Positions 1 to 64,000 of a DNA stretch of 64,000 nucleotides are shown here, in pieces. Below the pieces are notes generated by a model, which was not told the DNA's origin, did no database searches, and saw only the letters and a program-made list of their open reading frames with translations. Position 1 is the stretch's first letter. Every line of letters starts with the position of its first letter. The translations under genes and the position numbers were made by a program. Source of the DNA: Dictyoglomus turgidum DSM 6724 (GTDB lineage: Bacteria > Dictyoglomota > Dictyoglomia > Dictyoglomales > Dictyoglomaceae); contig NC_011661.1 in the NCBI RefSeq assembly GCF_000021645.1, forward strand, positions 1 to 64,000, read 5' to 3'.

Positions 1-74
1 TTTAATTGTAATAAAAAATCTCATTTGATAAAATTATTTTTGTCTCAAATTAAAAACTTTTGGAGATTTGTATT

Positions 75-1406
75 ATGGATGACATAAAAAGCATTTGGGA
101 AGAGGCTCTTTCTTATCTTTCCTTAGAGATTAGCAGACCTGGGTTTGAAACATGGATAAAAACCCTCAAACCTCTCACCCTTGAGGGTAGCAAAATAGTT
201 CTACAAACTCCAAATAAATTTTCAAAAGACTGGTTAGAAGAATATTACCTTCCTCTTATAGAAGAGGTAATAAGAAAGGTAACCCAGAAGGATTTTAAAG
301 TAGAGATCCTTGCCGAAGAAAAAGAAGAGAATATTCCTGAGGATAAGAAAGTAGAATATCTTTCTACCTCTTATAACAATTTAAATCCTAAATATACCTT
401 TGATACTTTTGTAGTAGGAGATAGCAATAGATTCGCTCACGCAGCTGCATTAGCGGTGAGCCAAAACCCTGGTAAAGCCTACAATCCCCTCCTTATATAT
501 GGAGGAGTAGGATTAGGTAAAACCCACCTTATTCATGCTATTGGTCACTCTATTCAAGAAAAATACCCGAAGGCAAGAGTAGTTTACGCCTCTATGGAAA
601 AATTTACTGTGGAACTTATTGACGCCATAAAAGAAGATGGTATGACAAAATTTAGAAATAGATATAGAAATATTGATGTACTCTTAATAGATGATATCCA
701 ATTTTTGGCAGGAAAAGAAAGAACACAAGAAGAATTCTTCTATACTTTTAATGCTCTCTATGAAGCTGGAAAACAAATTGTACTCACCAGTGATAGGGTT
801 CCAAAGGAAATTCCAACCTTAGAAGATAGATTAAGATCTCGCTTTGAGTGGGGATTAATTGCAGATATTCAACCTCCAGATCTTGAAACCCGAATAGCCA
901 TACTAAAGAAGAAAGCCGAAGCTGAAAAAGCAAAAGTACCTGATGAGGTTATTGAGTTTATAGCCTCTCAAATCCAATCTAATATTCGTGAATTAGAGGG
1001 AGCTTTAATAAGAACCATAGCCTTTGCCTCTTTAAACAATATGCCTATAAATCTTGAACTTGCAAAAACCGTTCTTAAAGATATAATTCAACCTCAGATA
1101 AAGAATATAACTATCCAAAATATACTTCAAGCTGTGGCTGAATACTTTAATATTACTGTTGAACAGTTAAAAGGTAAGGGAAGATCTCAAGAAATAGCTG
1201 TTCCAAGACAAATAGCCATGTACCTTGCAAGAACTTTAACTGACCTCTCCCTCCCTAAAATTGGAGAAGAATTAGGAGGAAGAGATCACACCACAGTACT
1301 TCACGCCTATGAGAAGATCCAGGAACTTTATCAAACAGATCTTTCCATTAAAAAGGCTATACAAGATATACAAAATCGATTAAGAAACTCTAACTCTAAT
1401 TCTTAA
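75..1406 (+). CDS. dnaA: Chromosomal replication initiator DnaA
   Basis: This is the AAA+ initiator that binds origin DnaA boxes, melts the origin and loads the helicase. The 443-residue protein has the usual four-part layout: an N-terminal helicase-contact domain (about 1-75), a short linker, an AAA+ core with Walker [10 protein letters not shown] and Walker B LLIDDIQF, and a C-terminal DNA-binding domain with the signature [15 protein letters not shown] chose ATG 75 rather than an in-frame TTG at 60: a GGAG at 62-65 sits nine bases before ATG 75, and [12 protein letters not shown] matches normal DnaA N-termini. Its position at the very start of the window suggests the sequence was linearised at the usual origin-proximal gene. 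The next gene is convergent on the minus strand, three bases away. Confidence 0.97.
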
Positions 1407-1408
1407 GT

Positions 1409-2254
1409 TTATTTTTTCCTTAAATATTTGAAAAGCTCAGAGTCAGGAGTAATTATCAACACATTACCAGGAAGAGTGCTCTTGTAAAGCTCTAAGGTTT
1501 TAAGAAACTGATAAAATTCGGGATCTGAAGATAGAGCAGTTTGAAGTATTTTGCTTGCTTCTGCTTCACCCTTCCCCTTTAACTCCTGAGCCTTTCTATA
1601 TGCCTCTGAAAGAATAATTACTCTCTTCTTTTCTGCCTCCGACTTTATTCTCTGAGCCTCCCTTTGCCCCTCTGCTCTATAAAGAGCAGCCTGTCTTTGT
1701 CTTTCTGCTGTCATGGAATCATATATCTTTTTGAGATTTTCCGCAGGAACACTCACCCTTTTCATTCTAACGGTACTTATTTCAATACCAAGTTCCTTTG
1801 CTTTTTCCCTTGATGATATTGTTATCTCTTCAAATACCTCTTCCCTTTTCTTAGAAACTATATCATCAAAGTCATACTGCCCTACCACTCTTCTCATCTC
1901 ACTATAGATAATATCATCAAGCCTCGCCTGAGCTCCCAGTTCATTTCTTACTGTCTTTAAAAACAATATGGGATCATAAATTTTAAAAAGAGCAAAAGAA
2001 TCCAAAATCATAGACTTTTTATCCTTCGTAACCACTATGGTAGGCTCTGAATCATATTGCAGAATTCTTTTCTCAAAAAATATTACTTCCTGTACAAAGG
2101 GCTTTTTAAAATAAAGACCAGGCTCTTTTACCACCCTTACTGGCTTTCCAAATTCAAGGACCACAGCCTGATTTGTTATATCAACTATAAAGATGGAAAA
2201 AATCAAGATAAATAAAATAATAAAGAGAATTACACCTAAATAAACATACTTCAT
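1409..2254 (-). CDS. hflC: HflC-like SPFH membrane protein
   Basis: This is a membrane-anchored SPFH/prohibitin-domain protein. In characterised bacteria HflC pairs with HflK in a large complex that surrounds and regulates the FtsH protease. The 281-residue protein has one N-terminal membrane segment (about residues 5-25), the SPFH domain beginning VVLEFGKPVRVVKEPG, then a charged helical stretch rich in Glu, Lys and Ala (about 185-250) typical of the family. Its ATG overlaps the hflK stop as ATGA, so the pair is translationally coupled with hflK first. ftsH is not in this window. The assignment to HflC rather than a generic SPFH protein rests on the pair and its order. Confidence 0.9.
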   Translation of the reverse strand: MKYVYLGVILFIILFILIFSIFIVDITNQAVVLEFGKPVRVVKEPGLYFKKPFVQEVIFFEKRILQYDSEPTIVVTKDKKSMILDSFALFKIYDPILFLKTVRNELGAQARLDDIIYSEMRRVVGQYDFDDIVSKKREEVFEEITISSREKAKELGIEISTVRMKRVSVPAENLKKIYDSMTAERQRQAALYRAEGQREAQRIKSEAEKKRVIILSEAYRKAQELKGKGEAEASKILQTALSSDPEFYQFLKTLELYKSTLPGNVLIITPDSELFKYLRKK

Positions 2255-3240
2255 TTTTTATCCCCCTCTTGAAGAGTTATGGTACTTGTGAAAAGCTCTG
2301 ATGGAAAACTATATATTTTCATAGATCCCTTGGGATCATCAATTATAATAATCTTAGTTTTTGGAAGCACCATCTCCATAGCCTCTAAATAAAGCTTTGT
2401 CCTTATAAGAGATGGAGAGTTTTTATATCTTTCAAGTAGTGCTTTAAATCTTTGAGCATCGCCTTTTGCTCTCTCTATTTGTTGGTCCATATAAGCCTCT
2501 GCTTCGGCAATAATTTTTGCCGCTTGACCTTCTGCTTCGGGAACAATCTGGTTGTAATATGCCTGAGCTTCAAGAATAAGTTTATCCTTTTCTGATTTTG
2601 CATTTATTACATCTTGAAATGCTGGTTGGACAGGCTCTGGGGGAACTACGTCTTGAAGTTGAACATTCACAATCTTAACACCAAAATTGTTATTATTCAA
2701 TAAATTTTGCAAAAGAGTTTTTACATTATTCTGAATTTCTTCCTTAGAAACTGTTAAAATCTCGTCAAATTCATACCCTCCAACGATTTGCCTCATAGAA
2801 GCCTGAGCAAGGTCACGAAGAAGTTTCTCTTCTCCCTTCACATTACTAAGATAAGATACAGCATCAGTTATCTGGTATTGAACCACAAAATCTAAATCCA
2901 CAATTTTACCATCCTTGGTCAAAAGAAGAGATTCCTCTTTCACATCTCTATATTGAGGAGGAGGTCCCAAGGTTATAGTGCGAAAACCAATTTCAAGTCT
3001 CCTTATTGCTGAAACATCTATTTTAATAACCTGATCTATCAAGGGAATCTTCCAATGAATACCGGGATCATACATACCAATAATCTTCCCAAATCTCTTT
3101 ACTATTCCTACCTCCGCAGGTCCCACAAAATAAAAGCTTGAAAAAACCAAAACCAATAAGATAACTACAATAATGATAGTAAAAATTGTTTTTATGGATA
3201 AATTATTTTTGGGAAATTGGAAATCAGGAAAATTTTGCAT
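2251..3240 (-). CDS. hflK: HflK-like SPFH membrane protein
   Basis: This is the partner of the downstream HflC-like protein. It has 329 residues, one membrane segment near residues 17-40, then an SPFH domain starting VGPAEVGIVKRFGK and the HflK-type stretch PPPQYRDVKEESLLLTKDG. A charged coiled region with repeated AEAEA-type sequence follows at about 225-280. The known role of the family is to form a membrane complex with HflC that modulates FtsH-dependent proteolysis. The gene lies ten bases downstream of a zinc-ribbon gene and overlaps hflC by four bases, so the three are probably one transcript. Confidence 0.9.
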   Translation of the reverse strand: MQNFPDFQFPKNNLSIKTIFTIIIVVILLVLVFSSFYFVGPAEVGIVKRFGKIIGMYDPGIHWKIPLIDQVIKIDVSAIRRLEIGFRTITLGPPPQYRDVKEESLLLTKDGKIVDLDFVVQYQITDAVSYLSNVKGEEKLLRDLAQASMRQIVGGYEFDEILTVSKEEIQNNVKTLLQNLLNNNNFGVKIVNVQLQDVVPPEPVQPAFQDVINAKSEKDKLILEAQAYYNQIVPEAEGQAAKIIAEAEAYMDQQIERAKGDAQRFKALLERYKNSPSLIRTKLYLEAMEMVLPKTKIIIIDDPKGSMKIYSFPSELFTSTITLQEGDKK

Positions 3241-3250
3241 AAAATCCCTC

Positions 3251-3788
3251 CTATCTTTTAATGAAATAGGATAAAATCTTTAAAATCAAAAGTACTACAG
3301 AAACAAACTGAGACATTTTATAATCAAGCTCAAATTCATTTTGTTTCTTTAAATCTTCTTCTCCCTTTTTTAAAAGAAGATCAATCTTTTCTTCAAGCTC
3401 CTTAGGAAGATTTTCTCTACTTTCTTTGTTAAAACTCTCTTTTCTACTCCTTTGATATGCCTTATACTTTCTCAAGGAATCTAAGGGAAGCCACATCCCA
3501 AAACATTGCTCACAGTAATAAATAACTATATCCTTAGGTATAAGAGGATCTTTTAATAACATTAGTGGACTTTTGTCGTTAGGGCATATAGAGGGTTGGC
3601 ATAAAGACTTTATACTTTTTTCAATGGAAAATTTTTCCACCTCTTCAGGTTTCATAGAATAGAGTTCATACTTATCAAACCATATTCTACCACAATGTTC
3701 GCATTGATCTACTTCTATGTATCTTACATAGTGGGCAAGAACTTTTTTTAGGAATTAATATGTTTCCGCAACAAGGACAAATCTTCAT
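3251..3788 (-). pseudogene. Tandem zinc-ribbon (zf-TFIIB-like) protein, frameshifted
   Basis: The intact downstream part (3251-3655, 134 residues) has one zinc ribbon, CPND followed about 30 residues later by CEQCFGMWLP, a low-complexity Lys/Glu stretch and a hydrophobic C-terminal segment. Upstream, an ATG at 3788 begins MKICPCCGNILIPKK and then runs out of frame. Removing one base from the seven-T run at 3743-3749 (A7 in the mRNA) joins it to VLAHYVRYIEVDQCEHCG and on, without a stop, into the annotated part. The restored protein would have two zinc ribbons of the CPxC...CxxCGxWxD type seen in the zf-TFIIB family. The break may be a real mutation, a sequencing error in the homopolymer, or a site of slippage. 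No strong ribosome site precedes 3788. The role is unknown; it sits just upstream of hflK. Confidence 0.7.
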
Positions 3789-3801
3789 TTTTAATTTATA
3801 A

Positions 3802-3826
3802 AGGGGAGAGAAAATTCTCTCCCCTA
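3802..3826 (-). terminator. Hairpin after the PEGA gene
   Basis: AGGGGAGAGAA pairs with TTCTCTCCCCT around a short loop just past the stop of the PEGA gene. On the minus strand it is followed by TTTATAAATT, a weak U-tract. It separates the PEGA gene from the zinc-ribbon/hflKC transcript that starts a few bases further on. Confidence 0.6.
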
Positions 3827-3831
3827 ATTTT

Positions 3832-5886
3832 CTATTTTCCTTCCACAACTATTTCCTTTAATCTAACATTATTTAATGCATCTTGCAATATTCTGAGAGT
3901 AATGATGTTTTCTTTACTTGGGTCAAAATAATCTTTTATATTCCATTTAACAATAACATAATCCTTATCTTCAAATCCCATAGGAAGGGTTATAGGTTTT
4001 CCATTTACAAGCACTATAAGAATGGGATCTAAAATGGATTTTTTCTTTTCATCTTTTTCAAAGAATAGGTTTATACTCAGTATTATATCCTTAAAATTGA
4101 AAGGAGCAGGAACTTTCACTTCAAAAACTCCAGAAGGTCTCATTACAAGGGCATATTCTTTGCCTTCTTTGTCCATAAATACATTTTCAGCTCTTAAAAC
4201 TATTAAATTACCATCATATCCACCCTTTGTAAAGTTGAGGTAATAAGTCTTAGTCACCACAACGGGAACAAGAGTAAACATATAACTTACCTTGTCCCTT
4301 GGTTTTACTACAATTTCCGTATTAAGATCATTATACCCCTCTAAGGAGAGAGTTAATGTATATCTACCTTCTCTTAAATATAAAGTGATGGGAGTTGTAC
4401 CTTGATATTTTCCATCAACATAAACTCTTGCTCCCCTTGGCTGAGAGTCTACATTGACTTCAGAAGATATAGGCTTAAGGGTAACATTTAATTGTTTTAC
4501 ATCTCCAGGATTAAGATAAACCGTCTCTGAGTAATCTTCATAGCCCGAAAGAGTAACCCTTACAGAGTAGGAGCCAGAAGAAAGATCCGTTATGGATAAG
4601 GGAGTTTTACCTTTATATACTCCATTAATATATACATCCGCGAAGGATGGTGTTGAGAAGATATTTAAGGTAGCAGAAAGAGGTACTAAAGTAAAATTAT
4701 AGTTTGAAACTTGCCCAGAATAGACATCTACAAATCCTATATAATCTTTATACCCACTTAGTCTTAGCTGTAGTTGATATCTACCTGGATTAAGGTTATT
4801 GATTACAATAGGGGTTTTCCCTCTATAGACTCCATTAAGATAGACATCAGCACCTTGAGGCACTGAATTCACACTTAAAGAGCCATAGAGCGGAACTAAA
4901 GAGTAGGAGAGATATGTAGTTCTATTTGGCTCTACTTTTATAGTTTCTATTCTCTCTTGATAACCTGAATATACAATTCTCAGCTGATAGGTCTTTGCAG
5001 GAATATTATATAAAATTAAAGGAGTTAATCCTCTATAAGTTCCATCAAGATATACCGATGCACCTCTTGGTTCTGTCTCTATTCTCAAATTTCCATAAGC
5101 AGGTTGCAAATTAAAAGTATATTCTCTATCTCTTCCCTCTTGAACTACTATATTGGTGGAATAATCTAAATATCCTTCTTTCTTTAAAGTTACCCTGTAA
5201 TTCCCTGGAAGTAACATTAAGGTTAACGGAGTTGTACCTTGATACTCATCATTTAAGTATACCTGTGCTCCCGAAGGATTAGAGTAAATATTAATCTTTG
5301 ATCTTACTTGAGCTTCCTGAACATAAAAATAGGTTACACTCTGGGCCCAGGTTTTACCCTCTTCTTTCCTCAAGGTTTTCTGCAAATTTTCAAGGGCCGT
5401 TTCTACTTTTTTTTCTATAACACTTCCTGGAGCCATACTTTCAAATCTTTTACCAGGAAATATTTCAAGTGGTTTCTTAGTAATTATCCCTACTACATAC
5501 TCTTTTCCAAAAGGTGGAGTTACTTTAAAGCTGTAAGTGGGTTTATCTGGAAAAGTATAAGTTTTATCCTTTTTGATGAAATTATCCTTAGAATAAGAAT
5601 TTGGGAATATTAACTTAAATTGACCATCAGGAGTTATGTCAAATAGATATAAATAAACATCATCGTTTGCCTTTACATAAATTATTAAATTCTCTCCCAC
5701 TTTATATACGCTTCCCTCGGGTTTATTCAACCAAAGATCTAAATTTAAAACAGGTTGAGGATTAGGAACTATAATTATTTTCTCCCATTCTCTCTCGGGT
5801 TGAATCTGTATCTTTTCTTGTGCAGCCCCCCCACTTAACATTATTAAAACAAAAACAAGGACAAACAAAGAAAGCAATCTTCTCAT
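3832..5886 (-). CDS. Secreted DUF4384/PEGA-repeat protein
   Basis: The 684-residue protein starts with a signal peptide (hydrophobic residues about 4-20, then GGAAQ). It next has a DUF4384-like beta domain (about 50-150, containing DVYLYLFDITPDGQFKLIFP) and then five consecutive PEGA repeats of about 70 residues (roughly 195-545). Each repeat has the pattern S-x-P-x-G-A-x-V-Y-(L/V)-(D/N)-G-x-Y-x-G-x-T-P, followed by a G-Y motif. A beta-rich C-terminal domain of about 130 residues ends the protein. PEGA domains are cell-surface beta modules without known catalysis, so an envelope-associated, possibly adhesive or structural role is an inference. A TATAAT-like -10 lies on the minus strand at 5924-5929 and GGGAGGG precedes the ATG. 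Confidence 0.88.
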   Translation of the reverse strand: MRRLLSLFVLVFVLIMLSGGAAQEKIQIQPEREWEKIIIVPNPQPVLNLDLWLNKPEGSVYKVGENLIIYVKANDDVYLYLFDITPDGQFKLIFPNSYSKDNFIKKDKTYTFPDKPTYSFKVTPPFGKEYVVGIITKKPLEIFPGKRFESMAPGSVIEKKVETALENLQKTLRKEEGKTWAQSVTYFYVQEAQVRSKINIYSNPSGAQVYLNDEYQGTTPLTLMLLPGNYRVTLKKEGYLDYSTNIVVQEGRDREYTFNLQPAYGNLRIETEPRGASVYLDGTYRGLTPLILYNIPAKTYQLRIVYSGYQERIETIKVEPNRTTYLSYSLVPLYGSLSVNSVPQGADVYLNGVYRGKTPIVINNLNPGRYQLQLRLSGYKDYIGFVDVYSGQVSNYNFTLVPLSATLNIFSTPSFADVYINGVYKGKTPLSITDLSSGSYSVRVTLSGYEDYSETVYLNPGDVKQLNVTLKPISSEVNVDSQPRGARVYVDGKYQGTTPITLYLREGRYTLTLSLEGYNDLNTEIVVKPRDKVSYMFTLVPVVVTKTYYLNFTKGGYDGNLIVLRAENVFMDKEGKEYALVMRPSGVFEVKVPAPFNFKDIILSINLFFEKDEKKKSILDPILIVLVNGKPITLPMGFEDKDYVIVKWNIKDYFDPSKENIITLRILQDALNNVRLKEIVVEGK

Positions 5887-5976
5887 AAAAAATCCCTCCC
5901 TTAATATGTTCTCACTACAGGAAATTATAGCAGTAAAAGGAATATAAAAAAGTGATAAAAGTTACATAAATAAAGA

Positions 5977-7650
5977 CTAATAATTATTTATCCCTGCCTC
6001 TTTTTTTCTCTTTTTCTCTTCATACATCATTTTATCTGCCATCTGCAAGAGCTCCTCTATACTACAAGGAGACTCAGGATTATAAAAAACTGTACCAATG
6101 CTCAAAGAAAGTTTATAAGCTTTATCCTTCCTTTGATTCGATATTTCAACCTTATGTCTTAACCTATTTAAAATCTCATCTTTATCCTCTTCCTTCTCTA
6201 CGACTCCAAGAATAACAAATTCATCTCCTCCAATTCTTGCTATCAAATCATTCTCTCTAAAAGTTTTTTTCAGTATATCTGCAGTCTCTTTCAGAGCCAA
6301 ATCCCCAATATTATGACCTAAATTATCATTTATCCATTTCATGTTATCAAGATCTATAAAGATTAGAATTAAGTTCTTTTTTAATCTTCTTGCAAGGCCC
6401 ATGGTATGTTCAGCAAGAGTAATAAAACCACGCCTATTATAGAGTCCTGTTAAAGGATCAGTATTAGAGATCTTCTTCAATTCTTCTTCTAACTGCTTTC
6501 TATAAGTAATATCTAAAACGGTACCAAGAATAGCAGGCTTTCCTCTATAAGTAGTATTCACAGCACAAAGTTCAAAATATACTGTATTACCATCTATCTT
6601 TCTTATGCCTTTAAACTCATCAATCACATAATCAAGTTTTCTCTCTCTAAGTACACGTATTCGGTGTAAAAACTTTCCTTTATCCTCTTCTGCAATGATC
6701 TTTAAAAAGTCCGTAATGTCATTTAACTCAAAGGGATATCCAAGAATTTCTACAAGTTGAGGGTTTATATAGACCATCTTGTTTTCTTGAGAAATAAAAA
6801 CTCCTATTAAAGATTGCTCAGCAAGTAATCTATAGCGGTCTTCTAATTCTTTATAATTTTCCCATAATATGTTCTCAAAAATTATTCCCGATAGATAACT
6901 GGAAAATCCCTCAAGATAAGATATTAGTCTATCGTCAAGAGGATCTCTTTCCTTAAATTCCAAAAGCAGTACTCCAAATAAGGAATTACTTTTCTTAAGA
7001 GGAATAGCAATAGCAGAAAGAGTCCTAAGGGTTACACTTCTTACTGTAGTTTTACGCATATCTGGGTAATATAGGATCTTTCCCTTATTTATCACATGAT
7101 AAAAGGGATATCTTTCATCGTCCTTTTTTAATTCTGCTTCTATAGGTTCTGAATAGTGTCTTATTTTTAGATCTCCATTATCCACAAGAGCAATACATCC
7201 AAATTTTGCCTTAAAAACCTTTAAAATAGTATTAAATATTTCCTTTTCTAATTCCTTAGTATCCTTTTTATTAAAACCCTTTATTAAATTAAAGATATCT
7301 TGAAAAACAACCTCTTCTGTTTTATCAAGAATCTCTGTTATTATTCCTACTACTTTATCATTCATTTTTATAGGAGTAATTTTTACTTCCTCAAAATTCT
7401 CATCAAGGACAATCCTCTCTCCGCTCAAAGCTCTTGAATAATAAATAGCCTTATCGTTGAATTGTGGAAGTACCTCAAGTAATGGCTTATTCATAATTTT
7501 TTGATCTTTGATTTCAAAAAACTTTTCAAAGCTTTTGTTGTAAAAGATCAACCTTAATTTATCATCAGTGAAAAACACAGGATAATTTACTTCGTTAGAA
7601 AACCAAGATAAAAATAAATCCTTTGATTTAATCCATTGAAAAACTTCCAT
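5977..7650 (-). CDS. PAS-GAF-PAS-GGDEF diguanylate cyclase
   Basis: The 557-residue protein is predicted to make cyclic di-GMP from two GTP. An N-terminal PAS domain (about 15-110) is followed by a GAF domain (about 125-265), a second PAS domain (about 270-385) and a GGDEF domain (about 395-550). The active-site GGDEF is intact near residue 475. The RxxD inhibitory site (REND) lies five residues upstream, which predicts product feedback inhibition. There is no membrane segment, so it is a cytosolic sensor whose ligand cannot be told from sequence. It appears monocistronic, and no c-di-GMP effector domain (PilZ, EAL, HD-GYP) occurs in this window. Confidence 0.92.
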   Translation of the reverse strand: MEVFQWIKSKDLFLSWFSNEVNYPVFFTDDKLRLIFYNKSFEKFFEIKDQKIMNKPLLEVLPQFNDKAIYYSRALSGERIVLDENFEEVKITPIKMNDKVVGIITEILDKTEEVVFQDIFNLIKGFNKKDTKELEKEIFNTILKVFKAKFGCIALVDNGDLKIRHYSEPIEAELKKDDERYPFYHVINKGKILYYPDMRKTTVRSVTLRTLSAIAIPLKKSNSLFGVLLLEFKERDPLDDRLISYLEGFSSYLSGIIFENILWENYKELEDRYRLLAEQSLIGVFISQENKMVYINPQLVEILGYPFELNDITDFLKIIAEEDKGKFLHRIRVLRERKLDYVIDEFKGIRKIDGNTVYFELCAVNTTYRGKPAILGTVLDITYRKQLEEELKKISNTDPLTGLYNRRGFITLAEHTMGLARRLKKNLILIFIDLDNMKWINDNLGHNIGDLALKETADILKKTFRENDLIARIGGDEFVILGVVEKEEDKDEILNRLRHKVEISNQRKDKAYKLSLSIGTVFYNPESPCSIEELLQMADKMMYEEKKRKKEAGINNY

Positions 7651-7816
7651 CCCTTCTTTCCCCCTACTACTTTTGCTCTTAAAGCATTAACTTTAATTTA
7701 CCACAAATATGAAATAAATTTCAAGAACTCTTTTAACTTATTTTTAATATGTTTCCATGATAAAATTTACTTATAATGATAAAAATATGGATGCTTAAAA
7801 AGAAAGGAGGATTTTG

Positions 7817-9076
7817 ATGAAGAAAATTTTATACGTGGTGCTTGACGGCTTAGGAGGAACTTCTGATCCGAAGCTCAATGGTAAAACCGAATTAGAAGTC
7901 GCAAAAACTCCTAACATGGACCGTTTAGCCCAAAAAGCAAAACTCGGTCTCATGTATCCTATAGGTCCCAATATTGCTCCTGAGTCTGACGCAGCAGTTT
8001 TAAGCATTCTTGGTTATGATGTGGATAAATATTACACTGGAAGAGGTCCCTTAGAAGCCCATGGAGCAGATATTGAAGTTAGAGATGGAGATCTTGCTTG
8101 GAGGGCCAATTTTGCAACAGTAGACGAAGAAACCTTAAAGATCCTTGATCGAAGAGCAGGAAGAAATTTATCTACAGAAGAGGCAAAAGCCCTTGCAGAG
8201 GAGGTAAATCAAAAAGTAAAGCTGGAAGATGCAGAATTTATCTTTAAAGCCACCGTAGGACATAGAGGAGTTCTGGTTATAAGGAGCAAAAAAGGAAAAC
8301 TTTCTGCCAATGTGGAAAATATAGATCCCGGGTATAAGAGACATGGACCTTATAGTATTGCCATTTCCAATCCTCCATCAGAAGTACAAAAATGTATCCC
8401 CCTTGATGATTCTGAAGAAGCAAAAGAGGCTGCAAAACTTACCAATGAGTTCGTAATTAAAGCCTTTGAAGTACTAAAAAATTCTGAAATTAACAAAAAG
8501 AGAAAGGCAGAGGGTAAAAAACCTGCAAATATAATTCTATTAAGAGATGCAGGAGATTCTCTTCCTAAGGTCCCAACTCTACAAGAGCTTTATGGGCTTA
8601 CCTTTGGAAGTATTGTAGAGATGCCTGTAGAAAGAGGAATTGCACTCCTTACTGGAATGAAAGAAGTACCTATAGAAGACGCTACCAATTACAAGCTTTG
8701 GGCAGATAAGGTAATCTATGCTTTAGAGCACTATGATGGAGTATATGCCCATTTAAAAGGTCCTGATGTACCTGGACATGATGGGGATTATGATAAAAAG
8801 ATCAAAAGTATAGAAGATATTGATTCTATTTTCTTTGAAAGTCTCTTACCTAAGCTTGACTTTTCAAAAGTGGTTATAGCTGTAACTGCAGATCATGCTA
8901 CCCCTTGTATGTTAAAGTCCCACTCCGAAGATCCAGTACCACTAATGATTATTACCAATGGAATTACTCCTGATGGTCTTACCTACTTTGGAGAAAGTGC
9001 TTGTAGTAAAGGTAGCATTGGGAAAATTAAAGGAACAGAACTTTTGCCTCTTCTTGTAAAAATAGCAAAAGAATAG
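7817..9076 (+). CDS. apgM: Archaeal-type 2,3-BPG-independent phosphoglycerate mutase
   Basis: This enzyme interconverts 3- and 2-phosphoglycerate in glycolysis and gluconeogenesis. It belongs to the alkaline phosphatase superfamily with two metal ions. The 419-residue length and the start KILYVVLDGLGG fit the archaeal-type form rather than the 510-residue GpmI. The phosphorylated Ser lies in PESDAAVLSILGYD, and metal ligands are visible in the first DGLGG motif and in HDGDYD and TADHATPC. ATG 7817 is chosen over a TTG three bases earlier because AGGAGG at 7805-7810 gives a spacing of six. A TATAAT lies at 7772-7777. The gene is followed by a strong terminator. Confidence 0.94.
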   Translation: MKKILYVVLDGLGGTSDPKLNGKTELEVAKTPNMDRLAQKAKLGLMYPIGPNIAPESDAAVLSILGYDVDKYYTGRGPLEAHGADIEVRDGDLAWRANFATVDEETLKILDRRAGRNLSTEEAKALAEEVNQKVKLEDAEFIFKATVGHRGVLVIRSKKGKLSANVENIDPGYKRHGPYSIAISNPPSEVQKCIPLDDSEEAKEAAKLTNEFVIKAFEVLKNSEINKKRKAEGKKPANIILLRDAGDSLPKVPTLQELYGLTFGSIVEMPVERGIALLTGMKEVPIEDATNYKLWADKVIYALEHYDGVYAHLKGPDVPGHDGDYDKKIKSIEDIDSIFFESLLPKLDFSKVVIAVTADHATPCMLKSHSEDPVPLMIITNGITPDGLTYFGESACSKGSIGKIKGTELLPLLVKIAKE

Positions 9077-9080
9077 ATCT

Positions 9081-9105
9081 AGGGAGGACACTGTCCTCCC
9101 TTTTT
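9081..9105 (+). terminator. Rho-independent terminator of apgM
   Basis: AGGGAGGACA and TGTCCTCCCT form a perfect 10-bp stem with a one-base centre (so a small loop in practice), followed directly by TTTTT. It begins five bases after the apgM stop and just reaches the end of the convergent permease gene. Confidence 0.9.
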
Positions 9106-9880
9106 AATAATTGACCTTCCTTGTCAAGGTTCCTCTTCTTTTTGAAATTTTTTCTGCTAAATTAAAAGAACCTATCCCCAGAATTAAACTCAAAAAAGTA
9201 GTGAGCAGGCTATAAACTAGAAGTTGTTGAGAAGAGATATGATTCAAAAAGAGAGATTTTAGTCCCATAGATCTTCTTCCCCCCTCTATAAGGTAGAGAA
9301 AAGGGTTTATAAAGGAGAGAAATCTTAAGAGAAGTTGAAGAGCAGAAACTGTTCCCTCTATCAAATAATTAGCACCCTCTCCCATAAAAAGAGAAAAAGA
9401 TGCTAAAAATAGACCAAAACCTATGCCTGCTAATAGGAACAAAAAGACATACAAGAAAAAGCTGTGAGATAACTGATAAGATGAACCTAATAATATGAAG
9501 AGAAAAAGAATCACAAAAGCACTAAACATCTCAGAAAAACCTACCCCAAAAGACCTAGCGATTATCTTAAACAAAAAACTTCCTGGCGCAATATAGATAG
9601 GAATTAAAGTCTCATAGAAATTTCTATCATCAAAAATTGTCCAAACCATTCCCGAACTGGTACCACTTAAAATGTAAAACAAAAGATTCCCTGCAAGAAT
9701 AAAATAAAAGTAATCCATAGCCTCTTTGCCCCTTGCGAAATAAACCACTAAGAATAAAATCTCCACCATAAAAAGAGGTCTTACAAAACTATATAGTAAA
9801 AACCAGTACCACTCAGTCCAATTAGTCCATATCTTCCACCCAAGAACCAAAAGAGAATAAAACCTTCTTACTATTGCCAT
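9104..9880 (-). CDS. ABC-2 type permease (second of two)
   Basis: The 258-residue protein has about six hydrophobic segments in the ABC-2 exporter layout, with a long extracytoplasmic-type region and a basic C-terminus. It is the last gene of a three-gene exporter: ATPase, permease, permease. Its ATG at 9880 overlaps the end of the upstream permease by ten bases. The two permeases are different in sequence and presumably form a heterodimer. The substrate is not evident. Daunorubicin-like, lipid or peptide export are all possible for this family. Confidence 0.82.
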   Translation of the reverse strand: MAIVRRFYSLLVLGWKIWTNWTEWYWFLLYSFVRPLFMVEILFLVVYFARGKEAMDYFYFILAGNLLFYILSGTSSGMVWTIFDDRNFYETLIPIYIAPGSFLFKIIARSFGVGFSEMFSAFVILFLFILLGSSYQLSHSFFLYVFLFLLAGIGFGLFLASFSLFMGEGANYLIEGTVSALQLLLRFLSFINPFLYLIEGGRRSMGLKSLFLNHISSQQLLVYSLLTTFLSLILGIGSFNLAEKISKRRGTLTRKVNY

Positions 9881-10569
9881 CTTACGATTAATCTTCCCTC
9901 TCTTCTCGCTATGGTCTCAATTCTTTTAGCAAGGTAAAAGGAACCTCCTATGTAAATGCCAGATAAGAAAAGAAGTATAACTGTTTCTAACTCCACTGTT
10001 AAAAAAGCAAAAGGTTTACTTCCTAAAATCAAAGTTTGTCTTAAAGCATCAAGTCCTAAAGTGGTGGGAAGCAAAGAAGATAAAAAGGATATAATAAAAG
10101 GAAAAACTTTTACAGGAAAGAAAAACCCAGAAAAAAGATAGATAGGCTCTTGGAGAAGACTTGCAAGATGCCAAGCCTCTCTTCCCGAAAGAAGAAAAAC
10201 ACTAGAAAGCATCATACCAAGACCATAAAGAGCTATCAATGTTATTGAAAAGATAAAAAGAGCTGAAGAAAGATTACTAAAATCTACAGGAATTTTAAAA
10301 ATCAAAATACCAAGGATGAGAATAGAAATAGCTCTTACTGAAGCGGCTACCATACCGCCAAGGGCCATGCCTATAAGGATACTATTTATGGAACAAGGTG
10401 CAATAAAAAAGATAGGAAGATTTCCTGTCATCCTTTCCCAATAAAGTTGAGATGCCATAGACCACAAAATATTAAGCCAATAAGCAATCATGGCTCCACC
10501 AAGAATAACAAAGGCATAAGCAAAATCAGGCACATTAAGAGATTTATATATAAATACAAAGGTGCTCAC
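9871..10569 (-). CDS. ABC-2 type permease (first of two), start uncertain
   Basis: From a GTG at 10569 this reads as 232 residues with about five or six membrane segments. The N-terminus is probably wrong: the same frame stays open far upstream and encodes KKDIKRDLFWIPFDVLLPLL, which looks like the cytoplasmic lead and first membrane helix expected of an ABC-2 permease. No ATG, GTG or TTG exists in that upstream stretch. An AGGAAGAAGG lies just before an in-frame ATC (complement of 10591-10593). The true start could be non-canonical, or the protein could arise by a -1 frameshift from the ATPase gene, which overlaps here. A perfect 24-bp inverted repeat spans this junction. Confidence 0.7.
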   Translation of the reverse strand: MSTFVFIYKSLNVPDFAYAFVILGGAMIAYWLNILWSMASQLYWERMTGNLPIFFIAPCSINSILIGMALGGMVAASVRAISILILGILIFKIPVDFSNLSSALFIFSITLIALYGLGMMLSSVFLLSGREAWHLASLLQEPIYLFSGFFFPVKVFPFIISFLSSLLPTTLGLDALRQTLILGSKPFAFLTVELETVILLFLSGIYIGGSFYLAKRIETIARREGRLIVRWQ

Positions 10570-11567
10570 TCCAAGAAGGGGAAGAAGGACATCAAAAGGG
10601 ATCCAGAAAAGATCCCTTTTGATGTCCTTCTTCCTACAATCTTTATAAAAGCCTCCTCTAAGGATGGTTCTTTCCTCCTCAAAAATAGAATTTTTTCTCC
10701 TTTTTCATTAATATAAGAAAGAACATTGCTTATTAAATTTTCCTCCCTCAAAGAAAACTTTATATAAATTTTTCCATCGAGAAATCTTTTCTCAATAAGT
10801 CTAACTCCTCTTATCTCATTAAGATCTAAATCACCGCTATATGAGACTTCAATCTCATAAACTATATCCTCTTGTACCATAGCCTTTAATCCCATGGGCG
10901 TATCTAAGGCAAGGATTTTACCCTTATCAATAATAGCTATGTATTTACAAAGCTCTTCTACTTCTGAAAGGTAATGGGTCGTAAGAATTACTGTCCTATT
11001 CCCTTCTTTCACCCATTCTTTCACGTAGTTTCTTATAAATCTTGCGGATTCCACATCAAGCCCTACTGTAGGTTCATCAAGGAAAAGTACCTCAGGATCA
11101 TTTATTAATCCTCTCATAAGTTGCAATCTCTGTTTCTCGCCTGTAGAAAGAGTATTAAGAAGGCTCTCTGCTCTTTCTTTAAGTCCAAATTCCTTTATAT
11201 AAAAATCAATTTTTCTTTTTGCTTCCCTTAGATTAAGCCCATAAAGTTGAGAAAAGAAAAAAAGATTCTCTCTTACGGTGAGTATTCCATACCCTGGATT
11301 TTCGCCTCCTGAGACGAGATTTATCTTAGACCTTATCTTATTAAATTCCTTTTCTACATCAAAACCAAGAACAAAAGCCTTTCCACTTGTAGGAAGTAAA
11401 AGAGTAGTAAGAATCCTTATCAAAGTGGTTTTTCCTGCACCATTCCTACCTAAAATGCCCAATATTTGTCCCTTTGTTATCTGTAAGTTTACATCCTTTA
11501 AAGCTTCTATTATCTTTTTCTCTCTCTTATTAAAAAAGCTTCTTGAAAGATCAATAGTTTGTGATAT
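10566..11567 (-). CDS. ABC transporter ATPase, start codon non-canonical or lost
   Basis: This is the ATPase of the three-gene exporter. It has Walker A GRNGAGKTT, the signature LSTGEKQRLQL, Walker B VLFLDEPTVGLD and the His switch TTHYLSE. The first standard start codon, TTG 11462, would begin only three residues before the P-loop strand and would delete the first beta-strands. The frame is open upstream to a stop at 11586-11588 and encodes the expected SRSFFNKREKKIIEALKDVN segment. That stretch contains ATA at 11567 and ATT at 11555 and 11585 but no ATG, GTG or TTG. The 5' limit given here is therefore a guess. The C-terminal tail (about 20 residues after KIVGRR) is unusual and is encoded by the inverted repeat. 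Confidence 0.72.
   Translation of the reverse strand: MSQTIDLSRSFFNKREKKIIEALKDVNLQITKGQILGILGRNGAGKTTLIRILTTLLLPTSGKAFVLGFDVEKEFNKIRSKINLVSGGENPGYGILTVRENLFFFSQLYGLNLREAKRKIDFYIKEFGLKERAESLLNTLSTGEKQRLQLMRGLINDPEVLFLDEPTVGLDVESARFIRNYVKEWVKEGNRTVILTTHYLSEVEELCKYIAIIDKGKILALDTPMGLKAMVQEDIVYEIEVSYSGDLDLNEIRGVRLIEKRFLDGKIYIKFSLREENLISNVLSYINEKGEKILFLRRKEPSLEEAFIKIVGRRTSKGIFSGSLLMSFFPFLE
10580..10634. repeat. Perfect 24-bp inverted repeat inside overlapping genes
   Basis: The arms at 10580-10603 and 10611-10634 are exact reverse complements, separated by the seven bases CAGAAAA. The repeat lies within the 3' end of the ABC ATPase gene, where the permease frame is also open. A perfect 24-bp stem is far beyond chance in coding DNA. 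There is no U-tract in either direction, so it does not look like a simple terminator. Confidence 0.95.
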
Positions 11568-11609
11568 ATTATTAAAAGTTGTAATTTATCCTTAGGGAGG
11601 TGAAATAAA

Positions 11610-12026
11610 ATGGCTTCTAAAGAACTCTTAGATCTTTTAAATGATGCCATTGCAAGAGAGCTTCAAGTTTCCATTCAATACATGTGGCAACATGTTCAAT
11701 GGAAAGGGGCTGAACATTTCGCAGTAAAAGATGAGCTTAAAAAAATTGCTATTCAAGAAATGAAACATGCAGAAAGTATTGCTGAAAGATTATTTTACCT
11801 CGGTGGTATACCTACTACAAAACCCTCTCCTATATTTATAGGAGAAACCTTAAAAGAAATGTTAGAACAAGATGTAAAGGATGAGCAAAATGCTATTGAG
11901 CTTTATAAGAAGATTATTCAAAAGGCAAGAGAAGAAGGAGATATTACTACAGCAAAGCTCTTTGAAGATATATTAAAGGACGAAGAGGAGCATCACGACA
12001 CCTTTACAAGCCTTCTTGAAAAGTAG
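11610..12026 (+). CDS. Ferritin-like di-iron protein (bacterioferritin family)
   Basis: The 138-residue protein is predicted to be a four-helix bundle that binds two irons, with possible roles in iron storage or oxidant removal. Carboxylate and His ligands follow the ferritin pattern: E17, the ExxH pair E50/H53, E92 in the third helix, and a final E-x2-H pair in DEEEHH near 125-129. It is shorter than typical bacterioferritin (about 155-160), and I see no obvious haem methionine at the usual place, so the exact subfamily is uncertain. GGGAGG precedes the ATG. It is divergent from the ABC exporter and followed by a terminator. Confidence 0.85.
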   Translation: MASKELLDLLNDAIARELQVSIQYMWQHVQWKGAEHFAVKDELKKIAIQEMKHAESIAERLFYLGGIPTTKPSPIFIGETLKEMLEQDVKDEQNAIELYKKIIQKAREEGDITTAKLFEDILKDEEEHHDTFTSLLEK

Positions 12027-12033
12027 TCCCTAA

Positions 12034-12789
12034 TTAGAGGGAAAGCCTAAAATAAAGCTTTCCCTCTCTTAAAATTTTTTTCTTTACCCTTTCATGAGCA
12101 AGCATTTCTTCACAATCGTTTAATTCAGGTAAATTAATCTCTTTTTTATATTTTCTTTCAAGGGCTTTTTTAATGATATAATCCGCAAGGTGAGGATTTT
12201 TTGAAAGAATGGGACCATGTAGATAAGTTCCAATAAGGTTTTTATAAACTAATCCCTCTTTTTCATCTTTTCCATTATTTCCAAATCCTTTCATAACCCT
12301 TCCTAAGGGCTCATAATCATGATAAGTTCTTCCCCCATGATTTTCAAAACCCACAATAGTCTTTGTTTTCAAAGGCAAATTGCTCTCTATTAAAATATTG
12401 CCTATTAATCTTCCTTTTTCTGCCCTCGTATAAAAATCTAATATGGAAAGCCCCTCAATCTTATTTCCATAGGCATCAAGATAATATCTACCCAAAAGCT
12501 GATATCCTCCGCATACTGCAAGGATACAAGCTCCATCTTCAACCATATCTTTTAAAAGACTTCTAAATTTAAAAAGATGAGAATAAAGTATTTCTTGCTC
12601 CCTATCGGATCCTCCTCCAAGAAAAATTATATCTGCATCCTCTAAATCTTTCTCATCATCCCTAGTAAAATTTACAATATCTGCTTTTATACCTCTCCAC
12701 TTTAATCTCCTTTCAAAAACAATAATATTCCCCCTATCCCCATATAAATTCAAAAGATCAGGATACATATGGTATATTTTAAGCTCCAT
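12034..12789 (-). CDS. gatD: GatD-like glutamine amidotransferase
   Basis: This class I glutamine amidotransferase is predicted to release ammonia from glutamine for its partner MurT, together converting lipid II D-glutamate to D-isoglutamine. The 251-residue protein has the nucleophile in LAVCGGYQLLG and the catalytic His in TYLHGPIL. It resembles cobyric-acid-synthase-type amidotransferases, but pairing with the adjacent MurT identifies it as GatD. Its start overlaps the murT 3' end by 11 bases, so the subunits are coupled. Its own 3' end overlaps the ferritin terminator. Confidence 0.88.
   Translation of the reverse strand: MELKIYHMYPDLLNLYGDRGNIIVFERRLKWRGIKADIVNFTRDDEKDLEDADIIFLGGGSDREQEILYSHLFKFRSLLKDMVEDGACILAVCGGYQLLGRYYLDAYGNKIEGLSILDFYTRAEKGRLIGNILIESNLPLKTKTIVGFENHGGRTYHDYEPLGRVMKGFGNNGKDEKEGLVYKNLIGTYLHGPILSKNPHLADYIIKKALERKYKKEINLPELNDCEEMLAHERVKKKILREGKLYFRLSL
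12036..12077 (+). terminator. Rho-independent terminator of the ferritin gene
   Basis: AGAGGGAAAGC (12036-12046) pairs perfectly with GCTTTCCCTCT (12057-12067), followed by CTTAAAATTTTTTT. The right arm also encodes the last residues of the convergent gatD gene (stop at 12034-12036), so this signal is embedded in coding sequence. Confidence 0.85.
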
Positions 12790-14113
12790 CTTTAACCTTT
12801 CCTATTAGAATTTTTCTACTTTTAAAAAGAGCAGTATAAGTAGGAAGTATATAAGTTTTACAAGGAAAAGAGATAGAATAATCTATAGCCTTTTTCAAAT
12901 TTTCTTCAAGTTGAAGTTTCTCACGAGGAATCTCCGCATACTTTAATCTCACCAGAAGATCCTCTCCTCTAGTACCCGAAACAATAATCTTTTGTATTCC
13001 CTTTAGATCATTTATCTTCTCAAAATCCACATCCCATATCCAAGAAACATCTCTTCCATCGGCAATATTATCATTCAGAATAAGAAGAAGAACTTTTTCC
13101 TCTTTATCGTCCTTAATAGTATCTAAAACCTGATTATATCCAGCAGGATTTTTAACAAGAACTATTATTCTATCAAATCCCCTATAAATAAATCTTTCAA
13201 GCCTTCCCAATTTAAATTCGAATTTAGAAATTATATTAGAAGTCTCTAAAGGATCAAAATTAAGAAATCTCAAGATAGAATAAGCAGACAAGACATTATA
13301 AAGGTTATATACTCCGGGATACTTAAAGGTAAGATCATATTTTTTACTTTTTTCCGATATCTCTATAGTCCATATTCCATTTAAATGGGCAGAAGAGATA
13401 TAAAAATCATATTCAGGATTTTTAAAACCACACTCGCAACTATACTTTCCCAATTGAGAATAGTTAAAAAACTCATAATTTAACTTCCTACCACAAAAGG
13501 GACAATATATACTCTCCTTTATTCCTTCTACCCCTTCCCTTATCTTTACTCCAATCCCATAAAAAATCTTTCTATTAGAAAGCCTTGAAAACCTTGCTAC
13601 AAAAGGATCATCCGCATTTAGAATAAGGGTGGTATTTTCTTTTATGGAATTTAATATTTTATTTACTGTAATATCAATCTCTCCATAACGATCGAGTTGA
13701 TCTCTGAAAAAATTAGTTATTACCACATATTGGGGCAACAAATCCTTATATACATAAGGGAAAACACCTTCGTCTACTTCAAAGGTTCCAAAATCAAAAA
13801 CCCCTGAATTCTTAATATAGGATGTAGCAATACCACTTTTTAAATTTGCTCCTTCCAAATTCCCTATTACTTTGTATCCTTTGCTTCTTATCACATAATT
13901 TAAAAGATTATTCGTAGTAGTCTTCCCATTGGTCCCAGTGATTAGAATTCTTATTCCTATTCTTTTTGAAATTTCTTTTAAAAAATCAGGATATATCTTT
14001 AAGGCAACCTTTCCAGGAAAGGTAGTAGCATCCAGGTTAAGAATTTTCATAGAATAGTATATTAACTTACCTACAAATAAAGCAAAATAAAATCTAAACT
14101 TTTTCAAGCTCAT
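12779..14113 (-). CDS. murT: MurT, lipid II isoglutaminyl synthase ligase subunit
   Basis: This is a Mur-ligase family protein of 444 residues. It has the ATP motif GTNGKTTTNN, a four-Cys zinc ribbon in the central region (CPFCGRKL ... CECGF) and a C-terminal DUF1727 domain. All three are hallmarks of MurT. With GatD it amidates the second peptide residue of lipid II in the cytoplasm. The gene overlaps the 3' end of reverse gyrase by 20 bases and is followed by gatD, so all lie on one transcript. MurT-GatD is best known from Gram-positive bacteria. Confidence 0.92.
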   Translation of the reverse strand: MSLKKFRFYFALFVGKLIYYSMKILNLDATTFPGKVALKIYPDFLKEISKRIGIRILITGTNGKTTTNNLLNYVIRSKGYKVIGNLEGANLKSGIATSYIKNSGVFDFGTFEVDEGVFPYVYKDLLPQYVVITNFFRDQLDRYGEIDITVNKILNSIKENTTLILNADDPFVARFSRLSNRKIFYGIGVKIREGVEGIKESIYCPFCGRKLNYEFFNYSQLGKYSCECGFKNPEYDFYISSAHLNGIWTIEISEKSKKYDLTFKYPGVYNLYNVLSAYSILRFLNFDPLETSNIISKFEFKLGRLERFIYRGFDRIIVLVKNPAGYNQVLDTIKDDKEEKVLLLILNDNIADGRDVSWIWDVDFEKINDLKGIQKIIVSGTRGEDLLVRLKYAEIPREKLQLEENLKKAIDYSISFPCKTYILPTYTALFKSRKILIGKVKDGA

Positions 14114-17100
14114 TTCTTAAACTTTTAAGAATTTCTTGATAATCCCTCTCTCCATTTTCAACCTTATCCATCAGCTCTTCTAATTCTCGAGTAAAATCCT
14201 CCCTCACAAAACGAAACTTCTCTTGGTCCGAATTAAGATATTGATAGACCTTCTCCCCTAAGGGTGTAGGTATGAGATATCCATTTTTCTCTATTACATA
14301 TCCTCTCTCAAGGAGCCTACTTACAATAGTAGCATAAGTAGACGGTCTTCCAAGACCACGCTTTTTCATCTCTTCTACAAGAGAGCCTTGGGTAAACAAT
14401 GGCACCTTAGGAATACTATAGAAGAACTTGTTATTAACTACATCTATCTCTCCCTCAGGTATTTTAGCAAGTTTAATAGGGAAGATTTTATCAAAACCAT
14501 TTTGAACAACTTCTTCATAAACATCCAACTTTTGCTCTTTATCAATGGCTTTCACTAAAACCTCATATCCCCTTAATATCACATTTCTCATCTGAGAGGC
14601 AATAAACCGCTTAAAGACAAGATCATAAATCTTTAAGTGATCAGGAGTAAATCCTTCAAGCTCTCCCGAATATATCATGGCTTTAATATCTTCCACATCA
14701 AGAACCCTGGTAGGTCTAATACACTCATGGGCTCCACCTTCTCCCCAAGTTCTTCCCCTAAAATATTCCTCTCCAAATTGCTCATTTATATATTCTCTTG
14801 CCACATTTATTCCTGTATCCGATACCCTTGTAGAATCAGTACGATGATAAGTAATAAACCCTCTTTCAAAAAGTTCTTGAAGCACCTCCATAGTTCTTGA
14901 GACCGAAAGCTTAAACCTATCAGAAGCATCTTTTAATACGGCATCAGTAGTGTAGGGGGGAAGAGGACTCTTTTCTTCAACTTTCTCAGTCTCTTTTGTC
15001 ACCTCTATATACTTAAGCTCATTGTAAAATTTTTGAGCTTCATCCTTATTTTCAAATTCAAATCTCAAATCAAGTCCATCTTTCTTTATTAATACTAAAT
15101 ATACTCTCTTCTTATTTTCCTTTGCCCTCTCAATTACCCATCCTAAAACAGGAGTTTGCACCCTTCCAGCAGAAAGATAGTTTTTGTAGAATATCCTCTG
15201 AATAAGTTGAGATAATTCAAAACCCACCCATCTATCAGATATCCTTCTTACCACTTGTGCCTTAACAAGATTTTCATCCACATCTCTATATTCTTTTAAA
15301 GAGTTAAGTATTGCCTTCTTAGTTACCTCATGAAATTCCATTCTTCTTATCTCTTTTGTAAAGGGAGAACATAAATTTTTAAGATCCCATGAGATCTTTT
15401 CTCCCTCTGTATCGGGATCAGTTGCCACAAGAATCATTTCAAATTCCTTGCTGGCATCCCTAATGCCAGAGATAATTTTTTCTTTTCCCTCTATAGGTTC
15501 GTAAACAGGTATAAATTTACCATTTTCAATAACCCCATAATAACCAATTTCTTTATTTAAATCCAAAATATGCCCAAAAGAAGCAGTAATAACTAAATAT
15601 TTATCCTCAGTGATTACCTCAAAGAGTTCTTGTCCATTTACATTTCTTGAAATGGGTCTTCCAAAGAAATTTGCAATAGTCCATGCTTTATGAGGAGACT
15701 CCACAATAACCAATACAGGCTTCAGAAAGTCATCTCTTCTTCCTTCTTTTTTTCTAATTTTTTCTCTGTCTTCATCAATCTGTTTTAAAATTTCGTCAAG
15801 ATTAACAGTATTTGACTCTTTAAAAATAATATCTGTGCTAAACCACCATCTACTCTTTCTTACTAAGTTATTAAAGACCTTTTTATCCTCTACAAGAATA
15901 TAACTTAAACCCTTAGATATTCCTCCCACGTAGAGCCTTGAGGTCCTACCCGACGCCTGAAGATATCCAGTAATATCAGAAACCACAAGGACCCACTTCC
16001 CATTTTCCTCTCTTATGGCAATATCATCGGCACTTTTTATCTTTTCATAAACCTCAGGAGAAAGGATAAAAGCTTTTATAATATTTCTTAATTCCTCAAC
16101 TTTATCCCTCGGAGGATTTAGCATAGATGAATATCTTTTTAAAGTCTTCATCCATCGGTCCAAATTAGCTACATGTTTTTCTAAATTCTTATCCCTAGCA
16201 ACCAGAGGTCTTATAGAGGCAAGGGCTATAAGTAGATGCCTTACATTTCCTTCAAGATCAAGATTTACTACAATTTTGGGAACTCCATAAAAAATAGCAT
16301 ATCTTATAACCTCTGGAAGATCTAAGCCCCTAGCAAGAGGATTTCTATAAGAGGATATACCTATGAGAACAAAAATCTCACCTTTTTGATATTTTTCAAG
16401 AACCTCAGGAGTTAAATTGTCATAACTTTCTGCACTTATTCCTTCATTTATTAGTAAATTTTTAACTTCGTCTACATATTCCTTTCCGAAATCTGAAGAA
16501 AGGAACACAAGTCCACCTTTTCCTAATCTTTTTACCCTTTCCACAAGGGTTTTATTAAGATCTTCTACTTCCTCATATATATCTTCCACATTTCTTAAAT
16601 AAAATACTGGCCTTCCCACATCAAAGGCAAGAAGTTCTTTAAATAACCTTATCCTCTCCGATTTTGGATTACTAGTGGCGGAGGAAACCACCATAACTCC
16701 TTTTGCCTTCTTAGCTATTTTTCTTACCTCTTCTTGCATTCTTTTAACTTCTTCTTCTCCATTTTTCCTCATACGTATATAACTCATGGTAAGGTTTATA
16801 TCTTCTTCGCTAAAGCCAAGAAGATATAAAGCTTTATCAATATTCTTTGCAGTTTTTAAGAAAGAGTCCACATCATCCACAAATACAAAGCCAAAATCTT
16901 TAGGAATAATATCCACGTTTTTATAGAGAAACATAGAGGAGGTAATTAAAACTTTAAAATCACCCTTTTCTAATCTTTCTCTTTTTTCTTCCTTTTCTTT
17001 TTTAGTATCATCAAGACCAAATACAAGAAGATCTTCTTCCCTTATTTTGTCTTTTAACTTTTCATAGCTTTGAAGGATAAGAAGTTTTGTGGGAAGTATT

Positions 17101-17462
17101 ATGTAAGATTTTTTATTTTTCTTAGCAAAATATAATGAAGTAGCAAGACCCCATGAAGTTTTACCTATTCCTGTAGGAGCAAGGAGAGCAAAAGATCTTC
17201 CAAGAAGAAGTTTTTTAGCCCAAAATTTTTGAAGTTCCCAAGGTTCAAAACCAACAAAGCTCTTAAATACTCTTTCCCATTCACCATATTTTTTCTTTAA
17301 AGAGCAAAGATCATAATCCTCTTCTTTAATATGATTACATAAGACTTCTTGCGGAACTTCTTTAGGAAGACATTTTTCACAGAGAAGCCCCGCAAGAAGT
17401 CTCTCTGAAGCTATATCTCCACCACAGTTAGGACAAAGATTCTTAAAAATCGCTTCTATCAA
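14094..17462 (-). CDS. rgy: Reverse gyrase
   Basis: The 1122-residue enzyme introduces positive supercoils using ATP and is the classic marker of growth at very high temperature. An N-terminal zinc finger (CPNCGGDI ... CEKCLP) is followed by an SF2 helicase-like module with Walker A APTGIGKTS and the Walker B variant FVDDVDS. The second half is a type IA topoisomerase: Toprim start VIVESPHKAW, acidic motif TDPDTEGE, and catalytic Tyr in FITYHRTDSTR. The second zinc finger often found in the Toprim region is absent, since no Cys cluster lies between SFGHILDL and DPDTEGE. The start is TTG 17462, with GGAGGG five bases upstream, one base after the recF stop. Confidence 0.96.
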   Translation of the reverse strand: MIEAIFKNLCPNCGGDIASERLLAGLLCEKCLPKEVPQEVLCNHIKEEDYDLCSLKKKYGEWERVFKSFVGFEPWELQKFWAKKLLLGRSFALLAPTGIGKTSWGLATSLYFAKKNKKSYIILPTKLLILQSYEKLKDKIREEDLLVFGLDDTKKEKEEKRERLEKGDFKVLITSSMFLYKNVDIIPKDFGFVFVDDVDSFLKTAKNIDKALYLLGFSEEDINLTMSYIRMRKNGEEEVKRMQEEVRKIAKKAKGVMVVSSATSNPKSERIRLFKELLAFDVGRPVFYLRNVEDIYEEVEDLNKTLVERVKRLGKGGLVFLSSDFGKEYVDEVKNLLINEGISAESYDNLTPEVLEKYQKGEIFVLIGISSYRNPLARGLDLPEVIRYAIFYGVPKIVVNLDLEGNVRHLLIALASIRPLVARDKNLEKHVANLDRWMKTLKRYSSMLNPPRDKVEELRNIIKAFILSPEVYEKIKSADDIAIREENGKWVLVVSDITGYLQASGRTSRLYVGGISKGLSYILVEDKKVFNNLVRKSRWWFSTDIIFKESNTVNLDEILKQIDEDREKIRKKEGRRDDFLKPVLVIVESPHKAWTIANFFGRPISRNVNGQELFEVITEDKYLVITASFGHILDLNKEIGYYGVIENGKFIPVYEPIEGKEKIISGIRDASKEFEMILVATDPDTEGEKISWDLKNLCSPFTKEIRRMEFHEVTKKAILNSLKEYRDVDENLVKAQVVRRISDRWVGFELSQLIQRIFYKNYLSAGRVQTPVLGWVIERAKENKKRVYLVLIKKDGLDLRFEFENKDEAQKFYNELKYIEVTKETEKVEEKSPLPPYTTDAVLKDASDRFKLSVSRTMEVLQELFERGFITYHRTDSTRVSDTGINVAREYINEQFGEEYFRGRTWGEGGAHECIRPTRVLDVEDIKAMIYSGELEGFTPDHLKIYDLVFKRFIASQMRNVILRGYEVLVKAIDKEQKLDVYEEVVQNGFDKIFPIKLAKIPEGEIDVVNNKFFYSIPKVPLFTQGSLVEEMKKRGLGRPSTYATIVSRLLERGYVIEKNGYLIPTPLGEKVYQYLNSDQEKFRFVREDFTRELEELMDKVENGERDYQEILKSLRNELEKV

Positions 17463-17463
17463 G

Positions 17464-18486
17464 CTATCCCTCCAAAGTTAGACCTATATTATAGGCACCA
17501 AGAAGTGGAGATAAACTTGCAATTATAACTTGCCCAGACAAATGGGATATAAATTTCTCAAGTAAGTGTGGATCTAACACATTAACGGGATCATCAAAGA
17601 GAAATACAGGCTCATATAATTTTGTTTCCTCTATAAGCTTCCTAAAGGCAAGGACCAAGGAGAGATAAAGTAATCTTTTTTGCCCTTCGGAGGCAAAGTA
17701 CTTGGCAGGATTTCCTTTGTAATAGAAGGTATAGTCATCGTGTACATGAGGACCTACTGTAGTTATACCTCTTGCTATATCCTCCTCAATATAATCCACT
17801 ATATTTTTACCCTTGAATTCAGAGATATATTCCACTTTAAACATGGGATCAAGATATTTAGATAACTCTTTTATCATAGTCTCTCTTTTCTCAACTATTT
17901 TTTCAGCCAAGGGCTGCATCTCTTTTGCTAAGTATATCACATAATCTCTATCTATGTTCTCTTCTTTTAAAAGATCATTTCTCTCATCAAGAAGTTTCTC
18001 ATAGTTTCTCAATATCTCATAATACTCAAGATCTAAAAGGGAGAAAATATCATCAAAGAAGTCTCTTCTTTGAGTTGCATAGCCATCTATCATAGCATAA
18101 TCTTTAAAACTAAAAGGAATAGCTATAAATATCTCTTGTATATCCCTAAATCTCTTTACTTTAAATCCATCAAGATATGCTATCTTTTCCTTTTTTATTT
18201 CATCATGATGATAGCTAATAGTAATCTCATGAGACTCATTTCCACTTAAAATTTTACCATTTATTTCAAAAAACTTTTCTCCAAGTTTTATAAGTTGATG
18301 ATCTCTTGCCCCCCTAAAAGATCTTGGATTAGATAAATAAGCAACTGCCTCAAGAATAGAAGTCTTTCCTGAACCATTAGGACCATATATTACATTAATT
18401 CCATCCTTAAAATTAGTTTTAAAATCGGAGAAATTTCTAAAATTCCTCAAATAGATACTCTCTATGACCATTCTCTTTTTCTCCAT
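17464..18486 (-). CDS. recF: RecF-like recombination ATPase
   Basis: RecF binds gapped DNA and helps load RecA. The 340-residue protein has the RecF start (LRNFRNF ... INVIYGPNGSGKTSILEAV), the conserved RGARDHQLIKLG stretch, RRDFFDDIFSLLDLEYYE with the following ERNDLLKE, the VGPHVHDD motif, the signature-like FASEGQKRLLYLSL and Walker B FLFDDP. This order matches RecF rather than RecN or SMC proteins. The ATG has GGGGGTG upstream. recF often neighbours dnaA; here it is 16 kb away and heads a transcript with reverse gyrase. Confidence 0.85.
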   Translation of the reverse strand: MEKKRMVIESIYLRNFRNFSDFKTNFKDGINVIYGPNGSGKTSILEAVAYLSNPRSFRGARDHQLIKLGEKFFEINGKILSGNESHEITISYHHDEIKKEKIAYLDGFKVKRFRDIQEIFIAIPFSFKDYAMIDGYATQRRDFFDDIFSLLDLEYYEILRNYEKLLDERNDLLKEENIDRDYVIYLAKEMQPLAEKIVEKRETMIKELSKYLDPMFKVEYISEFKGKNIVDYIEEDIARGITTVGPHVHDDYTFYYKGNPAKYFASEGQKRLLYLSLVLAFRKLIEETKLYEPVFLFDDPVNVLDPHLLEKFISHLSGQVIIASLSPLLGAYNIGLTLEG

Positions 18487-18537
18487 TTTTTCACCCCCTA
18501 ATAGTAATTTTAAGATATATATATTTTGTCTATATAT

Positions 18538-18565
18538 ATTTTATAAAAATGAGTAAAAAAGTCAA
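18538..18565 (-). promoter_or_regulatory. Promoter of the recF - reverse gyrase operon
   Basis: On the minus strand TTGACT (complement of 18560-18565) is followed after 16 bases by TAAAAT (complement of 18538-18543), about 50 bases before the recF ATG. It is divergent from the grpE promoter. Confidence 0.65.
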
Positions 18566-18591
18566 TGAGAACTATTATAAAACAACTTAAC

Positions 18592-18619
18592 TTGACATTT
18601 TAAATATAAATTATAAACT
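18592..18619 (+). promoter_or_regulatory. Promoter of grpE-dnaK-dnaJ
   Basis: A consensus TTGACA at 18592-18597 is followed after 16 bases by TAAACT (18614-18619). The expected start point falls just upstream of the CIRCE element, the arrangement normally used for HrcA control. The -10 choice is less certain than the -35. Confidence 0.6.
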
Positions 18620-18629
18620 TATAAATGGT

Positions 18630-18656
18630 TTAGCACTCTTATTGTTAGACTGCTAA
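18630..18656 (+). promoter_or_regulatory. CIRCE operator (HrcA site)
   Basis: TTAGCACTC, nine bases, then GACTGCTAA matches the CIRCE consensus TTAGCACTC-N9-GAGTGCTAA with one mismatch. It lies between the grpE promoter and the grpE ATG, so heat-shock repression by HrcA is expected. hrcA itself is not in this window. Confidence 0.9.
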
Positions 18657-18682
18657 ATATAACTTGAAGAGGTGAAATAAAA

Positions 18683-19207
18683 ATGGAAGAAAAGGATCTA
18701 ATAGAGAATGAAGAAAAGGAAAAAACCGAAGAATATGTCCCTAATGAATGGGAGATAAAGTATGTAAGGCTTCAAGCAGAATTTGAAAACTTTCGTCAAA
18801 GACTAAGAAGGGAAAAAGAAGAATGGCAAGAAATTGCTAATGCAAGACTTTTGAAAGAGATTGTAGAAATAATGGACAACTTTCAACTTGCTTTAGAATC
18901 TATAAAGCATACAAGAAAGAAAGATGCCATAATAGAAGGTGTACAGATGATATATAAACAATTTGAGAATCTTCTGGAAAAAGAGGGTGTAGTAAAAATG
19001 GAAACAATAGGTAAAAATTTTGATCCTAATTTGCATGAGGCAGTAGGAATAGAAGAAGTTTCTGATGGAGAGGACAATGTCATTTTAAAAGAAATCTCTC
19101 CTGGTTATTTATTCAAAAACAGATTACTAAGACCTGCAAGGGTTATAGTCTCAAAAAAGATACAAAAAAAGGAGGTAGATGAACATGGCGAAGATAGTAG
19201 GAATTGA
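18683..19207 (+). CDS. grpE: GrpE nucleotide exchange factor
   Basis: GrpE releases ADP from DnaK to reset the chaperone cycle. The 174-residue protein has an acidic N-terminus, the long dimerising helix (about 25-95, with [19 protein letters not shown]) and the C-terminal beta domain with DPNLHEAVG and the closing [12 protein letters not shown] motif. GAGGTGA precedes the ATG. It is the first gene of the CIRCE-controlled chaperone operon, and its 3' end overlaps the start of dnaK by 23 bases. Confidence 0.95.
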
Positions 19208-21008
19208 TTTAGGAACTACAAACTCTCTAATTGCATATCTTGAAGGTGGAAGGCCTGTGATAATACCAAACGCAGAGGGAAGTAGACTAACCCCCTCCAT
19301 TGTTGCCTTTACCAAAGATGGACAACTTCTTGTAGGAGAGCCTGCCAAAAGACAAGCAATTGTTAATGCAGAAAGAACTATAAGATCTATTAAAAGACAT
19401 ATGGGAACAAACTATAAGGTAAAAATTGATGATAAAGAATATACTCCTCAGGAAATCTCTGCAATGATTTTAAGAAAACTTAAGAGAGATGCGGAAGCAT
19501 ATTTAGGAGAGAAGATTGAAAAGGCAGTAATAACTGTACCTGCATACTTCTCTGATGCTCAGAGGCAAGCTACAAAGGATGCAGGAGCTATCGCAGGGCT
19601 TGAGGTAGTAAGAATAATTAATGAACCTACAGCTGCAGCTCTTGCTTATGGGCTTGATAAAGAGGGACATCAAAAGATTTTGGTCTTTGACCTTGGTGGC
19701 GGTACCTTTGATGTATCCATCTTAGAAATTGGAGAAGGAGTATTTGAAGTAATAGCTACTGCAGGAAATAATAGACTTGGCGGAGATGACTTTGATGAAA
19801 GGATTGTAAACTGGCTGATTGAAAACTTCATGGAAGAACATGGAATTAATTTAAGAGAGGATAAAACTGCCCTACAGAGACTATATGAGGCAGCTGAAAA
19901 AGCAAAGATTGAGCTTTCCTCAAAATTACAAACAGAAATCAATCTTCCTTTCATTGCAATGAAAGGAAATACTCCATTACATCTTTCCTATACACTCACA
20001 AGAGCAAAATTTGAAGAATTAACCTATGACTTGGTAGAAAAAACCAAAGAGCCTACCGAAAGAGCCTTGAAAGATGCAGGTCTTTCTCCATCTCAAATTG
20101 ACAAGATAATCCTTGTGGGTGGAGCAACAAGAATGCCATGTATACAGGAATGGATAAAGAAACACTTTGGAAAAGAACCTCAAAGAAATGTTAACCCTGA
20201 TGAGGCAGTAGCTCTTGGTGCAGCTATTCAGGCAGGAGTAATTGGTGGAGAAATAAGAGATATTGTGCTTGTGGATGTAACTCCTCTTTCCCTCGGTATT
20301 GAAACCCTTGGTGGTGTGTTTACAAAAATAATTGAAAGAAATACTCCTATTCCCGTTTCCAAGAGCCAGATCTTTACTACTGCAGCAGATTATCAAACCA
20401 GTGTAGAAATCCATGTATTACAAGGTGAAAGAGCCCTCGCAAAAGATAATATCAGCCTTGGAAGATTTATCTTAGATGGAATTCCACCTGCTCCTCGTGG
20501 AGTGCCCCAAATTGAAGTAACCTTTGATATTGATGTAAACGGGATTGTTCATGTCTCTGCAAAGGATAAAGCAACAGGAAGAGAGCAAAGAATAACCATT
20601 TCTAACGCCATAAGACTTTCTGAAGCTGAAATTAAGAGAATGACAGAAGAAGCAAAGAGATTTGAAGAGGAAGATAGAAAGAGAAGAGAAGAGATTGAAA
20701 CCAAAAACCAAGCAGAACATCTTATATATACTGCAAGAAAAACTCTAAAAGATTACGGAGATAAGGTGAGTAAAGACATAGTACAGAAGGTAGAAGATAA
20801 AATAAAGAACTTAGAAGAATTAATTAAACCCGAAAGAATAAACGTAGAACAGGTTAGAAAAGGCATGGAAGAACTTACTCAAACCCTTGGAGAGATAGGA
20901 CAATTTATGTATCAATCAGCAGGAAGTACTGCAGGAAATCCGGGACAAGGACAAAGCACTGAAAATCCCGGAGGAAAAACCATAGACGGAGACTATAAGG
21001 TGAACTAA
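19185..21008 (+). CDS. dnaK: DnaK (Hsp70) chaperone
   Basis: This is the Hsp70 chaperone that binds exposed hydrophobic segments in an ATP-dependent cycle with DnaJ and GrpE. The 607-residue protein shows the nucleotide-binding domain signatures [20 protein letters not shown] and [10 protein letters not shown], a substrate-binding domain from about residue 380, and a helical lid with a Gly-rich tail. ATG 19185 is chosen over an in-frame ATG at 19179 because GGAGG at 19171-19175 is nine bases away rather than three, and because [10 protein letters not shown] is the standard N-terminus. Confidence 0.98.
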
Positions 21009-21010
21009 TT

Positions 21011-22177
21011 ATGCCTGGAAAAAAAGATTATTATGAAATCCTGGGTGTGCCAAGAAATGCCACCCAGGATGAAATAAAACAGGCATATAGAAGATTAGTA
21101 AGACAATACCACCCAGATCTAAATAAAGATCCGGGTGCCCAGGAAAAATTCAAAGAAATTAACGAAGCTTATGAGGTACTCTCTGACCCTCAAAAAAGAG
21201 CTCAATATGACCAATTTGGAAGTGTAGGGGATTTTTCAGGATATGGAGATTTCCAAGGAAATTGGCAACCGGGAGGTTTTGATTTTGAAGATTTAGGAAG
21301 AAATTTTGAAGATATCTTTGAAAGCTTCTTTGGAGACAGTATATTTGGAGATCTATTTGGAAGAAGAAGAGAAAGAGAGAAAGCCCCGAGAAAAGGGCAA
21401 GATCTAAGGTATGATATAAACATTACCTTGGAAGAAGCAGCCTTTGGAGGAAATAAAGAAATATATATAACAAGGCTTGAAACCTGTCCTACCTGTAAAG
21501 GAACAGGGGTAGAACCAGGAACAAGCCCCATAAAATGTGATATGTGTAATGGAACAGGACAGGTAAGAAATATGAGACAAACCCCCTTTGGCCAATTTGT
21601 TCAAATAACCACATGCCCTAAATGCCATGGTACAGGACAAATAATAACCAACCCATGCCATGAATGCCATGGTACAGGAAAAGTAAGGAAAAAAAGAAAA
21701 ATTGAATTTAAGATACCAGCAGGAGTTGATGAAGGATACGTGATAAGGCTTCCAGGAGAGGGAGAGCCAGGTGAAAATGGAGGCCCAAATGGAGATATAT
21801 ACATTCATGTCCATATAATTCCCCACAAAATATTTAAAAGAGAGAATGAAAATATTTGGATGGAACTTCCTTTAGATTACCTTATTGCCCTCCTTGGAGG
21901 AGAGGTAGAAGTACCCACCTTGGAAGGTAAGGAGAAAATCTACATAAAGCCTGGAACTCAAACAGGCGAAATAATCACCCTAAAGGGCAAAGGAATACCA
22001 TATCTTAGGAACAAAAATCAAAGAGGGGATCAAAAAATTGTTGTAAAAATTACTGTACCCCAAAGCTTATCCCAAAAGGAAAAGGAACTCCTTCTCGAGA
22101 TAGCAAAAATCAGAGGAATAAATGTGGAAAATAATAAAGGGTTTTTTGAGCAAATAAAGGAATCTTTCAAGAAGTGA
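21011..22177 (+). CDS. dnaJ: DnaJ (Hsp40) co-chaperone
   Basis: DnaJ delivers substrates to DnaK and stimulates its ATPase. The 388-residue protein is a type I Hsp40. It has a J domain with the HPD motif (RQYHPDLNK), a Gly/Phe-rich region (about 75-120), four zinc-finger repeats ([32 protein letters not shown]) and the C-terminal substrate-binding domains. It lies two bases after dnaK and ends the operon. No U-tract terminator for the plus strand is visible after it; the hairpin that follows points the other way. Confidence 0.97.
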
Positions 22178-22222
22178 TCTGTTTCATTTTCCAATATAAA
22201 GGAAAAAGTAGTAAAAAATAAA

Positions 22223-22247
22223 AAGCCCTCCCCACATGGGGAGGGCT
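22223..22247 (-). terminator. Terminator of the envelope barrel gene
   Basis: AAGCCCTCCCC and GGGGAGGGCTT pair perfectly around ACAT. On the minus strand the stem is followed by TTTTATTTTTTAC, so it ends the minus-strand gene at 22262. The hairpin could also protect the 3' end of the convergent dnaJ mRNA. Confidence 0.85.
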
Positions 22248-22261
22248 TACGGTTTCAGTAA

Positions 22262-23353
22262 TTAGAATCCAATCATTAACTTGCTCTCTGCGTAGAATTT
22301 ACCTCTTACATCTACGCCCCAGAGATTATCTGCACCTGTGAGATTTCCTCTATTGAAGCCGTTAGCGCTATAATCATCATAATCAAAGCCATAGCCTAAG
22401 AGTAAGTCATGGGATACTCCACCACCAAGACTTACAGACCATTTTGCAAATCCACCGACGAGAGTATCTGGACCATTTGCTAAGGCTGCACCAAGAGATA
22501 AGGATCCAACTGGTACAGGAGCAGAAGCAGAAACATAACCAAATATTGTATAAGTTTCAGCTGTATTGTATTCTGCATATACGGTTGTATTGGGTACTAC
22601 TTTGTCAGCAGTAACAGAAACCTTGAAAGTCTTTGCCTGAAGTTTATAATTTCCATTTACAGTCACTTTTCCTTCAACAGCTTTAACTGTTACTCCGATA
22701 AGTTGCTCAGGATTACTTGCAGCCTCACCACATACTGTTAAGGATACAGGAGCTGTAACTGGAGTTACAGATCCACCTACTGCCCAAGCACTTATTGTAG
22801 TATATGTAGCAGCCTTATTAATTAAGCCGTAGAGGGATACGCTTACTGGTGTAGATAAAGAGGCCTCAGCTTTTACAGCAAGAGCCGCATCAGCCCATAA
22901 ATTAGATTTCCACCAGGTATCCGCTGGAGCGTATGCTACAGTCACTTTAACAGGTGCCATATCGGCAACCACACTTATAGCAGTGGAAGATACAACATTA
23001 CCAACCAACCTTGTAGAAAGGCCACCAAAGGTTCCTTTATAGAAGCTCAAAGTTAATGGATTATTGAATAATTTTGCAAAAGTGATTGTTCCAGTTGGAG
23101 ATGCACTCCCACTAAGATCATAAGGTAGATTTACCTTAAAGGTTGCATTCACGCTACCAAGATTAGAGCTTCCAGAAAGGGAGAAAGTTAAGTTTCCAGA
23201 ACCCCAAGTACCCCATGCAAACCCATAACCATCAGAGAAAGGTAGAAATCTTGTATGAAAACCTACACCTATCCAGCTTGATGTACTAACATTAGCAGCA
23301 AATGCAGGAACCACTAAAAGAGCTAAAACTAACAACCATACAAATCTCTTCAT
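22262..23353 (-). CDS. Putative outer-envelope beta-barrel protein
   Basis: The 363-residue protein has a clear signal peptide (MKRFVWLLVLALLVVPAFAA, cleavage after AFA or AFAA). The mature part is rich in Gly, Ala, Ser, Thr and Val with alternating hydrophobic residues, and it ends in Phe (KLMIGF). These are features of outer-membrane barrels. There are no other membrane helices, and only one Cys in the mature region. I do not recognise a specific family, so porin-like or S-layer-like roles are inferences. It has its own promoter, an unusually long structured leader and a strong terminator, which together suggest a heavily expressed single gene. A GGGGGTCAAGG-type ribosome site precedes the ATG. 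Confidence 0.75.
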   Translation of the reverse strand: MKRFVWLLVLALLVVPAFAANVSTSSWIGVGFHTRFLPFSDGYGFAWGTWGSGNLTFSLSGSSNLGSVNATFKVNLPYDLSGSASPTGTITFAKLFNNPLTLSFYKGTFGGLSTRLVGNVVSSTAISVVADMAPVKVTVAYAPADTWWKSNLWADAALAVKAEASLSTPVSVSLYGLINKAATYTTISAWAVGGSVTPVTAPVSLTVCGEAASNPEQLIGVTVKAVEGKVTVNGNYKLQAKTFKVSVTADKVVPNTTVYAEYNTAETYTIFGYVSASAPVPVGSLSLGAALANGPDTLVGGFAKWSVSLGGGVSHDLLLGYGFDYDDYSANGFNRGNLTGADNLWGVDVRGKFYAESKLMIGF

Positions 23354-23502
23354 TTTTCCTTGACCCCCTTAGGATTTTTTTTATAATTTTTTATAACTCA
23401 CTGGTAAGTTTCGAAACCTTACCTTACCAGCCTACTTTTTTGAGTGGCACCTAAAGGTCTTCTCTTCACCTCCTTTCTTGCCACCCAAAAAAGCTTTAAC
23501 TG
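23354..23502 (-). promoter_or_regulatory. Structured 5' leader of the barrel gene
   Basis: The predicted mRNA leader is about 150 bases. Its 5' half folds into a long hairpin (23436-23492): a 14-bp outer stem (TGCCACCCAAAAAA against TTTTTTGAGTGGCA, one G-U pair) and an inner AAAGG/CCTTT stem. The inner loop region carries AAGGAGGTGA (complement of 23466-23475), a near-perfect anti-16S match not followed by a start codon at the usual distance. A second perfect 8-bp stem (CTGGTAAG/CTTACCAG, 23401-23430) follows. It matches no riboswitch class I know. Confidence 0.65.
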
Positions 23503-23508
23503 ATTGTT

Positions 23509-23536
23509 ATTTTACTAAAAATCTTTTTTATGTCAA
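23509..23536 (-). promoter_or_regulatory. Promoter of the barrel gene
   Basis: On the minus strand TTGACA (complement of 23531-23536) is followed after 16 bases by TAAAAT (complement of 23509-23514). Transcription should start near 23502, which gives the long leader described separately. Confidence 0.75.
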
Positions 23537-23552
23537 GTACTCAATAATCACC

Positions 23553-23582
23553 TTACTCCATGAATAAGTAAAATGATATAAT
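23553..23582 (+). promoter_or_regulatory. lexA promoter with imperfect operator-like symmetry
   Basis: TATAAT at 23577-23582 lies ten bases before the lexA ATG. A weak TTACTC -35 is at 23553-23558. The interval contains TTACT-N9-AGTAA (23553-23571), a possible self-regulatory site. The expected start point leaves only about three untranslated bases. Confidence 0.5.
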
Positions 23583-23592
23583 CAAAACAGAA

Positions 23593-24192
23593 ATGTCCAA
23601 AAGTATTTTAAGTAAAAAACAAAAAGAAGTATTAGACTTTATAACCTCTTTTTGGAAAAAGGAGGGAAGAATTCCCACAGTAAGAGAGGTTTCAAAGGCT
23701 CTTGGCTTAAATTCCTCAGGTTCAGGATACTTCCATATGAAAGCCCTTGTAGAAAAAGGATATCTATCTCAGGATAAAAAGGGCAGATTTTATTTAAGAA
23801 ATCTAATAAATGAAGAAATAATTTATCTTCCCCTTGTAGGGACCATTAAAGCAGGAATTCCCGTAGAATCCCCTGAATATGTAGATGAATATATTCCTGT
23901 TCCTAAAAGCTTTGTAAAAATTCCTGAAAAATCCTTTTTATTAAAGGTTAAAGGGGATAGTATGGAAGGAGCACACATCCTTGACGGAGATCTTATTATC
24001 GTACAAAAGCAAGATATCGCTCAAAAAGGAGAAATTGTGGTAGCACTAAAAGATGGGGAATCTACGGTAAAATTCTTATCAGAAAACTATGGCATCCCTT
24101 GTTTAAAACCCGCAAACCCAAGATATTCTGAAATATATCCTCCATTTAAGATAATTGGAAAAGTAATTGGAGTAATAAGACTTTTCAAATAA
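23593..24192 (+). CDS. lexA: LexA SOS repressor
   Basis: LexA represses DNA-damage genes until RecA filaments trigger its self-cleavage. The 199-residue protein has the winged-helix domain (about 1-70, recognition region VREVSKALGLNSSGSGYFH), the cleavage site A87-G88 in KAGIP, and catalytic Ser123 (GDSMEG) and Lys160 (STVKFL). No ribosome site precedes the ATG, and TATAAT is only ten bases upstream, so the mRNA is probably leaderless or nearly so. It is divergent from the barrel gene. Confidence 0.95.
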   Translation: MSKSILSKKQKEVLDFITSFWKKEGRIPTVREVSKALGLNSSGSGYFHMKALVEKGYLSQDKKGRFYLRNLINEEIIYLPLVGTIKAGIPVESPEYVDEYIPVPKSFVKIPEKSFLLKVKGDSMEGAHILDGDLIIVQKQDIAQKGEIVVALKDGESTVKFLSENYGIPCLKPANPRYSEIYPPFKIIGKVIGVIRLFK

Positions 24193-24210
24193 AAAGCAAA
24201 ATGTTATAAT
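24182..24210 (+). promoter_or_regulatory. Promoter of the glycerol-3-phosphate operon
   Basis: TATAAT at 24205-24210 with TTTTCA at 24182-24187 (spacing 17) overlaps the end of lexA. Its transcript would include the attenuator-like leader before the dehydrogenase gene. Confidence 0.6.
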
Positions 24211-24225
24211 TTAAACAAAGATTTT

Positions 24226-24281
24226 GGGCGAGGAGAAAAAGGAGAACCGCCCTGACTCTTTTAGGGTTAGGGCGGTTTTTT
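24226..24281 (+). promoter_or_regulatory. Transcription attenuator candidate in the glp leader
   Basis: A strong terminator has a 15-bp stem (24245-24259 with 24263-24277, two G-U pairs, loop TTT) followed by TTTTTT. It ends about 30 bases before the dehydrogenase ATG. Upstream, GGGCG (24226-24230) can instead pair with CGCCC (24248-24252), which is part of the terminator stem, giving two exclusive folds. Between them lies the repeat GGAGAAAAAGGAGAA. If the promoter at 24205 is used, this is an attenuator. It may also simply end lexA transcription. Confidence 0.6.
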
Positions 24282-24308
24282 ATTTGTATAAAAAGGGGAG
24301 GAATATCT

Positions 24309-25763
24309 ATGTATGACGTAATAATAATAGGAGGCGGTATTATAGGAGCATTAATTGTAAGGGAATTTTCCTTTTACAATCTTTCTCTCCTTCTTATTGA
24401 AAAAGAATCCGACGTGTCTATGGGAGCAACAAAGGCAAATAGTGCCATAGTTCATGCAGGCTATGATCCGATCCCTGGTACTTTAAAGGCAAAAACCAAT
24501 GTAGAAGGAAATAAATTATATCAAGAACTCTGCGAAGAATTAAGTGTGCCTTTCAAAAGAATAGGAGCCCTTGTCCTTGCCTTTAATGATGAAGAATTAA
24601 AGACCCTAATGGAGCTTAAAGATAGAGGAATTAAAAATGGTGTTCCAGAGCTTTACATATTAAAGAGAGAAGAAGTTCTAAAAAGAGAACCCAATATTAG
24701 TAAAGATGTAAAATATGCCCTCTTTGCCCCTACATCGGGTATCACTAATCCTTTTCTACTTACCGTCCACGCCATAGAAAATGCCATAGGAAATGGACTT
24801 GTTGTAAAACTAAATGAAGAAGTAGTAAGTATTAAAAAGGAAGAAAAATTTTATCAGGTAATCACAAACAAAGATATATACTTAACAAAGTATATTATAA
24901 ATTGCGCTGGAATAAACTCAGACAAAATAATTAAAATGCTTGATCCTGATTATCCTTTTGAGATCATTCCAAGAAAAGGAGAATACTTGGTATTAGACAA
25001 AAAAGTAAAAGATTTTGTAAAAAGCACCATCTTTCATGTGCCCACAGAAAAAGGAAAAGGCGTCCTTATAACACCAACGGTAGAAGGAAATATTTTAATA
25101 GGTCCTAATGCTGAAGAAATTCCCAACAAAGAGGACAAAAGTACCACCTTAAACGGGCTTTTAGAAGTTAAAGAAAAAGCAAAAAATTACTGTGAAAACA
25201 TACCTTTTCCCTTAGTAATAAACACCTTTGCAGGTATAAGAGCATCAAGCACTTATAAAGATTTCTTCATAAAAGAACTTCCTGAGTTTAGAAATATTCT
25301 CCATATAGCAGGCATTGATTCTCCAGGTATAACTTCTGCTCCATCCATTTCAAAAATAGCATTGGAATGGCTTATGGAAAAGGAAAAAATTACTCCTAAT
25401 AAGAACGCAAAAAGAACTCTTAATAAAATATTTTTTAGAGATCTTCCCGATGAAGAAAAAGAAAGACTAATTAAAGAAGATCCAAGATGGGGACATATAA
25501 TTTGTAGGTGTGAGCATGTAAGTGAGATGGAGGTAATCCTTGCCATCCATTCAAAACTTCCAGCTATCACCCTTGAGGCTATAAGAAAGAGAACCCGAGC
25601 TGGAATGGGAAGATGTCAAGGTGCCTTTTGCGGATACCACATAATGAAGATCCTCTCAGAAGAGCTAAACTTACCCTTGCCCCAAATTACTTTTAAAGGT
25701 AGTGGATCCTACATGGTTAAGATGGAAAATAAAGCGAGGTGGAAGTATGTTAAAAGAAGTTGA
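24309..25763 (+). CDS. FAD-dependent glycerol-3-phosphate dehydrogenase (GlpA-like)
   Basis: The 484-residue flavoprotein is predicted to oxidise glycerol-3-phosphate to dihydroxyacetone phosphate. It has an N-terminal FAD-binding motif (VIIIGGGIIGALIVREF), a DAO-type oxidoreductase body, and a C-terminal BFD-like [2Fe-2S] domain with CRCEH and later GRCQGAFCG. The domain order matches GlpA-type proteins and the Thermotoga three-gene cluster I recall. GGGGAGG precedes the ATG. It is followed, with a 17-base overlap, by an FAD/NAD oxidoreductase and then a DUF1667 gene. The presumed attenuator lies in its leader. Confidence 0.88.
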   Translation: MYDVIIIGGGIIGALIVREFSFYNLSLLLIEKESDVSMGATKANSAIVHAGYDPIPGTLKAKTNVEGNKLYQELCEELSVPFKRIGALVLAFNDEELKTLMELKDRGIKNGVPELYILKREEVLKREPNISKDVKYALFAPTSGITNPFLLTVHAIENAIGNGLVVKLNEEVVSIKKEEKFYQVITNKDIYLTKYIINCAGINSDKIIKMLDPDYPFEIIPRKGEYLVLDKKVKDFVKSTIFHVPTEKGKGVLITPTVEGNILIGPNAEEIPNKEDKSTTLNGLLEVKEKAKNYCENIPFPLVINTFAGIRASSTYKDFFIKELPEFRNILHIAGIDSPGITSAPSISKIALEWLMEKEKITPNKNAKRTLNKIFFRDLPDEEKERLIKEDPRWGHIICRCEHVSEMEVILAIHSKLPAITLEAIRKRTRAGMGRCQGAFCGYHIMKILSEELNLPLPQITFKGSGSYMVKMENKARWKYVKRS

Positions 25764-26994
25764 TATAGTAATCATTGGGGGAGGACCAGCAGGGCTTTCC
25801 GCAGGAATTTCCTCAGGAAAAAAGGGGAAAAAAGTACTAATCCTTGAAAGAAACGATGAGCTTGGAGGAGTGCTTAATCAATGTATCCATCCAGGTTTTG
25901 GACTCGTATACTATAAAGAGGAACTGACAGGTCCTGAATACGCCCAAAGATTGATACAAGAGATCAAAAATCTTAAAAACGTAGAATACTTTCTTAATAC
26001 CATGGTGCTTCAAGTAAAGGAAGATAAAGAAGTAATTGCTGTAAATAGTGATGGACTTTGGAAAATTAAGGCAAAAGCAGTAATATTTTCCACAGGATGT
26101 AGGGAAAGGACCAGAGGAAACTTACAAATTCCAGGAGATAGACCTTCAGGTATATATACTGCTGGAACTGCCCAAAGATTAGTAAACATAGAAGGGTACC
26201 TTCCCGGAGAAAAAATTCTTATCCTTGGATCAGGAGATATAGGACTTATCATGGCAAGAAGACTTTTATGGGAAGGGGCAGAAGTAATTGGAGTTGTAGA
26301 AAAACTTCCGTATCCCGGAGGACTTACAAGAAACTTAGTCCAATGTCTTGAAGACTATAACATACCTCTTTTTCTTAAACATACTGTAGTGGAGATAAAA
26401 GGTAAAGACAGGCTTGAAGGAGTTTATATCGCACCGGTAGATGATCAGGGAAACCCTATCTGGGAAGATAAAAAATTTATTGAATGTGATACATTACTTC
26501 TTTCTGCAGGATTAATTCCTGAAAATGAACTTTTAGAAAATTTAAATATACCCATTGATATTGCAACAGGAGGCCCTTTTGTGGATCAAAATCTATCTAC
26601 TTTAAAAGATGGATTTTTCTCTTGTGGAAATTCTCTCCTTGTAAATGACTTGGTAGATTATGTTACCATTCAAGGACTTCTTGCTGGAGAATCTGCTGTA
26701 AATTTTATAGAAGATGCTTTAAAAATAGAAAAAAGGATAAAATTAAAAATATCAGGAAACTTGCGATTTGTAGTACCCCAATACCTATCCTATCCTATAA
26801 ATTTAAAGGATATAACCTTCTATATGAGGGTAAAAGAACCACAAAAAAAGGCAAAACTCTCATTAAAAGATAAAGAGAAAAAACTAAAAGAATGGAGATA
26901 TCCATTGGTAAAACCTGCTGAAATGATTGTAGTCAGAATAAGATCAGAAGATCTTTATGAAGTAGAAAGTTTAGAATTTTCTATGGAGGGGTAA
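25747..26994 (+). CDS. NAD(P)/FAD-dependent oxidoreductase of the glp cluster
   Basis: The 415-residue protein has two nucleotide-binding motifs: FAD at IVIIGGGPAGLSAGISS near the N-terminus and a second GxGxxG in ILILGSGDIGLIMARRL mid-protein. It also has CIHPGFGL near residue 50, a conserved Cys motif of this subgroup. It is the usual second gene of the GlpA / oxidoreductase / DUF1667 cluster and probably passes electrons from the dehydrogenase to NAD(P) or another carrier. ATG 25747 (after GAGGTGG) is chosen over an in-frame ATG at 25702 that would lie deep inside the upstream gene. Confidence 0.87.
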   Translation: MLKEVDIVIIGGGPAGLSAGISSGKKGKKVLILERNDELGGVLNQCIHPGFGLVYYKEELTGPEYAQRLIQEIKNLKNVEYFLNTMVLQVKEDKEVIAVNSDGLWKIKAKAVIFSTGCRERTRGNLQIPGDRPSGIYTAGTAQRLVNIEGYLPGEKILILGSGDIGLIMARRLLWEGAEVIGVVEKLPYPGGLTRNLVQCLEDYNIPLFLKHTVVEIKGKDRLEGVYIAPVDDQGNPIWEDKKFIECDTLLLSAGLIPENELLENLNIPIDIATGGPFVDQNLSTLKDGFFSCGNSLLVNDLVDYVTIQGLLAGESAVNFIEDALKIEKRIKLKISGNLRFVVPQYLSYPINLKDITFYMRVKEPQKKAKLSLKDKEKKLKEWRYPLVKPAEMIVVRIRSEDLYEVESLEFSMEG

Positions 26995-26996
26995 AT

Positions 26997-27404
26997 ATGA
27001 AAAAGAATTTAACTTGTATTGTCTGCCCCTTGGGATGTCACCTTGAAATAGAGGTTATCCATGGAGAGATAATTGTTAAGGGAAACAAATGCGAAAGAGG
27101 AAAAAGTTATGCCGAAGAAGAGATAAAAAGCCCCAAAAGAGTTCTTACCACTACTGTAAAGATTAAAAATGGAAAATATAATGTAGTACCTGTTAAAACT
27201 ACAGGACCCATTCCTAAGGATTATCTTTTTGAACTTCTTAAAAAACTTGCTGATATAGAAATAGAAGCACCTGTCCCTCAGGGATTTAAGGTGTTAGAAA
27301 AGGTATATCAAGAGGTGGATGTGGTTACTACTCGTTCCATGGAGAAAAGAGAGATTACCAAAAATATCAAAGATATCAAGAATAAAGCCTCAAATCCTAC
27401 ATAG
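26997..27404 (+). CDS. DUF1667 protein of the glp cluster
   Basis: The 135-residue protein has the DUF1667 pattern: CIVCPLGCHLEIEV near the N-terminus, GNKCERGKSYAEEEI, and SPKRVLTTTVKI. The four cysteines suggest an iron-sulfur or other metal site. It is the constant third member of this cluster and may be an electron-transfer subunit, which is inferred from association only. Its last 97 bases overlap the 3' end of the convergent MFS gene, and the C-terminal tail after VVTTRSM looks longer than usual for the family. TGGAGGGG precedes the ATG. Confidence 0.85.
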   Translation: MKKNLTCIVCPLGCHLEIEVIHGEIIVKGNKCERGKSYAEEEIKSPKRVLTTTVKIKNGKYNVVPVKTTGPIPKDYLFELLKKLADIEIEAPVPQGFKVLEKVYQEVDVVTTRSMEKREITKNIKDIKNKASNPT

Positions 27405-28528
27405 TTTATAATAAAACCATTAGCAATGTGCATTAGAGAGGATATGGACATAGTCAAAGTATTGCTCAAAGCAAGATATACAGGAAGATCCTCCTTAGGA
27501 GAAATAGAGGTTATTAAAAATCCAGTGGTCAAAATATTAGATACAAAAGTTAGATTCAACAGAGCGAATCCAGAAAGCAGAAAGTAAATATCTTTAAATA
27601 TCAAAGCCAAAAATAATCCTAAAATGCCCAAAAGTATACCCAAAGATAGAACTTTTTTATATCCCAAAATCTTTGTTAATTCTCCAAGAATATAATTCCC
27701 TAAAATACTTACAATTATTGCTACCAAATTAAAAATTGTAACAAAATTATAACCCTTAAAACTTTTGGTAGCATAAACGATAAAATAGGGAAGAGAAGTC
27801 AAAGAAAGACCAAGAAAGATAAAGGAAAAAACAAGTCTTTTAAAATTCAAATCCCTTTTGAGAAAAGAAAAAGCTCTTAAGAGAAAGACACCTAAAGGAA
27901 GAGCTTCTTCCTGAGTTTCTTCTTCTGGTTCATCAATAATATAAAAAAGTACTGCATCAATAAAGAGGATTATCATTCCTGTGAAAAAGATAAGTACAAA
28001 ATTATAGGGAAAAGAAAATCTATTTAAATAAAAGTTCAATAGATAAGTTGTAAGAATAGCCACTAAGTTGCCTACTGCACTACCTCTTCCTATAATTTTT
28101 CCCCTTTCCCCATAAGGAAGTATCTTATTAATGATGCTGAAATAAAAGGGTCCGTAGGTTCCTACAAACATATTAAAAATTCCATAGAAAAGTAAAAACA
28201 TGTATATAGTAAAAGTATTTCCAAGGCTTTTAATTAAAAAGGGCAAAAAGAAAGAGAAAAGAAGAAAAGAAAGTCTTTGGATAAAAAGAAGTTTTGCAAA
28301 AACTTTAGTTTTTACTCTTAATTTTTGAACAAATCTTGCCACAAAAAGAGAAGGCAAAAAACTCCCTAAGGTGACAAGAAAATTAGCAAAACTTATATGA
28401 AAACTTGAAGCAGAAAGGGATAAGAGAAAATAAGGTATTACAGTATTTATATTCAAAAAAATCATACCGTTTATAAAAAGAGCAGGATCAATAAAAGCTA
28501 TAAATCTGTTCTTGTTAAACCTTTCCAA
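27308..28528 (-). CDS. MFS transporter
   Basis: The 406-residue protein has about twelve membrane segments with a charged central loop (about 190-215, EEETQEEAL), typical of the major facilitator superfamily. The substrate is not evident. The start is TTG 28528, supported by AAGGAGG eight bases upstream. The 3' end overlaps the DUF1667 gene by 97 bases in opposite orientation, so neither gene can have a normal terminator between them. Confidence 0.82.
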   Translation of the reverse strand: MERFNKNRFIAFIDPALFINGMIFLNINTVIPYFLLSLSASSFHISFANFLVTLGSFLPSLFVARFVQKLRVKTKVFAKLLFIQRLSFLLFSFFLPFLIKSLGNTFTIYMFLLFYGIFNMFVGTYGPFYFSIINKILPYGERGKIIGRGSAVGNLVAILTTYLLNFYLNRFSFPYNFVLIFFTGMIILFIDAVLFYIIDEPEEETQEEALPLGVFLLRAFSFLKRDLNFKRLVFSFIFLGLSLTSLPYFIVYATKSFKGYNFVTIFNLVAIIVSILGNYILGELTKILGYKKVLSLGILLGILGLFLALIFKDIYFLLSGFALLNLTFVSNILTTGFLITSISPKEDLPVYLALSNTLTMSISSLMHIANGFIINYVGFEALFLISLIFLVISLFSMERVVTTSTS

Positions 28529-28615
28529 AAGTAAACCTCCTTAATTTTTTTAGAAAAATTATATCATAACTCTTTAAAATGGTTTTTTATAGATAAAGTC
28601 AATTTAAATAAATAT

Positions 28616-28631
28616 CGGAAATATATTACCG
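28616..28631. promoter_or_regulatory. Near-perfect palindrome between MFS and glutamate synthase
   Basis: CGGAAATATATTACCG is symmetric at 14 of 16 positions. It lies about 90 bases upstream of the MFS start and 25 bases upstream of the glt -35, so it could be an operator for either. Confidence 0.4.
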
Positions 28632-28654
28632 TAAGCCTTTTTAAAAATTAATAA

Positions 28655-28683
28655 TTGACAAATTTACATATGTAAAATATAAT
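28655..28683 (+). promoter_or_regulatory. Consensus promoter of the glt locus with a central palindrome
   Basis: TTGACA (28655-28660), exactly 17 bases, then TATAAT (28678-28683) is a perfect consensus promoter. The spacer holds the perfect 14-bp palindrome TTTACATATGTAAA (28663-28676), a natural place for a repressor to bind. Confidence 0.85.
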
Positions 28684-28743
28684 TTTCTACCACACTCTTA
28701 AAACAACGGGGTTTGAGGGAAACAAAAGAAAGGAGGAAATCTC

Positions 28744-29841
28744 ATGCTTAGAGAAGGTGAAATAAGAATTCCATCTGCTTGTGGTTTAATAGGCTATATT
28801 AATAGAAAGTGGAAAACCTCCTCAGGAGATCATATTATTAGTGCCATGACCGTTATGAGAGAAAGGGGAAATGGCTTAGGAGCAGGTTTTGCAGGCTATG
28901 GAATATATCCCGATAGAAAGGACTATTATGCTTTTCATCTTTTCTATGAAAACATAAAGGCAAAAGAGGAAACCTCAGAATTCCTATACAAATATTTCGA
29001 TGTGGTTCGAGAAGAAAAAATCCCTACAAGGAAAGTAAAAACTATTAAAAATCCTCCCCTTACCTATAGATATTTTTTGAAACCAAAAGAAGAGTATTTA
29101 GAAGAAGAGGAAATTTCAGAAGAGGATTTCGTTGCAGAAAAGGTTATGGAGATAAATAGCAAAATTGACGGAGCATATGTTTTTTCAAGCGGAAAAAACA
29201 TGGGAGTATTTAAAGGAGTAGGATATCCTGAAGAGATAGGAGAATTTTACAGGTTAGAAGAATATAAAGGATATATCTGGACTGCTCATACTCGTTTTCC
29301 TACAAATACCCCTGGATGGTGGGGCGGAGCTCATCCTTTTGCTCTTTTAGACTGGAGTGTGGTTCATAATGGAGAAATTTCTTCCTACGGAGCAAATGTA
29401 AGATATATAGAGATGTTTGGATACAAATGTACCTTAAAGACTGATACAGAGGTTATCACATATATAGTAGATCTTTTAGTAAGAAAACACAAATTATCCT
29501 GGGATATCACTGCAAAGATTCTTTCCGCTCCCTTTTATAGTGTTATTGAAGGAATGGAAGAGGAAGAGAAAAATAAATTAAAAGCTTTAAGAGCTGTATA
29601 TCAAAGCTGTCTCCTTAATGGCCCTTTTGCCATTATTGTGGGATTTTCCAATGGAATAGTTGCCCTTAATGATCGTATTAAGTTAAGACCCTTAGTAGCA
29701 GCAGAAAAGGGAGAAACTTTGTATGTAGCCTCTGAAGAGGCTGCCGTAAAAGAAATATGTCAAAATCCTGATAGAGTCTGGATGCCTAAAGGAGGAGAAC
29801 CAGTAATAGGACTTCTTGAGGAAGTGGAGGTTTTAGTATGA
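28744..29841 (+). CDS. Glutamate synthase glutaminase domain (archaeal-type split)
   Basis: The 365-residue protein is a class II glutamine amidotransferase that would hydrolyse glutamine and feed ammonia to the synthase. The nucleophile is C13 in PSACGLIGY after a short propeptide. Other conserved stretches include WTAHTRFPTNTPG and DWSVVHNGEISSYG, the latter with the family HNGE motif. The length and separate gene fit the archaeal/Thermotoga split form, where glutaminase, FMN and GXGXG domains are distinct proteins. AAAGGAGG precedes the ATG. Its stop overlaps the next start as ATGA. This gene looks intact, though its partner is broken. Confidence 0.88.
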   Translation: MLREGEIRIPSACGLIGYINRKWKTSSGDHIISAMTVMRERGNGLGAGFAGYGIYPDRKDYYAFHLFYENIKAKEETSEFLYKYFDVVREEKIPTRKVKTIKNPPLTYRYFLKPKEEYLEEEEISEEDFVAEKVMEINSKIDGAYVFSSGKNMGVFKGVGYPEEIGEFYRLEEYKGYIWTAHTRFPTNTPGWWGGAHPFALLDWSVVHNGEISSYGANVRYIEMFGYKCTLKTDTEVITYIVDLLVRKHKLSWDITAKILSAPFYSVIEGMEEEEKNKLKALRAVYQSCLLNGPFAIIVGFSNGIVALNDRIKLRPLVAAEKGETLYVASEEAAVKEICQNPDRVWMPKGGEPVIGLLEEVEVLV

Positions 29842-31345
29842 AGAGTTTGTACGAAGCTGATTTTATTGTTATAAGGGATGAAACTAAATGTATAAGATGT
29901 AAAGTTTGAGTAAGACAATGCGCCAATGGAGTTCATGAATACGATGAGGAAGAAGATAGAATAATCTCGGATAATTCCAAATGCGTAGGTTGTCATAGAT
30001 GCGTAGCCTTATGTCCTACAAAAGCATTAACCATAATGAAGAATCCATTGGAGTTTAGGGAAAACTATCAATGGACTACAAGAGCTATAAAGGATATATA
30101 TAAACAGGCAGAAACAGGCGGAATTCTTCTTACTGGAATGGGAAACGATAAACCATACCCCATATATTGGGACAGACTTTTAATAAATGCAAGCCAAGTA
30201 ACAAATCCCTCTATCGATCCTTTAAGAGAGCCTATGGAAATGAAGACCTTTATTGGGAGGAAACCCGAAAAATTAGAATTTGATGAGAATGGAAGATTAT
30301 TAACTAAAATGCCTCCCCAATTAGAACTTGAAGTTCCTGTTATGTTTTCTGCCATGTCCTTTGGATCAATTAGTCTAAATGCTTGTGAATCCTTAGCAAG
30401 AGCAGCGGTAGAGGTAGGAACTTATTGGAACACTGGAGAGGGTGGTCTTCATAAAAAACTTTATCCTTATAAACATAGAGCTATAGTTCAATGTGCATCA
30501 GGAAGATTTGGGATGGATATTGACTATCTATATGCAGGAGCCGCTATTGAAATAAAAATCGGACAAGGAGCAAAACCTGGAATAGGAGGACACCTACCCG
30601 GGGAAAAGTAGGTGAAGAGGTATCTGCCACCAGGATGATACCTGTTGGAACTGACGCATTGTCTCCTGCACCTCATCATGATATCTATTCCATTGAAGAT
30701 TTAAGACAACTTATCTTTGCCTTAAAAGAAGCAGTAAATTATGAAAAACCTGTAGGAGTAAAGATTGCTGCAGTACACAACGTGGCAGCAATAGCTTCTG
30801 GAATCGTAAGAGCAGGAGCAGACTTTATAGTAATAGATGGTTTTAGAGGAGGAACCGGTGCAGCTCCTACAAGAATCCGAGACAATGTAGGCATTCCCAT
30901 AGAACTCGCCTTAGCCTCGGTAGATTCCCGCTTAAGGGAAGAGGGAATAAGGAATCAAGTATCCATTATAGCAGCAGGTTCTATAAGAAATAGCGCTGAT
31001 GTAATTAAGGCTATAGCCTTAGGAGCTGATGCGTTATACATAGCCACAGCAGCTCTTATTTCCTTAGGTTGTCATCTTTGTCAAAACTGCCATACAGGAA
31101 AATGTAATTGGGGTATTGCCACCCAAGACTCCAATTTAGTAAAGAGACTAAATCCAGAAATAGGAGCAAGAAGAGCAGCAAATCTTTTAAAAGCATGGGC
31201 TCATGAGATAAAGGAGATGTTGGGAGGTATGGGAATTAATGCTATAGAAAGTTTAAGAGGCAACAGATTAATGCTCAGAGGAGTGGGTTTAACTGAAAAA
31301 GAGCTTTCTATTCTAGGAGTAAAACATGCCGGGGAGGGTATGTAA
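29838..31345 (+). pseudogene. Glutamate synthase ferredoxin-FMN domain gene, two lesions
   Basis: The reconstructed product is a ferredoxin-like N-terminus (two 4Fe-4S motifs) fused to the FMN-binding glutamate synthase domain, about 500 residues. The first lesion is TGA at 29907-29909, exactly where the third Cys of CIRC-KV-(C)-VRQC should be. The second is a one-base loss in the AAAA run at 30604-30607, which gives TAG at 30609. Restoring one A gives PGEKVGEEVSATRMIPVGTDA and rejoins the frame. The second cluster (CVGCHRCVALCP) and the synthase [3Fe-4S] region (CHLCQNCHTGKC) are intact. TGA as selenocysteine cannot be ruled out but is unlikely given the other lesions. Confidence 0.85.
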
Positions 31346-31564
31346 ATGATAAGTAAAACTAAGAAAAGAATATATCCTAAAGAAGAAGTATGTATTGGGT
31401 GTCATCTATGTGAAATATACTGTGTCCTTGCCCATTCCGGGACTCGGGATCTAATTAAGGCTTTTAAAAAGAAAGACAGACCTTCTCCCAGGGTTATTGT
31501 AGAAGAAAAAGAGGGATTTTATATAACCTTTGCACTGCAATGTCGTCATTGTGATGATCCTTAA
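31346..31564 (+). pseudogene. Truncated ferredoxin of the glt locus
   Basis: The 72-residue remnant starts like the 4Fe-4S proteins of split glutamate synthase clusters (EEVCIGCHLCEIYC ... LQCRHCDDP). It stops at TAA 31562-31564 exactly where the family would continue with its next cysteine motifs. The downstream sequence belongs to a different gene, so the 3' part has been lost by deletion. The start codon and reading frame are normal. Confidence 0.75.
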
Positions 31565-31786
31565 AGGTTGGAGAGAAATAGAAAAGTATATAGGAAGGTA
31601 TATTTAAGAGACGGAAGAATTTTAGGATTTATGTTTATAAACTCCTTTGATAGAACAGGAATGATCGTAGACCTAATGAAAAATAAAGTAGATGTTTCAG
31701 AATTTAAAGAAAGACTCCTTTGGGATAATTTTGGATTTTTAGATTTCCCAAAGGAAATGAGGAGGGAGAAAATATGGAGGGTATAG
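31565..31786 (+). pseudogene. Remnant C-terminus of an FAD/NAD oxidoreductase
   Basis: About 70 residues remain (VYLRDGRILGFMFINSFDRTGMIVDLMKNK in two overlapping halves, then FKERLLWDNFGFLDFP). They resemble the C-terminal domain of the NAD(P)/FAD oxidoreductase that usually accompanies the split glutamate synthase. The FAD and NAD domains are missing. The fragment joins directly to the truncated ferredoxin, consistent with one deletion of roughly 1-1.5 kb (size inferred from family lengths). It has no plausible start of its own. Confidence 0.7.
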
Positions 31787-32547
31787 AAATGAAAATAATA
31801 GAAGATGCCATAACTATAAATGGGAAGGGCTTACACTATAAAGATCTCAATGAAAAGATAGAAGAGAAGTTAAAAGAGGGATATAGAAAAATAAAACTCA
31901 TTAATATAAATGGACAAAGATATATTGGGGCAGGACTTACTTTCCCAGAAAGAGAAATAGAGATATATGGAACTCCCGGAAATGATTTAGGAGTTTTTAT
32001 GAATGGACTTAAAATAAAAGTATACGGAAATAGCCAAGATGGTGTTGGAAATACTATGAATGATGGAGAGATAGTAATCTACGGATCTGCTGGGGATATT
32101 ATGGGTTATGGAATGAGAGGGGGGAAGATATTTGTAAAGGGAGATGTAGGATATAGGGTAGGAATCCATATGAAGGAATACAAGGATAAAATTCCTGTGA
32201 TTGTTATTGGAGGAACTGCTGGAGATTTCTTAGGAGAATATATGGCAGGTGGAAGGGTTATTGTATTAGGACTAAATACAGAAAAGGAAGAAAATCTTTG
32301 CGGATATTTTTGTAGCACAGGAATTCATGGAGGACTAATTTATTTTAGGGGAATAATTCCTGAATACAAGTTAGGAAAAGAAGGGAAAATAGTAGAAATA
32401 GAAGAGGAGGACAAAAAATTCATAGAAGAACATGTTAAAAAATTTTCTGAATATTTCGAAGTAGATTTTGACTTTATAATGGAAAAACCTTTTGTAAAAG
32501 TTATCCCATATAATAAGAGACCTTATGGAAAACTTTATGCATATTAA
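31774..32547 (+). CDS. Glutamate synthase GXGXG-domain protein
   Basis: The 257-residue protein is the separate third domain of archaeal-type glutamate synthase, a right-handed beta-helix with repeated G-x-x-G-x-x-x-x-G turns (GNDLGVFMNG, GNSQDGVGNTMNDG, GSAGDIMGYGMRGG). It has a structural role in positioning the ammonia channel. It is full length. ATG 31774 has GGAGG eight bases upstream; an ATG at 31789 also has a good ribosome site. It overlaps the end of the oxidoreductase remnant. Whether it is still useful without a working FMN subunit is doubtful. Confidence 0.83.
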   Translation: MEGIEMKIIEDAITINGKGLHYKDLNEKIEEKLKEGYRKIKLININGQRYIGAGLTFPEREIEIYGTPGNDLGVFMNGLKIKVYGNSQDGVGNTMNDGEIVIYGSAGDIMGYGMRGGKIFVKGDVGYRVGIHMKEYKDKIPVIVIGGTAGDFLGEYMAGGRVIVLGLNTEKEENLCGYFCSTGIHGGLIYFRGIIPEYKLGKEGKIVEIEEEDKKFIEEHVKKFSEYFEVDFDFIMEKPFVKVIPYNKRPYGKLYAY

Positions 32548-32569
32548 TATACTCTTGAACGAAGGAGGG

Positions 32570-32598
32570 TTGACAAAAAACTTATTACCTATTATCCT
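32570..32598 (+). promoter_or_regulatory. cysK promoter
   Basis: TTGACA at 32570-32575 is followed after 17 bases by TATCCT (32593-32598), about 32 bases before the cysK ATG. Confidence 0.6.
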
Positions 32599-32630
32599 CT
32601 ACCTAAAAGGTATAAAATGGGAGGATAGAA

Positions 32631-33566
32631 ATGAGAGTAGCAAACAGTGTGATAGAACTTATAGGAAATACTCCTCTTGTAAAGTTAAACAAAATTACGG
32701 AAGGCTGTTTTGCAGAAGTATTAGCAAAACTTGAATCTTTTAACCCAGGAGGAAGTGTGAAAGATAGAATTGCTCTCTCTATGATTGAAGAAGCAGAAAA
32801 GATGGGAAAATTAAATAAAGATAAGATAATAATTGAACCCACCTCAGGAAATACAGGTATAGGGCTTGCCATGATAGGTGCTATAAAAGGATACAAAGTA
32901 ATTTTAGTAATGCCAGAAAGCATGAGCATGGAAAGGAGAGCCCTTCTTCGCGCCTTTGGTGCAGAGCTCATACTTACCCCAAAAGAAGAAGGCATGAAAG
33001 GAGCAATAAAAAAAGTTGAAGAAATAATTAGTTTAGACCCAGATAAGTATTTTGTACCTATGCAATTTGAAAATTCCGCCAACCCTCTAATTCATAAAAA
33101 AACTACGGCAGAAGAAATATGGCAAGATACCGAAGGAAAAGTAGACATTGTGGTGTGTGGAGTAGGTACTGGAGGAACTATAACAGGAATAGGGGAAGTT
33201 TTAAAACAAAGAAAAAAAGAAATAAAAATTGTTGCAGTGGAGCCTGAAAAATCTGCAGTCCTCTCAGGAAAAACTCCATCTCCCCACAAAATTCAAGGAA
33301 TTGGAGCTGGATTCATTCCAAAAGTTCTAAATACTAGTATCATTGATGAGATAGTTACAGTTAGTGAAGAGGATGCAATGAATACCGCTAAAAAACTTAT
33401 GAAAGAAGAAGGAATACTTTGTGGAATATCCTCAGGAGCAGCATGCTTTGCAGCTTTAAAAGTAGCAAAAAGGGAAGAAAACAAAGGAAAAACTGTTGTT
33501 GTAATTCTTCCAGATACGGGAGAAAGATATATTTCTACAGAACTTTTCGACGAATATAGATATTAA
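32631..33566 (+). CDS. cysK: Cysteine synthase (O-acetylserine sulfhydrylase)
   Basis: This PLP enzyme makes cysteine from O-acetylserine and sulfide. The 311-residue protein has the PLP lysine in NPGGSVKDR, the substrate loop [12 protein letters not shown] and the phosphate-binding loop [16 protein letters not shown] precedes the ATG. A CysK/CysM or cystathionine beta-synthase-like activity cannot be excluded from sequence alone. The gene is preceded by its own promoter. Its stop overlaps the end of the convergent uridine-kinase-like gene by four bases. Confidence 0.93.
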
Positions 33567-35230
33567 TAAGTAAAAGAACTTCCTCCTATAAATTCCCTCA
33601 GTATGGAAGTCATAGGAACCTCAGTGGGAGACAAAGGTAAAAAGTGGGAAAGAATATCAAGAATCCTTTTTGCTTCAGGATATTCAGGATAATATGGGGG
33701 AATTGCTTTCAGCATTGGTTCCGCAAAGGTCTTAAGAATAGGAAACTCGTAAACTAAAGCGGAATTAAACATAACATCTGCCCTCTCTTGGGTTGGAAAT
33801 ATATAAAGATCCTCTGCCCTTCTCACCGAGGGCCATTGCCTTATAGAATCTATAACCCCATAGCCTCTAAAAATGCTATCTCTTACCATTCTCCTTATTA
33901 ATCTTGAATCAGTGGTAGGGACCCTATTTTGATTATCTATATTTAAATGAGTTAGCGCACTCACAAAAACATGATATTTCATATATCCAGGAACCAGATT
34001 AGTCATATCAGGATTTAATGCATGAATCCCTTCCATAACAATAATACTCCTATCTTCAAGTTTTACAAACCTTCCTGACTTTTCTCTTCTCTTTTTTTGA
34101 AAGTTATACTTAGGAAGCTCCACTTCTCCGCCATTCATAATAGTATTTAAATGTTCATTTAAAAGAGCAATATCTACAGCATTAGGATTATCAAAGTCAT
34201 AATTCCCAAACTCATCTCTGGAAATACGCTCAGGAGGTAAGAAGTAGTCATCCATCTCAATAACAATAGGCTTTAAACCATTTACTTTAAGCTGAATCTG
34301 AAGTCTCTTACTAAAAGTAGTCTTACCTGCAGAGGATGGACCAGCAATCAATACAAGCTTCAAATCAGGAAGTTTTGAACAGATTTCGTCAGCTATTTGA
34401 GCTATTTTCTTTTCGTGAAGAGCCTCTGCAACCTTTATCACCTCAGAGATTTCACCCTTTTCAATAGCCTCATTAAGAGAAGATACATCTACGAGTCCTA
34501 AGATCTCAAGCCAGTTTTTATATTCATAAAAGGCTTGAAAGAGTTTTACTATCTCTCTAAACTCACTTAATTTCTGAATATCTTTATCATCAGGAAGGAT
34601 TAATATAAAACCTGGTTGATAAAGTTTTAAGTCAAAGGTTTTTAAAAAGGAGGTTGAGGGAACAAGAGGCAAAAAGGAATATTCATAGTGATCATCAATA
34701 TAATAGAGAGGAATCTCCTTAAAAGGTATGTATTTAATTAATCTAATTTTATCCTCTTCATTTCTTTCTTCAAATATCTTTAATGCTTCCTCTTTACTTA
34801 CCAACTTCTTCTGTATAGGTATATTCTGCTCCACAATTTCCATCATTCTTTCCTTTATTCTCTCTATATCTTCCGCCTTTGGTGCATAATTTCTAAATCT
34901 ACCATATAGACTTTTGTGATAGGAGTGCTCTACTAAAACTCTCTGATCTGGCATCACAAGAGAAACAGCAAAGTTAAGAAGAAATATATAACTCCTTTCC
35001 AATATTCTCCTTCCAATATTAGACCTACTTCCAATAATATCAAGTTTTGTATCGTCCTCCACTATATAATTTAAAGTTTCAATATTCCCATCTACTTTTA
35101 CTGCCACAGGAATTTCCCCGGGATTTAAAAGTTTATCCACAATTTCAGAATAGGCATTTAATACTTCTATCAGAGACTTTGGTTTTTCTATTTCTGTTCT
35201 TATGGCACCTCTAAACTCAATATTTATCAT
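33563..35230 (-). CDS. TGS/SAD - uridine kinase fusion protein
   Basis: The 555-residue protein combines an N-terminal region like that of threonyl-tRNA synthetase (a TGS-like ubiquitin fold, about 1-60, then an editing-domain-like stretch with [18 protein letters not shown]) with a C-terminal uridine kinase/phosphoribulokinase domain. The P-loop is [12 protein letters not shown] near residue 290, and VIEMDDYF and [11 protein letters not shown] follow. This architecture is known from Thermotoga and Clostridia and is usually annotated as a nucleoside kinase. Phosphorylation of uridine or another nucleoside is the likely reaction. GGAGGG precedes the ATG. Confidence 0.85.
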
Positions 35231-35253
35231 TTTTGAAGCCCTCCAAATTGCGT

Positions 35254-35282
35254 TTGTGAATATTTGATTTTAATTTTATAAT
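35254..35282 (+). promoter_or_regulatory. Promoter of the two-domain secreted protein
   Basis: TTGTGA (35254-35259), 17 bases, then TATAAT (35277-35282), about 36 bases before the ATG. Confidence 0.6.
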
Positions 35283-35318
35283 AAGTTATCATTAATTTAA
35301 AGAAAGGAGTTGAAAATT

Positions 35319-36158
35319 ATGAAAAAACTCTTAATTCTCCTAATTTCTCTAATTGTAATACTTAGCCTTTCTTATGCCAAAAGTTCAGAACTCAAACTAA
35401 TAGGAATAGCAATAGCAGAAAACATTGGGGAAGATGAGTATGGATTAACTACTATTGACGGATTATTTAGCATAATACACTTTGAGGATCTTCCTGCCAC
35501 TGACACTTTCCCTGTATATTCAAGATGGATGGGATATGGAAAACATCATATTGAAATAAGTATAGTAACACCCACAAAAGACAAAGTTTTGGCATCTACT
35601 GAAGACAATTTTGAACTTAAAAATAACAATGAAGTAATATATTCCTTTGGATATCTAAAAGATGTAGCTTTTGAAGATTCTGGTGTTTACTGGATACAAG
35701 CAAGGGCGAACGGAAAGGTTATAAAAGAAATACCAGTTTTCATCTTAAAAGGAGAGGAAGATTTAAATCCTGAGGATTTTGATGCAAATCCTATTCCTAT
35801 TTTTTCACTACCTTGTATAGAAGTTTATGAAAATGATCATGGGCTAACCTCTCTTTCTGGAGTTTTTGAGTACTACACTACTTCTGAACTTCCTTTTGAG
35901 GATACTTTTATCATCGCCAACGGATTTTTATCAGGTGAGGGTAATTTTACTCAAAGATTTGAGATCCTTTCTCCAAGTGGCAAATTAATATACTCCTCAG
36001 AGCCTCAAGAGTTTGAAACCAACATAGGCTCCATAGTTACAGTAACAGATAATGTGGAAAAATTAAAATTTGAAGAAGAAGGAGATTATATAGTAAAAGT
36101 TTATCTTAATGATAAAGAAGTTTTGTCCCACGTCATAAAAGTTGTTTTAGAAAAATAA
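35319..36158 (+). CDS. Secreted protein with two tandem related domains
   Basis: The 279-residue protein has a signal peptide (MKKLLILLISLIVILSLSYA). The mature part is an internal duplication of about 115 residues. Each half has a GLT(T/S)(I/L)xG-F stretch followed by LPxxDTF, then an acidic, beta-rich segment ending in an immunoglobulin-like G-x-Y-x-(I/V) strand (EDSGVYWIQARANGK and EEEGDYIVKVYLNDK). It resembles DUF6941-type proteins; I am not certain of the family. Envelope or extracellular location is likely, function unknown. ATG 35319 is preferred to a TTG at 35310 because AAAGGAG fits it and the signal peptide then starts with MKK. Confidence 0.75.
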   Translation: MKKLLILLISLIVILSLSYAKSSELKLIGIAIAENIGEDEYGLTTIDGLFSIIHFEDLPATDTFPVYSRWMGYGKHHIEISIVTPTKDKVLASTEDNFELKNNNEVIYSFGYLKDVAFEDSGVYWIQARANGKVIKEIPVFILKGEEDLNPEDFDANPIPIFSLPCIEVYENDHGLTSLSGVFEYYTTSELPFEDTFIIANGFLSGEGNFTQRFEILSPSGKLIYSSEPQEFETNIGSIVTVTDNVEKLKFEEEGDYIVKVYLNDKEVLSHVIKVVLEK

Positions 36159-36176
36159 ATTAAAGATTTAACAAAT

Positions 36177-36213
36177 AGAGGAGCAAGGGGCAACTTTCCC
36201 CTTACTCCTCTAT
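36177..36213. terminator. Bidirectional terminator
   Basis: GAGGAGCAAGGGG and CCCCTTACTCCTC form a 13-bp stem with one mismatch. On the plus strand TATTTTT follows; on the minus strand CTATTTGTT. It serves the secreted-protein gene and the convergent groES, whose last codons it overlaps. Confidence 0.8.
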
Positions 36214-36471
36214 TTTTGCTAAAATATCTGCCTTACTTAGAATTAAATAGTCTTCTCCATCTATTTTTATCTCTGTTCCAGAATATTTTGCAAAAATTAT
36301 CTTATCACCCTTTTTTACTTTAATAGTCTCATCATCACCCACTTCTATTACCTCTGCAATTTGAGGTTTCTCCTTTGCTACATCAGGGAGAATTATACCC
36401 GATGGGGTTTTTTCTTCCTCCTTAACAATCTTAACAAGAACTCTATCCTCTAATGGCAAAACTTTTTTCAT
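36202..36471 (-). CDS. groES: GroES (Hsp10) co-chaperonin
   Basis: GroES caps the GroEL folding chamber. The 89-residue protein has the family start LPLEDRVLVK, the mobile loop EEKTPSGIILPD and the C-terminal GEDYLILSKADILA. groEL is not adjacent on either side, which is unusual. Instead groES follows a glutaredoxin gene by 23 bases. No CIRCE is visible upstream. GGGAGGTG precedes the ATG. Confidence 0.95.
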   Translation of the reverse strand: MKKVLPLEDRVLVKIVKEEEKTPSGIILPDVAKEKPQIAEVIEVGDDETIKVKKGDKIIFAKYSGTEIKIDGEDYLILSKADILAKIEE

Positions 36472-36494
36472 AACTTTTCACCTCCCAATTTAAA

Positions 36495-36740
36495 TTATCT
36501 TAAACCTAACAAACGATCAATCTTATTCCTATCAAAACCTATTACAATATGCCCATTTATATCAATAACAGGAACTCCCATTTGCCCTGACTTCCTCACC
36601 ATTTCTTCTGCTGCTTTTCTATCCTTAGATACGTCTACATCGTAAAATCTTATACCCCTTTCCCTAAAATATCTTTTTGCTGCATTACACCAAGGACAAC
36701 TTGGAGTAGAGTATACAATAATCCTTAAGTTGCTACTCAT
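36495..36740 (-). CDS. Glutaredoxin-like thiol oxidoreductase
   Basis: The 81-residue protein has a thioredoxin fold with CPWC (C15, C18), the cis-Pro motif GVPVIDINGHIVIGFD, and a length typical of NrdH/YruB-type glutaredoxins. It probably reduces disulfides or supports ribonucleotide reductase. ATG 36740 is chosen because AGGAGGTG sits just upstream; a longer frame to 36806 would cross the promoter. It is first in an apparent operon with groES, under a promoter with a long palindrome. Confidence 0.9.
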   Translation of the reverse strand: MSSNLRIIVYSTPSCPWCNAAKRYFRERGIRFYDVDVSKDRKAAEEMVRKSGQMGVPVIDINGHIVIGFDRNKIDRLLGLR

Positions 36741-36757
36741 ATTTTCACCTCCTTTTC

Positions 36758-36806
36758 TATAATATACCCTAAAGGGTATATTATAAGAATACAGGAAAAA
36801 AGTCAA
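36758..36806 (-). promoter_or_regulatory. grx-groES promoter with a 28-bp palindrome
   Basis: 13-bp arms at 36758-36770 and 36773-36785 (core ATACCCT-AA-AGGGTAT) are perfect reverse complements around a two-base centre. The minus-strand promoter TTGACT (complement of 36801-36806), 17 bases, TAATAT (complement of 36778-36783) places the -10 inside one arm and the start point over the centre. A repressor bound here would block transcription. ATACCC/GGGTAT sites resemble those of CsoR-family regulators, which is only a suggestion. Confidence 0.75.
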
Positions 36807-36888
36807 TTTAAAAATATTTTAAAAATTTGCTAATGAAACTTATGCTATACTAAAAACAATAAATTCCTTTTAAGGAGGTATTGAAGAA

Positions 36889-37818
36889 ATGCCCTTAGTA
36901 AACCCAAAGGAGTTATTCCAAAAATGCTATGGTAAATATGCTATAGGCGCATTTAATGTAAACAATATGGAAATACTTCAAGGAGTAATTGAGGCGGCAA
37001 AAGAAGAAAGGTCTCCCCTTATTCTTCAAATCTCAAAAGGTGCAAGAAACTATGCAAAACTTATTTATCTCATGAAGCTGATTGAGGCAGCTGTTCAAGA
37101 TGCTCCAGATATTCCTATCGTAGTACACTTAGATCATGGAGATAGCGTAGAACTTTGTAAAGAGGTCATAGATGCAGGCTTTACTTCGGTAATGATTGAT
37201 GGCTCTCATCTTCCCTTTGAGGAGAATGTAAGAATAACTAAAGAGGTTGTAGACTATGCTCATCCCCGTGGCGTAGCTGTTGAGGGAGAGTTAGGAAGAT
37301 TAGTAGGAGTAGAAGAACATGTAGTGGTATCTGAAAGAGAGGCATCCTTTACTGATCCAGATAAAGCGGTAGAGTTTGTAGAAAGAACTGGAGTAGATTC
37401 TCTTGCTATTGCTATTGGTACAAGTCACGGAGCCTATAAGTTTAAAGGAGAACCAAAGCTTGACTTTGATAGATTAAGAGAGATTGCAAAAAGACTTCCT
37501 GGTTTCCCATTAGTGCTCCATGGAGCATCTTCTGTTCTTCCAGAATATGTAGAAAAAGCCAACCAATATGGCGCAAAACTTGGGGGAGCAAAAGGGGTAC
37601 CAGAAGAAATGATAAGAGAAGCTACAAAAATGGGTATATGCAAAGTAAATATTGATACCGACTTAAGGTTAGCAGTAACCGCCACTATAAGAGAAGTCTT
37701 TGCTCTCCATCCGGAGGAATTTGATCCAAGAAAATATCTTGGCCCAGCAAGAGAAGAAGTTAAAAAGTTAGTAAAACATAAGTTAAGAAATGTTCTTGGA
37801 TCCAGCGGAACAGTATAA
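36889..37818 (+). CDS. fba: Class II fructose-bisphosphate aldolase
   Basis: This zinc enzyme interconverts fructose-1,6-bisphosphate with DHAP and glyceraldehyde-3-phosphate. The 309-residue protein has GAFNVNNMEI at the N-terminus, the zinc-site HLDHGDS with the following VMIDGSHLPFEENV, and the later ligands in GTSHGAYK and VLHGASSV. TAAGGAGG precedes the ATG. TATACT at 36846-36851 is a possible -10. It is followed by a terminator shared with the convergent gene. Confidence 0.95.
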   Translation: MPLVNPKELFQKCYGKYAIGAFNVNNMEILQGVIEAAKEERSPLILQISKGARNYAKLIYLMKLIEAAVQDAPDIPIVVHLDHGDSVELCKEVIDAGFTSVMIDGSHLPFEENVRITKEVVDYAHPRGVAVEGELGRLVGVEEHVVVSEREASFTDPDKAVEFVERTGVDSLAIAIGTSHGAYKFKGEPKLDFDRLREIAKRLPGFPLVLHGASSVLPEYVEKANQYGAKLGGAKGVPEEMIREATKMGICKVNIDTDLRLAVTATIREVFALHPEEFDPRKYLGPAREEVKKLVKHKLRNVLGSSGTV

Positions 37819-37822
37819 TTAA

Positions 37823-37850
37823 AAAGGGGGAAGCTTAAACTTCCCCCTTT
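37823..37850. terminator. Bidirectional terminator after fba
   Basis: AAAGGGGGAAG and CTTCCCCCTTT pair around a short loop. The right arm encodes the last residues of the convergent TIM-barrel gene (stop at 37835-37837). A-rich and T-rich flanks allow function in both directions. Confidence 0.8.
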
Positions 37851-38629
37851 ATGATCTCTACACTTCTTTTTAAATCTTCTCTCTTATCTTTTAAGGAGTT
37901 AATCTCTAAAATTATTGTTCCATCAAAGTTTCTTAAGAAATCTAAATACTTTTTAAAATCAATACTACCTTTTCCAAGAGATAAATGTTCGTCCTTTTCT
38001 CCATGATTGTCATGAATGTGAACATGGGTTATAAAAGGCTTTAACAAATTTAAACTATAGTCAATACCTTTTTTGGAGATGTGAGCATGTCCAAAATCAA
38101 AACAAACTTTTAATTTTCCCCCAAAACCTTTTATAAACTTATAAAATTGGTCCACATTGCTAAAAATATCATTCTCTTCAAAATATGGATTTTCAATACA
38201 TACCTCTACATCATATTTTTCAGCCTTTTCAAGAATAAATTCTAAAGCTTTTCTTAATCTTCTTTGAGCAAGAAATATTAAGACCAAGTGGCTTAAAGGA
38301 ACACCCCCAGGATGAAGCACTGCTCTCTTAATCCCCGCCTTCTCCCCATATTCAATAGCTTTTAATATGGACTCTATACTTTTTTCCCATATTTCATCAT
38401 TAAAGGATGCTAAATTTATATCAATATAGGGAAGGTGCATGGTAAGGAAAATATCATTTTTTACTGCAAATTCTTTAATAGATTCTGGCTTTTCGCAAAA
38501 CTTTCCTCTATAGAAAAGAACTAGATCTCCAAAAAGTTCAAGAGTATTACCCCCAAGTTTTTTAGTAATACTTATAGCCCTTTTTACTGAGAGGGTTTTT
38601 AGTGATAAAAACGAAAAACCTATTTTCAT
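37835..38629 (-). CDS. Xylose isomerase-like TIM-barrel protein
   Basis: The 264-residue protein belongs to the AP endonuclease 2 / xylose isomerase-like family. It begins KIGFSFLSLKTLS and shows metal-ligand motifs along the barrel: MHLPYIDI, AVLHPGG, CIENPYFEE, CFDFGHAH, THVHIHDNHGEKDEHLSLGKG and ILEIN. It could be an endonuclease IV relative or a sugar (keto-acid) isomerase; the compact length and the DNHG-x3-EHLSLGKG motif favour a sugar-type isomerase/epimerase. There is no ribosome site, and TATAAT lies about 14 bases upstream, so the leader is very short. Confidence 0.8.
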   Translation of the reverse strand: MKIGFSFLSLKTLSVKRAISITKKLGGNTLELFGDLVLFYRGKFCEKPESIKEFAVKNDIFLTMHLPYIDINLASFNDEIWEKSIESILKAIEYGEKAGIKRAVLHPGGVPLSHLVLIFLAQRRLRKALEFILEKAEKYDVEVCIENPYFEENDIFSNVDQFYKFIKGFGGKLKVCFDFGHAHISKKGIDYSLNLLKPFITHVHIHDNHGEKDEHLSLGKGSIDFKKYLDFLRNFDGTIILEINSLKDKREDLKRSVEIIKGEV

Positions 38630-38640
38630 ACTAAAAGTAT

Positions 38641-38656
38641 TATATTATACTATAAT
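38641..38656. promoter_or_regulatory. Overlapping divergent -10 elements
   Basis: The 32 bases between the two divergent start codons contain TATAAT on the plus strand (38651-38656) five bases before ATG 38662, and a TATAAT on the minus strand within the same AT run. Neither gene has a ribosome site. Both transcripts would be leaderless or nearly so, and the -35 regions must lie inside the opposite genes. Confidence 0.5.
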
Positions 38657-38661
38657 TGAGT

Positions 38662-39522
38662 ATGAAGAAAATTCTTATAGTTTTTGCTTTATTAATAACT
38701 TTATTACTTCTAAATTCAACCTTTGCCACAGAGGTTGATGAAAGTATTTATTTTGATGCAAAATCCTCTTCCTTGGGTTTTACTTTCGTTACCTTGGATA
38801 GCGAAGGAGAAACCTACTTTTTTAATCCCGCTACGTTATCCTTAAAGAAATTTTCCTATTTTTCTCTTACCTTTGACAACTTAACCGATAACCCAAATCT
38901 AAAACTTTCCTACTTTTATCCCTCTACTACAATTTATTCTATAACTGCAGACTTAATTTTGGATAAGAATACTAAGGAATACTCATTAAAAAATATAAGA
39001 GGTGCTATAGCTTTTCCCCTTACTTCATATATATATTTAGGAACCAGTGCCATGTATTTAGAAGAAGAGAATCTAATAAAAGGTGATATTGGACTGATGA
39101 TAAAAATCGGAGACTTCTTACGTACAGGAATTGTTGGAGAGGGCTTTACCATAGAAAAAATATCTGATCAAGTTTATAAAATTACCTTAGCATTAAGATA
39201 TAACATAGGGCTTAGTTTTTCCCTTTTTAATAATTCTACAAACATCTACTTAGATCTTATAGATGTGGAGAACTTTAGTAATACTAAAGATTGGAGCCTA
39301 ATAAGATTTGGAATTGAACAAAAATTAGGAAATATATTGGTAATAAGAATAGGCTCAAAGGGGGATATTACAAACTTAGCTAATTACACTTTTGGATTAG
39401 GAATAAATTTGAACAGATTTAGTTTAAGCATTAGTGCTTTTTCAGAAAATATAGAAAATAGTGATACATCCCTTGAAAATATTAAACTAAAATACAAATT
39501 AACAGGAACTTTAAGATTTTAA
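38662..39522 (+). CDS. Putative outer-membrane beta-barrel protein (PorV/UPF0164-like)
   Basis: The 286-residue protein has a signal peptide (KKILIVFALLITLLLLNSTFA), then KSSSLGFTFVTLDSEGETYFFNPATLSL, which resembles the start of PorV/UPF0164-type barrels where an Asn-Pro-Ala motif follows a Gly-rich turn. Alternating beta strands fill the rest, and the protein ends in Phe (GTLRF). An envelope barrel is likely; the transported substrate, if any, is unknown. ATG 38662 is chosen because a TTG six bases earlier would overlap the -10. Confidence 0.7.
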   Translation: MKKILIVFALLITLLLLNSTFATEVDESIYFDAKSSSLGFTFVTLDSEGETYFFNPATLSLKKFSYFSLTFDNLTDNPNLKLSYFYPSTTIYSITADLILDKNTKEYSLKNIRGAIAFPLTSYIYLGTSAMYLEEENLIKGDIGLMIKIGDFLRTGIVGEGFTIEKISDQVYKITLALRYNIGLSFSLFNNSTNIYLDLIDVENFSNTKDWSLIRFGIEQKLGNILVIRIGSKGDITNLANYTFGLGINLNRFSLSISAFSENIENSDTSLENIKLKYKLTGTLRF

Positions 39523-40106
39523 TAATCAATTCCCCACCTTGCGGAAATTCCTTTACTATAAGGATGTCTAACCTCTTTCATCTCAGTAATAAGATCTGCT
39601 AAATCCATGATTGCCTCAGGCATATACCTGCCTGTAAGTATAATTTCTAACTTTTCTGGCTTATTTTTTAGAAATTCTATAATCTCTTCCGCAGATATGA
39701 TCTTATAAAAAATAGCAAGACTTATCTCATCAAGCACTATCAAATCATAATCCTCAATTACACTTTTAACCCTTTCCCAACCTCCTCTCACCACTTTAAT
39801 GTCCATTTCAGAGGGGCCCTCTTTTCCAATAAAACATTCATAACAATTATTACATTCAACAATATTTTCCCTTATCCCTGAGGAATAAACACAATCTCTT
39901 CCAAACTGCCAAAAAGTGATATTCTGTGAATTTTTTAAGAAAAGAAATTCTCCTGTAAAACTATTGCCTTTTATAAACTGGACAAAAAGTACTTTAAGTC
40001 CATGTCCCGCCGCCCTTATACTCTGTCCGAGGGCGGCGGTAGTTTTACCTTTTCCGTCTCCTGTATAAACCTGTATTAAACCTCTACTAAGCTTGTTTAT
40101 AGACAT
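39519..40106 (-). CDS. cobO: Cob(I)alamin adenosyltransferase (CobO/BtuR type)
   Basis: This enzyme transfers the adenosyl group of ATP to cob(I)alamin to make coenzyme B12. The 195-residue protein has the P-loop GDGKGKTTAALG, VLFVQFIKG, LIVLDEIS and LTGRYMPE, which place it in the CobA/CobO/BtuR family rather than PduO. An unusual insertion near residues 75-100 has four cysteines (DC ... VECNNCYECFIG) that could bind a metal. It overlaps the end of serA by ten bases, so the two are cotranscribed. Other cobalamin genes are not in this window. Confidence 0.92.
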   Translation of the reverse strand: MSINKLSRGLIQVYTGDGKGKTTAALGQSIRAAGHGLKVLFVQFIKGNSFTGEFLFLKNSQNITFWQFGRDCVYSSGIRENIVECNNCYECFIGKEGPSEMDIKVVRGGWERVKSVIEDYDLIVLDEISLAIFYKIISAEEIIEFLKNKPEKLEIILTGRYMPEAIMDLADLITEMKEVRHPYSKGISARWGIDY

Positions 40107-41674
40107 ACGTAATAGACTTCTTTGATATTCTCTATATTTTTAAGTTCTCTAAGAACTTTATCATCTACAGGATTATCAATAACAAGAACCATGACCGCAT
40201 CTTTGCCAATTTCCTTCCTTCCAACCTGCATTGCAGCGATGTTTATATTATTTTTTCCGAGTACAGTACCTACCTGCCCTATTATGCCTGGTCTATCTAT
40301 ATGAAATGCAATAAGCATATACTGAGAAAGAGCAAGATCAAGATGATAATCCTGTATTGCTAAAATTCTTTCTTGATTTCTGCTTACTGTACCTGAAACT
40401 TCTATAAATCCTTTCTCAGTCTTTAACCTTAATCTAATTGAAGATCTATAAGTATTAATCTCTTCAGTTCTTACCTCTACTATTCGCAATCTCCTATCCT
40501 TTGCCATAGCCATGGCATTTATCAGATTCACTTCTTCTCCTAATATAGGCTCCAAAAAGCCTTTTACTACTGCAGAGGCAAGAGAGGTTTCAATTCTTTG
40601 GGCTAAATCTCCACATATTTGTATTTCTAATTCTTCAGGATTAGCATTGGTTATCTGCGCTAAAAGTTTTCCAAGTTTTTCGCCCAATTTTGCAAAAGGC
40701 ATTATTTCAGGAGATATTTGTATAGGCAAGTTAACTGCATGACTTACCATCTCTCCTTTGAAAAATCTGATTATCTCCTCAGCAACTATAAGAGCCACTT
40801 TTTCTTGAGCCTCTTGAGTTGATGCACCAAGATGAGGAGTCAAGACCACATTATCTAAAGTTAACAGCGGATTATCAGGATTTATAGGCTCGTTTTTAAA
40901 GACATCAAGGGCAGCACCCGCAATTTTCTTTTCCTTCAATATTTCATATAAAGCATCTTCATCTACCAATCCTCCACGAGCACAATTTATTAAATATGCG
41001 GTAGGCTTCATCATTTCTAATTCCTTTTTCCCTATAAGATTCTTCGTATCTTGAGTCAAAGGAAGATGTAGGGATACGTAGTCTGCCTCCTTAAGTAGAG
41101 CTGGTAAATCACTATATAACTCCACATCCAACTCTTTTGCTTTTTCAGGTGAGATAAAAGGATCATAAGCAATAACTCTCATCTTAAAGGATTTAGCCCT
41201 TTTTGCAACCTCTGAACCTATTCTACCGAGTCCTACAAGTCCTAATGTCTTTCCATACAACTCATTACCTATAAAGCTTTTCCTCTCCCATTTGCCTTGC
41301 CTTAAAAGAGAAAAAGCTTGGGGAATTTTTCTTGAAATAGCAAGCATCAATCCAATAGTATGTTCACATGCAGCTATAGTATTTCCCTCAGGGGCATTTA
41401 TTACAAGTATTCCCTTTCTGGTAGCCTCCTCCACATCTATATTATCAACTCCAACTCCTGCCCTTCCTATAACCTTTAAATTCTTAGCCCTTTCAATCAC
41501 ATCCTTAGTTACCTTTGTTTCTGATCTCACTACAAGGGCCACATAATCTTGTATTATGTTTAAAAGCTCATCCTTGGGAAGACCTGGTTTATAATTTACC
41601 TCAAAGAATTCTTTTAGTTTATTTAATCCAACTTCTGCTATAGGATCTGAAACAAGAAGTTTATATTTTTCCAC
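40097..41674 (-). CDS. serA: D-3-phosphoglycerate dehydrogenase
   Basis: This is the first step of serine synthesis, 3-phosphoglycerate to 3-phosphohydroxypyruvate with NAD. The 525-residue protein is the long form. It has the catalytic domain with NAD motif GLVGLGRIGSEVAKR, active-site Arg (NCARGGLVDE), Glu (FKNEP) and His (LTPHLGAST), an intervening ASB domain and a C-terminal ACT domain (about 450-525, starting LIAFHIDRPGIIG), which suggests serine feedback. It follows an aminotransferase gene that may supply the next step. Confidence 0.95.
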   Translation of the reverse strand: MEKYKLLVSDPIAEVGLNKLKEFFEVNYKPGLPKDELLNIIQDYVALVVRSETKVTKDVIERAKNLKVIGRAGVGVDNIDVEEATRKGILVINAPEGNTIAACEHTIGLMLAISRKIPQAFSLLRQGKWERKSFIGNELYGKTLGLVGLGRIGSEVAKRAKSFKMRVIAYDPFISPEKAKELDVELYSDLPALLKEADYVSLHLPLTQDTKNLIGKKELEMMKPTAYLINCARGGLVDEDALYEILKEKKIAGAALDVFKNEPINPDNPLLTLDNVVLTPHLGASTQEAQEKVALIVAEEIIRFFKGEMVSHAVNLPIQISPEIMPFAKLGEKLGKLLAQITNANPEELEIQICGDLAQRIETSLASAVVKGFLEPILGEEVNLINAMAMAKDRRLRIVEVRTEEINTYRSSIRLRLKTEKGFIEVSGTVSRNQERILAIQDYHLDLALSQYMLIAFHIDRPGIIGQVGTVLGKNNINIAAMQVGRKEIGKDAVMVLVIDNPVDDKVLRELKNIENIKEVYYVCL

Positions 41675-41697
41675 TTTTTAAACCCCCTCCAATCTTT

Positions 41698-42855
41698 CTA
41701 ATTTTTATAATATTCAGCGAAAACCTCCTCTGCTACCTGTACCCCTTTACCCTTTAGACCTTTATATCCTAAATTTTCCAAAGCAACTTCTATAGCTGAA
41801 ATTGCCACTAATATATCGGTAGGCTCCACATAACCCAAATGTCCAATTCTAAATATCTTTCCTTTGAGACTTCCTTGACCTCCAGCCAAAACAACTCCAA
41901 ATTTATTTCTTATGTATTTTCTCAGCTCATCAGGATTAACATTTTCTGGTGGAACCACAGGAGTTACTGTATCCGATGCCCATCTCTCATCGGCAAGAAG
42001 TCTTGTAACTCCAAGAGCTTTTATTGCTTCACGCACTGCTCTTCCCAAAAATTTATGTCTCTTAAAGTTTTCCTCTAAACCTCTAGTCAGGATATTTTCA
42101 AGGGCTTTCTTAAGGGCAAAAACCACGGAAACTGCAGGAGTAAAAGGTGTAGCTCCCTCTTCAAGGAATTTCTTTGCTTGCTTTAGATCAAAATAGAAGC
42201 GAGGAAGATTCGCCTTTTCATTATATTTCCATGCTAATTCACTCACCGAGACCATAGCAAGTCCAGGGGGAGTCTCAAGAGCTTTTTGGGAAGCTGTAAC
42301 TACTATATCAATTTTTAATTCATCGGTGGGCAGATCAATAGCACCTAAAGAACTTACCGCATCCACCACAAGAAGTCTCTCAGGATTTTGCTTTACAATA
42401 GGAGCAAGCTCTTTTAAGTCATTAGTCACCCCCGTAGAAGTCTCATTATGAGTTAAAAATACTCCTTTAATATCAGGATTTTCCTTTAAAGTTTTTTCCA
42501 GAACTTCAGGCTCTACCCCCTTACCAGGTTCGCATTCAATGGTCTTTATATTTAATCCATATGTCTTACATATCTTCGCAAATCTTTCACCAAAAACCCC
42601 ACAAATTCCTACTAAAACAGGATCTCCTTGAGAGAAAAAGTTTGCCACTGCAGCCTCCATTCCACCCGTTCCAGAGGCTGTTAATATAAGTACATCATTT
42701 TGGGTTTTAAATACTTTTTTCAAAAGTTCAGTGGAAGTTTTAAGTACGCTGGCAAATTCTGCTCCACGATGATTTACCATTTCCCTTGCCATCTCAAGAA
42801 GTACATCCTGGGGTACAGGAGTGGGACCTGGAATCAATAAATAATTCTTAGGCAT
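41698..42855 (-). CDS. Class V aminotransferase (serine/alanine-glyoxylate type)
   Basis: The 385-residue PLP enzyme begins NYLLIPGPTPVPQDVL, contains THNETSTGV and has the PLP lysine in TASQKALETPPG. These match the alanine-glyoxylate / serine-pyruvate aminotransferase family. Position directly upstream of serA suggests it acts in serine synthesis, perhaps in place of SerC. The same family is often mislabelled as a soluble hydrogenase subunit. AGGTGAAG precedes the ATG and overlaps the end of the upstream carbonic-anhydrase-like gene. Confidence 0.9.
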   Translation of the reverse strand: MPKNYLLIPGPTPVPQDVLLEMAREMVNHRGAEFASVLKTSTELLKKVFKTQNDVLILTASGTGGMEAAVANFFSQGDPVLVGICGVFGERFAKICKTYGLNIKTIECEPGKGVEPEVLEKTLKENPDIKGVFLTHNETSTGVTNDLKELAPIVKQNPERLLVVDAVSSLGAIDLPTDELKIDIVVTASQKALETPPGLAMVSVSELAWKYNEKANLPRFYFDLKQAKKFLEEGATPFTPAVSVVFALKKALENILTRGLEENFKRHKFLGRAVREAIKALGVTRLLADERWASDTVTPVVPPENVNPDELRKYIRNKFGVVLAGGQGSLKGKIFRIGHLGYVEPTDILVAISAIEVALENLGYKGLKGKGVQVAEEVFAEYYKN

Positions 42856-42862
42856 AAGAACT

Positions 42863-43366
42863 TCACCTCCAATACTTTTTACTCAACTGATAATATAACT
42901 CCGCATTCCTTTTAATATGTAAAATCTCTTCTTCCCTCACACTTCTTACTATCTTTCCAGGAACACCAATAACTACAGAACCTTCTGGAATCTCTTTACC
43001 TTGAGGAATAAGGGTTCCTGCACCAATAATAGAGTTCCTACCTATGACTGCACCATCAAGAATAATTGCTCCCATTCCAATAAGAGTATTATCTTCTATT
43101 TTACAACCATGAATAATTGCAGAATGCCCAATAGTTACATACTTACCTATATATACTGGTTTACCTTCATCTACATGAATCACTACATTCTCCTGAATAT
43201 TAGTATATTCATCAATAAAAATGGAGTCCAAATCACCCCTTATTACTGCAAAATCCCAAATATTTACCCCTCTCTTAAGTGTTACCTTACCTATGATGAC
43301 AGCCCTATCCGAAATATAAACTTCCCTATCAACTTGGGGCAAGTTTTCATCAAAAGATTTCAACAT
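42863..43366 (-). CDS. Gamma-carbonic anhydrase-like hexapeptide protein
   Basis: The 167-residue protein is a left-handed beta-helix built from hexapeptide repeats ((I/V)-G-x-x-x-x). Zinc-ligand histidines are in VIHVDEG and IGHSAIIHGC, matching the YrdA/gamma-carbonic anhydrase family. It may hydrate CO2 or be a catalytically weak relative. AAGGAG precedes the ATG. It is the first gene of the minus-strand run with the aminotransferase and serA. Confidence 0.9.
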   Translation of the reverse strand: MLKSFDENLPQVDREVYISDRAVIIGKVTLKRGVNIWDFAVIRGDLDSIFIDEYTNIQENVVIHVDEGKPVYIGKYVTIGHSAIIHGCKIEDNTLIGMGAIILDGAVIGRNSIIGAGTLIPQGKEIPEGSVVIGVPGKIVRSVREEEILHIKRNAELYYQLSKKYWR

Positions 43367-43385
43367 TTTTATAACTCCTTAACAA

Positions 43386-43421
43386 AAAGGGGAATCTCTT
43401 AAAATTAAGAAACTCCCCTTT
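43386..43421 (-). terminator. Terminator of the bactofilin transcript
   Basis: AAAGGGGA and TCCCCTTT pair with an inner TCTTA/TAAGA stem. On the minus strand CCCCTTTTTGTT follows, so it ends the bactofilin - M23 operon before the carbonic anhydrase gene. Confidence 0.75.
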
Positions 43422-43507
43422 CTCCATTGAAAGCTAATTTTCTTTTATTCTATTAAAGGAGTAAAATTATATCAAGATATATGAGGTTAAAATTTATTTA
43501 AAAGAGT

Positions 43508-43894
43508 TTATGAGGACAAATCTATTTTAAAAATGTCATTTATTTTTTCTTCCTCAAGAATCTCAGTAGTTCCCAAAAGAATTCCTCCCTCTTCCACCGA
43601 TATCTTCCCTCCCAGCTTTAAGTCCCCCTTAAGCTTTCCCGTAGAAAGAATCTCTATAGATTCTTTACAAATAACATTGCCTACAATCTCTCCTATTACA
43701 ACCACCCTATTAGCCTTTATATTTCCTTCTACATATCCTGTCTTACCCACTATCACAGTATCTTTAGCCTCAATATCTCCTTTAAACTTCCCATCAATCC
43801 TCAACGAAGCCTTTGAGATAATCGTTCCCTCCATTTCAGTTTGAGATCCAACAATAGTCTCCATAACTTCTGATTTTTCCCTTTTGCCCAACAT
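43508..43894 (-). CDS. Bactofilin
   Basis: The 128-residue protein is a polymer-forming cytoskeletal element. It has a short charged N-terminus, then a beta-helix with the family motifs IDGKFKGDIEAKDTVIVG, GYVEGNIKANRVVV and STGKLKGDL, and a short acidic tail. Bactofilins form filaments that can localise wall-modifying enzymes. The gene lies 18 bases downstream of an M23 peptidase gene, a common pairing. GGAGGAGG precedes the ATG. Confidence 0.93.
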   Translation of the reverse strand: MLGKREKSEVMETIVGSQTEMEGTIISKASLRIDGKFKGDIEAKDTVIVGKTGYVEGNIKANRVVVIGEIVGNVICKESIEILSTGKLKGDLKLGGKISVEEGGILLGTTEILEEEKINDIFKIDLSS

Positions 43895-43912
43895 AACTCC
43901 TCCTCCCTAAAT

Positions 43913-44830
43913 TTAATATAATTTTCCAATCTTAATAAGGTCTACGGACAAATATGCCGAAGGATTGACAGGAGACCCTCCCCTTCTCACCTCATAGTGA
44001 AGATGAGGACCTATACTGGTTCCCGTACTTCCCACTCTTCCAATAAATTGTCCTTTCTTTACAAACTGTCCAACCCTCACAGCATATGATGATAAATGAG
44101 CATAATATGTAATGATGCCTCTCCCATGATTGATCTTTATCACTTTTCCATACCCACTTTCCCATCCCACAAACGACACTATACCATCAGCAGTAGCATA
44201 AACAGGAGCTCCCCAAAAAGTAACTATATCAATTCCTGTATGAAATGCCATTCTTCTAAATATGGGATGAAATCTCCAACCAAATCCCGAAGATATAAAT
44301 CCAAAGGTGGGCCAACGAGAAGGAGTTACTGCAAGAAGGGTCTTTCGCCTATCTATCTCTTTTTCTATCTGAAGGAGTACTTTTTGTTTTTCCTCAATTA
44401 GGGTTTTAACTTCTACGATTTTCCTTTGAATATCATAAGTCTCATTATCAGGAATTGAATTGGTTCCAAGACTTACCATCTTTATATCTTTGGGAGGAGG
44501 AATCATTCCTTTTATTCCTAATAAATTTTTAATTTTCTTCTCCATCTCCTCAAGTTCCTTTAACTTTTGCCTCAATACTTCAATCTCTTTTAACTGAGCC
44601 CTTTGCTGTTCTGTTACTTCTTCTAACACCTCCAAATGTTTCACTTTATTAAATCTGTTATTGGCAATTCTATAAAGAGTTAGAGAAGTACTTATAATTC
44701 CTATAATAGCAAAGATTATAATCAATATTAAACTTATATGGATCCTACGAGACTTTGCATTGGAAGCATCGTGGGGAATTATCATTATGGTAAAAAACTT
44801 CCTTTTCCACCACTTACGCTTTTTAGCCAT
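43913..44830 (-). CDS. M23 family cell-wall peptidase, membrane anchored
   Basis: The 305-residue protein has a basic N-terminus, one membrane segment (about 30-50), a coiled coil (about 60-145) and a LysM-free M23 domain at the C-terminus. Metal and catalytic residues are in FHTGIDIVT and GPHLHYEVR, so it is probably an active zinc endopeptidase cutting peptidoglycan cross-links on the outer face of the membrane. It is cotranscribed with bactofilin. GAGGT precedes the ATG. Confidence 0.92.
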   Translation of the reverse strand: MAKKRKWWKRKFFTIMIIPHDASNAKSRRIHISLILIIIFAIIGIISTSLTLYRIANNRFNKVKHLEVLEEVTEQQRAQLKEIEVLRQKLKELEEMEKKIKNLLGIKGMIPPPKDIKMVSLGTNSIPDNETYDIQRKIVEVKTLIEEKQKVLLQIEKEIDRRKTLLAVTPSRWPTFGFISSGFGWRFHPIFRRMAFHTGIDIVTFWGAPVYATADGIVSFVGWESGYGKVIKINHGRGIITYYAHLSSYAVRVGQFVKKGQFIGRVGSTGTSIGPHLHYEVRRGGSPVNPSAYLSVDLIKIGKLY

Positions 44831-45022
44831 AATAAATTTACCTCAAGTTAAATAATATATAAAATTAATCTATTTAATTAAGAAACCATACTTTAAAATT
44901 TTGTAAAAATTATAGCAGAGAAAAATCAAAGTGTCAAGAAATTAGTAATTTACTTATTTTTAAGGCATAAAGGGGAAATTAGAGTTTTATGTTATAATAA
45001 ACAAAAAGTGAGGTGATGGTTA

Positions 45023-45547
45023 ATGCCTATATTAAAAACCATAGCTAATACCCTCACTATCTCCAGGTTCATCATAGGCTTTATTATAGCCTCTATTGGA
45101 AATATCCAAAGAAAATTAGGTTTAAAAAATGCTATATTATGGCTTATCCTTGCTTGGATCACCGATGTACTTGATGGATACTTGGCAAGAACTTCAAAAA
45201 TGCCAGAAGATTTTATTGGAAAACATGACATCTATGCAGACATGACCGTATCTGCTGGTGTTCTATACTTCCTCACAATCTCTAACTTTATCTCCTGGAA
45301 ATTTACTTTAATTTTTGTGATCACTGCTGTTTTTCTTATATGGTATCTTAAAGAAAAAGCAGTAACAGACGGAATCCAAGCTGTACCATACGCTTTAATA
45401 ATTTATACCTCTTTAAAATATGACCCAAGCTATGGATATTTGATAATTGCTTATCTTTTATTCCTTATTTTTATAACCTGGCCCAGATTCCCGAAAGAGA
45501 AGGTTCCAGAGTTTATTAATGGAATAAGAAATATATTTAAAAAATGA
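45023..45547 (+). CDS. CDP-alcohol phosphatidyltransferase
   Basis: The 174-residue membrane protein has about four to five helices and the family motif DVLDGYLAR, then G-x2-D-x3-D (GKHDIYAD). The spacing between AR and G is nine rather than the usual eight, and G to D is two rather than three. Its likely reaction is transfer of a phosphatidyl group from CDP-diacylglycerol to an alcohol, as in PgsA, but the acceptor is unknown. GAGGTGA precedes the ATG and TATAAT lies at 44993-44998. The next gene overlaps it as ATGA. Confidence 0.85.
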   Translation: MPILKTIANTLTISRFIIGFIIASIGNIQRKLGLKNAILWLILAWITDVLDGYLARTSKMPEDFIGKHDIYADMTVSAGVLYFLTISNFISWKFTLIFVITAVFLIWYLKEKAVTDGIQAVPYALIIYTSLKYDPSYGYLIIAYLLFLIFITWPRFPKEKVPEFINGIRNIFKK

Positions 45548-46143
45548 AAGGTAAAAGTTTAATCCATAAAAACTGGGAAGAAGCCTTTCACTGGGAGGGA
45601 TGTCCTCTTTGTTATTTAGTACAAAAAGCCTTAAGAAGTTATATGGAAAACTTTTTATATGAAAATGTAAATGATGTCTTATTAAGAAAGAGCATAAGAG
45701 AAAAAGGAGGATTCTGTGAGAACCATCACTTACAACTTCTCACCTTTAGAGATTTTTTAGGAATAAGCATTATCTATGAGGATATAATAAAAAATTGTAT
45801 TATTCCATCACTTAAAAATAAAGAAATTCCAGAAACGAAGAGTTGCATATTTTGTGAAAAGGAAGAGGAATACGAAAAATTATATATTCAAAGCCTCTCT
45901 GAAGTTTTAAAAAATCAGGAAACTTTCAATCTATGGAAGGAAATAGCTTATGATTTTTGTCAACCCCACAAAGAAAAGATAAAAACTATTTCTCCAGATA
46001 CCTATAAAAGAATTGAGCCCTATTTATATCATAAAAAGAGAAAATATCCTGAATATTTTTACGAATCTTTTTCCTGGGATAAAGATTATTCAGAACTTTT
46101 CTTAAAGAAACTAAGAATATTAGAACTTAAGAAGCCAAAATGA
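45544..46143 (+). CDS. Cys/His-rich protein (DUF6062-like)
   Basis: The 199-residue soluble protein has paired motifs: GCPLCYLV near residue 20 with GFCENHH near 60, then CIFCEKEEEYE near 100 with DFCQPHK near 140. Each pair (C-x2-C plus C-x2-H) looks like a metal site. I believe this matches DUF6062 but no function is established. It is coupled by ATGA overlaps to the phosphatidyltransferase upstream and to a smaller, similar protein downstream. Confidence 0.75.
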   Translation: MKGKSLIHKNWEEAFHWEGCPLCYLVQKALRSYMENFLYENVNDVLLRKSIREKGGFCENHHLQLLTFRDFLGISIIYEDIIKNCIIPSLKNKEIPETKSCIFCEKEEEYEKLYIQSLSEVLKNQETFNLWKEIAYDFCQPHKEKIKTISPDTYKRIEPYLYHKKRKYPEYFYESFSWDKDYSELFLKKLRILELKKPK

Positions 46144-46532
46144 AGATTAAGAAATGTCCTATTTGTGAAAAGATAAGAGAAGAAAAAGAAAAAAGATTAA
46201 AAAATTTAGGTAAAAAAGTCCATCTCTGCAAAAATCATTTGAAAGAAGCCTTTACTGTAAACCCTAATATATTAGAACTCTTGGAATTTGAAGATAATAA
46301 AGAGTGTCCTATTTGTACCCTTGAAAAGGAGATTACCTATGCTTTCCAAGGAGAAGTAAAAGACTTATGTCTTTATCATTTAAGAATGTTAAGAGATAGA
46401 ATAAAAGATGAGGATTACGAAGAAATAGTAGAAAGATGGAAAGAATATGAAAAACACTTGAAGGAAATGGATGAGCAAGTAGAATTAATCCTTGACCTTC
46501 TCACGGGATGTGGAAGGATTATAAGAAAGTAA
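46140..46532 (+). CDS. Small Cys/His-rich protein related to its neighbour
   Basis: The 130-residue protein repeats the neighbour's pattern: KCPICEKI with HLCKNHL, then ECPICTLE with DLCLYHL. It appears to be two copies of a C-x2-C / C-x2-H unit. It is likely metal binding and soluble, function unknown. Its start overlaps the previous stop (ATGA). Its last 48 bases overlap the convergent transglutaminase gene, so no terminator separates them. Confidence 0.7.
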   Translation: MKIKKCPICEKIREEKEKRLKNLGKKVHLCKNHLKEAFTVNPNILELLEFEDNKECPICTLEKEITYAFQGEVKDLCLYHLRMLRDRIKDEDYEEIVERWKEYEKHLKEMDEQVELILDLLTGCGRIIRK

Positions 46533-48530
46533 TTTCTTAGCTTGCTCTTTGAAATTCTCTTTATATTTTCTTTTTTCTTCCTCATTTAAAGGCGCAAATT
46601 TCAAGGCATAATATAAGCCTGCAAAATTTCTTCCTAAATCCCCCAAAGGCTCCAGCATATTGTATAGACTAACATCCTCTTTAATAAATCCTTTTCTTTT
46701 CAATCTTTTAATTACCCTCCTAAAGATTCTATCCTCCTCTGTAAGTCTAAGAAAATTCACAAAATTTCTCATCAGTAAAAAGGAGAATAAAACAAAAACA
46801 GGAATAACTATATACTGATACTTATTTAAAACTTTATAAGCTCCAACAAATACATTTTGTACAATTATCCCAATGGAGTTAAAGATTATCCCTAAAAAGT
46901 TTGCCGACTCTTTCCTTTCTCTTTCTTCTGAGCCCAAAGCAAAAGGAGTAGGATCTATTGTAATCCAGCCTAAAGGCTCAAGATATATTTCAACCCAGGC
47001 ATGGGCATTCTTCACTTTTACCTCATACATTCCAGTCCAAGGATTAAGATCTCCAGGACCGTATCCTGTAACAAGTCTACTGGGAACTCCAATAATTCTT
47101 GCCATAACCGCAAAGGCTGTTGCAAACTGTTCACAATATCCCTTTTTAACTTCAAAAAGAAAATTGTCCACTGCATCCTCATTATCAGGGAGAGGTGGTA
47201 TATCGAGGGAGTATTCATAATTGTCTTCAAGATAATTTTTAATTGCCATCAATTTTTCCCATGGAGTTTGGTATCCTTTTGTTATTTCAAAGGTAAGATC
47301 TTTTACCCTTTTAGGAATATTAGGTAATTGCAAATAATTTAAAAACTGATTTTGAGGAGGAATTTTAGTCTCCAATAATTCCTTAGTAGAATAATATTGC
47401 TCTTGATAAAAACCAGTATATATAAGTCCCTTAGGAAGTTCGAAGGGAGACCTATATCCGTCCTCACTATCCTTAAAGATAATTGGAGAGGGATAATAAA
47501 GCCTTTCTGTACCCTTAGGAAGGAAGATTATGTTATTTTGAAAATCTCTTTCAATAAAATAAGTGGCTCTTTGAAGGTATTCTTCTTGCCTTGTATTTTC
47601 TTTTAGAAGAAAGGGTTGACTTATGGTATCTATGGTTTTTACTTCTTCTTTACTTTGATACCATCCAAAACCATTATAGGTATCAAAGGCAATTCCCCTG
47701 TGATAAATACCCCAAGGTGTTAAAACTCTAAATATAATAGAGGAAGAAAGTTCTCCCCTCTGCCTTAAATCAAGAAATGGTGCAAAACCATAGTATTCTT
47801 CAGGATTAAATTTTAAGGGTGGAATTTTCCTTCCTTCAGGAAGTTTATAGAGGTTGCTGGCTTCGGCATAGGGAGATTTTAACTCTCCCTGAAAATTAGT
47901 AAGCCTCGTTATTAGCTGAGACATTATGTCTTGCCTAAAGCCTATTCTTATATCCTTAGGAAGAAGAGGGAAAATTAAAAAGCCTACGAAAAGTACGAAA
48001 AGAGTAATGGAAAAAATATATCCTGGAACAATTCTATAATCATTAACTAACATAAGGAATATAATCATCCCCAAAAGGAAGAAAAGAAAGAACACAATAA
48101 AAATTGCTTCCCTTGCAAATATTCCAGCAATAATCATAAGAATAATACTTATAAAGAAGGAAAAGCCAAGATCAAGTCTTGTAGGAAGATCAAAACTATG
48201 AATAGTATTAAGATTAATCAAGAAAGTAGCAAGGGGAATACGAGGATCAAAAGGATTTTTAATTAATTCCACAAAAAATTGCCTCAAAAAGTACATCATA
48301 CCTATGGTCATTAAGATCTTTAAGAGGATATTTCTTTCTTTTCTTCTATAGTAACTAAATACAAAACCAATCAAAGTTAAAAGAATTATACTAGAGATAT
48401 AGATAGAAGAAAGATTCAAAAAATACCATACTGAAAAAAGAGAAACCACAATAAGATAAAGGGTTATCCCTCTCAAAAGTATGGAATCTTCAACTACATT
48501 TTTTATAAGTCTGATTCTTTTCCTTTCCAT
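46485..48530 (-). CDS. TgpA-type membrane transglutaminase-like protein
   Basis: The 681-residue protein has about six or seven N-terminal membrane helices (to about residue 195), a large periplasmic domain with a transglutaminase core, one more membrane helix (about 565-585) and a cytoplasmic tail. The Cys-His-Asp triad is visible in KGYCEQFATAF, KNAHAWVEIY and WITIDPTP. It is the last gene in a MoxR - DUF58 - TgpA run, a widespread trio of unclear function possibly involved in envelope protein processing. AAGG lies just before the ATG. Confidence 0.9.
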   Translation of the reverse strand: MERKRIRLIKNVVEDSILLRGITLYLIVVSLFSVWYFLNLSSIYISSIILLTLIGFVFSYYRRKERNILLKILMTIGMMYFLRQFFVELIKNPFDPRIPLATFLINLNTIHSFDLPTRLDLGFSFFISIILMIIAGIFAREAIFIVFFLFFLLGMIIFLMLVNDYRIVPGYIFSITLFVLFVGFLIFPLLPKDIRIGFRQDIMSQLITRLTNFQGELKSPYAEASNLYKLPEGRKIPPLKFNPEEYYGFAPFLDLRQRGELSSSIIFRVLTPWGIYHRGIAFDTYNGFGWYQSKEEVKTIDTISQPFLLKENTRQEEYLQRATYFIERDFQNNIIFLPKGTERLYYPSPIIFKDSEDGYRSPFELPKGLIYTGFYQEQYYSTKELLETKIPPQNQFLNYLQLPNIPKRVKDLTFEITKGYQTPWEKLMAIKNYLEDNYEYSLDIPPLPDNEDAVDNFLFEVKKGYCEQFATAFAVMARIIGVPSRLVTGYGPGDLNPWTGMYEVKVKNAHAWVEIYLEPLGWITIDPTPFALGSEERERKESANFLGIIFNSIGIIVQNVFVGAYKVLNKYQYIVIPVFVLFSFLLMRNFVNFLRLTEEDRIFRRVIKRLKRKGFIKEDVSLYNMLEPLGDLGRNFAGLYYALKFAPLNEEEKRKYKENFKEQAKKLLSYNPSTSREKVKD

Positions 48531-48566
48531 AACCTTAAAGATTTTACTGCAAAGTTCCTCGTCTTT

Positions 48567-49661
48567 TCAACTTTGATTTAAAACAAGAAATCGAGAAAGA
48601 AATTCCTGAGGATCGTCTCCTAAACTAAAGATAAAACCTTTGTTTAATACAATCTCTTTCTTATGGTATTCCACACCTATAATTTTGTTTATTTTAACCT
48701 TTTCGTCCCAGAACCTATAATTGAGAGTAAAAATTATATCATAATCATAATTCTTAAAACTTATATTTCTTCTCTCTATAAGCTGAATTTCAGCTAAGTA
48801 CTTCTTTAGTTCATCTGAAGTCTTAGGATTAAATTCTTCTTCACCCCTCAAGTCTCTTATGGAAAGCGGTATATTTAGAGAAAAAGAAGGAATAAGAAGG
48901 GAATGGACAAATCTCAAAAGTTGATCAAACTCCTCCTCAGCTATAGAGTCTTTTTTATCCACAGAATTATCAATTAAAATCATTAGAGACCCTTTTTTTA
49001 ACTTTTCAAAATTTTTTGATAAAAGTTTTCCCTTTTTAGCTGAAGCCTTCCAAGCTACAATCTTTAAAGGATCTTGAGGTTGATAATCTCTAAGAGAATG
49101 AAACTCTTCTCCTATCACCGATAGAAAAGAAGAAGAGGTTTTATTTCCCTCCCCATCTGTAAGATAAATATCCTGAGACAAGGGATAAAATGAAGGATAG
49201 ATATAAGTTACCCCATCCACCTTGTAGTTTTTACTGAGATAAAGAAGTCCCAAAGTACCAGTAAATCTTAAATTTAAAGTCTTTAAATAGAATATTCCCC
49301 TTTTTTTAAAGTGAAAATATATGGAAATCTCTTTTTTCTCTTTTCCCCTTAAACCCCCAAGAGGGGTTTTCCCTTGAAGATTTATAAATACCTGTCCCTT
49401 AGGAATTTTAGAATTATTTTCAAAGTAAATATTTATAAACTCATATTCATTCTCTTTCACAAGAAGAGGCATTTGAACTTTTACTCTAAGATTTAATGGC
49501 TGAAGTATTATTTCAAAGAAATTTATCATGTAAAGACCCATGATAAACGTGGATACTAAAAGTACAGGAGTTGATGAAACATTCAAACCTATAAGGTAAA
49601 GAACAATATCAAAGAAAATTAATAAGTATCCTATGGATGTAAGACTAAAGTATGTCACCAC
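48567..49661 (-). CDS. DUF58 protein
   Basis: The 364-residue protein has two N-terminal membrane helices, a beta-rich middle and the DUF58 signature GEEFHSLRDYQPQDPLKIVAWKASAK, followed by a von Willebrand A-like stretch with LMILIDNS. DUF58 proteins work with MoxR AAA+ ATPases. The start is GTG 49661, overlapping the end of moxR by seven bases; a second GTG follows at once. Confidence 0.88.
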   Translation of the reverse strand: MVTYFSLTSIGYLLIFFDIVLYLIGLNVSSTPVLLVSTFIMGLYMINFFEIILQPLNLRVKVQMPLLVKENEYEFINIYFENNSKIPKGQVFINLQGKTPLGGLRGKEKKEISIYFHFKKRGIFYLKTLNLRFTGTLGLLYLSKNYKVDGVTYIYPSFYPLSQDIYLTDGEGNKTSSSFLSVIGEEFHSLRDYQPQDPLKIVAWKASAKKGKLLSKNFEKLKKGSLMILIDNSVDKKDSIAEEEFDQLLRFVHSLLIPSFSLNIPLSIRDLRGEEEFNPKTSDELKKYLAEIQLIERRNISFKNYDYDIIFTLNYRFWDEKVKINKIIGVEYHKKEIVLNKGFIFSLGDDPQEFLSRFLVLNQS

Positions 49662-50614
49662 AACCTTACCTTTGGTATTTTTACTCTTTTTAAAACATCT
49701 CTTATTATATCTTCTCTAAAAGATCTTCCCATATTACTTCCTTCCTTAGGAATGACCCTATGCACCAATATAGGTACTGCCATTTTTATAACATCCTCAG
49801 GTATCACATAATCTCTGCCAGAAAGGAGCGCATACCCTTGAGCTCCTCTCATAAGAGATATGGAAGCTCTGGGCCCTGCCCCAAGGGAAAACAAAGAATC
49901 ATCCCGAGTTATATTAACAATATTTACAATATATCTCAAAATATCCTTATCAATATAAATCTCCTTAACTAAATCTTGAGCCTTAATTAAATCTTCTTTC
50001 TTCCAAACAGGCTCAATTCTCTCCAGAGGATGAATCATCTTTTGATTTTCAAGCATTTTAACTTCCTCCTCCATAGGAAGATAACCCATGGAGAGGGAGA
50101 TAAAGAACCTATCCAATTGGGACTCTGGCAAAGGATAGGTTCCAAAATGTTCTCTGGGATTTTGTGTGGCTATCACCATAAAGGGCTTAGGAAGTTCATA
50201 AGTAGTACCATCTATGGTCACTTTGCCCTCATCCATTGCCTCAAGAAGACCTGCTTGAGTCCTGGGGGACGTTCTATTTATCTCATCAGCAAGAAGAATA
50301 TTTGTAAAAATAGGGCCTGGTTTAAACTCAAACTCTAAGGTCTTAGGATTAAACACATTCACTCCAAGTACATCCGACGGCATAGTATCAGGAGTAAATT
50401 GAATCCTTCTAAAATCAAGTTCAATACTCTCTGCAAGAGATTTTGCAAGGACTGTTTTACCTACACCAGGAACATCTTCAAGCAAAATATTGCCTCTGCT
50501 TAGTAAAGCCACAATTACATAGTCAATTACCTCATCCTTTCCTACAATAACCTTTTTGATGTTCTCTCTTAAAAGCTGTAATCTTTCTACTATTTCATTT
50601 AAAAAAGTCTTCAT
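49655..50614 (-). CDS. MoxR-family AAA+ ATPase
   Basis: The 319-residue ATPase has Walker A EDVPGVGKTVLAKSLA, Walker B LLADEINRTSPRTQAGLLEAM, sensor IATQNPREHFGTYPLPESQLDRF and the C-terminal lid. MoxR proteins act as chaperone-like remodelers, often for a VWA or DUF58 partner, which here is the next gene. It lies eight bases after a small membrane protein gene. Confidence 0.93.
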   Translation of the reverse strand: MKTFLNEIVERLQLLRENIKKVIVGKDEVIDYVIVALLSRGNILLEDVPGVGKTVLAKSLAESIELDFRRIQFTPDTMPSDVLGVNVFNPKTLEFEFKPGPIFTNILLADEINRTSPRTQAGLLEAMDEGKVTIDGTTYELPKPFMVIATQNPREHFGTYPLPESQLDRFFISLSMGYLPMEEEVKMLENQKMIHPLERIEPVWKKEDLIKAQDLVKEIYIDKDILRYIVNIVNITRDDSLFSLGAGPRASISLMRGAQGYALLSGRDYVIPEDVIKMAVPILVHRVIPKEGSNMGRSFREDIIRDVLKRVKIPKVRLW

Positions 50615-50622
50615 ATTGTACT

Positions 50623-50814
50623 TTAACCCTTTCTTATGGTCTTTATCATATGCCTAATAACTGCATAAATTCCACCAACAGTCATAAAAAAGTCAAATAA
50701 ATTAAGATAAAATTCAAAAGGGAAAAACCATTTAGAAAGGTAGTGAATAAAAACAATTATCTCAAGAATTAGCCCCATAAATAAAATTACTAATACTCCT
50801 CTATAAAATTCCAT
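50623..50814 (-). CDS. Small two-helix membrane protein
   Basis: The 63-residue protein has two hydrophobic segments (about 5-24 and 33-54) and a basic C-terminus (KTIRKG). I do not recognise it. It sits between a sigma-factor gene and moxR with short spacing, so it may be a membrane partner of either. The predicted product is plausible for codon use and position but has no family support. Confidence 0.55.
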   Translation of the reverse strand: MEFYRGVLVILFMGLILEIIVFIHYLSKWFFPFEFYLNLFDFFMTVGGIYAVIRHMIKTIRKG

Positions 50815-50853
50815 TTTTTCAAACCTCCATTAATTTCTAAAAAATATTTTACA

Positions 50854-51300
50854 TCAATTTTTCAACTTATTTAATGCCCTTTTCTTATAGATCTTAACAC
50901 TACTTCTTGATATTCCTAAATACTTTGCAACCTCCCTTTCACTATGTCTTGAATAGAAAATTAAAATAATTATTTGTTTCTCTCTTTTAGACAGTTTTGA
51001 AAAATCTATGAATTTTATCATAATCTCCTCTTCAAAGGCCTCATAAGAGACATTATTTCCTTCCAAGTAAAGATCTTTTCCCTTTAATTTTTCCCTTATT
51101 CTCAAAAGTCTATAATAGAGAGCCTTCTTCACATATCCTGAAAGGTTTCCCTTTTGAGAATCATATCTTCTTAGCACCTCTAAAAGGGCTATTTCTCCCT
51201 CTTGTTTAAAATCCTCAAAATCAATTTCAGGAATATACAGCATCTTTAAATACTTAAAAAGAAGCGGTTTATAAGCCAAAAATAAAATTTCTTCTCTCAT
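50854..51300 (-). CDS. Sigma-70 family RNA polymerase sigma factor
   Basis: The 148-residue protein has a shortened region 2 (DFEDFKQEGEIALLEVLRRYDSQKGNLSGYVKKALYYRLL) and a region 4 helix-turn-helix (LSKREKQIIILIFYSRHSEREVAKYLGISRSSVKIYKKRALNKLK). It is ECF-sized. No anti-sigma factor of a known class is adjacent; the small two-helix protein downstream is a possible candidate. It may control the moxR-DUF58-tgpA genes that follow it. Confidence 0.82.
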   Translation of the reverse strand: MREEILFLAYKPLLFKYLKMLYIPEIDFEDFKQEGEIALLEVLRRYDSQKGNLSGYVKKALYYRLLRIREKLKGKDLYLEGNNVSYEAFEEEIMIKFIDFSKLSKREKQIIILIFYSRHSEREVAKYLGISRSSVKIYKKRALNKLKN

Positions 51301-51455
51301 AATCCCTTCCTCCCAATTTTTATAACCGTATTATATTTACTTATAGTAAAATTTTCAAGAGATATTTTTAAATATTAGCAAAAAAACGAGCAAAAGACCA
51401 AACAATTTATCAAAGTGATATAATTATTGAAAAGAATTGGAAGGGAGGTAAAAAA

Positions 51456-52040
51456 TTGATACTAAGCGATAAGGACATTAAAAAATACCTTGAGGAAAGA
51501 AAATTAGTAATTCATCCCATAGATGACCCCCAAAAACAAATTCAGCCATCCTCAGTAGATTTAAGGCTTGGAAACAGTTTTCTTCATTTTAAAGTTGAAG
51601 GAAGAGCATATATTGATCCTACAAAAGATAATCCCCAGGATCTCATGGAAATCATAGAAATAGAAGAGGGTAAACCCTTCTTCTTAAGGCCAGGAGAATT
51701 TGTCTTGGGAACCACTATTGAAACCGTAAAACTTCCTGATGATCTTGTAGCGAGAGTTGATGGAAGATCCAGCTTGGGAAGACTTGGCATAATAGTACAT
51801 GCTACAGCGGGATATGTAGATCCAGGTTTTTGTGGACAAATCACCTTAGAGCTTTCAAATATCAATAGGGTTCCTGTAGCCCTTTATCCTGGCATGAGAA
51901 TATGTCAGATATCTTTTTATAAATTAACCTCCCCAGCAGAGACTCCCTATTATAAAAAAGCTGGAAGTAAGTATCATAACCAAAAGGGTCCTACAGCAAG
52001 CAAGCTTAATATAGACTTTTGTGTAAAGGAGGATAAATAA
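51456..52040 (+). CDS. dcd: dCTP deaminase
   Basis: Dcd converts dCTP to dUTP (or dUMP in bifunctional forms) in thymidylate synthesis. The 194-residue protein has QPSSVDLRLGNSF, the GRSSLGRLGIIVHATAGYVDPGFCGQ core with the catalytic Glu in the following ITLELSN, and a normal length. The start is TTG 51456 with GGAGG seven bases upstream; MILSDKDIKKYLEE is the standard N-terminus. TATAAT lies at 51419-51424. The mutarotase-like gene follows one base after the stop. Confidence 0.95.
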   Translation: MILSDKDIKKYLEERKLVIHPIDDPQKQIQPSSVDLRLGNSFLHFKVEGRAYIDPTKDNPQDLMEIIEIEEGKPFFLRPGEFVLGTTIETVKLPDDLVARVDGRSSLGRLGIIVHATAGYVDPGFCGQITLELSNINRVPVALYPGMRICQISFYKLTSPAETPYYKKAGSKYHNQKGPTASKLNIDFCVKEDK

Positions 52041-52041
52041 A

Positions 52042-52908
52042 ATGGAGTGGAAAAAAATATCCTTTGGCAAAAGAGAGCTCTGTTATGAAATTACTCTAAA
52101 TGATGTTAAAATGGTAATCACCGCCGATGTGGGGCCAAGAATAATCTTTTTTGGATTCAAAAATGGAGAAAATGTATTATTCCATGATACCGAAGAAAGG
52201 TTATCCATAGGAGAAATGAAAATCTATGGAGGACATAGATTCTGGATATCTCCTGAAACCAAGTTTACTTATTCTCCGGACAATAATCCTTGTAGGGTAA
52301 TAGAGGATAAAGATAAAATTAGTTTTGTGTCCTATGATCCCATAACCGAAATAGAGAAAAACTTAACCATATTAGAAAGGAATGGAAGATTCGTAGTAAG
52401 GCATATCCTTGAAAATAAAGGAAAACTATTATATCAGGGCGCTATATGGGCTTTGACTTGTATTCCTCCAAAAAAAGGAATTATCTTCTTTCCATGGGGA
52501 ACTTTAGGAGAATGGAAGCTTAAAAAAGTAATTTATTGGCAGAAGTGGGCAGGAGAAGCCACAACTAATGTAAAGAGTTCCCAATTTGTTCCAGAAGATG
52601 ATCTCTTTCTCATTTATCCATCGGGAGAGACAGGAAAAGTAGGAACTACAGGATACGAGGGTTTTGTAGGAGTAACCACAGAAAATTATACCTTTATTAA
52701 AAAATTCAATTTTGTAGAAGGAGCTATATATCCCGATGATAATTGTGCTATACAGGTCTATACTTCAGAAAATTTCTGTGAGTTAGAAACCTTAAGTCCA
52801 TTATATACTTTTAATCCAGGTATATCTTATATCCATGATGAAGAATGGATTCTTCTACCCTATAAAGTAGATCCAAAGAAAGGAGATGAAATTAGAAAAC
52901 ATCTATGA
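52042..52908 (+). CDS. DUF4380-like (galactose mutarotase-fold) protein
   Basis: The 288-residue protein starts with a beta-sandwich pattern (VKMVITADVGPRIIFFGFKNGENVLF) and has GGHRFWISPETK, features of DUF4380 and the wider aldose-1-epimerase superfamily. It probably binds a sugar. The reaction is unknown. AAGGAGG overlaps the end of dcd and its stop overlaps the start of zwf, so dcd, this gene, zwf and the epimerase form one operon. A link to glucose-6-phosphate use (for example anomer conversion for Zwf) is an inference from position. Confidence 0.75.
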   Translation: MEWKKISFGKRELCYEITLNDVKMVITADVGPRIIFFGFKNGENVLFHDTEERLSIGEMKIYGGHRFWISPETKFTYSPDNNPCRVIEDKDKISFVSYDPITEIEKNLTILERNGRFVVRHILENKGKLLYQGAIWALTCIPPKKGIIFFPWGTLGEWKLKKVIYWQKWAGEATTNVKSSQFVPEDDLFLIYPSGETGKVGTTGYEGFVGVTTENYTFIKKFNFVEGAIYPDDNCAIQVYTSENFCELETLSPLYTFNPGISYIHDEEWILLPYKVDPKKGDEIRKHL

Positions 52909-54293
52909 ACAATAAATTCATAATTGTAATCTTTGGTGGATTAGGAGACTTAGCTCAAAATAAATTATATCCTGTAATTTACAGTCTATATAAAAAATAT
53001 AGACTTCTAAACTGTACAAAAATTATTTCTACAGGAAGAAGACCTAATGTGGATAAAGAAGAATTCCTAAAAATTTTAGAAAAATCTATAAAAACTCATG
53101 ATGATTCTTTCTTTTCTTTGTTTGATTTTGTAAAGTTTGATTTAGAAAAAGAGGAAGAATATAACCATCTCAAAAACATGCTCTCCAACTTTAAAGAAGA
53201 AGAGTTTATATTCTACTTGGCCACTCCTCCTACCACCTTTGAAACCATTATCAAAAACTTAGGAGAATTCTTAAAAAGCTTTCCTAATAAAAGAAAAATC
53301 GTCATCGAGAAACCCTTTGGTTATAACCTCTATTCAGCGCAAAAACTCAATCAACTTATAAAAATTTACTTTAAAGAAGAGGAAGTATACAGAATTGATC
53401 ACTTCTTAGGAAAAGAGACCGTACAAAACATTTTTGGTCTCAGATTTTCCAATATCATTTTTGAAGGAATATGGAATAGGAATTTTATTGATCATATTCA
53501 AATTTCAGCCTTAGAAGATATAGGAGTAGAAGGAAGATTAGGATATTACGACAAAGTGGGTGCCCTCAGAGATATGATCCAAAATCATTTAATCCAGATA
53601 TTGTCAATTGTAGCTATGGAACCTCCTTGTTGTATTAACGAAAAGGAGATAAGAGATGAAAAAATAAAAGTACTAAAAAGCATAAGAGAAATAAAAAGAG
53701 AAGATGTACCTTTGTATGCTGTAAGAGGTCAATATGAAGGATATTTGATAGATGAAAACCTCTCCCAATCAAATACAGAAACCTATGCAGCAGTAAAACT
53801 CTTTATAGAAAACTTAAGATGGGACGGTGTACCTTTTTACCTGAGAACGGGAAAAAAACTAAAAAGAAAAGAGACCTCGATAATAATTGTATTTAAGAAG
53901 ATACCAGGACTTTTCTCTAAAATTCTTGATTGTATGCCCCAAGAAGACATAATAGGATTTAAAATCGCCCCTGAAAATAAGATTATCCTAAGCTTCCAAC
54001 TAAGACCCTTAGGAGGAAGTATGCTCTCTTGCCCTGTTTCTACCTCTATGGAGTGGACAGGTCCTAATATAGAAGCTTATGAGACTTTGTTTATGGATAT
54101 TATAGAGGGAGATCAAAGCCTTTTTATAAGAAAAGACGAGATTGAGAAATCCTGGGAGATTGTACAACCTATTTTAGATTTTTGGAAAGACGACCCCAAT
54201 ATTCCCATATATCCCCAAGGTTCTTGGGGTCCAAAGGAAGCTGAGGAACTAATTAGAAGAGATGGGAGAGAATGGAGATATATAGATGGCTAA
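52905..54293 (+). CDS. zwf: Glucose-6-phosphate 1-dehydrogenase
   Basis: This enzyme oxidises glucose-6-phosphate to 6-phosphogluconolactone with NAD(P), the entry to the oxidative pentose phosphate pathway. The 462-residue protein has an N-terminal coenzyme motif FGGLGDLAQNKLYP (a variant of GASGDLAKRK), the active-site RIDHFLGKE, and the IEKPFG motif. It overlaps the upstream gene by four bases and the epimerase by eight. No 6-phosphogluconolactonase or Gnd gene is nearby. Confidence 0.93.
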   Translation: MNNKFIIVIFGGLGDLAQNKLYPVIYSLYKKYRLLNCTKIISTGRRPNVDKEEFLKILEKSIKTHDDSFFSLFDFVKFDLEKEEEYNHLKNMLSNFKEEEFIFYLATPPTTFETIIKNLGEFLKSFPNKRKIVIEKPFGYNLYSAQKLNQLIKIYFKEEEVYRIDHFLGKETVQNIFGLRFSNIIFEGIWNRNFIDHIQISALEDIGVEGRLGYYDKVGALRDMIQNHLIQILSIVAMEPPCCINEKEIRDEKIKVLKSIREIKREDVPLYAVRGQYEGYLIDENLSQSNTETYAAVKLFIENLRWDGVPFYLRTGKKLKRKETSIIIVFKKIPGLFSKILDCMPQEDIIGFKIAPENKIILSFQLRPLGGSMLSCPVSTSMEWTGPNIEAYETLFMDIIEGDQSLFIRKDEIEKSWEIVQPILDFWKDDPNIPIYPQGSWGPKEAEELIRRDGREWRYIDG

Positions 54294-55317
54294 AATAAAA
54301 AGGATTTCCTTTGAGTTAAAGACCTATGAGTATATAAAACCTTTCCGCATAGCTCCTGGAACTGCTTCCCATACCCATAATTTGGAGGTAAAAATAGAAA
54401 CCGAAGAAGGTTATATAGGCTTAGGAGAAGCATCCCCTTCTTTTAGGGTTACTGGGGAGAGGATAGAATCTCTGATACCTTTAGAAAGTTTTGTTAATGA
54501 ACTCTTAAAAGGAAAGGATACTAAAAATTTTAGAAAAATATTTGAAATAACAGATAAATTTTTTGCTTTTCCAAGTCTAAAAACAGCCTTACAATATGCA
54601 ATTCTTGATGCTTTAAGTGAAGAACTAAGCTTACCAGTATACCAAATATTAGGGGGAGCAAAAGAAAAAATAGAAACGGATAAAACAGTGAGCATAGGAA
54701 GTGTGGAAGAAAGAGTTAGAGAAGCAGAAGAAATCTTTAAAGAGGGCTTTAAGGTGATAAAGGTAAAGATAGGATTGGACTTACGTGAAGATATAGAAAC
54801 CATGGAAGAGCTGGTAAAAAGAATAAAAGGAGTAAAGTACATTGTAGATGCTAATACTGCTTACAACCCAAAACAAGCAGTAATTTTTACTAAAGAACTC
54901 TACAAAAAAGGTATTGATATAGAGTTATTAGAACAACCAGTACCTGCTCATGACTTGGAAGGGTTAAAATATGTGAGATTTAATTCTCCTTTCCCTATTG
55001 CTGGAGATGAGAGCATTAAGAATAAATATGAGGCTTTAGAAGTTATAAAAATGGAAGCTGTAGACTATATAAACATAAAACTTATGAAATGCGGTATATC
55101 CGATGCCTTAGCTATAGTAGAAATGGCCAATACAGCTAACATAAAACTTATGATAGGATGCATGGGAGAATCAAGCCTTGGAATAAATCAAAGTGTTCAC
55201 CTTTCAGCAGGCCTTGGTGTCTTTGAATTTCATGATCTTGACAGCGCACTAATGATAAAAGAGGACAAATTTAGGGGAAAGTATAAGATAAGAATTCCCT
55301 ATTATTATCTTGTATAA
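54286..55317 (+). CDS. Dipeptide epimerase (enolase superfamily)
   Basis: The 343-residue protein is a muconate-lactonising-enzyme-like member of the enolase superfamily. It has the KxK base (KVKIGLD), metal ligands in VDANTAYN, LLEQPV and GDESI, and the second base lysine in NIKLMKCG. This pattern fits L-Ala-D/L-Glu type dipeptide epimerases, which recycle cell-wall peptides, although the specific dipeptide cannot be told. It is the last gene of the dcd-to-zwf run. Confidence 0.85.
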   Translation: MAKIKRISFELKTYEYIKPFRIAPGTASHTHNLEVKIETEEGYIGLGEASPSFRVTGERIESLIPLESFVNELLKGKDTKNFRKIFEITDKFFAFPSLKTALQYAILDALSEELSLPVYQILGGAKEKIETDKTVSIGSVEERVREAEEIFKEGFKVIKVKIGLDLREDIETMEELVKRIKGVKYIVDANTAYNPKQAVIFTKELYKKGIDIELLEQPVPAHDLEGLKYVRFNSPFPIAGDESIKNKYEALEVIKMEAVDYINIKLMKCGISDALAIVEMANTANIKLMIGCMGESSLGINQSVHLSAGLGVFEFHDLDSALMIKEDKFRGKYKIRIPYYYLV

Positions 55318-55364
55318 TATATTATGGTTTCCTCAAAACAAAATTCACAGAAGGGGGTGAAACA

Positions 55365-56768
55365 ATGAAAGCCATAGTACTTGCGGGAGGAAAAGGAACA
55401 AGACTTTGGCCTCTTTCAAGAGAAAAATTTTCAAAACAGTTTATAAAACTATTACCGGATAAATCTCTCTTAGAAGATACTTATGAAAGGCTCATAAAGT
55501 TCTTTAAGCCAGAAGACATTCTAACCATAACCAATAAAGAGTATTTCTATTTTGTAAAAAGCATAACTGATAAATTTGACAAAAGTATGAGCCATAACAC
55601 TCTCCTTGAGCCAGTAGGGAAAAACACTGCTCCTGCTATAGCTCTTGCTTTAAAATACATATTAGAGAAGATAAATGGAAACCCTGAAGAAGAGGTATTT
55701 ATCTTTCCCTCTGATCATCTTATAGAACCTCAAGAAAAATTCATAGAGTACCTTAATAAAAGCCTTTCTGCCGTTAACTCAGGATTTATTACTACTTTTG
55801 GAATAAAACCTACAAAACCTGAGACAGGATATGGATACATTAAAGCAGGAGAAAATATGGGAGATTTCTTTAAAGTTGAAAAATTCATAGAAAAGCCATC
55901 CTTAGAATTGGCAGAAAAATTCCTAAAAGAAGGAAACTATTTCTGGAATGCAGGAATTTTTGCCTTCAAGATCTCAGTAATGTTGGAAGAGTTTGAAAAA
56001 TATCAAGAAGAAATTTATACCTTGATAACTAAAGGAAGTTATAGAGAAGTACTTGAGAATTTCCATAAAATGCCATCCATATCCATAGACTATGCCATTG
56101 CAGAAAAATCTGATAGAGTTGCAGTTATACCCATGGAGCTTATCTGGAGCGATTTAGGTTCTTGGGATTCTTTCTATGAAGTGAAAGAAAAGGATCCTAA
56201 TGGAAATGTATTATTAGGAGATGTATATGCAATAAATACAAGAAACTCCCTTGTATTCAGCAACAAAAGGCTTGTAGGAACTATTGGAATTGAGGATGCT
56301 ATTATTGTAGAAACCGATGATGCCATACTCATAAGTAAGAGAGGGAGCGGACAAGAAGTCAAAAAACTTCTTGAAATCCTCGAAAATGAAGGAAGGAATG
56401 AAATAATCTATCATACTGAGGTTTATAGACCATGGGGTATGTATAAACTTTTGGAAAAAAATGGAGATTATATAATAAGAAAACTCATAATAAAAGAAGG
56501 TGCTTCTCTAACTTGTCATCTCCATAAAAAAAGGACAGAACATTGGATAGTGCTCAAGGGTATTGCTGAAGCAGATATTGAGAATCGTAAATATTATGTA
56601 TACGAAGGAGAAAGTATTTTTGTGCCTAAAGGAAAACCCCATCAGTTAAAGAACGCAGGAGAAAACCCTTTAGAGATTATTGAAATCCAAAGTGGCGAAA
56701 TCTTAAGCGAAGACGACATTGAAATCTTTACAAAAGATGAAGAAGAATTAGAAGAAAAATTAAGGTAG
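55365..56768 (+). CDS. manC: Mannose-1-phosphate guanylyltransferase / mannose-6-phosphate isomerase
   Basis: The 467-residue protein makes GDP-mannose for surface polysaccharides. The nucleotidyltransferase domain starts IVLAGGKGTRLWPLSR and includes FIEKP and FWNAGIFAF. A C-terminal cupin (about 350-460, HLHKKRTEHWIVLKG, VPKGKPHQLKN) matches the type II isomerase of bifunctional ManC/AlgA proteins. GGGGGTGA precedes the ATG. It appears monocistronic and ends in a shared terminator. Confidence 0.93.
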   Translation: MKAIVLAGGKGTRLWPLSREKFSKQFIKLLPDKSLLEDTYERLIKFFKPEDILTITNKEYFYFVKSITDKFDKSMSHNTLLEPVGKNTAPAIALALKYILEKINGNPEEEVFIFPSDHLIEPQEKFIEYLNKSLSAVNSGFITTFGIKPTKPETGYGYIKAGENMGDFFKVEKFIEKPSLELAEKFLKEGNYFWNAGIFAFKISVMLEEFEKYQEEIYTLITKGSYREVLENFHKMPSISIDYAIAEKSDRVAVIPMELIWSDLGSWDSFYEVKEKDPNGNVLLGDVYAINTRNSLVFSNKRLVGTIGIEDAIIVETDDAILISKRGSGQEVKKLLEILENEGRNEIIYHTEVYRPWGMYKLLEKNGDYIIRKLIIKEGASLTCHLHKKRTEHWIVLKGIAEADIENRKYYVYEGESIFVPKGKPHQLKNAGENPLEIIEIQSGEILSEDDIEIFTKDEEELEEKLR

Positions 56769-56786
56769 GGGTGACACCCCTACCTT
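56762..56786. terminator. Bidirectional terminator between manC and the Na/Pi gene
   Basis: AAGGTAGGGGTG and CACCCCTACCTT are perfect 12-bp arms around one base. The stem includes the stop codon of manC (56766-56768) and of the convergent gene (56780-56782). Confidence 0.85.
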
Positions 56787-58429
56787 AAAAGAGTTTTTTC
56801 CCTCTTTGAATTATTAACCTCATAAAACTCTTGAGCTATATTTACACAGTGATCCCCTATTCTTTCAAGGTCTATAAGAAGATCACTAAAAATTACTCCT
56901 GCTATAGGATTACATATACCCTTTTTCATTCTTTCTATGTGAGATTCCTTTGACTCTTTCACTTTATAATCAATCCTTTCTTCCCTTTGAAGGACTTCAT
57001 CAAGATAATTTGCAGTACTCTCCTTTATCATTGCAAAAGAATCTCTGATGTTATCATAAATAATCTTTCTCAGCTCCTCCAAATCTTTCCAAGCATATTC
57101 GGTAAATTCAATTCTCTCGGAATTTTTAGCCTCAACCTTTTCCATAACATTGGTAAGGTGATCAGCAATCCTCTCCACATCATCCACAGCCCTTAATATG
57201 GCATTAAGTTCTTTTGCTTCACCCTCGGACAAAGAGTCAATAGAAAGTTGGGTAAGATAATTTATTAACGAAGCCTTTAAACCATCGGTTATATCTTCAA
57301 TAGTCAATATATCTTTATAATGCTGAGTATTATTCTGAAACAAAGAATCCATAGTAAGATTATACATCTCATCCACAATATCACACATCCTAATAAGCTC
57401 ATTCTTAGCAGCCTCAAGAGCAGCAGAAGGGGTATTTAAAAGTTGAGGCTTAAGAAAGGACGCCTCTCTTCTATAAATTCTTTCTTCTCCAGGGAGAACT
57501 TTCTTTATAAGCTCTGCATATTGCTTGGTAAAGAAGATCCATATAGATGCCCAGAGCACATTAAAGAAAGTATGAGCATTAGCAACTTGTCTTGCTACCT
57601 CAGCAGAAGTAAGAGAAACAAACCTTTCAAAAATTCCTAAAAAGGGAAAGATAAGTACTACTCCAATGACATTAAAAAATAAATGGGCAAGCGCAGCTCT
57701 TTTTGCAGAAATACTTGTACCAATAGAGGCAAGAAGAGCGGTAACACATGTTCCAATATTAGCACCTAATATCACAGGGACCGCAGAAGTCAAATCAATT
57801 GCTCCCTTTGCTGCAAGAGCTACCACAATACTCGTAGTAACACTACTACTTTGAATAATTGCAGTTATAATTGCTCCTACAAGTATTCCTAAGACAGGGT
57901 TTTTTCCCATTGAGATTATCGCATTATGAAAAGGTTCCCAAGTTCTCAAGGCATGTAAAGAAGAATCCATTAAAGAAATACCCATAAATATCATACCAAA
58001 ACCAATTAAAGCCTCACCAATATTTCGGATATACTTCCTTTTTCCGGCAAAAAATAAAAGAAAACCTAAAAAAAGAAAATAAGGTGCCACATCAGTTAAC
58101 TTAAAAGCAACCAGTTGAGCAGTTATAGTTGTTCCTATGTTTGCCCCAAAGATGATACCAAGAGCACCTTCTAATGTCAAAAGTCCTGCATTTACAAAAG
58201 CTACTGTCAAAACAGTAACTGCACTACTACTTTGAACTATTGCAGTTACAAGAGTACCAATTAAAAGACCTCTAAAGGGAGAAGAATTTAATTTCTCGAA
58301 GATGGAACGAAGTTTAGACCCAACAGCTTTTTCAAATCCTGAGCTCATTTGGAGAATACCATAGAGGAAAAGACCTAAACCGCCAAAGAGAAGTCCCACA
58401 TCTTTGTAAGTTAAAGGAAAACTACTCAT
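56780..58429 (-). CDS. Na/Pi cotransporter with PhoU-like domain
   Basis: The 549-residue protein has two copies of the Na/Pi symporter repeat, each with a QSSS motif (AIVQSSSAVTVLT and AIIQSSSVTTSIV), about nine membrane segments, and a cytoplasmic helical PhoU-like domain (about 340-540). It should import phosphate with sodium. GGGAGA precedes the ATG, and TATAAT lies on the minus strand at 58474-58479. Confidence 0.92.
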   Translation of the reverse strand: MSSFPLTYKDVGLLFGGLGLFLYGILQMSSGFEKAVGSKLRSIFEKLNSSPFRGLLIGTLVTAIVQSSSAVTVLTVAFVNAGLLTLEGALGIIFGANIGTTITAQLVAFKLTDVAPYFLFLGFLLFFAGKRKYIRNIGEALIGFGMIFMGISLMDSSLHALRTWEPFHNAIISMGKNPVLGILVGAIITAIIQSSSVTTSIVVALAAKGAIDLTSAVPVILGANIGTCVTALLASIGTSISAKRAALAHLFFNVIGVVLIFPFLGIFERFVSLTSAEVARQVANAHTFFNVLWASIWIFFTKQYAELIKKVLPGEERIYRREASFLKPQLLNTPSAALEAAKNELIRMCDIVDEMYNLTMDSLFQNNTQHYKDILTIEDITDGLKASLINYLTQLSIDSLSEGEAKELNAILRAVDDVERIADHLTNVMEKVEAKNSERIEFTEYAWKDLEELRKIIYDNIRDSFAMIKESTANYLDEVLQREERIDYKVKESKESHIERMKKGICNPIAGVIFSDLLIDLERIGDHCVNIAQEFYEVNNSKREKTLLR

Positions 58430-58545
58430 ATATCAGTCTCCCTTTATTTATAAAAATTTATCACACCAAAGGTATTATATCATTAATAAATCACCTCCCC
58501 TTATTTTTAATCTATTTTTAACTTTTTTAATCTTTTCTTAAATTT

Positions 58546-59559
58546 TTACCATCTATATCCTTCCCATAATACCTTGAGAGGTATGTATCTACGATTATAA
58601 TAAGGAGATCTTTTAAGAAGAATATATCTAACCACAGGTCTAAAGAGTTTTATAAAAAATATCTTATATCCCAAAGCTTTCTTTACATCCTCCACGTAGT
58701 CTTCAATGGTTCTCCTTTGATAATGAAGTAAATTTTCGCTCTCTGTAGTATCCATCCAGTCTGTGGCAAAAGGTATGTTGGAAAAAGCCTCTTCAGGAAG
58801 CATCCCCACTCCAATACCTTCAAGAACTTTCTCCAATATCTCCCTATAATAATACCAACATCTCGGACCACCACCTATAAGAAGAACCTTACCCCATATT
58901 TTCTCGCTTCTTACTCCCTTTGCAATGGCATATCCTACATCTTTTGTATGCACATATTCCATTCTGTTATTCAAAGGCACATCAAACATTCCCTTATCAA
59001 GTTTTAAATTTACAGGAAGAGAAGCTGCAAGCCTATATATAGCCCAAGTTAAATTAGAGTTTTTTATTAGATTCTCACACTCTACTTTATGCCTGGAATA
59101 GTGTTCTGGAGGATTTACAGGATCGTCTACCCTTCTTGGAGGATCTAAATGTTGAGTTAAGCCAAAAACATGTACCGAAGAAGTGAAAATAATCTTCTTA
59201 GGAGATGGCATTTCCTCCATAGCAGATATCAAATTTTTTGTTCCTATAACATTAATTTTATAAGCGATGTCAGGCACTGTTTCCGACTCAAGCCCTGTTG
59301 CTGAAAGCTTTGGAATAATAAAAGCAAGATGAACTATTACATCCTGACCTTCAAGAGCTTTTTTAATGTCTTCAATTTTTGTAATATCTCCCCAAAATAC
59401 TTCAATACCATCCCCATATAATTTTTTTAAGTTCTTAAAAATCCTTATATTTTTCTTTGTCTTCAAATCAAAACATCTTACCCTGTCTCCCTGATTAATC
59501 AACTCATGAATAGCGCTTTGCCCTATATTACCAAAAGCACCTGTAATTAAAACCCTCAT
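58546..59559 (-). CDS. NAD-dependent epimerase/dehydratase
   Basis: The 337-residue short-chain dehydrogenase-like protein has the NAD motif VLITGAFGNIGQSA, the acidic residue after strand 2 (CFDLKTK), the SSVHVFG Ser and the active-site YSRHK. Its extended form suggests a sugar-nucleotide or related epimerase/reductase, substrate unknown. It lies one base after a TetR gene and is probably regulated by it. Confidence 0.85.
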   Translation of the reverse strand: MRVLITGAFGNIGQSAIHELINQGDRVRCFDLKTKKNIRIFKNLKKLYGDGIEVFWGDITKIEDIKKALEGQDVIVHLAFIIPKLSATGLESETVPDIAYKINVIGTKNLISAMEEMPSPKKIIFTSSVHVFGLTQHLDPPRRVDDPVNPPEHYSRHKVECENLIKNSNLTWAIYRLAASLPVNLKLDKGMFDVPLNNRMEYVHTKDVGYAIAKGVRSEKIWGKVLLIGGGPRCWYYYREILEKVLEGIGVGMLPEEAFSNIPFATDWMDTTESENLLHYQRRTIEDYVEDVKKALGYKIFFIKLFRPVVRYILLKRSPYYNRRYIPLKVLWEGYRW

Positions 59560-59560
59560 A

Positions 59561-60145
59561 TTAAAAACCTCCCTTTTCTATTTCAGAAATGATTATTCTA
59601 ATACCTTCTCTCGCAATTTTTTCCCAATCTTCTTCTTCAGCAAAAATCTGTTGAAGAATAGTTCCAATAGAGAAGGAAATTAAAATACAAGAGATTATAT
59701 TTGAATCTACATCTTTCAAGCTTCCTTCTTTTTTACCTTTTTCAATCAAAAAACTAAAATAACTTTTATATTTTTTGAAATACTCTCTGAGTTTCTCAAG
59801 TATTTCTTTATCCTTTATCCCTTGTCTTAAAAATTCTAAAAAAAGAAAAAACTTTTCCTTAGACTCCTTAAATATCTCCCTAAATATCTCTGACATCCTT
59901 ATTATCCCAGAAGACACTCTGTCTTCATCCTCCAAATATCCATCAATCTTTACCGAAAGATCAAAAAGCCACCTATCCAAGATTTCAAGAAAAAAAGCCT
60001 CCTTAGTAGGAAAATAATGAAAAAAAGCACCTTTACTTACTCCAGCCCTTTCACATATATCGGATATACTGGTGGCATCATAGCCTTTTTGAGAGAAAAG
60101 CTTCTCTCCACTTAAAATTAGTTTGCTTTTGGTATCAAGTTTCAT
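59561..60145 (-). CDS. TetR family regulator
   Basis: The 194-residue protein has the TetR helix-turn-helix (YDATSISDICERAGVSKGAFFHYFPTKEAFF) and a helical ligand domain. ATG 60145 with AAGGAGG upstream is chosen over a TTG at 60169 that would overlap the operator. The nearby palindrome implies autoregulation. It is cotranscribed with the epimerase. Confidence 0.92.
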   Translation of the reverse strand: MKLDTKSKLILSGEKLFSQKGYDATSISDICERAGVSKGAFFHYFPTKEAFFLEILDRWLFDLSVKIDGYLEDEDRVSSGIIRMSEIFREIFKESKEKFFLFLEFLRQGIKDKEILEKLREYFKKYKSYFSFLIEKGKKEGSLKDVDSNIISCILISFSIGTILQQIFAEEEDWEKIAREGIRIIISEIEKGGF

Positions 60146-60162
60146 CTTTAAAACCTCCTTAT

Positions 60163-60180
60163 ATACCAACCAGTCGGTAT
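60163..60180. promoter_or_regulatory. TetR-type operator
   Basis: ATACCAACCAGTCGGTAT is symmetric at 14 of 18 positions, with ATACC/GGTAT ends typical of TetR/AcrR operators. It lies just upstream of the TetR ribosome site and just downstream of a minus-strand TATAAT. Confidence 0.7.
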
Positions 60181-60271
60181 GTAAATATTATAACAAAAAA
60201 TTTTTTAACGTAAAAATATATTTTTTAAATAAAATTTAACATAAAATTATTGACTTTCATCAATTTTTGAT

Positions 60272-60300
60272 TAATCATATCAGTATGAAAAGTATGATTA
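60272..60300 (+). promoter_or_regulatory. Inverted repeat upstream of the AbrB-ABC operon
   Basis: TAATCATA (60272-60279) and TATGATTA (60293-60300) are perfect 8-bp arms 13 bases apart, followed immediately by the GGGAGG ribosome site. TTGACT at 60250-60255 is a possible -35. The site could be bound by the AbrB-like protein encoded next. Confidence 0.5.
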
Positions 60301-60318
60301 GGGAGGTAAAATTGACAA

Positions 60319-60564
60319 ATGAATAGAAAAATTTACGGAATGGCAACCCTCAGTGAGAGAGGTCAAATCGTAATTCCTCAAGAAGCCAGAGAAGACTTAG
60401 ACTTAAAACCAGGAGACAAATTAATCGTCATGTGTGTAGGACCTAAAAATGCCTTAATGCTTGTAAAATCTGATTCTCTCCTTGAGCTATTCTCGGAGCT
60501 TACAAAAGAACTCTCAGAGCTTGAAAAATTTATATCTAACATAAAGGAGGCAGAGAAAGAATGA
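60319..60564 (+). CDS. AbrB/SpoVT-type DNA-binding protein
   Basis: The 81-residue protein has the swapped-hairpin AbrB motif (YGMATLSERGQIVIPQEAREDLDLKPGDKLIV) and a helical C-terminus. It may be a transcription regulator of the ABC exporter that follows with a four-base overlap. No toxin gene is adjacent, so an antitoxin role is unlikely. Confidence 0.88.
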   Translation: MNRKIYGMATLSERGQIVIPQEAREDLDLKPGDKLIVMCVGPKNALMLVKSDSLLELFSELTKELSELEKFISNIKEAEKE

Positions 60565-61577
60565 AAGTAATTGAGGTTAAAGACTTAGCAAAGACTTACT
60601 ATTCGCCCTTTGGAAATATAGAGGCAGTGAAAGGAATATCCTTTGAGGTAGAAGAGGGAGAAATTTTTGGCTTTCTTGGTCCCAATGGCGCAGGAAAAAG
60701 TACCACCATAATGATGCTAACCACTCTTGTAAAACCTACAAAGGGCACAGCCAAAATTTTAGGATATGACGTAGTTCACCAACCCAACGAAGTAAGAAGA
60801 GTTATTGGATATGTCTCTCAAGACCTTACCGTAGACGACACCCTCACAGGTTGGGAAAATATGTACCTACAGGGCAGATTTTACCATCTACCTAAGGAAG
60901 TAATTAAACAGAGATCCGAAGAACTGTTAAAACTTTTAAGGCTTTATGAAAGGGCAAAAGATAAAGCAGAAACATATTCGGGAGGCATGAGAAAAAGACT
61001 TGATATAGCTATGGGTCTTATCCACAGACCTAAGATTTTATTCCTTGATGAACCTACCCTTGGGCTTGATGTACAAACAAGGCAGGACATATGGGAGTAT
61101 GTTCAAAAGATAAGGAAAGAAAATGGGATGACCATATTCTTAACAACTCACTATATGGAAGAGGCTGATTCATTATGTGATCGTATTGCCATTATAGATA
61201 AGGGGGAGATAAAAGCTCTTGATACTCCAAGAAGATTAAAAGATTCCATAGGTGGAGATCTCATATCCTTAAAAATTTCCAATGAAAGCTTAGAAGAAAT
61301 TTCCAAATTCCTTGAAAAGGTAAAAACTCTTGAGGTTGTCAAAAATATAACATCTCAAGATGGAAGATATACCATTGTAGCATCTAATGCAGAAAAACTT
61401 ATTCCTATGATATTTTCTATTGCCTATGAATCTAATATTAATATCTCATCCATAACCATGAAAAAGCCATCTTTAGATGACGTTTACCTTGCTTATACTG
61501 GTAAAGAGTTTAGAGATGAAGAGGGATCAAAAGAGGATGCTATGAGAATGAGAAGATTAGTAAGGAGGACGAGATAA
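60561..61577 (+). CDS. ABC exporter ATPase (DrrA-like)
   Basis: The 338-residue ATPase has Walker A GPNGAGKSTT, signature YSGGMRKRLDI, Walker B LFLDEPTLGLD, the His switch TTHYMEEAD and a C-terminal DrrA-type extension ending in a basic tail. It pairs with the following ABC-2 permease. The substrate is unknown; drug or lipid export is typical. Overlaps of four bases upstream and one downstream indicate a single transcript. Confidence 0.9.
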   Translation: MKVIEVKDLAKTYYSPFGNIEAVKGISFEVEEGEIFGFLGPNGAGKSTTIMMLTTLVKPTKGTAKILGYDVVHQPNEVRRVIGYVSQDLTVDDTLTGWENMYLQGRFYHLPKEVIKQRSEELLKLLRLYERAKDKAETYSGGMRKRLDIAMGLIHRPKILFLDEPTLGLDVQTRQDIWEYVQKIRKENGMTIFLTTHYMEEADSLCDRIAIIDKGEIKALDTPRRLKDSIGGDLISLKISNESLEEISKFLEKVKTLEVVKNITSQDGRYTIVASNAEKLIPMIFSIAYESNINISSITMKKPSLDDVYLAYTGKEFRDEEGSKEDAMRMRRLVRRTR

Positions 61578-62359
61578 TGAGAACGTTGATGTATGACACT
61601 TATTCAGTAATGTGGAGAGAACTAAAACATTGGATGGATCAAAAAGTAAGAATATTGGTATCTATATTTCAGCCCCTAATTTGGCTTGCCCTCATGGGAA
61701 ACGTAATGGCAAAACTTACAGACAACCCTTTTGGAAGACAGGCTTTTGGAGGTGCCAGTTATCTCTCCTTTATGACCCCTGGAATCATAGTTATGACCTC
61801 CCTTTTTGGGGGCATTTTTGGTGGAATCTCTGTAGTATGGGATAGAAGATGGGGATATTTAAATAAAATGCTCGCAGCACCTATTTCAAGAACAGCTATT
61901 CCTCTTGGGAAAATGCTTGCTACTGCCATCCAGGGAGCTTTTCAATCTCTTATTGTAGTCATAATTGCATCTCTTTTTGGAGTAGAATTTGCAACAGGAA
62001 TTCCAGGAATCATTGCCATAATTCTTCTTGCTGCATGCTTTAACTTTACCATGGCAGGACTTTCCATTGCTATAGCATCAAGGATAAAAACCATGGAAGT
62101 TTTAACAGCTGTAATAAACTTTCTTACAATGCCTTTAATGTTCACAAGTAGTGCCATGTTCCCAATAAACGTGATGCCCGATTGGCTTGCCACCATTGCA
62201 AGATGGAATCCTATAACCTACGTGGTAAATCCATTAAGAACTCTTGTGATAAGTGGTTGGGAGACAGGAGACCTAATAAAAGGATTTCTTTATGTACTTT
62301 TCCTCGCCATATTAATGCTTTTCATCGCAAGACATGAGTTCAAAAGAAGTATTGCATAA
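61577..62359 (+). CDS. ABC-2 type permease (DrrB-like)
   Basis: The 260-residue protein has about six membrane helices and the ABC-2 signature region (FGGIFGGISVVWDRRWGYLNKMLAAPISR). It also has MFPINVMPDWLATIARWNPITYVVNPLR near the end. It forms the membrane part of the exporter with the DrrA-like ATPase. A terminator follows. Confidence 0.9.
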   Translation: MRTLMYDTYSVMWRELKHWMDQKVRILVSIFQPLIWLALMGNVMAKLTDNPFGRQAFGGASYLSFMTPGIIVMTSLFGGIFGGISVVWDRRWGYLNKMLAAPISRTAIPLGKMLATAIQGAFQSLIVVIIASLFGVEFATGIPGIIAIILLAACFNFTMAGLSIAIASRIKTMEVLTAVINFLTMPLMFTSSAMFPINVMPDWLATIARWNPITYVVNPLRTLVISGWETGDLIKGFLYVLFLAILMLFIARHEFKRSIA

Positions 62360-62370
62360 AAAACAAAAGA

Positions 62371-62400
62371 AAGAGGGGGAGAAATTTCTCCCCCCCTCTT
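62371..62400. terminator. Terminator after the ABC exporter
   Basis: AAGAGGGGGAGAAA pairs with TTTCTC-C7-TCTT (two-base bulge), followed by ATTTAAAA. It separates the exporter from the convergent WYL gene, overlapping its stop. Confidence 0.65.
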
Positions 62401-63418
62401 ATTTAAAAACTCCGTATATCATACCTAATCTTCTAATCTCCTTCTTAATCTCATTTCTTAAAGATTCCGGTTCCAAAACCTCTGCATGAGCTCCATATCC
62501 CATTACCCATCTTTTTATCTCTTCTCTGTTTGCCATAATTTCATAAATTATGCTTCCATCAGGAAGTTCCTCTATACTTTGAGTCTCATGCCAAATCCTC
62601 TCTTTTATCCATCGTGCTTGATAAGGATCAAATTTTATTCTTATTCTTTCTACTTCTCCCTTATTTATCCTGAAGGCAGATTTTATATATTCATAAACAT
62701 TAAAATCTCTCGGTTTTCTAAACTCTTCATAGGTCTCCCTTATGTTTTTTATCCTATCAAGGGCAAAATCTCTTATTTCTTTTCTTAAATGACAATATCC
62801 ACAGAAGTACCAAACCCCCTCAAAATTATAAAGATGATAAGGATCTACCTTTCTTTCTGTAATTTTATCAGAGGAAAAAGAATGGTATTCTATTATGATA
62901 CTCTTCCTCTCTCTAATTGCCTTCAATATCTTCACAAATTTATCCCTTATATCTACCTTCGGTTTTATAAAAGTAAAAGGAATAGAAAGAGCACTTTCTA
63001 TAGAATCTGAGGGAATCACGTTATTATCTCTCAAAAACAATTCTAATTTATTTTTTAACCTCTCAAAATCTTCCTCAAAATCTGTACCTTTAAATTGATG
63101 AAGCATATTGGCAGTAATCAAAAGGGACAAAACTTCACCTTCGGTAAGCTTTGGAAAAGGAAATTCACTTTTTGAAAAGAGATAATAACCTCCATTAGCC
63201 TTACTATAAGCAATAGGCATTTTGAAGTCATCCCTCAAGGTCTTTATATCTCTTTTTATGGTTCTTACGCTGGTCTCTCCAAATTCATAGCTTATTTTTC
63301 TTGTAATTTCATCTAAACTAATATACTTGTTTTCTTTTATTAAAGAGAAAATCCTATATATTCTTGGAAGCATTTTCCTAAAGGCAAGCTTTCTATTACT
63401 ACTCACAGTTTTGCTCAT
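62399..63418 (-). CDS. WYL-domain transcription regulator
   Basis: The 339-residue protein has an N-terminal winged helix of the DeoR/HTH_11 type (KYISLDEITRKISYEFGETSVRTIKRDIKTLRDDFKMPI), a WYL domain (about 150-230, including YHLYNFEGVWYFCGYCHLR) and a C-terminal WCX-like extension. WYL proteins sense ligands or nucleic acids. Its ATG overlaps the end of cinA by four bases. Confidence 0.88.
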   Translation of the reverse strand: MSKTVSSNRKLAFRKMLPRIYRIFSLIKENKYISLDEITRKISYEFGETSVRTIKRDIKTLRDDFKMPIAYSKANGGYYLFSKSEFPFPKLTEGEVLSLLITANMLHQFKGTDFEEDFERLKNKLELFLRDNNVIPSDSIESALSIPFTFIKPKVDIRDKFVKILKAIRERKSIIIEYHSFSSDKITERKVDPYHLYNFEGVWYFCGYCHLRKEIRDFALDRIKNIRETYEEFRKPRDFNVYEYIKSAFRINKGEVERIRIKFDPYQARWIKERIWHETQSIEELPDGSIIYEIMANREEIKRWVMGYGAHAEVLEPESLRNEIKKEIRRLGMIYGVFK

Positions 63419-64000
63419 AAGTTTAAAAGCCCCCTTCTTAAAAGGTCTAATCCATTTATAGTAGTGTATAACCTAATCCTGTTCCTATCACCGCTAAGTC
63501 TTAATTCTTTATATGACATTTCTCCTCTTATGTAAAGCCCTATATAGACAAGTCCAATAGGTTTTTCCAAGGTACCACCTTCGGGACCCGCAATACCTGT
63601 AGCAGAAAGTCCAACATCTGTCCCCATTTTTTTGGCTATACCTTCTGCCATTTTCATAGCACACTGAGAACTTACAGCTCCATATTCCTTGAAGATTTCC
63701 TCAGGAACATTTAGTTCCTTAATTTTTACCTCATTATCGTAGGCTATAATACTTCCCTTAAAAACCTTTGACACTCCTGGAACATTAACAAGCCTTGCTG
63801 AAATAAGCCCCCCAGTACAAGATTCTGCTACAGAAATAGTAAGACCTTTTTCCAAAAGTAAATTAACTACTACTTCCTCAAGAGAAGTTTCTCCTTCTCC
63901 ATATATATAATCTCCAAGCCTTTTCCTTATTTCCTTTACTACTCCCTCAATCATTTTTTCTGCCTCTTCTTTTGACTTAGCTCTTGCAGTTATCCTCAAA
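63415..64000 (-). CDS. cinA: CinA-family protein, 3' part (5' end outside window)
   Basis: The visible 195 residues contain the end of the KH-like linker and the CinA C-terminal domain (about 150 residues) with SVAESCTGGLISARL, SIIAYDNEVK and SATGIAGPEGG. The C-terminal domain is an NMN deamidase in studied members. The TTG at 63997-63999 is unlikely to be the start, since the preceding CinA domains should lie beyond position 64000. It is followed by the WYL gene. Confidence 0.9.
   Translation of the reverse strand, partial: LRITARAKSKEEAEKMIEGVVKEIRKRLGDYIYGEGETSLEEVVVNLLLEKGLTISVAESCTGGLISARLVNVPGVSKVFKGSIIAYDNEVKIKELNVPEEIFKEYGAVSSQCAMKMAEGIAKKMGTDVGLSATGIAGPEGGTLEKPIGLVYIGLYIRGEMSYKELRLSGDRNRIRLYTTINGLDLLRRGLLNL

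Follow-up and report, generated by a model that had tools for sequence, protein, structure and literature searches.

What could a leader of about 150 nt, carrying a sequence that resembles a ribosome site but has no start codon nearby, do in the mRNA of a surface protein of Dictyoglomus turgidum? We analysed this locus in the window, a stretch of 64,000 nt of the 1.856 Mb genome of D. turgidum DSM 6724. An earlier note made from the letters alone had described two hairpins there, and had proposed an mRNA stabiliser like the ompA leader, a ribosome standby site or a new regulatory RNA. The leader is located on the minus strand between the surface-protein gene and the divergent lexA gene (23593-24192).

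Table 1. Features of the leader, its promoter and the downstream gene (window coordinates).
Feature	Position	Strand	Description
Barrel-like surface protein	22262-23353	-	ORF of 363 aa with a signal peptide and a C-terminal F
True SD of the barrel gene with 5' flank	23362-23373	-	CCTAAGGGGGTC; within an invariant block
Hairpin 2	23401-23430	-	CTGGTAAG with CTTACCAG
Hairpin 1	23434-23494	-	Stem P1 pairs 23479-23494 with 23434-23449
Anti-SD segment	23450-23459	-	GACCTTTAGG; possible partners are GGAGGT in P2 and the true SD
Inner stem P2	23453-23473	-	GGAGGT (23468-23473) with ACCTTT (23453-23458); predicted in 7/7 genomes
16S 3'-tail complement	23465-23478	-	AGAAAGGAGGTGAA; 14/14 columns invariant in 7 genomes; no start codon nearby
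Structured leader upstream of the barrel gene	23354-23502	-	About 150 nt, two hairpins; z -5.5; one copy in 7/7 Dictyoglomaceae genomes
Promoter TTGACA-16-TAAAAT	23509-23536	-	11/12 consensus matches; transcript start likely near 23502, as deduced from the promoter

Structure of the leader

The gene product is barrel-like, judging from its signal peptide, strand pattern and terminal F. No Pfam family matched the protein over cut-off, and its AlphaFold model, with about 20 strands, is of low confidence (pLDDT 48.5). The promoter is the sole promoter-like site on the minus strand near the leader, and its TTGACA and GTAAAATAAC are invariant in 7/7 genomes, so that the hairpins should be transcribed. 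The fold of the leader is more stable than that of all 200 dinucleotide shuffles. No terminator-like site was found on the minus strand inside the leader, where the stem is followed by a run of A; without a terminator stem and T run on this strand, a transcription attenuator was ruled out.

Both hairpins lie where the earlier note had put them, on the minus strand. The 14-bp core that it described is contained in stem P1 of hairpin 1, which comprises 16 pairs including G-U and leads through an internal loop to the inner stem P2, and its second perfect stem is hairpin 2, with 8 perfect pairs (23423-23430 with 23401-23408). Compensatory changes in relatives, the absence of which was to count against the idea, were found in both stems. 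In the six alignable sequences, 96% of the cells of hairpin 1 (P1 and P2) hold standard pairs, against 45-58% when the partners are slid by 1-3 columns, and two pairs have changed on both sides. The seventh sequence, from a genome of the sister genus (G004), was misaligned by MAFFT and was instead taken from a manual reading and from the covariance model; its lower stem has a different sequence and is still perfectly paired. In hairpin 2, all cells are paired, with one compensatory change from U-A to C-G between genera. The covariation draws on 7 sequences, four of them within one genus and several closely related, and thus on few independent changes. The apical loop of hairpin 1 varies in length. 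In hairpin 2, a conserved purine bulge, AAGGnAAG, adjoins a conserved CG in the loop; no role was found for it.

Stem P2 is predicted by folding: its mean pair probability is 0.91-0.98 at 37 °C, dropping to 0.50-0.79 at 75 °C. It is invariant in six genomes and one pair shorter in G004, and since its pairs do not vary they carry no covariation support.

The folds of the minus strand are stronger than those of the reverse strand in 7/7 genomes, G-U pairs are abundant, and the covariance model of hairpin 1 scores 88.2 bits on the minus strand and 17.5 bits on the plus strand. These asymmetries and the G-U pairs indicate that selection acts on the minus-strand RNA, and they argue against a DNA operator.

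Distribution of the leader

A DNA search recovered the leader from D. turgidum and from six relatives, of which three belong to the same genus and three to a sister genus. Promoter and leader occur together, in one copy each, in all 7 Dictyoglomaceae genomes. The covariance model of hairpin 1 gave exactly seven matches, one per genome, with E-values of 3e-8 or better, and no credible copy in 379 other genomes; a single match at E 0.002 per genome, among 386 genomes, is at chance level. A pattern scan of GTDB contigs returned 6 stretches, 2 of them from Dictyoglomaceae; inspection by eye showed no leader stems in the remaining 4. The idea that the same leader might precede other envelope genes did not hold, as the search found no further copy in the D. 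turgidum genome.

The leader has no Rfam match even at E 5, Dictyoglomi-1 included. Together with the compensatory changes and the conservation across two genera, this supports the proposal of a new regulatory RNA, in the form of a cis-acting structured leader in a surface-protein mRNA of Dictyoglomaceae. Dictyoglomi-1 (RF01703) is a structured RNA known only from the Dictyoglomus phylum (PMC2864571). Both RNAs are so far known from this phylum alone, and the leader would be a second candidate of this kind for the Dictyoglomaceae.

A site complementary to the 16S rRNA tail

The most conserved stretch of the leader is AGAAAGGAGGUGAA, with 14/14 invariant columns. Thirteen nucleotides of it, AGAAAGGAGGTGA (23466-23478), are complementary to the 3' tail of 16S rRNA, the 16S genes of D. 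turgidum ending in UCACCUCCUUUCUU as read in its own genome. The earlier note had rightly seen a Shine-Dalgarno-like (SD-like) sequence here with no start codon nearby, and none lies at initiation distance, but the site is longer than described and is not simply open in a loop, its GGAGGU being paired with ACCUUU. Pairing of the site with the 16S tail amounts to -22.2 kcal/mol, a value that none of 408 sampled SD regions reaches (median -10.2); the sample was drawn from the window and 20 further stretches (464 kb, roughly one quarter of the genome), in which starts were chosen automatically. Once the cost of opening hairpin 1 is deducted, a net gain of -13 to -16 kcal/mol is still predicted for 37 °C, and of about -5 to -6 for 75 °C. 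If transcription starts where predicted, the site would be about 24 nt from the 5' end.

The 12-mer GAAAGGAGGTGA has 8 copies in the genome: two antisense 16S ends, one in a CRISPR-like array, four before start codons and one in the leader, which alone is a leader site without a start. The copy in the array (G000:C1:473654-473665, L027; repeat GTTTCAATCCCTTATAGGTACGCTACAAAC) ends a spacer. Further downstream of the leader site, 14-19 nt away, a G/UUG opens short frames that differ by eye in length and sequence between genomes; a leader peptide or upstream ORF was rejected, these frames not being conserved.

A possible competing pairing with the ribosome site of the gene

The strand that closes P2, GACCUUUAGG, has a second possible partner in CCUAAGGGGGUC, the ribosome site of the gene itself, with which it could make about ten pairs. 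The loop strand is complementary to the SD in 7/7 genomes. The anti-SD segment is invariant in 6 genomes and has one U fewer in G004, where the competing pairing becomes a clean CCUUAGG with CCUAAGG. On the other side, CCTAAGGGGGTCAA (23360-23373) is invariant in 14/14 columns; CCUAAGGGGGUCAA around the true SD does not vary, whereas only 2/10 columns just before the SD block and 13/41 columns of the linker are invariant.

At -11.5 kcal/mol, the SD region of the barrel gene is the best partner for the anti-SD segment among 408 SD regions. In the three genomes compared, this segment is the best partner for the SD anywhere in the leader, and the pairing is stronger in the sister genus (-13.4 and -13.5 kcal/mol). 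The SD itself pairs with the 16S tail at -11.4 kcal/mol. The P2 state and the own-SD state lie within about 0 to 2 kcal/mol of each other, with the pseudoknot cost guessed through a duplex initiation term. However, an equally strong upstream partner was reached by 43 of 500 shuffles and by 44 of 394 other genes (9-11%), and for this reason the second pairing is only suggestive.

Leaders in which a pseudoknot sequesters the SD include the SAM-II and preQ1-II riboswitches and the S15 rpsO leader. The Dictyoglomus leader has in common with them a hairpin loop strand able to pair with a downstream ribosome site. It differs in that its pairing is invariant and shows no covariation, in that it is so far ligand-less and in that it matches no Rfam family.

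Candidate functions of the leader

The D. turgidum genome encodes matches over cut-off to RNase J (597 bits) and RNase Y, and has no match to RNase E/G. In organisms lacking RNase E, stabilisation of mRNA by a strong SD that has no start codon is on record (PMC3997798), and in STAB-SD of Bacillus thuringiensis cryIIIA, as cited there, such a sequence stands in the 5' leader. The Dictyoglomus leader agrees with STAB-SD in its extended SD complement, in the missing start codon and in the enzymes of the host, where RNase J and RNase Y are present and RNase E/G gave no match. It is unlike STAB-SD in that the site is part of a conserved hairpin and half of it is paired to an anti-SD strand, which could also reach the true SD; phylum and gene differ as well, and stabilisation is proposed here by analogy.

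The decay enzymes of the host and a stem near the predicted 5' end make 30S docking combined with 5' blocking the best-supported reading. We give a probability of about 0.4 to the leader being a 30S-docking mRNA stabiliser of the STAB-SD type at the 5' end, embedded in a hairpin and possibly also acting as a translational switch. From the sequence, structure, conservation and complementarity of the leader and from the enzyme set of the host, we infer that the 30S subunit would open the weak inner stem P2 through its 16S tail and dock on hairpin 1 without initiating. The docked subunit and the 5'-proximal stem would block entry of RNase J from the 5' end, and the mRNA of this envelope protein, probably an abundant one, would be long-lived as a result. 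With less certainty, docking might free GACCUUUAGG to pair with the own ribosome site and so adjust translation of the barrel gene. Ribosome-docking stabilisers are known from Bacillus-type hosts; if this reading is right, a distant thermophilic phylum, also with RNase J and with no match to RNase E/G, has one too, and its hairpin form might couple mRNA stability to translation. The leader would then also be a small RNA, open to testing, in which the anti-SD strand competes with a 16S-tail mimic. Against it stands that the core of the site sits in a stem, whereas STAB-SD sites are, to our knowledge, unpaired. Besides, protection of the mRNA might need no more than a 5' hairpin, and the comparison comprises only seven sequences, several of them close relatives, in which the P2 pairs do not vary.

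That simpler possibility corresponds to the ompA-like stabiliser of the earlier note. As in E. coli ompA, two hairpins precede an envelope barrel gene, one of them next to the 5' end, and the 5'-end stem is stable, the position of the end being deduced from the promoter; a stem that lies within a few bases of the predicted start, and whose sequence drifts while its pairing is kept, suits a passive 5' hairpin with a loop that resembles a ribosome site only by accident. Protection of the ompA kind is directed against RNase E; the search of the genome for RNase E/G gave no match, and the conserved part of the Dictyoglomus leader is the loop sequence. A 5' stabiliser is plausible; the Bacillus type fits better, because RNase J and Y are present and no RNase E/G match is. 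As a purely passive stem would leave 14 invariant loop bases and an invariant anti-SD strand unexplained, we regard it as very unlikely. Recognition by a regulatory protein or a ligand, for which the resemblance to a ribosome site would be mere coincidence, would account for the long invariant loop, the internal asymmetry and the variable apical loop; it is nevertheless unlikely, given that an unrelated ligand would hardly require a 13-nt match to the 16S tail. CsrA, the obvious binder of GGA loops, has no match (PF02599) in the genome, and a CsrA target leader was rejected on this ground.

Standby sites are usually unstructured. Here the site is in a hairpin, and about 115 nt and a second hairpin intervene before the true start, where the freed hairpin strand would moreover tend to close the true SD. 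The proposed standby role, in which the leader would feed 30S subunits to that start, retains weak support from a strong 16S complement upstream of a moderate SD (-11.4 kcal/mol, sample median -10.2), and we consider it the least probable of these readings.

A translational switch on its own is a tentative alternative, possible although we do not favour it: GACCUUUAGG would pair either with GGAGGU, leaving the own site open, or with CCUAAGGGGGUC in an H-type pseudoknot, closing it, and the balance would be set by the 30S subunit, a protein or a small ligand. It is consistent with the invariance of both strands beyond what an SD needs (UAGG, CCUA) in surroundings that vary, with the first rank of the barrel gene among the sampled SD regions, with two states near balance and with the choice of the anti-SD segment as best leader partner in three genomes. 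Conversely, both sides are invariant and therefore offer no covariation, comparable upstream pairings are not rare, and the SD-like flanks AGAAA and GAA would be superfluous for switching. In a more specific form, which appears doubtful, the switch would sense 30S subunits: free small subunits would bind the mimic of a ribosome site that the 16S tail recognises, and the released anti-SD strand would close the gene's own site. Ribosome supply would then directly tune the synthesis of a main surface protein.

The gene and its neighbours in related genomes

Upstream of the leader, the neighbouring gene is lexA in the genus Dictyoglomus and another gene in the sister genus, by eye an endonuclease IV-like ORF, with two small ORFs in between in one genome (G006). 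As the neighbour differs between the genera, the leader appears to travel with the barrel gene. In G004, the conserved leader promoter seems by its position to fall inside the 3' end of the endonuclease IV-like ORF (L068:7908-8714).

In another genome (G001), the barrel gene is split over two contig ends (L073:1-373 and L074:1-888), and the overlapping parts of the protein differ slightly, which may reflect strain variation or assembly. The mature barrel proteins of G003 (L072:3711-4745) and G004 (L068:8887-10026) are only 28-36% identical to that of the window. Both genomes nevertheless keep the promoter, the leader and the signal peptide (MKKLVWLLVLALLVVPAFA), and the leader DNA of G003 is 92% identical, in contrast to the mature protein. 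It looks as if the surface protein had been replaced, or had diverged rapidly, behind a fixed expression cassette.
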